A DNA stretch of 24,456 nt from a virus: positions 1-24,456 of IMG/VR virus record IMGVR_UViG_3300024329_000055; one strand, given 5' to 3'. The notes under the pieces were generated by a model. The model was not told where the DNA came from. It ran no database searches and saw only the letters and a list, made by a program, of their open reading frames with translations. The translations under genes were made by a program, and so were the position numbers. Shown here piece by piece: positions 1 through 24,456 of this stretch (positions within the stretch are counted from its first letter, which is position 1; every line of letters begins with the position of its first letter).

Positions 1-1105
1 CTACTGAACCACCTACTGATTCAATTCCTGATGCAGCCAAAACAGATTTTATTTTTGTGCCTTTAGTTGCACCTTTACCAGCCTTTCTAAGAATTCCACC
101 TGCAACCTTACCACCTAACCTACCTGTAAACGCATCAATAACACCAATGGTTAGACCTCTAGCTAATGCCTTATTTCGCAGACTCGTATATATTTTATCG
201 TCATTTAATGCCTCTCTAATTTTTTCAGGAGTAAGCTCTCCATCAATCTCTTCCTGTAGTAACTCAGAGAATGTCGCACCCATCTCAAGAACTGATCCTG
301 CTGCTGCTGCTGCGTATGGAAGTGTTGCTGCTGCACCTGCTATTGCACCTGGCACTGCTCCAACACCACCTGCTAGAGCTCCTGAACCTGCTCCTACTGC
401 TGCACCTGAACCTAGTATTGTGCCTCCAGCTACTAAAGAATCTTTATTGGTAGCCATAGAGAAGATAGAGCTAAGTATAACTTCAGGAATAACTTGTAAT
501 CCTGACTTAGCTAACCCCATAACAACTCCCATAAAACCTTTTCCGTTTTCTTCGTAGGTCTTTTGGTACTCCATCATCTCATCAGATGGACCTAGTTTTT
601 GTGCCTCTTTATTGGCTTCGATAAAACTATATATGTCTTCATCGGTTGCGTTTGCACCTCGTAGTAGTATGTCTGATGCATCCTCAGCAACCTGTCCTTG
701 ATAGTAACCAGTAGCAACACTACGAGCCATGTCGTCCACAAAGTCTCCTAATCCTGTTTGTGTATATTTATCAAACCCTCTTAGTATGTCACCAAAAGTT
801 CCCTCAAAAAAGTCTTGTTCAGTCTGTGGTTGTGTATCCGAAGAAATGTCTTCCGTAACCAATCCCACATTTGGATCTTGAGTGATAAAATCTGATTCGT
901 CTTTTTTTTTTAATGGATTGCTTACCCCAATAAGTTGTGCAAATGCGTCAGCATCTCCATTATACCCTGTGCTTGTAAACTGATTAAATCCATCGCTAAA
1001 TGCATCAGAACTTGTACTCATTAATATTTTAAAATCAGCTTCTGTTCCTAAGTAACCTGTCCTTTTAAATTCTTCGTATAAATCTTTAAATGCTTGTTCG
1101 TTCAT
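1..1105 (-). CDS. Large internal virion (DNA ejection) protein, gp16-like position, C-terminus cut off by window edge
   Basis: Open minus-strand frame of 368 codons starting at the ATG at 1105-1103 and running off the left edge. The start overlaps the TAA of the upstream gene by one base (TAATG), which suggests translational coupling. Residues 5-30 and 35-60 are two copies of a ~26-residue repeat (TGYLGTEADF versus TGYNGDADAF). Residues ~224-270 form a long Gly/Ala-rich hydrophobic stretch that could insert in a membrane. Downstream are Lys/Arg/Gly-rich segments (~330-355). As the last of three consecutive ejection-type genes, it occupies the place of the T7 gp16-like channel protein. That function is inferred from position and composition; no catalytic motif is visible in the part present, and a transglycosylase or other domain could lie beyond the edge. 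The reading frame is secure and the product name is tentative. Confidence 0.8.
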   Translation of the reverse strand, partial: MNEQAFKDLYEEFKRTGYLGTEADFKILMSTSSDAFSDGFNQFTSTGYNGDADAFAQLIGVSNPLKKKDESDFITQDPNVGLVTEDISSDTQPQTEQDFFEGTFGDILRGFDKYTQTGLGDFVDDMARSVATGYYQGQVAEDASDILLRGANATDEDIYSFIEANKEAQKLGPSDEMMEYQKTYEENGKGFMGVVMGLAKSGLQVIPEVILSSIFSMATNKDSLVAGGTILGSGAAVGAGSGALAGGVGAVPGAIAGAAATLPYAAAAAGSVLEMGATFSELLQEEIDGELTPEKIREALNDDKIYTSLRNKALARGLTIGVIDAFTGRLGGKVAGGILRKAGKGATKGTKIKSVLAASGIESVGGSV

Positions 1106-3027
1106 TAGTTTGTGTTATATTTAGAGCCGTCAATTACTGGACTAGCAGGTGCTGATGTTGTTGTGCTTTCTTCTCTTTTATCACTCTTTAAAATATCTTT
1201 TATTTCAGAACCTGGGTTATTTTTTTCCCATTCTTTTTTTTCAGCATCAGTCATCTTTGATAATTTATTTCTTAACTCCTTATCTAACCCTAATTGTTTA
1301 TATACTGCTCTTATTATTATAGGCAGTCTAGTTCTTATATTTTTTTGAGTGACCTTAAAAACTTTATCTACTCCTGGTATTGATATATCGTATGTATTGA
1401 TACCAGTATCTACGGCTATTGCACCTAATTTACTAAATTCTTTATCAAACTTAAAAAGGTTAGGAATTAAATTTTGGTCATTATCTCCGTACAACTTAAT
1501 AGCTTGTTCAACTTTTTTGTTAACAAACGTGTCAAATGAAACATTAAACGTTGCTTCTTCAACAGTATCATCACCTCTTCCTGCCCTTGTTCCTTCAAAT
1601 GAATTTCCTTCTCCACCTCCAAATATTGATTCTTTACTTAATCCTTTTTCTCTTTTAGCTTTGTCTTGAACCCCATGAATCTCTACTCCTGCTCCTGCCC
1701 AATCTACATAACTGTCAGTTATAGGAATAGCATTATCTCCAGTTCTATTACCTGCAGGATTTACATAACTCACTTCCATAAAGTCTTGCATTACCCCGTC
1801 TTTATTTTTTCTTGAAACAAATTCTATATCAACTAAAGTATTCTTAGCTTGTTTATTGTATGGACTAGAAATAATAGAACTAATAATACTATTTCTTTTA
1901 GCAGGGTCTTTTGTACTATACAACGAGTTCCATAAGTCAACAACACTTCCTTGTTGTTCTTCAAGTGTTTTAGCTGCACTTTTTTCTCTTGGTGGCCTAG
2001 GCTCTGTTTTAGTCTCTGTACGACTTAGTTGTTTTTCAATCTCTCTATCAATAAAACCTTCTGCCTCTTTATACTGTTTCTTTCCAATCTCACTACTGAA
2101 GTCTGGTACAAGCCTTCCTGAACCTGGTTGACCAGGGTCAGCAACTAATAGTATAGTGTTTTCGTCTTGCTTGTTAGGGTCTCTTGTATAACTATACGCT
2201 TCCCCATTAGGTGCAATTCCAACGTAATCAGACAACATGCTACCTACTGACTGGCTTCCTAAAGCCATCTGCTTGTTTATCATGTCCTGCTTCATTTTCT
2301 TAAACTCAGGCATTTGCCTCACATCGTCAATAGAAAAATTTGGCCCGAATGTCTCTACATATTTTGTAGCCAACCTGTCTATGTCTGCATCTAAACTATC
2401 AAGCTTATACTTGTCTACTTTTTGTGCAACAGAAAAATTAAGTTCCTGAACAGTAATAAAACTTCCAGGAGCTTTATCCATTGTAGTAACAGTCTTTCCG
2501 TCTAATTCTTCTGTTATTAACTTACCAACACTTATTTTACCATTTGTAGGGTTAATGTAAGCCTCATGATTAGAAAAGTTTGCAAAGGCTTCAAGTTCTG
2601 CCATTTGGAATTGCTCTTGCATTCCAGACTCACCGTTTTTAAACCTATCCATTTTTTCTTTGTAAACGGCCTGATATTTTTTTCCTAAATTAAAAAGCTG
2701 AGTAGTTCCTTCAGTAAGGTTAGCACGCCCAATATTATAGTCTTTTAAGCTTAACTGACCTGACTTTAGTAACTGATCCTGCATTAAACGCATCTGTTGT
2801 GCGTTATTTGCATAGGTCATAGCAAACTCATTTAAACCACTGTGCTCTCCTTGTGGAGCTTCGGAAAGGGTTCTACTTAACTCTGTAGTAGCATCATTAA
2901 TAGCCTGCCTCTTAGACTCTCTAATAGCCTCAACCTCTTTAAGAGAGTTTACCATATTAGAGGTAATCTCCGCCCAGTTTACCTGACTGCTTGCATCCCT
3001 TTCTGCGTACTTATAATATGTTGTCAT
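1105..3027 (-). CDS. Internal virion protein, gp15-like position
   Basis: A 640-aa, largely hydrophilic protein with no signal peptide or transmembrane segment. The N-terminal ~130 residues look helical and rich in Gln/Glu/Lys/Arg, as expected for a coiled-coil core protein. A charged Pro/Arg/Lys linker lies near residues 340-355 (EPRPPREKSAAK), and the C-terminal tail is low-complexity Ser/Thr/Ala. The gene abuts the upstream 330-aa gene with no gap (that gene's TAA is directly followed by this ATG) and overlaps the next gene by one base. Placed between a gp14-like and a gp16-like protein, it is probably the middle component of the injected core complex that forms the DNA conduit. I recognise no specific domain, so the role rests on gene order and architecture. 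Confidence 0.75.
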   Translation of the reverse strand: MTTYYKYAERDASSQVNWAEITSNMVNSLKEVEAIRESKRQAINDATTELSRTLSEAPQGEHSGLNEFAMTYANNAQQMRLMQDQLLKSGQLSLKDYNIGRANLTEGTTQLFNLGKKYQAVYKEKMDRFKNGESGMQEQFQMAELEAFANFSNHEAYINPTNGKISVGKLITEELDGKTVTTMDKAPGSFITVQELNFSVAQKVDKYKLDSLDADIDRLATKYVETFGPNFSIDDVRQMPEFKKMKQDMINKQMALGSQSVGSMLSDYVGIAPNGEAYSYTRDPNKQDENTILLVADPGQPGSGRLVPDFSSEIGKKQYKEAEGFIDREIEKQLSRTETKTEPRPPREKSAAKTLEEQQGSVVDLWNSLYSTKDPAKRNSIISSIISSPYNKQAKNTLVDIEFVSRKNKDGVMQDFMEVSYVNPAGNRTGDNAIPITDSYVDWAGAGVEIHGVQDKAKREKGLSKESIFGGGEGNSFEGTRAGRGDDTVEEATFNVSFDTFVNKKVEQAIKLYGDNDQNLIPNLFKFDKEFSKLGAIAVDTGINTYDISIPGVDKVFKVTQKNIRTRLPIIIRAVYKQLGLDKELRNKLSKMTDAEKKEWEKNNPGSEIKDILKSDKREESTTTSAPASPVIDGSKYNTN

Positions 3028-4020
3028 TTACCTTATTCTTTTATTACTTAGGTATCCTAATAAATTCATTGGATCAATACCTGATAAATCCTGTTCCTCA
3101 ACTACAAACTGATCTTCATCTTCTATAGGACTCATTTGAACTCCAGTTAAAGCATTATTAAATAAAGCCTGCTGTTCTACACTACCCCTACCTATAAAGC
3201 CTTGTGGGTTAGCTAAAAAAGATTCTTCATTAAATTGAATACCTTGTTTTCCTTGAGCTTTATTAAATTGATCTATAAAATTTGGATTGTTTTTTGTAAT
3301 CTGATTGAATGTTGATTTATTTAAAACTGCCTGTCTACCTAAATTTCCTGATGCTTTTCTATATCCTGTTCCAATACCCAAAAAACCAGCATTTGGATTA
3401 GCCTTCATGTAAGCCTCTTTACCTTTTATATTAGCGTCTCTATATGCCTTGTTAGACGCTCTAACACCTGCGCTCTTTGAAAACAATGGAGCGGCCTCTA
3501 AAGCCTGTGCACCAAACGATGCTAACTGTTGAAATCCTTGTGCCTGTGCTGCCGCTGCTGCCTGACCTGCATCTGCTGATGCCATTTGTGCCCCTGCAAC
3601 TTCACCTAAATCTAACTGAACACCAACATCACGAAGCCTTGATTCTTCTGCTGCTGCTGCCCTATCTAATGCAGTCATCTCTCCACTCATTGCTTTACGA
3701 ATTCCCTGCTGACCTTTTTGTTGCGCTAGTTGTATTCTACCAACACCTGCTGCCGCACCTCGCTCAGACTCTCTAGCTGCATCAACACCCTGTGCCCCTG
3801 CAACCAATAAAGCCTCACGCTCTAATTCGTATGGTAGCTTATTTACAGCTAACGCTTGTAAGTAGTTTACCTCAAGTTTTTTTCTAGCTGCAGCCATTAC
3901 CTTTTCAGCCTCACGGTCAATTTTTTCTTGAGCTCTACGTTGTTTACCTGCCTGCAAAAAGGATGCACCCATTCCTATTGCCGTCAAACCTAAACCAATC
4001 CCTGCTGCTATTCCTGCCAT
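3028..4020 (-). CDS. Internal virion protein, gp14-like
   Basis: A 330-aa protein whose N-terminus (residues 1-24) is a Gly/Ala-rich hydrophobic segment, followed by a long Ala/Gln/Glu-rich helical region (~25-175) and a less ordered C-terminal half. A short membrane-active N-terminus followed by an Ala-rich helical body is the architecture of podovirus internal core proteins such as T7 gp14, which form the outer-membrane part of the ejection channel. The start overlaps the end of the cupin gene by 13 nt. The Ala-rich stretch gives strong open shadows on the other strand. Function is inferred from architecture and neighbours; the coding call is firm. Confidence 0.78.
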   Translation of the reverse strand: MAGIAAGIGLGLTAIGMGASFLQAGKQRRAQEKIDREAEKVMAAARKKLEVNYLQALAVNKLPYELEREALLVAGAQGVDAARESERGAAAGVGRIQLAQQKGQQGIRKAMSGEMTALDRAAAAEESRLRDVGVQLDLGEVAGAQMASADAGQAAAAAQAQGFQQLASFGAQALEAAPLFSKSAGVRASNKAYRDANIKGKEAYMKANPNAGFLGIGTGYRKASGNLGRQAVLNKSTFNQITKNNPNFIDQFNKAQGKQGIQFNEESFLANPQGFIGRGSVEQQALFNNALTGVQMSPIEDEDQFVVEEQDLSGIDPMNLLGYLSNKRIR

Positions 4021-4472
4021 GTTTTTTCTTTTTTATTATATTCTTCTAAAGTAATTGAAAAAAAATTATCTTCTATTTCTTTCATGTCCCTTGTGTCTGT
4101 TGGATTCGCTATTACATTTATCCACACACAATCTTCTACACATTTAATTAATCGTTTAGTTCCTTTCAATGAGTAAGACCAACAAGGAGCTATATGGTCT
4201 ATAGTTTCATTTTCATCTTCTACTATAACTTTTCCAGACAATAAAAACCAAAAATGATTGGTATGATGTATAGCACTTACTACTATAGAGCCTGCCATCA
4301 TTTTCATCTGACGCATATATAATCCATCAGTAAAATTGTTTGTTATTGGAAACTCTTCATTATTAACTAAATTTTTTCCATCTCCACATGTTTGTTCGTT
4401 ATCGCTTTCTATAATTATATTTTGTAATGATTCTAATTTTTTTATAAAATTAACCGATAACTTACTGCTCAT
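4008..4472 (-). CDS. Cupin-fold phage protein
   Basis: A 154-aa protein with a cupin-like core at residues ~51-122. An invariant-looking His cluster (H69, H70, H73) is followed by a beta-strand and G80, then a second half with the AP and GTKR motifs and a W117 strand. This resembles the small single-domain cupins often found among tail or ejection genes of marine podoviruses; their function is not established. The usual second-half His ligand is not obvious, so metal binding is uncertain. The gene has its own promoter-like box 29 nt upstream, ends in TAG rather than the prevailing TAA, and overlaps the next gene by 13 nt. It could be a virion component or a sugar- or metal-binding accessory protein. 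Confidence 0.72.
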   Translation of the reverse strand: MSSKLSVNFIKKLESLQNIIIESDNEQTCGDGKNLVNNEEFPITNNFTDGLYMRQMKMMAGSIVVSAIHHTNHFWFLLSGKVIVEDENETIDHIAPCWSYSLKGTKRLIKCVEDCVWINVIANPTDTRDMKEIEDNFFSITLEEYNKKEKTWQE

Positions 4473-4501
4473 TTAATTTAATTTAAAATATATTCTTACC
4501 T

Positions 4502-4509
4502 CAAAGATA
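4502..4509 (-). promoter_or_regulatory. Bacteroidetes-type -7 promoter box upstream of the cupin gene
   Basis: On the minus strand the gap reads TATCTTTG, matching the Bacteroidetes -7 consensus TAnnTTTG, 29 nt before the ATG at 4472. It is embedded in AAAATTAGTATCTTTGA, which is repeated exactly upstream of the gene at 22852. No clear -33 TTG box is seen. The leader contains AATTAAATTAAATG, similar to other leaders in the window. It would start an ejection-gene transcript. Confidence 0.6.
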
Positions 4510-4515
4510 CTAATT

Positions 4516-5331
4516 TTAAGGAAATGATTTCATAACCTCTGACTCTATTGCAAACAACTCGACAGCACTTGTGTTTCCGTTTGTTAAAGTAAACACCGCA
4601 TAATGACCCAACAATCCATGTGACTCGGCAGTTCCATTCTTAATAAAGAAATAATAAACAGGAGTCTCAGGAGGTAAATTACCTATAACGTCTCCAGCAG
4701 AGTTTGTTATAGTGGTGTCAACAACTAAATAATTTTCTCCGTTTGCAATATCCTCCACCTTGTCTATAACCTTACCGATTAAGGTAACAACACTTCCAGA
4801 CTTTATGTACAACAAGTCTCCAATACTTATAATGTTTCCAATACTTACAAGTGGTGAAATACTAAAATTAATTACAACAGCTGACGGGTCTGTTGTGTTG
4901 GCAAACGTATTACTTCCAATCCCATTAGCTGACCTTAAAGTATATTGAGATGATAAGGCTGGGTCTGAATTAGATGCCCTAATATAACCAAAGTATCCAC
5001 CCTCCTTTTCCTCAAAGTCACTAGAAGAAATAAAGTTACTAGACTGCTGGTCGCTATCTAAACTAGCACTCCATGAAGAATCAGACTCTAAGGATAGTGT
5101 CTTAAAAATCTTATTCATTAATGGCTCATCATTAAACACTGAAGTAATCTTAGAATCATAATCAACACCATAGTAATTATTTCTTGTTTCGTTTGTATTA
5201 TGCCTGTAAAGATTTCCTTGCTTGAATGTATAAAAATAGTTATTCATTCCTATCATGTAGTCAGGAAAATAAGAGTAGAAAGATGGAAACCCTTTTACCC
5301 CATCGTCATATGTTAATGTATATTTTGGCAT
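4516..5331 (-). CDS. Conserved tail-associated structural protein
   Basis: A 271-aa protein. The N-terminal part carries a motif I recognise as recurrent in tail proteins of marine podoviruses and crAss-like phages: GFPSFYSYFPDYMIGMN at residues 14-30 and FKQGNLYRHN at 36-45, followed by RNNYYG. The C-terminal half is Ser/Thr/Asn-rich beta-type sequence without catalytic motifs, compatible with a virion beta-domain. It follows the Cys-rich repeat protein by 9 nt and is the last gene before the cupin promoter, so it probably closes the tail operon. A role in the tail, perhaps nozzle or needle attachment, is inferred; the exact function is not known to me. Confidence 0.75.
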   Translation of the reverse strand: MPKYTLTYDDGVKGFPSFYSYFPDYMIGMNNYFYTFKQGNLYRHNTNETRNNYYGVDYDSKITSVFNDEPLMNKIFKTLSLESDSSWSASLDSDQQSSNFISSSDFEEKEGGYFGYIRASNSDPALSSQYTLRSANGIGSNTFANTTDPSAVVINFSISPLVSIGNIISIGDLLYIKSGSVVTLIGKVIDKVEDIANGENYLVVDTTITNSAGDVIGNLPPETPVYYFFIKNGTAESHGLLGHYAVFTLTNGNTSAVELFAIESEVMKSFP

Positions 5332-5340
5332 ATTTTTTAT

Positions 5341-6033
5341 TTATTGAGATTGACATTGTCCATTTACACATAAACTAATATCAACAATTTGGTTACTTAA
5401 TATTTCCATTACTTTAAATGTACCAGTCGCAGTATTTGTACTAGTTGCTGCATAAGCATAATATCCATTAGCCAATCCTCCAACTATCTCATCACCTATT
5501 GTTAGTGTGGAGTAATCGTTTCCGCTAACTGAGGTTTTTGAAACGCTTATTAAGTAGTTTGTTGTACAAAAAGAATTACAAGTACTACTAAGACCTGATA
5601 TAAAAAATCCTCCCGAACAAGTAGGTCCTGCGGTTAATGATCCTAAAACACTAGATTGTTGTTCACGATAATTAGCATTAAAAGGCTCTCTATAAAACCC
5701 ATCTATTGCAGGAATTGTTAATGCTGAGTCTTGATAAATTTGAGTGGTCGTACTAAAAACATCACCAAGAGCCATATAAATAATAGACTCTGAGCTTCCT
5801 GCACAAAACAAATCTGATGCTGAGTTATTATTAAATTGAAGCTTTAATCTGTTTTCATTACAACCTGAACAGGTTTGTTGTGTTAATAATTTACAACCAA
5901 CTAATTTTCTAGAAATTACTCCATCTGAATACCATCCATCAGGCGCACATATAGTTAAATCAACATCGGTAAATATTGCCGTTGCAGTAGATAAGCTAGG
6001 CCCATTCAAATAATAATTTACAGATACTGCCAT
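5341..6033 (-). CDS. Cys-rich repeat tail protein (candidate tail fibre or adhesin)
   Basis: A 230-aa protein built from divergent repeats. Residues ~7-58 and ~85-141 align with each other: a YYLNG or YMALG start, then TATAIFTDVDLT versus TTTQIYQDSALT, DGWYSDG versus DGFYREP, and CSGC versus CSGG. A weaker third copy (about 160-227) ends in ANGYYAY and a Cys pair. Ten cysteines are present, unusually many for a phage structural protein. This repeat pattern is familiar from tail-tip or fibre proteins of Bacteroidetes phages, and surface exposure or receptor contact is a plausible inference. The gene follows the 51-aa ORF with one base between stop and start. Confidence 0.72.
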   Translation of the reverse strand: MAVSVNYYLNGPSLSTATAIFTDVDLTICAPDGWYSDGVISRKLVGCKLLTQQTCSGCNENRLKLQFNNNSASDLFCAGSSESIIYMALGDVFSTTTQIYQDSALTIPAIDGFYREPFNANYREQQSSVLGSLTAGPTCSGGFFISGLSSTCNSFCTTNYLISVSKTSVSGNDYSTLTIGDEIVGGLANGYYAYAATSTNTATGTFKVMEILSNQIVDISLCVNGQCQSQ

Positions 6034-6034
6034 T

Positions 6035-6190
6035 TTAATTCTTTAAAGTAAAGTTCAGTAAAGTTAATATAAATTTATTACTACTATTATCAAAATAAAT
6101 TTTTACAAATGTAATACTACCTAAACGAATAGTAATGTCAATTTTATCTGACTGTTTTGCACTTGATTTCCAGCTATTTATATACTTCAT
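6035..6190 (-). CDS. Small hypothetical protein (51 aa)
   Basis: A short frame, M-K-Y-I-N-S-W to L-K-N-stop, that exactly fills the gap between two structural genes. It begins 9 nt after the TAA of the upstream gene, and its own TAA is separated by one A from the next ATG. The product is basic and beta-like, with alternating hydrophobic residues (ITIRLGSITFVKIYF) and no membrane segment or Cys. The tight fit and the absence of another explanation for the 166-nt gap support it as real. Position suggests a small tail accessory, but nothing in the sequence shows function. Confidence 0.6.
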   Translation of the reverse strand: MKYINSWKSSAKQSDKIDITIRLGSITFVKIYFDNSSNKFILTLLNFTLKN

Positions 6191-6199
6191 AATTATTTT

Positions 6200-7846
6200 T
6201 TAAGGTTGCTCTCCGCTACACCCACAACAAGAATCAAAAGGACTAGTTGTTGAGTAGCAAAGGTTTGATAAAACAGGTTTTCTGTAGTCATATATTAAAT
6301 ACAAATAATCACCATCATTCCCTGATGGCATAGTAAATTCTGACAGATATGTAGATGGTGCACCTGATGCATCAACTACACCAGTAGTGGCAGCATTTAT
6401 TAAGTTTTGAACAGAGACAGGTGTATTTGCATACAGTGTTGCACTCCTTAAATACTTAAAATTATTTGGTGGGTTAGAAAAAACAAACGTGTCAGTAGGT
6501 TTAATCTTGTTAGATATTATCGATACAATAGCACCGTCTGCAGGAATAATACCTGCACCTTGAGGTCCAGACACAGAGCTATACTGAGAAACAATAGGAT
6601 AACTCGTTGATGTATCTAACTGAATTTGTTCTTGATGTAGTGGAGAAACAAAAGCTCCATCTACCCATCTATACTGGTTATGTATAAACTTTCCTGCGTC
6701 TGCATTATCCGAAACGCATACCTGAATAATTTCTATTGTATTAGCGTTAGGACAGGATAATGATAAGCTTACATCTGCAACAACAGATCCTGAAAAAGAT
6801 AAATCAATTTTTTCAACTAAAACTTTATCTTTATTAATTGTAATTGTGTTAACACCTTCAGATAAAATTGTTTGAGTAGATGACCCATCATATGTGCTTT
6901 CCATTTCAAAAGAACCTGTCTCAGAAAATTGAACATTTACTGTAATTTCTACTTGACCAACTAATTGACCAACATTAAAACATAAAGTTTCTGTCGTTAA
7001 ATTATAATTAAAAAATTGGTTAATCCCACACTCAAAACATTTTACATCAATAGGAAGTGTTTCGTCATTAATAGAGAACACATATTCATCCATGTAAGGG
7101 TCATAACCACCTAGTTTCTGTGTGCTTGGAGATGCTATAAATTTATCCCTAAACCATGAACGCATACCTGCCTCAGAAATAACAGTCAACTGTTCGTTAG
7201 AATAAGCACTACCTGTTAGCTGAATTAATACCCCTCTTTTTTGGTCAGAAAAATATTTATTGTATCCGTACACTGCAAAACTTTCAGGATTAGAACTTAT
7301 ACCAAACTCTTCTAGTCTAGCTATTTGAGTTCCTAATACCTCTGGTATAGAAGTTATTGCTCCACCAACAGCTGCGTCAGATAGTAAATTTTTACCTGCC
7401 AATACATAAGATATTTTATCCTCTTGTAATGTAAGTACATCTGTGCTTCTTGCAAATAATTTTTGTATTGGCCCAAAAGATTCCTCTGTTCTTTTAAAAT
7501 TTAAAAGACCTAAATTAAACTCATTAAGTTTATTAACGTTACTCTCATCGTTGTATATCCCACTGTAAGTTATATCTGCAAACCTGTTCGCTTGTCTATA
7601 ATCTTCAGCAGATGTAGTAGTTACCCTATTACCTAATAGTAGTGGAGCTCCAACAATTGAGTCTCTAATTTTATAGCTCTCTACACCATTTCCAAAAGCA
7701 AAACAATTAAAGAATGATGTGTCTATAATTGCTGGTTGATTTGTTGTTTGGTCTTGTACGTTTCCTGTGTGAGAGTTTTCTAAATCTGTAGAAACTATTG
7801 TTACGTTTGCAGGATTACTTGGCGGTGTAGATGTTGAAACAACCAT
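6200..7846 (-). CDS. C-terminal part of the large tail protein, downstream of an in-frame TAA
   Basis: 548 aa from the first ATG (7846). The same frame is open back to position 8011, directly after the in-frame TAA of the 958-aa gene, so 55 more codons precede this ATG; they contain no ATG, GTG or TTG and look coding. Residues 47-63 (NCFAFGNGVESYKIRDS) and the following SGIYND, GPIQKL and EFGISSNPESFA segments match a conserved block that I recall at the C-terminus of very long tail proteins in marine phages, joined to the N-terminal block seen in the 958-aa part. The product ends in a Cys-rich CCGCSGEQP. It may be a separate protein started at 7846, or the back half of a 1562-codon gene. The coding call is firm; the start is not. 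Confidence 0.75.
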   Translation of the reverse strand: MVVSTSTPPSNPANVTIVSTDLENSHTGNVQDQTTNQPAIIDTSFFNCFAFGNGVESYKIRDSIVGAPLLLGNRVTTTSAEDYRQANRFADITYSGIYNDESNVNKLNEFNLGLLNFKRTEESFGPIQKLFARSTDVLTLQEDKISYVLAGKNLLSDAAVGGAITSIPEVLGTQIARLEEFGISSNPESFAVYGYNKYFSDQKRGVLIQLTGSAYSNEQLTVISEAGMRSWFRDKFIASPSTQKLGGYDPYMDEYVFSINDETLPIDVKCFECGINQFFNYNLTTETLCFNVGQLVGQVEITVNVQFSETGSFEMESTYDGSSTQTILSEGVNTITINKDKVLVEKIDLSFSGSVVADVSLSLSCPNANTIEIIQVCVSDNADAGKFIHNQYRWVDGAFVSPLHQEQIQLDTSTSYPIVSQYSSVSGPQGAGIIPADGAIVSIISNKIKPTDTFVFSNPPNNFKYLRSATLYANTPVSVQNLINAATTGVVDASGAPSTYLSEFTMPSGNDGDYLYLIYDYRKPVLSNLCYSTTSPFDSCCGCSGEQP

Positions 7847-8011
7847 AGACCCACAATCTCCTATAGTTTTTTGTTGAGAGCCTGGCTGAACAATAAGTTG
7901 TTGTGAAATATTATCTAAGGTATACTCAAAAGCAATTGGCTGAGGTTCAGACGACCCTACAGTTGCTAAAAACTTACATCCTTCTTTTACAATATTAAAA
8001 GTTTCAGAGCC

Positions 8012-8014
8012 TTA
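8012..8014 (-). other. In-frame TAA between the two halves of the large tail protein
   Basis: The context on the minus strand is TGG TAT TAA GGC TCT GAA. The frame is open for 958 codons before it and 603 codons after it. The residues just before it (VFETEPSDAQPDVWY) match a junction that, in homologues as I recall them, continues as YYE. A single G-to-T change of GAA would produce this TAA. TAA terminates most genes in the window, so it is not globally reassigned. Confidence 0.7.
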
Positions 8015-10888
8015 ATACCATACATCTGGTTGAGCGTCAGACGGCTCAGTTTCAAATACTATAGTATTTTCTGATCTATACACCTCAAAGGTAATACAAG
8101 AGTTAGAACGTCTCTTAGGCTTTGAACCACAGGCTGTTGTTCCTGAAGTAATAAAACGTATCTCGTTTGTATTAGGGTCTTGAAACCATGCGTAGTAGTT
8201 AATGTCTTGACTACCATTACCAAAACCATAATTATTAGTGTCGCTTGTTTTTAATATAGGGTCATATTGATTTTCTATGTCAGCACCTCCACCTCCAACT
8301 TCTTGAGTTCCTGTGTTTATAATAGCACCTATATTGTCTCCATTCCACCACTCAATAATATTGTCATAATCTTTAGAGGCAGTCAAGGTGGTTTCTAGTC
8401 TATACTTTCTTCTCTCACAACTTAAATTTCCATCTCCAGAACCTCTCCTTGTAAAGTCAAAGTCTATTTTTATTCTACTACCAGATGGTATGTCAAAAGG
8501 AGAGTAATTTCCTAAGTTATCTGGAGTTCCAGACAACCCTCTATATACTCCAATAACAGATTGGTTTCTTTTTTTTGATACAGAGCATTGTTTTCCTGGT
8601 AAAATAAATGGGTCATCTCCTAATTGCACAGAAAAGTCTTGAGCTTTTATTTTCATATAAGTTCCTGCAGGAATAGAAATATCTTCACCATCAGAATTTT
8701 GTGGTGCAGGGTCTAAAAAATCAGCCTCTTTAGCTTCCTTTTCTAAAACTGTTGCGTATGAGCATCTTAATAAAGGTCCTTGAGTATCAACCTTTACAAT
8801 ATACCTGTCACCCGTTTCAACCTTTCTTTGGTTTTCTCCTTCTAATAAAAAATACGTCTCATTAGTCGTTGGGTCTATAAAATATATGCTAGTGTAAATA
8901 GTCTCGTAATTTTCTCTACTAGGCTTTATAGCAAACTTATATTTTGTAGCCCAATATGGTGGTTTTTGTTGGGTAGGTATTGTTACCCTTATAGAATTTT
9001 TTTGATCAGAAAACCCACATGGAATATGTTCACTATTGTTAGGACTAACCAAAGCAGTAGATGACCTGTTAAAATTATCCATGTAAACAATTCCTATTTC
9101 ATAATCTCTGTTACTATGTAAACTTCTAGTGTTGCTTATTGTTTGAAAAGAAACCTCTGCAAAATTCCAACTAAAATACTCGTATGCATTTTGCGTAGGA
9201 TTATTAGTAGCATCCACCCTTCTCATAGCAATCAATTCTATTCCTATTGTGTTTGATCCTGGTGATGTTATAATAGCCAACGGCTGATTTGCTGCAGATA
9301 TACCACTCTCAAACTTAGTCCAACTAGTAGGCTGTGAGCTGTCTAAAATATTTGGTATAGCACAGTTAATTACGTCTGTTAAAGTAGACCCTTGACATGA
9401 TGTTTCGTCTCCTGGGTGAGAACTATATACAGGTTTTATGTTTGACGCAATACCTATTTTTTCTTGAAAGTCTATACTTGTAGCTAGTTCGTATACACTA
9501 TTAAAAGATTGAGGTAATACATATGTAAATATAATATCCGTATTAACAGTTGTTTCAGACGGAGTATTTCCTGAAAAGGAGTTATGAATAAAACTTGCGT
9601 CAATAGAAATAAGAGAACCAGAAACTAAGTCTAATTCCTCTAAATCAATAATTAATTGAGCATTAGGTATGTTTGTAGTTGATCCAAAAGTATAACCCAC
9701 ATTCCCAAATGTATCTAAAACTTCTTCACGACCTATAAGTTCTGAAACTAATTCTGTTTCATACTCAAGTCTAACAGGAGAATTACTAACATCAACGAGG
9801 TTGTAGTTTTCAATATAATTACCATACATTAATCTATTCCCCATTAAAGTTTGAGCTTGAGCTAATAAAGGAACATTGTCATATAATCTAAGTAATTCAG
9901 ATTCAGGAAGTATAGTAAATATTTTACTATTTCTAAAAACAAAAGTATAGTTAGTATTGTCAGCAAGACCTAGCTCTGATTTTTTTAATTTTTCTATAAC
10001 CCTAATTACAGTACCACTGCTGTCTTTAAATAACAAATCAATAGCTGTAACCAATGAACTACCTGAGTTGTATGTTATAATTGCAGTGTTAAACCTATTT
10101 GTTACTCCCTCGTTTAAATATGACTTAGAACTAAACTCAAAAGGGTTTGTAAAAAATGCTGCGTCTGAAAACTGTGACGTAGCTGAGTACTCATCGTCTT
10201 GGTACTCATACCTATAGGCAAATGAAATAAACCGTTCTTCTAAGTAATTTTCTTCACCACCACTTGTAGTGGTCATTTCAATAGTTGGCGCACTATGGGG
10301 CGGTTTTTTTATAACCAAAAAAGACTCAAAAAATAATTCTGGACTACCATCTCCATCAACCAAAGGTGTACCACTTGGAGATTTATAGTTGCGCTGCGTG
10401 TTTAAAAACCTAGGTGGATTATAATTGTCTGTCCAAAACAATAAGCCATCCACTAAATTTATTCCTGTAATAAGATGTTTTTCATTAAAGTTTAAAACTG
10501 TTTCAGTAGGATTTACACTTTTATTTGAAACACTAATAACATGATACACTAAGTTTTCTGTAGATAAATTATACGACAGTATTAAGTCAAGCTTACCTGT
10601 TGGAGATGAAGTAAAATCAGAGTCATGAATAAACCAATATAACGTTTCATTAGCACCATCCTCGTAAGCACCAATACACCTAGCACTAGTGCTTAAAAGC
10701 TCTCCCTGATAACCTATACTTGTAAGCTTAGTGTTTCCTTTTGAGTTTTCAAGAGCACCCACCTCAGTAGACTCAGAAGAACCTAGTCTAACATTTAATG
10801 CATCAATATACTGACCGTTTGGAACAAGTCGTTCATCAACGGATTTATTCATCTTACCTGCTATAAAATTTCTTTGAAATGTAGCCAT
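8012..10888 (-). CDS. Large tail tubular/nozzle (stabilization-type) protein, N-terminal part
   Basis: A 958-aa protein. Residues 5-52 hold a block typical of this family in marine podoviruses and crAss-like phages: GKMNKSVDERLVPNGQYIDA, then ALNVRLGSSES and EVGALENSKGN. The rest is beta-rich, with repeated YxxxNLST- and LFWTDN-type segments reminiscent of a beta-propeller, as in T7 gp12-like nozzle proteins. It directly follows the second adaptor gene with one base between. Family members are commonly longer than this and continue into the NCFAFGNGVES domain encoded immediately downstream in the same frame, so the TAA at 8012-8014 probably truncates or partitions the protein. The tail role is well supported by context; naming it nozzle or stabilization protein is inference. 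Confidence 0.8.
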   Translation of the reverse strand: MATFQRNFIAGKMNKSVDERLVPNGQYIDALNVRLGSSESTEVGALENSKGNTKLTSIGYQGELLSTSARCIGAYEDGANETLYWFIHDSDFTSSPTGKLDLILSYNLSTENLVYHVISVSNKSVNPTETVLNFNEKHLITGINLVDGLLFWTDNYNPPRFLNTQRNYKSPSGTPLVDGDGSPELFFESFLVIKKPPHSAPTIEMTTTSGGEENYLEERFISFAYRYEYQDDEYSATSQFSDAAFFTNPFEFSSKSYLNEGVTNRFNTAIITYNSGSSLVTAIDLLFKDSSGTVIRVIEKLKKSELGLADNTNYTFVFRNSKIFTILPESELLRLYDNVPLLAQAQTLMGNRLMYGNYIENYNLVDVSNSPVRLEYETELVSELIGREEVLDTFGNVGYTFGSTTNIPNAQLIIDLEELDLVSGSLISIDASFIHNSFSGNTPSETTVNTDIIFTYVLPQSFNSVYELATSIDFQEKIGIASNIKPVYSSHPGDETSCQGSTLTDVINCAIPNILDSSQPTSWTKFESGISAANQPLAIITSPGSNTIGIELIAMRRVDATNNPTQNAYEYFSWNFAEVSFQTISNTRSLHSNRDYEIGIVYMDNFNRSSTALVSPNNSEHIPCGFSDQKNSIRVTIPTQQKPPYWATKYKFAIKPSRENYETIYTSIYFIDPTTNETYFLLEGENQRKVETGDRYIVKVDTQGPLLRCSYATVLEKEAKEADFLDPAPQNSDGEDISIPAGTYMKIKAQDFSVQLGDDPFILPGKQCSVSKKRNQSVIGVYRGLSGTPDNLGNYSPFDIPSGSRIKIDFDFTRRGSGDGNLSCERRKYRLETTLTASKDYDNIIEWWNGDNIGAIINTGTQEVGGGGADIENQYDPILKTSDTNNYGFGNGSQDINYYAWFQDPNTNEIRFITSGTTACGSKPKRRSNSCITFEVYRSENTIVFETEPSDAQPDVWY

Positions 10889-10889
10889 A

Positions 10890-11813
10890 TTATTTTATCC
10901 ACTTATCTCTACCTCTAAGATTCATTAATAATCTTCCTGGGTGTATATTGCTTAATCTTATTTTTGCGTTTCTAAGAAGTGCTGATTTAGCTTTTCTAGC
11001 CCTGTTAACAACATATTCTTGTACTCCTAATTTACCGTTTAATATTTGATAACTAATATACGCATAAACATAATCTTCAAACAACTTATTTACAGTTACT
11101 TGAGTGTCGTCTCCACCTTCCATACCGTCAGACACATACTCTAATATACAACTATTGTTTGCCATAGTTGAATCAAAGTTTATAACGCCTGATTTTTTAT
11201 CAATTCTAAAAGTAGGATTAGCATTGGCTGTTTCAGTGTTAAGTCCAAACCTAGCACCAACAGCAAAATCAAAATACCAACACCCCTCATATTCGTAACC
11301 CATTAATCCATCATAAGGGCTAAGACTGTTTAAATATATGCTTGGTTTTTGACCTGTAATTCTTGAAAAATCTAAAGGAGAATACTCAGGCTGTAAAGCC
11401 TTTCCGTCTTGGTCAAAAAGTATTCTGTTGTCATTAGCCTGAAGGTAAGCTTTAGCTGAGTTTACTTGGATATTTTCCACCATAGGCCTTATAACTCCAT
11501 CTTGAAAGTAAGATATTCTAACCCAATTCACATAGTCTGAAGGCAATATAAATCTAAGGTCTTCAGAAACATTTAATTGGAGCACTTTAATTTCCTTAAA
11601 AGCATCATAGTTTAATTCCTGTATCGCTCTTTTTGCATGAAAAAGTATCTTATATCTTTCTTCATTATTTACTAAGGAATGATTACCAGAATACATTAAC
11701 TGATAGTTTACAACTATATCTTTCAATGAAACATACTGATATGATCCCCAATTAGAATCTTCAGGAGCATTACCTCCATTTTCGTAGTAATCGTATTGGC
11801 TAAGGTATGACAT
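10890..11813 (-). CDS. Tail tubular/adaptor protein (ring protein, gp11-like)
   Basis: A 307-aa protein with conserved blocks of the marine-phage adaptor family: YVSLKDIVVNYQLMY at ~27-41, LFHAKRAIQELNYD at 57-70, LPSDYVNWVRISYFQDG just after residue 90, and a basic C-terminus ending MNLRGRDKWIK. These proteins are thought to bridge portal and tail. It starts 2 nt after the preceding adaptor gene and ends one base before the nozzle gene, so the three are co-translated. The order (adaptor, adaptor, nozzle) fits a podovirus neck. The precise ring position cannot be told from sequence. Confidence 0.8.
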   Translation of the reverse strand: MSYLSQYDYYENGGNAPEDSNWGSYQYVSLKDIVVNYQLMYSGNHSLVNNEERYKILFHAKRAIQELNYDAFKEIKVLQLNVSEDLRFILPSDYVNWVRISYFQDGVIRPMVENIQVNSAKAYLQANDNRILFDQDGKALQPEYSPLDFSRITGQKPSIYLNSLSPYDGLMGYEYEGCWYFDFAVGARFGLNTETANANPTFRIDKKSGVINFDSTMANNSCILEYVSDGMEGGDDTQVTVNKLFEDYVYAYISYQILNGKLGVQEYVVNRARKAKSALLRNAKIRLSNIHPGRLLMNLRGRDKWIK

Positions 11814-11815
11814 AA

Positions 11816-12538
11816 TTATTTTTCGCTATTATTTTCAGTAGCCTCTGCAGCTCCTGCGTATTGAACAACTGATGCCTCTCTTATTGAAACTCCTGCATAT
11901 TGTAGTATTTTCATTGTTAAATCAGTGGCATCATCTGGAAACAATTCAAAGTCTTGATAGTCAGGTTGAGTTTGGTCAAACACTGGCTCACTATTGTTAC
12001 CTAAGTCTACATAAGTCCATTTTGGTGGCTTAGGGTAACGTATGTATTGACACGTAACTGTTGGGGCTACTGTCAAAGATGGATATATTGTTGCAATATT
12101 TCCTTGAGTTGTATACGCAGGAAACATTGTAGAAGGTGCAGTTAAAGGAGAGGAGTTAAGTAATAATATTTTACCCTGCTCAACTCTTTCTAACTCTGTA
12201 CCCCCTATAAATATTTTATTAATTAAATAAAAGTCTGAACCTGTGGTTGCAAGTGAAGGTAAAAAAAATCTATCAGTAGCACCTCCATTTTGACTTAAAT
12301 TTGATGTTACTGAAAAAAAATCAATAACCTCTACATAACCTTTTTTTATGTCTGCATAGCCTGTACCTGAAGTTCTTTGGTTCTCTTTATTTATTTGGTA
12401 ATTATACGCATAAAAATAGTCCTCAAATAAATCCATTTGAGCCTGTTGTGCATATAGATTGAAATCTTGTGGAGATATGTAGCCGTAGTTGTTTTTATTT
12501 AATACGGCTAAAACTGTATTTCTAATATCGTTTATCAT
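11816..12538 (-). CDS. Head-tail connector/ring protein
   Basis: A 240-aa protein with a conserved N-terminal block NKNNYGYISPQDFNLYAQQA (14-33), then DLFEDYFYAYNYQINKEN, and a C-terminal block with IRYPKPPKWTY, YQDFELFPDD and LQYAGVSIRE. I recognise this combination as a head-proximal ring or adaptor family in flavobacterial and crAss-like phages. It heads the tail operon, downstream of a stacked terminator and promoter. The ATG at 12538 lies 17 nt from the promoter box, giving a short leader and supporting this start. The last ~15 residues are acidic and disordered. Confidence 0.78.
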   Translation of the reverse strand: MINDIRNTVLAVLNKNNYGYISPQDFNLYAQQAQMDLFEDYFYAYNYQINKENQRTSGTGYADIKKGYVEVIDFFSVTSNLSQNGGATDRFFLPSLATTGSDFYLINKIFIGGTELERVEQGKILLLNSSPLTAPSTMFPAYTTQGNIATIYPSLTVAPTVTCQYIRYPKPPKWTYVDLGNNSEPVFDQTQPDYQDFELFPDDATDLTMKILQYAGVSIREASVVQYAGAAEATENNSEK

Positions 12539-12555
12539 CCTAACTATTATTTACA

Positions 12556-12563
12556 CAAAGATA
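12556..12563 (-). promoter_or_regulatory. Bacteroidetes-type -7 promoter box for the tail operon
   Basis: Minus-strand TATCTTTG lies 17 nt before the ATG at 12538 and 3 nt after the T-run of the preceding terminator. It is identical to the boxes at 4502-4509 and 22872-22879. The upstream region is the terminator's T-tract, and no -33 TTG is seen. Confidence 0.62.
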
Positions 12564-12566
12564 GTT

Positions 12567-12599
12567 AAAAAAAAAAAGAGGTCTTAAAATAGACCCCTT
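12567..12599 (-). terminator. Intrinsic terminator after the 249-aa gene
   Basis: On the minus strand AAGGGGTCT, a 6-nt loop ATTTTA, then AAGACCTC-type complement and a run of 11 T. The stem is 9 bp with one G-U pair (arms 12591-12599 and 12576-12584; T-run 12567-12577). It separates the head genes from the tail promoter. Confidence 0.82.
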
Positions 12600-12632
12600 A
12601 CTTTTACTAAACACTATAGTTCCCTAATACAA

Positions 12633-13382
12633 TTACGAGTCTAGTATTTTTTCTAAAATCTTTAAAGATTCAACACCATCATCAGTTTGGAAATATGATG
12701 ATACTATATAAATTGGGTCTTCTCCAAAAGGTATTACACATAGTCGTGTTTTGTTAGTTTTGGTAGCAAACCACACTTCTTTATTTTTGTTTCTGTATTT
12801 AATAAGACCTTGTTCAAACAACTTATGTACAGTTGCTTGTAGCTTTAATACAGGGTCGTTTATAACCGACATAAAATCTTGAGGTTCTCTTTTAGCATAA
12901 ACTAATATATCTCTCTTCATTTCATCCGTACTAACTCTAGATGGGTCTTTTTGAAACAATACTCTTGTTAAAGTCTCTAGTTGTGATATAGACAAAGAAC
13001 GAGCTTCTATCATTGCGTCAAGCTCTATGTTAATGTTTTCAACAATTTCTTGAGCATCTTTTGCATTATCTAATTCTTTAAACTTAATACCATTGTGGGG
13101 GTGAACATCTAAGAATCTTTGTAATACTTGGTTAGATTTAGGTACTCTTAAAAATCCATCCTCAAAAACAACAGGCTCTATAATTGCATTACCATCTTGC
13201 TCATCCACAAAAGGTGAAGCTTGATTTCTAGCATAACGTAATTCTCTGTTTATTCCTGTCTCAGGGTCAACCCAAAGTAATGGGAATCTTCTAGTGTGTC
13301 TAGTTGCAAGCATGAAAGATAAAGGTGCTGCATTCCTTGTTAACTTGTAGACCTTGTCTACTCTTTTTACTGTAGTTTTCAT
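12633..13382 (-). CDS. Conserved phage head-region protein of unknown function
   Basis: A 249-aa protein with a conserved N-terminal half: PLSFMLATRHTRRFPLLWVD (20-39), LRYARNQASPFVDEQ (48-62), VVFEDGFLRV (71-80) and LQRFLDVHP (~87-95). A helical middle follows (EIVENINIELDAMIEARSLS), with a C-terminal part that could be a winged-helix-like segment (LQATVHKLFEQGLIKYRN). The N-terminal block recurs in marine phages directly downstream of the capsid gene. It lies between two intrinsic terminators, so it is either read through from the capsid transcript or made from an unseen promoter. No enzyme motif is visible; a head decoration, completion or DNA-binding role would be a guess. Confidence 0.7.
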   Translation of the reverse strand: MKTTVKRVDKVYKLTRNAAPLSFMLATRHTRRFPLLWVDPETGINRELRYARNQASPFVDEQDGNAIIEPVVFEDGFLRVPKSNQVLQRFLDVHPHNGIKFKELDNAKDAQEIVENINIELDAMIEARSLSISQLETLTRVLFQKDPSRVSTDEMKRDILVYAKREPQDFMSVINDPVLKLQATVHKLFEQGLIKYRNKNKEVWFATKTNKTRLCVIPFGEDPIYIVSSYFQTDDGVESLKILEKILDS

Positions 13383-13405
13383 TTGATAAAATTTAATTTA
13401 ATTTA

Positions 13406-13438
13406 TAAAAAAGGAGTCTCTTTGAAGAGACCCCCTTT
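13406..13438 (-). terminator. Intrinsic terminator after the major capsid gene
   Basis: The minus strand reads AAAG, GGGGTCTCT, loop TCAA, AGAGACTCC, then TTTTTT. The stem is 9 bp with one G-U pair and is extended by A-T pairs. It starts 15 nt after the capsid stop. Its strength is consistent with capping a highly expressed capsid transcript while allowing some readthrough to the 249-aa gene. Confidence 0.82.
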
Positions 13439-13453
13439 CATTTGTTGGTATTC

Positions 13454-14911
13454 TTAATCTTGGAAGATGAAGAAGTTATTTGCACCTAAAGTACAAACTG
13501 CTCTTTCACTCAAGAAGTTTACTTCCATCGCATCTAAGTCAGATGTTCTTGCACCTCCTGCTGAACCAGTGATCCAAGTTTTGTAACGTCTGTCTTCAGT
13601 TTCAGAAGCTCTGTATCGAACATGTAAGAATGGTCTCTTAGCGTTCTTTCCAAGGATTTGGTCATAAACAGTTGTAGAACCTGCAGGTACTAACAATCCG
13701 TTGATGCTTCCTGTACCATCAACTCCCCCACGCATTGTTGGGTCGTTTAAGTATTTCCAGTCAGACTTGTAAAAGTCATAACCTCTACGGAATCCTGTAA
13801 ATCCTAAGTTAAGTGCCATCTCCTCATCATTGTCAAAAAGACCATAAGAAGTTCCACCTGCTCCATAAGAGTTTTGAGCTGCTAACATATCATCGATGTC
13901 AAATCCAAAGTCTCTGTTCAAGAAAATTACATTCTCTTCAATAGCACCTTGCTTGTCTAAACGTGAAATGATTGCGTCAAAGTCTGCTAAAGCATTAGGG
14001 TTTCCACCTGCCCATACATTACCTCTTTGTTGTACTACATAAAATACACCTTCAGACCCTTTGTCTCCAACTTGGTCAGATGTAGTTTGTGTTACAACAC
14101 CAGAACCTGCTTCAGCAGGAACTGCTTCAATCATTGCAGTTTCTAAATAGTCATCGTAACGTAAACGAGTTTCGTGCTCAGACTTCAAGTACCATAAGTA
14201 ACCTGTTGCTCCATTTTCAGTAGTAACCTCAATCCATCCGATTTGAGCCATATCAGAACCTGATACTGCATACTTATCTTTGATGATAATTGGAGAGTTT
14301 TCGAAGATGAAATCGTCAGCTTCTAATGAACCTTGCATTCCATTTGTTCCTTTCTTAAATTCAGAACCATATATGAAAATACTTGCATCAGCATTTCCTA
14401 ATCCTGAACCACCTGTATAACCACCTGCATCGTAGAATGCAACAGTGAATTGGTTGTTTGCAAGGTCAACTGCTATTACAATAGCTTTGAACTCCCCTGA
14501 TCCATCGTTGTTTACAACAACAACTGTTTGACCAACTCTAATTGCAATCTGAACTGTTGCACCAGAACCTGTTTGTACAGTTGAACCTGCAGGGTTAAGA
14601 ACGTCATTTACTTGGAAAACTGCTTCTCCACCTGCTACTACTGCTGCAGTACCACAATCAACGTACTTGGTGTGTAATCTTCCTTGCTCTGCCCATTTGA
14701 TAAGGTCTGAGTTAGAAGGCATTTCTGCTCCTACCATTCTAATGAATGAGGAGATTGTTCTGTTACCATATCTTTCGAATTCTTTTTCGTAAGTATCTGG
14801 TAAATACTGATTCAAAAAGTTGAAGTCAGTAATGTAATTCGAAGCCAAAGGTGTTTGATGCGAACTTGGTTGCAAATCAAAACCTGGCGTAGCTTGGACT
14901 GATCCTGCCAT
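13454..14911 (-). CDS. Major capsid protein (HK97-fold, crAss-like/marine podovirus type)
   Basis: A 485-aa protein, close to the ~490 aa usual for crAss-like capsid proteins. The N-arm region holds YGNRTISSFIRMVGAEMP (48-65) and SDLIKWAEQGRLHTKY (68-83), which I recognise from capsid proteins of this group. It is followed by a beta-rich Gly/Val/Thr segment (~90-190, possibly an inserted domain) and a C-terminal half with FGFDIDDMLAAQNSYGAGG and RPFLHVRYRASETEDRRYKT. Position after portal and scaffold, and its own strong terminator, fit the major capsid gene. Codon choice is less AT-biased than in neighbours, with more GGT/GTT/CGT, as expected for high expression. The A-rich leader has no Shine-Dalgarno sequence. 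Confidence 0.88.
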   Translation of the reverse strand: MAGSVQATPGFDLQPSSHQTPLASNYITDFNFLNQYLPDTYEKEFERYGNRTISSFIRMVGAEMPSNSDLIKWAEQGRLHTKYVDCGTAAVVAGGEAVFQVNDVLNPAGSTVQTGSGATVQIAIRVGQTVVVVNNDGSGEFKAIVIAVDLANNQFTVAFYDAGGYTGGSGLGNADASIFIYGSEFKKGTNGMQGSLEADDFIFENSPIIIKDKYAVSGSDMAQIGWIEVTTENGATGYLWYLKSEHETRLRYDDYLETAMIEAVPAEAGSGVVTQTTSDQVGDKGSEGVFYVVQQRGNVWAGGNPNALADFDAIISRLDKQGAIEENVIFLNRDFGFDIDDMLAAQNSYGAGGTSYGLFDNDEEMALNLGFTGFRRGYDFYKSDWKYLNDPTMRGGVDGTGSINGLLVPAGSTTVYDQILGKNAKRPFLHVRYRASETEDRRYKTWITGSAGGARTSDLDAMEVNFLSERAVCTLGANNFFIFQD

Positions 14912-14933
14912 AATTTTTATTTTTTTAAATTAA

Positions 14934-16010
14934 TTATTTTCTTTTTATACTTCTAATTTTAAGTCCTCTTCCACTCTCTGTGTTTAAAGACTTAAATTGT
15001 GTTCCTCCTTTGCTTGTCACTTCTGGTGCTCTACGATCAGACATATTAATATTTTTTGTCTTACGCATCACATCTTCTGTGGCATTAGCTTTACCTTGCT
15101 CATAAAAGAACTTAGCAAATTTTTCAGGATTCTGTGCAATTGCTATACTCCTATGAAACCCTTTTGAATCTTTTAAAAGACCATCGTCATCTAAATACTT
15201 GGCTGCCCAACTACCTGGATTTAATGCATTCTTTTTTAACTCATCAGTACTGCTTGGAGAAAATGTTATTGTTTCTTCACCTATATTAAATTCAAAACCT
15301 TTGAACTCAGGTGTAAATACTTCTAACGTCTTGGAGTCGTAAAGCTCTTTCTTTCTAGCAGTCTCTTCTTCATAAGACTTCGCATTTGCGATGTATTGCT
15401 TATAGCCTTCCATTTCTTTATCAGATACATTTGAAGCCTGCGTTTCACTTGACTCAAGTGGATGCTTGTACTTTTCTTGCATTCCTTTAAAATAATCTTT
15501 TGCCTTAGCAATAGCTTTTTTCTTCTTTAACTTAATTTTCTTTATAACTGCTTCTTCATCTAAGTCTTTATCAAAAGAATAGTCATCCATCAAGGTTTCT
15601 ATATCCTCTTCATCAAGACCATCTTCCGTAGCACGCAAATAATCTTTAAGTAAAGAATCAGGGTTCGCTTCATCAAAATCTTTTTGTAGTTCTACAAAAT
15701 CTTTGATTCCTCTCCCTGTATCTTTTTTATATTTAAAGTAAGCAGCGACATCTTCAGGTAATTCTTCCTGAGTTTCTCGCTCACTCATTAACTCATCAAA
15801 TGAATTAATTTCTTTATTATATCTTTTACCAATATATGAAAGAACGTCTTTCTCATTTAATTCAGTAGGTTCATCTGTTGCTTTTGGTTCATCTGTCGCT
15901 TTTGGAGTATCATCTTTAAGACCTTCTTCATGCTTATCTAAAAGCTCTTGTTCTACCTGTTGTACAGACTTTTCTTCTCCTACTTTTACTTCTTTTACTG
16001 TAAATTCCAT
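14934..16010 (-). CDS. Capsid scaffolding protein (candidate)
   Basis: A 358-aa, highly charged, acidic N-terminal and helical protein. It includes a short tandem repeat, KATDEP twice at ~38-49, and many Glu/Lys runs. A Lys-rich segment (KKIKLKKKKAIAKAKDYF) lies near residues 160-178, and the C-terminus is basic (RGLKIRSIKRK). Acidic helical bodies with a basic C-terminal capsid-binding tail, encoded between portal and major capsid, are typical of scaffolding proteins. No Ser/His protease motif is seen. The ATG at 16010 lies 20 nt after a promoter box with a leader shared by other genes. Function is inferred from composition and position. Confidence 0.75.
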   Translation of the reverse strand: MEFTVKEVKVGEEKSVQQVEQELLDKHEEGLKDDTPKATDEPKATDEPTELNEKDVLSYIGKRYNKEINSFDELMSERETQEELPEDVAAYFKYKKDTGRGIKDFVELQKDFDEANPDSLLKDYLRATEDGLDEEDIETLMDDYSFDKDLDEEAVIKKIKLKKKKAIAKAKDYFKGMQEKYKHPLESSETQASNVSDKEMEGYKQYIANAKSYEEETARKKELYDSKTLEVFTPEFKGFEFNIGEETITFSPSSTDELKKNALNPGSWAAKYLDDDGLLKDSKGFHRSIAIAQNPEKFAKFFYEQGKANATEDVMRKTKNINMSDRRAPEVTSKGGTQFKSLNTESGRGLKIRSIKRK

Positions 16011-16030
16011 ATGATTAAATTTAATTGTTA

Positions 16031-16038
16031 CAAATATA
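16031..16038 (-). promoter_or_regulatory. Bacteroidetes-type -7 promoter box for scaffold and capsid genes
   Basis: The minus strand reads TATATTTG 20 nt before the ATG at 16010. The leader is TAACAATTAAATTTAATCAT, closely similar to the leader of the gene at 21783, which also has TATATTTG. It would give a capsid-rich transcript ending at the terminator near 13406-13438. Confidence 0.6.
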
Positions 16039-16065
16039 AGAAAAAAATAATACGGTTTTTTTACA

Positions 16066-18510
16066 CTACCTAGGGTTAAACTCAGCTAAATCAAATCCAT
16101 CAAGGCTATCTTCATTAGACTCAAAAGACTCAAAATTTACTGGAGGTAAATTATTTTTTCTTTGTTGTATTAATTTTGATTGTTCTGTGTTTGCTTGGCT
16201 AATTCTTTTAGCTTTAGCATTTTCTCTTTGACTTTCTCTTTGACTTAGTGCTTCAGACTCTATACCTCTTAACTGTAGGTTGTATTTAAACTCCTCAGCC
16301 ATTAATTTACTTTTAAGATTAGCTTCATTGTTTTGCTTTTCTATTTCAAAAGCAATTTCAGCCTGTTTCAACTGCATTTTACCCTGTATTTCAGCCTGCT
16401 GCTGCTGCATAATAAGTTGTGCTTTCATATCCTGCGACTTTAATGCCTGTTGAGCCTGCATTGCTTGAGCTTGCATTGCTTGTTGTTGCTGCTGATCTTG
16501 TAATGCCTTACGTTTTACTTTAAGTAATTGATTGGCAAGCTTAATGTTTTTAATTTCTCGTATATCAATTGCATCTTCTAAATTTATATCACCCTTAGAC
16601 AGAGCTATTTGTATATTAGCTTCTAGTTGTGCCTTTTGTTCTTCGTCTGGAGCTATTTCAATAAAAATACCAAAGTCATAAATATACAAGTCTTTTATTT
16701 GATTAAGAATACTAATATTGTATTTTCCTATAGCGTTAGCAAAATCATCTTTAAAGTCTGCATATTGTAATATATCAGCAACTCTATAAGTAATTGCTTC
16801 AGCTAAACTTCTATATATATACAAAGAGCCTTCAAGGATATGCCTAGTCGCAACATTAGAGTTTAGTGCTGCTAACTTTTGCAATCCAACAAGAGAATTT
16901 GGATCAGGAGTAGATGCATCTCTAGCCTCATTTAATCCTGTAACCTGTCTTATCATTCCTAAGTAGTGGTTGTAGTTTGCAATTAACATTTGTGTTTTAC
17001 TTGCACCTGAACTAGATTGTAACTCTTTGATTGGAACTTTTCCTTGGTTGTAGTCTCCATCTTGCGTATAACTCCTACCTATAACAGAACCTGTTTGGAA
17101 GTACAACCTTAATGCATCTTCTGGATTATAAGCATTCCCTGTTCCTAAGTCTACTTCGTTTAATCCATCAGCATCAATATATACACCATCAGGCACAACT
17201 CTAGAGATAACCTGCTGTAGTTTTAAGTGTGTAACTTGTATTAAGTCAGCAAAAGGTATCATGCGCCTAGTTAGTGATTCGATAACGCCTTTATACATCC
17301 TTGGTGCAACCGCTACATAGTTTGGTAATGCGTGCTGTTGAGCTGACTTAGGTCTAACCATATTTTCAGCAAGCTCCCACTTTAAAATAATATTCGTACC
17401 CATAACCATAATACCCTCGTACCAAACATCAATGGTTTTTTCTATTTTTTCAAACCTACCCTCCTCCATCATTTCTACTGGAGGATTAAATTGGTCATCT
17501 TTTTCTATCACTTTTACTCCACCATTTTCTAGTATTTTTTTCTTATAAACCACCTTTTTAGTAGTCTTATAATTAAAGTACATTAAAGTAACGGTGTCTT
17601 TATAAAATATGTCATTTTCTTGAAACTGAGCAACATTGTAATAATCATACCAGCTTTGAGAATACTCTGATATTTCTTCTAAATCTTGTTTAGTTAAAGA
17701 CTGATCAATCTTCATCAACTCAGTAATTGGTAACGTCTTAATCTCGCCCCAATAAAAACAATCCTTAAAATGTGGGTCTTCTGTATAGCTATATACAATG
17801 TTTGCAGGGTCTACATATTTAATTTCAACTCCTGCGCCTGCTAAAAATTCATGTTTCGTACATCCAATACCTAAAACGGTTAAATCATAGTCAACTCTTT
17901 TTCTAATATCGTTATAATGATTTTCTGAAAATATAGTATTGATAGCCTCCTCTTCAGCGATTTCAATAGCAGGCTTATATTTAAGTTGCATGTATAGGTT
18001 TAACTCTTCGTCAGTCTGAGGAAGGTCGTCAGGGTTCATTACAAATGGGTCAGCTCCAGTTTCTTTCTGAACAATTTCTAGTATATCTTTTGCTGCTGCC
18101 TGACCTTGTATCATATCCTGATACTTACTTCTCTGTGCCTGAGACATTGCATCTTCTGCATATGCCTTTACGTCAAACAACCTGTCATTCATTCCATTTA
18201 CAACAACATCTACAAACTTTGGAATAACTGGAACAGGAGTCCAATCTAAGTTTAAGTAACTTAAATCACCATCAACTGCTAACTCATTTTTATACTTATT
18301 AACAGACTGTTCGCCTCTAGCATAAAGACGTAGCCTTTGAAATTCTCTAGACTGATTATAGTATCTACATTGGTTACCGTCTTTTTTAAACCACTCATAT
18401 TGAATAGCCTGACCTATTTGTAAGCCAAAATTATCTGAAGATTTTTCTTTATCAGAAACAAACTGACTTGGAAACCCAACAGAAGAAACATTTATTTTTA
18501 CGTCTTTCAT
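16066..18510 (-). CDS. Portal protein
   Basis: An 814-aa protein whose start directly abuts the terminase stop. Blocks typical of this portal family are RLRLYARGEQ (~60-70), DGDLSYLNLDWTPVPVIPKF and VDVVVNGMNDRLFDV in the clip/wing-proximal N-terminal third; AEEEAINTIF and GIGCTKHEFLAG in the middle; and VPDGVYIDADGL plus TGLNEARDASTPDP before the barrel. Residues ~668-788 form a long Gln/Ala-rich coiled coil (QDQQQQQAMQAQAMQAQQ and similar), the barrel or crown extension, followed by an acidic, disordered tail with repeated ESFES-type motifs. Length, position next to terminase and motifs agree. It forms the dodecameric DNA gate of the capsid. Confidence 0.88.
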   Translation of the reverse strand: MKDVKINVSSVGFPSQFVSDKEKSSDNFGLQIGQAIQYEWFKKDGNQCRYYNQSREFQRLRLYARGEQSVNKYKNELAVDGDLSYLNLDWTPVPVIPKFVDVVVNGMNDRLFDVKAYAEDAMSQAQRSKYQDMIQGQAAAKDILEIVQKETGADPFVMNPDDLPQTDEELNLYMQLKYKPAIEIAEEEAINTIFSENHYNDIRKRVDYDLTVLGIGCTKHEFLAGAGVEIKYVDPANIVYSYTEDPHFKDCFYWGEIKTLPITELMKIDQSLTKQDLEEISEYSQSWYDYYNVAQFQENDIFYKDTVTLMYFNYKTTKKVVYKKKILENGGVKVIEKDDQFNPPVEMMEEGRFEKIEKTIDVWYEGIMVMGTNIILKWELAENMVRPKSAQQHALPNYVAVAPRMYKGVIESLTRRMIPFADLIQVTHLKLQQVISRVVPDGVYIDADGLNEVDLGTGNAYNPEDALRLYFQTGSVIGRSYTQDGDYNQGKVPIKELQSSSGASKTQMLIANYNHYLGMIRQVTGLNEARDASTPDPNSLVGLQKLAALNSNVATRHILEGSLYIYRSLAEAITYRVADILQYADFKDDFANAIGKYNISILNQIKDLYIYDFGIFIEIAPDEEQKAQLEANIQIALSKGDINLEDAIDIREIKNIKLANQLLKVKRKALQDQQQQQAMQAQAMQAQQALKSQDMKAQLIMQQQQAEIQGKMQLKQAEIAFEIEKQNNEANLKSKLMAEEFKYNLQLRGIESEALSQRESQRENAKAKRISQANTEQSKLIQQRKNNLPPVNFESFESNEDSLDGFDLAEFNPR

Positions 18511-20676
18511 TTATCTTATTATTTCACTACGACTTCCTTTATTGCTATATCTAGCAAAGTTAACAATAATATTTGATTGTTTTTTAATAGGTTGATAGAG
18601 ATGTCTTTGACAAGCCATAATAGCTAATCCTGAGCTAATAGAGGCATCAAACTTAGTTCTATTACTTATATCAAACTTTGCCCAATCTTCTAGTGTTCTA
18701 GTAAAAGGCATATATCCCATTTCATCAGGACCAATCAATCCAACGTTAGATTCAATGTAGGACTCGATAGCTGCTGCGTGAGCCTGTTTTACTGCCTCGC
18801 TTGAGTTAGGTATGCCCCCTAGTTCTTTCTCTGTCTTAGAGAGCTTGTGTTTAAGTTTATCAGGTCTGTTAATACTAAAAGCTCTATACCCCCTATTCTT
18901 GAAGTGATACAACAGTCTTGGTTTGTTATTTTCTACTAATATAGGCATTCCATAAAAAACACACGCCATTAAGACTTCTTCAAAAAATATTTCTGCGGTT
19001 TGAGGTCTAGCCACGTACTCTAAAAAAAACTGATTACTAGGAGCATCATCCATATTAAATTTAGTAACTCCACTTAGTGCACCATTAGAAGCACCCCCTC
19101 CAACAGTTCCAGAAATATCATAACTATCACAACCAAAAGCACCAAGGTGTTCGTTTGCAGGAAAGAAGTCACCTCTATGGTTTTTCTTATATCTATTCTG
19201 CATGTTTTTTTTTGGAATCCAACTCACTAAAAATCTACCTCTTGTGTTTGGAGTCCATATTACCTCAGTATCTTTTATTCCATTCTTCCAAGAAAATGAC
19301 CCCCTAGTTAAGTGATGCTCCTGTATAAGTGAATCATTGTAGTCTATCTTTTGATATATCCTAGTTAAATTAAAAAGAGACTGCTTGCTTTCATCTCTAA
19401 ATGCATGAGATTCAGTTCGTGGAAATTGTCTATAAAATTCATTTAAAGCATCAGGATCATTCTTTAAACTTTCAACTTCGTTATTCCAGTAATCAACAAC
19501 ATCATCCATAGGCATTCCATAATCATCGATGTACCCCTCAAAGTTCCATTCCATTGGAATAAATAATGAATACATTCCACTTTTTGTTTGACCGTTATTA
19601 CTTCTTTCCTGTGGATTAGAATCGTAGTATAGTTTTTTAAACTCTTCACCCCCCTTACTAAGAGAGTTAGAGGTTGAACCCATCATACACTTACCAATTA
19701 TTCTTCTACCCAACCTTAAACAAGTTTTAGTAACACGATAATTATTTAGTATATTGTTAGGCTTTAGCCATTTACCACTTTCATCATGAGCCAATAGTAA
19801 AAGTTTTTCCCCATCATAAGAATTGTCATCTGTATTCTTCCAGTCAATAGTTGTATCAAGACCTTCCATTTCTTCATCATCAACATTGTACATATTCTTT
19901 TTTGTAATCTTTGATGCAGGTATTCTAAAAGCTAACTCTGTTTTTGGTTTATCCATACCATCCTGAACAGGTTTGAAAAAGAAAGGATAGTTTCTTACAA
20001 TTGGAACAACCTTGTCTGTAAACATTTTTTTAGCATCAGAACCAGATTTAGATAATATTCCTATTCGTGAGTTCTTAGATATTGTCCCAACATTTGCACA
20101 TTCTTCAGATGCCATATACGAAAAACCTGATCGTCTGATTTTTAGATATATCATACCAAAGCATCTAGGGTCTGCTTTACATGCCTCCCAAAAAATGTAA
20201 AAGATTCTGTTAGCTTCCCTGAAATCTGGATAACCAACATCAATCTTTGTCCATTGAAGATACATATAATGTGAACCTGTTATATATGTATTGTTGTTAT
20301 TGTTTACAAACCAATAACCTTGCTCTCTTTTATCAAACTCGCTTTCAATATAGTCTACCCACTGAGCCTTGAAAGTATTAGGATGTTCATTCCATTGGAA
20401 TATAGATTGTATTTTTAAAAGTAACTTTGGTGGTTCTAATCTTTTCCACTTATTACTGTCTTTTTGAAGAGACTCTGGAGCTTTAGGTAGTCCAATCATA
20501 AGTCCATTAATATCATAAACTTCGCCAACTTCGCCTGTTTTAGATATTACAACAACGTCATACTTTTCATTATAGCCATATTGCCATGACTTATTTCTAT
20601 TCTTTTTTTTAAGAATACCTTTAGGGATGTAATTATCTACAACTCTGTATAAACTATGAAGACCTTCGTTCTGCAA
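18511..20676 (-). CDS. terL: Terminase large subunit
   Basis: A 721-aa packaging motor. The ATPase shows a deviant Walker A (KIRRSGFS, 179-186, with Arg-Arg-Ser-Gly in place of GxxGK), Walker B LLLLAHDE (292-299, with D298 and E299), and coupling motif MMGSTSN (331-337). The nuclease domain has GCDSYD (D517, D520), EE at 566-567 and a late D677 in TKFDASISSG, consistent with RNase H-like metal ligands. The ~150-residue N-terminal extension holds the WQYGYNEKYD and WYF-type segments seen in flavobacterial-phage terminases. Its start lies inside the end of the upstream 95-aa gene (23-nt overlap), and its stop abuts the portal start. The identification is strong. Confidence 0.92.
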   Translation of the reverse strand: MQNEGLHSLYRVVDNYIPKGILKKKNRNKSWQYGYNEKYDVVVISKTGEVGEVYDINGLMIGLPKAPESLQKDSNKWKRLEPPKLLLKIQSIFQWNEHPNTFKAQWVDYIESEFDKREQGYWFVNNNNNTYITGSHYMYLQWTKIDVGYPDFREANRIFYIFWEACKADPRCFGMIYLKIRRSGFSYMASEECANVGTISKNSRIGILSKSGSDAKKMFTDKVVPIVRNYPFFFKPVQDGMDKPKTELAFRIPASKITKKNMYNVDDEEMEGLDTTIDWKNTDDNSYDGEKLLLLAHDESGKWLKPNNILNNYRVTKTCLRLGRRIIGKCMMGSTSNSLSKGGEEFKKLYYDSNPQERSNNGQTKSGMYSLFIPMEWNFEGYIDDYGMPMDDVVDYWNNEVESLKNDPDALNEFYRQFPRTESHAFRDESKQSLFNLTRIYQKIDYNDSLIQEHHLTRGSFSWKNGIKDTEVIWTPNTRGRFLVSWIPKKNMQNRYKKNHRGDFFPANEHLGAFGCDSYDISGTVGGGASNGALSGVTKFNMDDAPSNQFFLEYVARPQTAEIFFEEVLMACVFYGMPILVENNKPRLLYHFKNRGYRAFSINRPDKLKHKLSKTEKELGGIPNSSEAVKQAHAAAIESYIESNVGLIGPDEMGYMPFTRTLEDWAKFDISNRTKFDASISSGLAIMACQRHLYQPIKKQSNIIVNFARYSNKGSRSEIIR

Positions 20677-20941
20677 ATCCTTGTTTGGTGTCTAGTTTAC
20701 TTGGACCTCGTGCTTCGATTTCCATTAAATTTTTTTCATTCTCTATCCTAGTCAGTATATCGAAAGCATCAAATATAGCTAACTTTTTTGTAGCTGCAGC
20801 ATTCTTTAATCTATCAGCAGCTAGCTCGTCTTCAGGGTCTGGTTTAATTATATCTTCCTTAGCAACTTTAATTAGTTGCTCTACGGCTCTCATTCCTGCC
20901 TGAATAATATTCTTCTTTAAAGTTTTTGGGTCTAGTGCCAT
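20654..20941 (-). CDS. Terminase small subunit candidate
   Basis: A 95-aa, all-helical-looking, charged protein (GMRAVEQLIKVAKEDIIKP, NAAATKKLAIFDAFDILTRI) overlapping the terL start by 23 nt. An in-frame TAA lies upstream of the ATG at 20941, which fixes this as the earliest ATG. Size, charge and position directly before terL suggest the DNA-recognition subunit, but no helix-turn-helix is clear and the C-terminus (ARGPSKLDTKQGFAERRSS) is just basic and polar. It could instead be a small packaging accessory. Confidence 0.6.
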   Translation of the reverse strand: MALDPKTLKKNIIQAGMRAVEQLIKVAKEDIIKPDPEDELAADRLKNAAATKKLAIFDAFDILTRIENEKNLMEIEARGPSKLDTKQGFAERRSS

Positions 20942-20993
20942 TTGGATTATATTTTATTCTTGGTCTTTTTTTTCTTTTAGGCTTGTCACTCAT
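20868..20993 (-). CDS. Possible 41-aa basic protein, overlapping
   Basis: A short frame whose ATG (20993-20991) overlaps the TGA of the GroES-like gene as ATGA, the coupling pattern used elsewhere in this window. It encodes a very basic N-terminus (SDKPKRKKRPRIKYNPNG) and ends inside the 95-aa gene in another frame. The first 17 codons fill the 48-nt gap between the two genes. The second half may simply be a shadow of the 95-aa gene. Its basic character would suit DNA or RNA binding, but existence is uncertain. Confidence 0.35.
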   Translation of the reverse strand: MSDKPKRKKRPRIKYNPNGTRPKNFKEEYYSGRNESRRATN

Positions 20994-21553
20994 AATTTTA
21001 TTGTTATTTGATGGTCAAACATTCGATAAAGTTTTTCACCATCTACTTCAAATTCATACTCACTTTCTGGTTTAAAACAAATTTTATCTCCCGGATTCAC
21101 ATTTTGTGAACGCAAATAATTATTGCTATATTTTATTTCACCAATTAATGGTTCTTCGTTAGTGTTTTTGTATAAGTAATAGTCTTCTGCAGCAACAGGT
21201 TTAGTAAAGCAATACCTGCCATTAGTATTCCATTGCTTACCATTATGGTACATGTAAAACTGATCAGGCTCAACAAAAAACAAGTCATCCATAAAATAAC
21301 TTCTACCACTTTTTCTTCTACCCTGCATGTCATTGTAAAACTTAAAAACATTGTGATGAACTAAAAGTTTATCTCCTGGCTTTATAGGACCATCATACAC
21401 AATAGGTGTGGCTACCACCTCAGCAATACGATTAGATGCTTTATGATTTTCCTCAGATGTGTTTGTTATTAAATCTACTCCACCTATTTTTTTGGTATTG
21501 TTATATCTTTTACTGTCTAAAGGAGTAGTGATAAATAAGTAAGGTGATTTCAT
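20990..21553 (-). CDS. GroES-like (co-chaperonin-type) protein in the packaging cluster
   Basis: A 187-aa protein with two segments resembling the GroES/Cpn10 beta-barrel. Module 1 (~41-95) reads RIAEVVATPIVYDGPIKPGD then KLLVHHNVFKFY. Module 2 (~136-187) reads IGEIKYSNNYLR, NVNPGDKICF, EYEFEVDGEKLYRMF and DHQITI. The PGDK/LLV and final YxxxDHQITI pattern parallels the Cpn10 PGD strand and terminal DIL strand. It overlaps the 76-aa gene by one base (TAATG) and the possible 41-aa ORF by ATGA. No mobile loop like that of GroES is clearly seen, so it may be a structural use of the fold rather than a true co-chaperonin. The family call is moderate and function unknown. Confidence 0.62.
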   Translation of the reverse strand: MKSPYLFITTPLDSKRYNNTKKIGGVDLITNTSEENHKASNRIAEVVATPIVYDGPIKPGDKLLVHHNVFKFYNDMQGRRKSGRSYFMDDLFFVEPDQFYMYHNGKQWNTNGRYCFTKPVAAEDYYLYKNTNEEPLIGEIKYSNNYLRSQNVNPGDKICFKPESEYEFEVDGEKLYRMFDHQITIKL

Positions 21554-21783
21554 TAGAAGTTAATATTATATTCGACAGATACAGGCATGCTGATAAACTT
21601 TTTCCACAAAACAACCTCTTTGTTATATATAGATTCAATCCATATTTTAAAAGCATCTTGATTGTCATCATATCGTATATGATGTATTTTGTATTTCCCA
21701 CCTAATATTTCTTGCCCAACAACATAGTGCATAGCTCCTCCTTTATAGTCAGGACCTATTGCTATCTTACGAATATCATTCAT
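21553..21783 (-). CDS. Small conserved hypothetical protein (76 aa)
   Basis: First gene of the packaging operon. A 76-aa beta-type protein containing HYVVGQEILGGKYKIHHI and alternating hydrophobic strands, with no membrane segment. This compact pattern occurs next to terminase genes in flavobacterial phages, as I recall, but the function is unknown. Its stop overlaps the next start by one base. The ATG at 21783 follows the leader AAATTAAATCTAATTAA and a TATATTTG box 21 nt upstream, which supports the start. Confidence 0.65.
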   Translation of the reverse strand: MNDIRKIAIGPDYKGGAMHYVVGQEILGGKYKIHHIRYDDNQDAFKIWIESIYNKEVVLWKKFISMPVSVEYNINF

Positions 21784-21804
21784 TTAATTAGATTTAATTT
21801 ATAA

Positions 21805-21812
21805 CAAATATA
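21805..21812 (-). promoter_or_regulatory. Bacteroidetes-type -7 promoter box for packaging operon
   Basis: The minus strand reads TATATTTG, 21 nt before the ATG at 21783, and lies only a few bases after the T-run of the terminator at 21815-21848. Any -35/-33 element would fall in the terminator stem, and none is evident. Confidence 0.58.
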
Positions 21813-21814
21813 AA

Positions 21815-21848
21815 CAAAAAAAAATACCCCTAAAAAAATAGAGGTATT
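21815..21848 (-). terminator. Intrinsic terminator after the virion gene and hairpin array
   Basis: On the minus strand AATACCTCTA, loop TTTTTT, TAGGGGTATT form a 10-bp stem with one G-U pair, then a T-run (21815-21822). It lies ~10 nt downstream of the hairpin array and ends the transcript of the 301-aa gene. The T-rich stem top weakens it somewhat. Confidence 0.78.
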
Positions 21849-21852
21849 CTAA

Positions 21853-21941
21853 GCGAAGAGGTGACGCTAATTGCGCACATCTCAAGGATGTGACGCTAAT
21901 TGCGCACATCTCAAGGATGTGACGCTAATTGCGCACCTCGC
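21853..21941 (-). repeat. Tandem array of three bulged hairpins (29-bp period)
   Basis: GTGACGCTAATTGCGCAC occurs at 21861-21878, 21890-21907 and 21919-21936 without a mismatch, separated by identical 11-nt spacers ATCTCAAGGAT. Each unit folds as GTG, bulged base, CGC, 5-nt loop, GCG, CAC; the middle unit's spacer bases (GAT/ATC) extend the stem to 9 bp with one bulge. Outer arms GAGGTG and CACCTC, with GC beyond, can close the whole array. On the minus-strand transcript the loop is AAUUA and the bulge is U. The array is clearly richer in G+C than the surrounding DNA. It lies just after the TAA of the 301-aa gene, before a terminator and the packaging promoter. Confidence 0.9.
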
Positions 21942-21946
21942 ATATT

Positions 21947-22852
21947 TTAAAAAGCTCTTGAAGCAGGAGCATTAGAGCCTTGTGTTAAAGTATATCCTGC
22001 TACAATTTTATAATCAAAACTGTTATATTGATATTTTAACATTAATGCGTTTGATAAATTTCCAAATATATATGGCAACTCATGGTTTGTGTTTGTCCAT
22101 GCAGGGTTTGGAATACCTATAGCAAATTTCATTATAATCTGTGATGTTCTTTTGTTATCTAGATTATTATCGGGATTTACATTAGCAGCAGGTCTTTTAA
22201 CTGAAAATCTTGTACCCCAAAAATAATCTGTTGTTGTCGCAGGAAGTGATGTCACTTCTGTATTCGTGCTGTCATACAAAAATCCTAAAGGATTAAAAGG
22301 CACTTCAATATATGTATTAGGTCTTAAAGAAGCAAAGTCAGTTATCAGTGACCCTGTCTTAGCAATCTTTAATTCACTATTTATATCCCATTCTGTTGGA
22401 ATAGGAAATAAAACTTCAGCTGAACTAAAACCAAATTGCTCGCTTGATGCCCAATTGCTACCTGGAAAATTAGTTCTCTGATATTCTCCATTGTTATGAG
22501 AAGGATGAATAAAATTTGCCCTTTTCATAACATATACCTGGGCTAAATTTTTAACTTTTTGCTTTTTATATCTAAACATAAAAAGCCTAGGATTTTTAGT
22601 TAACCAATCTGTTTCAACAGGTTTTTGCATAGCCACAAAAGCTTTATTATTTCTTGTAGTTGCATCAACATATGGTCTTTTCAAAACATACATATAAGGT
22701 GTAGGAATATCATCAGCTTGTTTTATGTAATTTTTTAAACCCTCAACAGTAATGTTCTTAGTAACATCTGTTGGTGTCCCATTTTTTTGAGTGATAACTA
22801 TCTTATCATCACCTTGAGGTGTAACCGTATTATATGAACTAATCTTTGGCAT
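21947..22852 (-). CDS. Virion-type protein of unknown function (301 aa)
   Basis: N-terminus MPKISSYNTVTPQGDDKIVI followed by TKNITVEGLKNYI, a pattern common at the start of structural proteins in flavobacterial phages. The rest is aromatic- and Asn-rich beta-type sequence (PTEWDINSEL, RPNTYIEVPFNPLGF, NHELPYIFGNLSNALMLKYQYNSF) with no membrane segment or enzyme motif. It has its own promoter and a 3' untranslated region with the hairpin array and terminator, so it is probably a single-gene transcript. Position between lysis and packaging modules could fit a head fibre, tail spike or decoration protein; which one cannot be told. Confidence 0.72.
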   Translation of the reverse strand: MPKISSYNTVTPQGDDKIVITQKNGTPTDVTKNITVEGLKNYIKQADDIPTPYMYVLKRPYVDATTRNNKAFVAMQKPVETDWLTKNPRLFMFRYKKQKVKNLAQVYVMKRANFIHPSHNNGEYQRTNFPGSNWASSEQFGFSSAEVLFPIPTEWDINSELKIAKTGSLITDFASLRPNTYIEVPFNPLGFLYDSTNTEVTSLPATTTDYFWGTRFSVKRPAANVNPDNNLDNKRTSQIIMKFAIGIPNPAWTNTNHELPYIFGNLSNALMLKYQYNSFDYKIVAGYTLTQGSNAPASRAF

Positions 22853-22871
22853 AACTAATAATTTACTTCAT

Positions 22872-22879
22872 CAAAGATA
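22872..22879 (-). promoter_or_regulatory. Bacteroidetes-type -7 promoter box for the 301-aa gene
   Basis: Minus-strand TATCTTTG lies 19 nt before the ATG at 22852, within AAAATTAGTATCTTTGA, an exact 17-nt match to the region upstream of the cupin gene at 4472. It sits just downstream of the holin-like gene's stop. Confidence 0.62.
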
Positions 22880-22886
22880 CTAATTT

Positions 22887-23330
22887 TTACTTAATGTATT
22901 TTGATAAAACTTTTCGTGCAAAACTCCTAAACCCAAGTACATCAATAATAATTGCAGCAAGCACCCACTTGTACCACGTTGGTAACTGGTCTAGGTTTTG
23001 ATATGATTCTTTTACATAGACAGAAAGCTCTGTCCATTCATTGTTATTAAACGCAATTAAAAATGGAGTTATTGTGGCTATAAACACAGGAACTAAAAAT
23101 ATATAGGTTACAACCTCATCTTTTAATGTGTGTCTTTTGTTTTGAGCAGTAACCAAGTCAATCTGATTATCTGAATCAGTATTAGATAATATCCTATCAA
23201 CTTGAGCTTTTGTCTGTGCCTCTATAATAGAATGCTCTTGCTTTGCTTTTAACTTTTTTAATTCTGCTCTACTATTCAAAGCATCTTTACCTAAACCTAA
23301 AAGGTTACCAATTATTTGTAACAGTTTCAT
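22887..23330 (-). CDS. Holin-like membrane protein (147 aa)
   Basis: Residues counted from the ATG at 23330 (MKLLQIIGNL), chosen because it overlaps the upstream TGA as ATGA; an in-frame ATG ten codons earlier (23360) lies inside the preceding gene. A charged helical stretch (SRAELKKLKAKQEHSIIEAQ) occupies the N-terminal half. Two hydrophobic segments follow: VVTYIFLVPVFIATITPFLI (~80-100) and WYKWVLAAIIIDVLGF (~120-135). The layout resembles the three-TM/GTA-type phage holin family, where the N-terminal amphipathic helix is the third segment. Clustering with an M15 endolysin supports a holin role. Confidence 0.72.
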   Translation of the reverse strand: MKLLQIIGNLLGLGKDALNSRAELKKLKAKQEHSIIEAQTKAQVDRILSNTDSDNQIDLVTAQNKRHTLKDEVVTYIFLVPVFIATITPFLIAFNNNEWTELSVYVKESYQNLDQLPTWYKWVLAAIIIDVLGFRSFARKVLSKYIK

Positions 23331-23566
23331 AGTAAAATATTTATTAAATAAAATATGCATGGTAGTATTGTGTAAACAAAGTCTTGAACTTCTGGTGTAC
23401 CTTTACCTAAAAAGTCATCATATATAATTTCTTTTACAGCAGCTGTAGCCACAACAATAGACACCGATACGGTTGTATTAAAAAAAAGCAATGATAAAAA
23501 TAATATAATACTACCTACAAAAAAATGTAATAGTTTATCTTTTGGTATTTTGTTTAATATGTCCAT
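23327..23566 (-). CDS. Small membrane protein of the lysis cassette (79 aa)
   Basis: A 79-aa protein with two or three hydrophobic segments: HFFVGSIILFLSLLFF (~14-30), VSVSIVVATAAVKE (~33-46) and FVYTILPCIFYLINILL (63-79). A polar segment with KEIIYDDFLGKGTPEVQDF lies between the last two. This KE-YD-GTPE-DF pattern is shared by small membrane proteins found next to endolysins in Bacteroidetes phages; function is not established, and it could be a second holin or a spanin-type partner. It overlaps the endolysin end by 13 nt and couples to the holin start through ATGA. Confidence 0.65.
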   Translation of the reverse strand: MDILNKIPKDKLLHFFVGSIILFLSLLFFNTTVSVSIVVATAAVKEIIYDDFLGKGTPEVQDFVYTILPCIFYLINILL

Positions 23567-23907
23567 AATACTGATTGAGCTTTATCAAAATCTAGGTCTA
23601 CATGAATAAATGTTTTTGCAACGCCAATTCTCTGGAAGCCTATTTCTTGAAGTAAAAATAATAAATGGAATCTATCTGTAGAGTTAGTACACTTTATGTC
23701 TACAGCTAATCCTTTTAAATGAGATGAGTTAGGCTTACCCCCAACTTTAGCGTTATGTTCTACGGTTCTATATCCACTATTTATAATAATAGCTTTTCCA
23801 AACTTTTCTCTAACCTCGTTTAGCATTTCAACTAAAACTTCGTTCATTAGTTTTCCACTGCCAGGTTGGTCAGGAGAATCAAACTCATGTGATGGGAAGT
23901 AATTCAT
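23554..23907 (-). CDS. M15-family peptidoglycan peptidase (endolysin)
   Basis: A 117-aa single-domain protein. Key motifs are INSGYRTVEHNAKVGG (~42-57), SSHLKGLAVDI (61-71) and FIHVDLD (100-106). The SxHxxGxAxD signature with H63, D70 and H102 as zinc ligands is diagnostic of the M15 D-Ala-D-Ala peptidase group, which cleaves the peptide stems of peptidoglycan. No signal peptide is seen, so export needs the adjacent holin candidates. Overlaps on both sides (ATGA with the upstream gene, 13 nt with the downstream one) make it part of a lysis operon. Short length is normal for phage M15 enzymes. Confidence 0.9.
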   Translation of the reverse strand: MNYFPSHEFDSPDQPGSGKLMNEVLVEMLNEVREKFGKAIIINSGYRTVEHNAKVGGKPNSSHLKGLAVDIKCTNSTDRFHLLFLLQEIGFQRIGVAKTFIHVDLDFDKAQSVLWTY

Positions 23908-24239
23908 TTTTTATTTTTATGTATTTGGTCAAAATTTTCTAATACCTTGTTTGCCTCTTTTAAATCTTCAAGGTGTGTTTTTTTACTTAACAAGTCTTGC
24001 TCTTTTAATTCGTTTTCAAGTTTATTAAATTTATGTTTTGATATTAATTCCATAACCTTAAAAGGTAATTGAATAAGTAAGTAGACAAACCCAACAATAC
24101 CAAAGTAAGTTTTTAAATTGTCATCAATATCTTTAAAGAAATCAATGTTAGATATAGCCATTATATCCATCAAATTTAATCCCCACATAGCCAAGCTAAA
24201 TTTTTCTAAGTACCAAAAAAATAATTTTATATTAAACAT
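23904..24239 (-). CDS. Small membrane protein with C-terminal coiled coil (111 aa)
   Basis: Starts directly after the TAA of the upstream gene and overlaps the endolysin start as ATGA. Hydrophobic N-terminal stretch (LFFWYLEKFSLAMWGL, ~6-21) and a clear TM segment around 44-64 (YFGIVGFVYLLIQLPF), followed by a charged Lys/Glu coiled coil to the end. Topology and position suggest a holin, antiholin or inner-membrane spanin component. No family motif is recognised. Confidence 0.62.
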   Translation of the reverse strand: MFNIKLFFWYLEKFSLAMWGLNLMDIMAISNIDFFKDIDDNLKTYFGIVGFVYLLIQLPFKVMELISKHKFNKLENELKEQDLLSKKTHLEDLKEANKVLENFDQIHKNKK

Positions 24240-24456
24240 TTTACATTTCAGTTGTTATTGGTGGTGGAACTTCTGCATTTCTAGGAAATCCATAGAACTG
24301 ATGTGCTGAAGCATCACCTGGGTAAACCTCATTACTTCCGAAGTCTAAGTCATCTGTACTCATGACATCATAAGCCCATCCTGGGTAGTATACAGGATTT
24401 TCAGGATCTGTTGTTTTAGCAGGGTCTATAACCTTACCAATATTAACAACTGCCTT
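24240..24456 (-). CDS. C-terminal end of a virion-type protein, N-terminus beyond window
   Basis: An open frame of 71 codons entering from the right edge and ending at the TAA 24242-24240, immediately before the next ATG. The translated end contains VVNIGKVIDP, NPVYYPGWAYDVMST, DDLDFGSNEVYPGD and HQFYGFPRN, then a Pro-rich tail (EVPPPITTEM). No transmembrane segment. The coding call rests on the tight spacing and protein-like composition; the product is unknown, and a structural or tail role is only a guess from the neighbourhood. Confidence 0.6.

Follow-up and report, generated by a model that had tools for sequence, protein, structure and literature searches.

The window (the whole stretch of DNA analysed, 24.5 kb) is an IMG/VR fragment whose source was called a marine phage, and all of its likely genes lie on the minus strand. 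The terL product (721 aa) matches PHROG 6681 and the portal matches PHROG 6547; the closest GenBank matches among those listed, at ∼67–71% DNA identity, come from phages of Flavobacterium, Maribacter and Tenacibaculum and from a Manatee Spring Caudoviricetes genome. Ahead of the packaging genes lies up301, a gene whose 3′ UTR is filled, from stop codon to rho-independent terminator, by an RNA element, the folded block having its 5′ edge 7 nt past the stop codon and its 3′ edge 7 nt ahead of the terminator. A 76-aa ORF, a GroES-like ORF, a 95-aa ORF and terL follow the terminator in that order. The features are given below in the direction of transcription.

22872–22879, minus strand: candidate promoter −7 element TATCTTTG (TAnnTTTG), 27 nt 5′ of up301, by pattern only
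21947–22852, minus strand: up301, probable fibre/appendage gene of 301 aa (ORF; 26-member family alignment)
21858–21939, minus strand: whole RNA element, a pseudo-three-fold-symmetric three-way junction of 82 nt (27 of 27 pairs formed in the window sequence)
21931–21939, minus strand: outer helix, 5′ strand GAGGUGCGC, partner 21858–21867
21926–21930, minus strand: linker 1, AAUUA (alignment A5 and structure scan)
21916–21925, minus strand: helix H1, 5′ strand GCGUCACAUC, with U at 21922 bulged, partner 21902–21910
21911–21915, minus strand: H1 pentaloop CUUGA, consensus NUNGN with U2 and G4 invariant (alignment A5)
21902–21910, minus strand: helix H1, 3′ strand GAUGUGCGC (covariation analysis)
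21897–21901, minus strand: linker 2, AAUUA (alignment A5 and structure scan)
21887–21896, minus strand: helix H2, 5′ strand GCGUCACAUC, with U at 21893 bulged, partner 21873–21881
21882–21886, minus strand: H2 pentaloop CUUGA, consensus NUNGN (alignment A5)
21873–21881, minus strand: helix H2, 3′ strand GAUGUGCGC (covariation analysis)
21868–21872, minus strand: linker 3, AAUUA (alignment A5 and structure scan)
21858–21867, minus strand: outer helix, 3′ strand GCGUCACCUC, with U at 21864 bulged (covariation analysis)
21821–21850, minus strand: rho-independent terminator, 7 nt 3′ of the element
21805–21812, minus strand: candidate promoter −7 element TATATTTG, 29 nt 5′ of the 76-aa ORF and packaging operon, by pattern only

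TAnnTTTG is the Bacteroidota promoter −7 consensus, and its presence ahead of both genes suggests that up301 and the packaging genes are separate transcription units. Such motifs occur at 22879, 21812, 16038, 12563 and 4509 (minus strand), 25–37 nt ahead of five gene starts. The GroES-like protein (187 aa, PHROG 13932; 20990–21553, minus strand), encoded two genes ahead of terL, has relatives in several hundred IMG/VR stretches.

An earlier note on this DNA had described three exact copies of an 18-bp core at intervals of 29 bp, and these are borne out: GTGCGCAATTAGCGTCAC (minus strand) occurs at 21861–21878, 21890–21907 and 21919–21936, a period of 29, where chance would be expected to supply no copies even with 3 mismatches allowed. 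The outer GAGGTG/CACCTC arms, proposed to close the block, are also present and covary in relatives, and the terminator at 21850–21821 (minus strand) agrees with the placement of the array in a 3′ UTR ahead of a terminator. The exact 18-mer is absent from every other contig in an IMG/VR search. Mean unit identity is 80% within a phage against 63–64% between phages; judged by such comparisons, the units are homogenised within each phage, and the exact identity of the three window units is one extreme of a range.

Searches with the neighbouring proteins yielded about 215 relative loci, in which the interval from up301 to the 76-aa ORF spans ∼155–173 nt and contains a similar array. Relatives with the same gene gave a nearly gapless alignment of 25 distinct sequences (A5), on which three foldings were compared: separate hairpins with AATTA loops, one long hairpin, and a three-way junction. 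The junction, Y-shaped, comprises three 9-bp helices with one bulged base each, connected by three near-identical 5-nt linkers; each unit contributes its 3′ half to a helix with the 5′ half of the following unit, and the two ends of the array form the third helix; NUNGN pentaloops cap the two closed arms, their U and G being invariant in both loops. Across the 25 relatives, 93.9% of cells are standard pairs and 22 of the 27 pairs have changed on both sides (5 of 9 in the outer helix, where 97.3% of cells are paired, 8 of 9 in H1 and 9 of 9 in H2), such that the compensatory changes in close relatives proposed as a check by the earlier note are abundant. When substitutions were replayed on the tree as a null model, the junction value of 0.939 compared with a mean of 0.611 (sd 0.038, maximum 0.704), with 13 of 22 variable pairs significant at p<0.05, against 2 of 10 for the separate hairpins. 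The junction covariation of 0.566 likewise compares with 0.150 for shuffled alignments and at most 0.159 for slid controls, and RNAalifold, with the alignment as its sole input, returns the three-way junction.

In the columns over which the three foldings differ, the junction pairs 88.2% of cells, the long hairpin 82.4% and the separate hairpins 73.7%. The palindromic form of each window unit suggests independent folding into three bulged hairpins (loops AATTA), as the earlier note had read the array; that resemblance arises because homogenised units that pair with their neighbours must be near-palindromes. Their covariation is far weaker than that of the junction, and a G-C to A-U change at the base of H2 in one relative (L216) keeps the junction paired and breaks or weakens pairing in two of the separate hairpins, so that relatives covary as a single three-way junction and the independent-hairpin folding, which we rejected, is scarcely credible.

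Energy models favour alternatives over the junction by ∼3–10 kcal/mol. For the window, the minimum-energy fold stands at −42.8 kcal/mol against −36.6 kcal/mol for the junction (nearest-neighbour model), the lowest-energy structure usually being a longer form that joins unit 1 to unit 3; folding of the block is in any case very stable (z −6.7 to −7.8). Homogenisation of the units accounts for the fairly good pairing of this one long hairpin; the hairpin was rejected because H1 and H2 remain locally paired in relatives with changes in single arms (L005, L183, L079 and L205), and the long form may also exist alongside the junction. Pairing between linkers (AGUU/AACU) was also considered and rejected, being confined to the L005 and L148 lineage with no support in others; the linkers of these two read AGUUA, AAUUA and AACUA, a possible compensated pair of linkers 1 and 3. 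Nearly all S1 and S3 linkers have the self-complementary form RRYYN.

The junction pairs include 46 G-U and only 2 A-C combinations, counts over cells that are non-independent events with a clear direction. This imbalance indicates selection on the sense strand as RNA, and selection acting on duplex DNA or on the opposite strand would not produce it, in keeping with the RNA-level function that had been claimed.

The same architecture is retained in relatives with other linkers (AGUGU or GGUUU). Linker 1 reads AGUUA in relatives, AGUGU in the S2 elements and GGUUU in the S3 elements; up301 homologues with 45–46% identity (L032, L033) are followed by linkers AGUGU/AGUUU, whereas at ∼40% identity (L079, L205, L211, L212) the linkers are GGUUU/GGUUC/GGUUA and the outer helix differs completely. 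In S2, the outer helix loses strength close to the junction. A model built on S1 (R1) did not detect S3, with which S1 has nearly no common sequence, and a sequence-free scan, defined by geometry (three helices of 9 bp with gaps of 5 nt) and NUNGN loops, was therefore applied to 1.96 Mb. This recovered the S1, S2 and S3 elements together with one other family of sites, false-looking, inside the terL coding sequence and with unlike linkers; one strand of shuffled sequence gave no sites. The earlier suggestion that selection acted on sequence rather than on structure is thus contradicted, as the S2 and S3 relatives differ in sequence and have an identical fold.

The element, single-copy in each phage, follows one gene. 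Of 31 distinct 3′ regions of the up301 family, a strict scan detected it in 29; in the remaining two (L147 and L196) the element is present but lacks one loop base or has a closing G-G mismatch. It was detected in none of 71 distinct other upstream regions at the locus (L152 left out). In L152 (393–1202), up301 seems to carry a frameshift close to its C-terminus, and the RNA element is intact. A DNA pattern search returned 33 contigs, all already-known up301 carriers, and most phages that have these packaging genes do not carry the element. It is also lacking behind the anchor-sharing genes of L021, L025 and L029, which, together with L038 and L082, are element-less relatives that retain the terminator; by comparison of these sequences, the terminator is part of the locus, present in several same-locus phages without the element. 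The L021, L025 and L029 genes encode another C-terminal domain, and a single hairpin, GTAGGTGACTTACCTAC, replaces the junction there, ahead of a terminator of the same kind.

Gene and element also move together. Between L148 and L005, identity is 97–100% across gene, element and terminator and 63–69% beyond, and between L163 and L165 it reaches 81–97% solely across gene, element and terminator; both pairs are mosaic, the switch falling where the 76-aa ORF starts. The phages L079 and L082, otherwise 97–99% identical, differ by a clean insertion of gene plus element before a common terminator. By such alignments, gene and element form a cassette that is transferred from one phage lineage to another, leaving the terminator and packaging genes in place. 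As the element is exchanged with up301, it most likely serves up301 or its protein, and not the terminator or packaging genes. Taken by computation, the fold, the strand, the conservation and the linkage to the gene leave very little room for doubt.

The locus resembles a fibre-type cassette hot spot. The insertion in L079 measures 1.1 kb (L079:4154–5248 against L082:5056–5078), and L079 retains the preceding 160-aa anchor-bearing gene, with the result that two anchor-type genes stand in tandem. In L165 (2327–5808), ∼3.5 kb absent from L163 lies between the upstream genes and up301 and starts with another anchor-type gene.

The up301 protein combines an N-terminal anchor (∼residues 1–45) with a C-terminal domain specific to the element-bearing family; other proteins at the locus have only the anchor in common with it, and some of these alternatives match tail-spike or tail-protein PHROGs. 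Its description as a virion gene in the earlier note is therefore likely on the strength of the anchor, while the protein itself is without a database match (Pfam, NCBIfam, PADLOC, and PDB sequence and fold searches), and up301 is best called a probable attachment-fibre or appendage-type gene. A structure model of the monomer is of low confidence (mean pLDDT 63.5). Homologues were not found in isolated phages or GTDB genomes, and MW202828, the closest GenBank phage among the matches listed, lacks both up301 and the element.

The reading that we favour, with a probability of roughly 0.4 for the mechanism as a whole, is that the element is a single structured RNA in the up301 3′ UTR that acts in cis and is contacted by a three-fold symmetric protein. 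The RNA would act on the up301 message, and, more tentatively, its three equivalent arms and linkers might be the surfaces contacted; the invariant loop bases and constrained linkers are more readily explained by contact with a protein than by a hairpin that merely confers stability. Because tail fibres and spikes are generally trimers, the prime candidate partner would be the up301 product itself, perhaps as a trimer, and the earlier proposal of a multivalent RNA-binding protein was a sensible guess, with the protein multivalent or oligomeric. Bound RNA could feed back on message stability or translation, or could hold nascent chains together for trimer assembly beside the terminating ribosome, under or beside which an element 7 nt past the stop codon would lie, within possible reach of the nascent C-terminal domain. 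A more specific version, in which the RNA is a symmetry-matched scaffold that binds the encoded trimeric fibre and helps three nascent chains to meet or autoregulates their synthesis, is speculative and rather unlikely. For TRAP, with its 11 repeats, RNA repeat number is matched to protein symmetry, a principle alike to the one proposed here, whereas TRAP sites are single-stranded triplets in a 5′ leader.

Conceivable, though on balance improbable, is a protein-independent 3′-end function, whereby the block and terminator would shield the up301 message from 3′ exonucleases, or a double-strand RNase would cut the block to tune expression, as in retroregulation. In phage lambda, int is retroregulated by sib, which lies 3′ of the gene and acts through an RNase III hairpin; regulation of a phage gene from its 3′ side would be the common feature, while sib has neither repeats nor a three-fold plan. 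The distances of 7 nt to both stop codon and terminator, the very stable fold (z −6.7 to −7.8), and a promoter-like motif and terminator that probably belong to up301 alone would all suit such a function. A plain hairpin would suffice for it, however, and phages with other genes at this locus have a terminator or one hairpin only; the three-fold repetition, constrained linkers, invariant loop bases and strict linkage to one protein domain would be left unexplained.

There is a small chance that the 3′ UTR is freed as a trans-acting small RNA with a host or phage target. Small RNAs derived from 3′ UTRs are typically structured and end in a terminator, as here, but a conserved seed-like stretch is absent, S1 and S3 being almost unrelated in sequence, and trans action would not require linkage to a cassette gene. 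Equally doubtful is a DNA element, whether an attC-like recombination end of a mobile fibre cassette or the pac site, replication iteron or operator array that the earlier note had listed as alternatives. Gene and element do behave as a cassette, and integrons have structured cassette-end sites with extrahelical bases; in the comparison with attC, however, exchange ends beyond the element, at the start of the next gene and past the common terminator. The G-U to A-C ratio of 46 to 2 points to one folded strand with wobble tolerated, as in RNA, and this asymmetry and the linkage to the upstream gene, together with the absence of the element from most phages sharing the packaging genes, disfavour DNA-level roles.

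Antitermination of the put type, in which the element would control the adjacent terminator and set read-through into the packaging operon, draws on the position of the element directly 5′ of the terminator and is most improbable, since the element tracks the upstream gene rather than the terminator or packaging genes, relatives have the same terminator without it, and a separate promoter-like motif precedes the packaging operon. A type III RNA antitoxin of the ToxI/antiQ kind can be dismissed almost entirely: the layout of ∼2.8 tandem RNA repeats, terminator and small ORF is that of type III systems, in which ToxI/antiQ repeats of 34–36 nt occur in 2.8–5.5 copies (PMC8860590, PMC5086642) and three ToxI repeats form a triangle with three protein copies (PMC5086642), but ToxI, CptI and TenpI are autonomous pseudoknots with a ToxN-fold endoribonuclease encoded downstream, whereas the present units interlock as one junction linked to the upstream gene, recombination separates the array from the 76-aa ORF, that ORF occurs with or without the array, and neither it nor up301 has a Pfam or PADLOC toxin match.

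Other structured RNAs show partial likeness. MS2/PP7-type coat-protein operators are autonomous bulged hairpins with a conserved loop, a form poorly supported here. The φ29 prohead RNA is a phage RNA with a three-way junction (PMC5340915), which is the sole likeness; the present element is built from repeats and lies in a fibre-gene 3′ UTR, and the terminase here (PHROG 6681, 721 aa) is not a φ29-type packaging ATPase. Nearest in concept is the L17 downstream element, a candidate 3′-UTR RNA after a ribosomal protein gene of Lactobacillales and Listeria, for which the strand was assigned from G-U pairs and feedback by the product was proposed, 3′-UTR regulation in bacteria being termed highly unusual (PMC2864571). 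Both are structured RNAs directly after one gene with a strand call from G-U pairs; no three-fold repeat design has been reported for L17, and the present element is without an Rfam match, no score exceeding the gathering threshold. A tRNA/tmRNA search returned nothing, and no description of such an element was found in the literature.

The element is a real, conserved and apparently unrecorded RNA of double-stranded DNA phages, situated in a 3′ UTR and tied to the upstream gene, where bacterial regulation is considered rare. Its three-fold junction survives almost complete sequence turnover and travels only with one fibre-type domain, which allows a concrete proposal, that RNA symmetry is matched to protein symmetry, possibly for the assembly or control of a fibre. 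If the scaffold reading were true, the symmetry of a messenger RNA would copy that of the protein it encodes.
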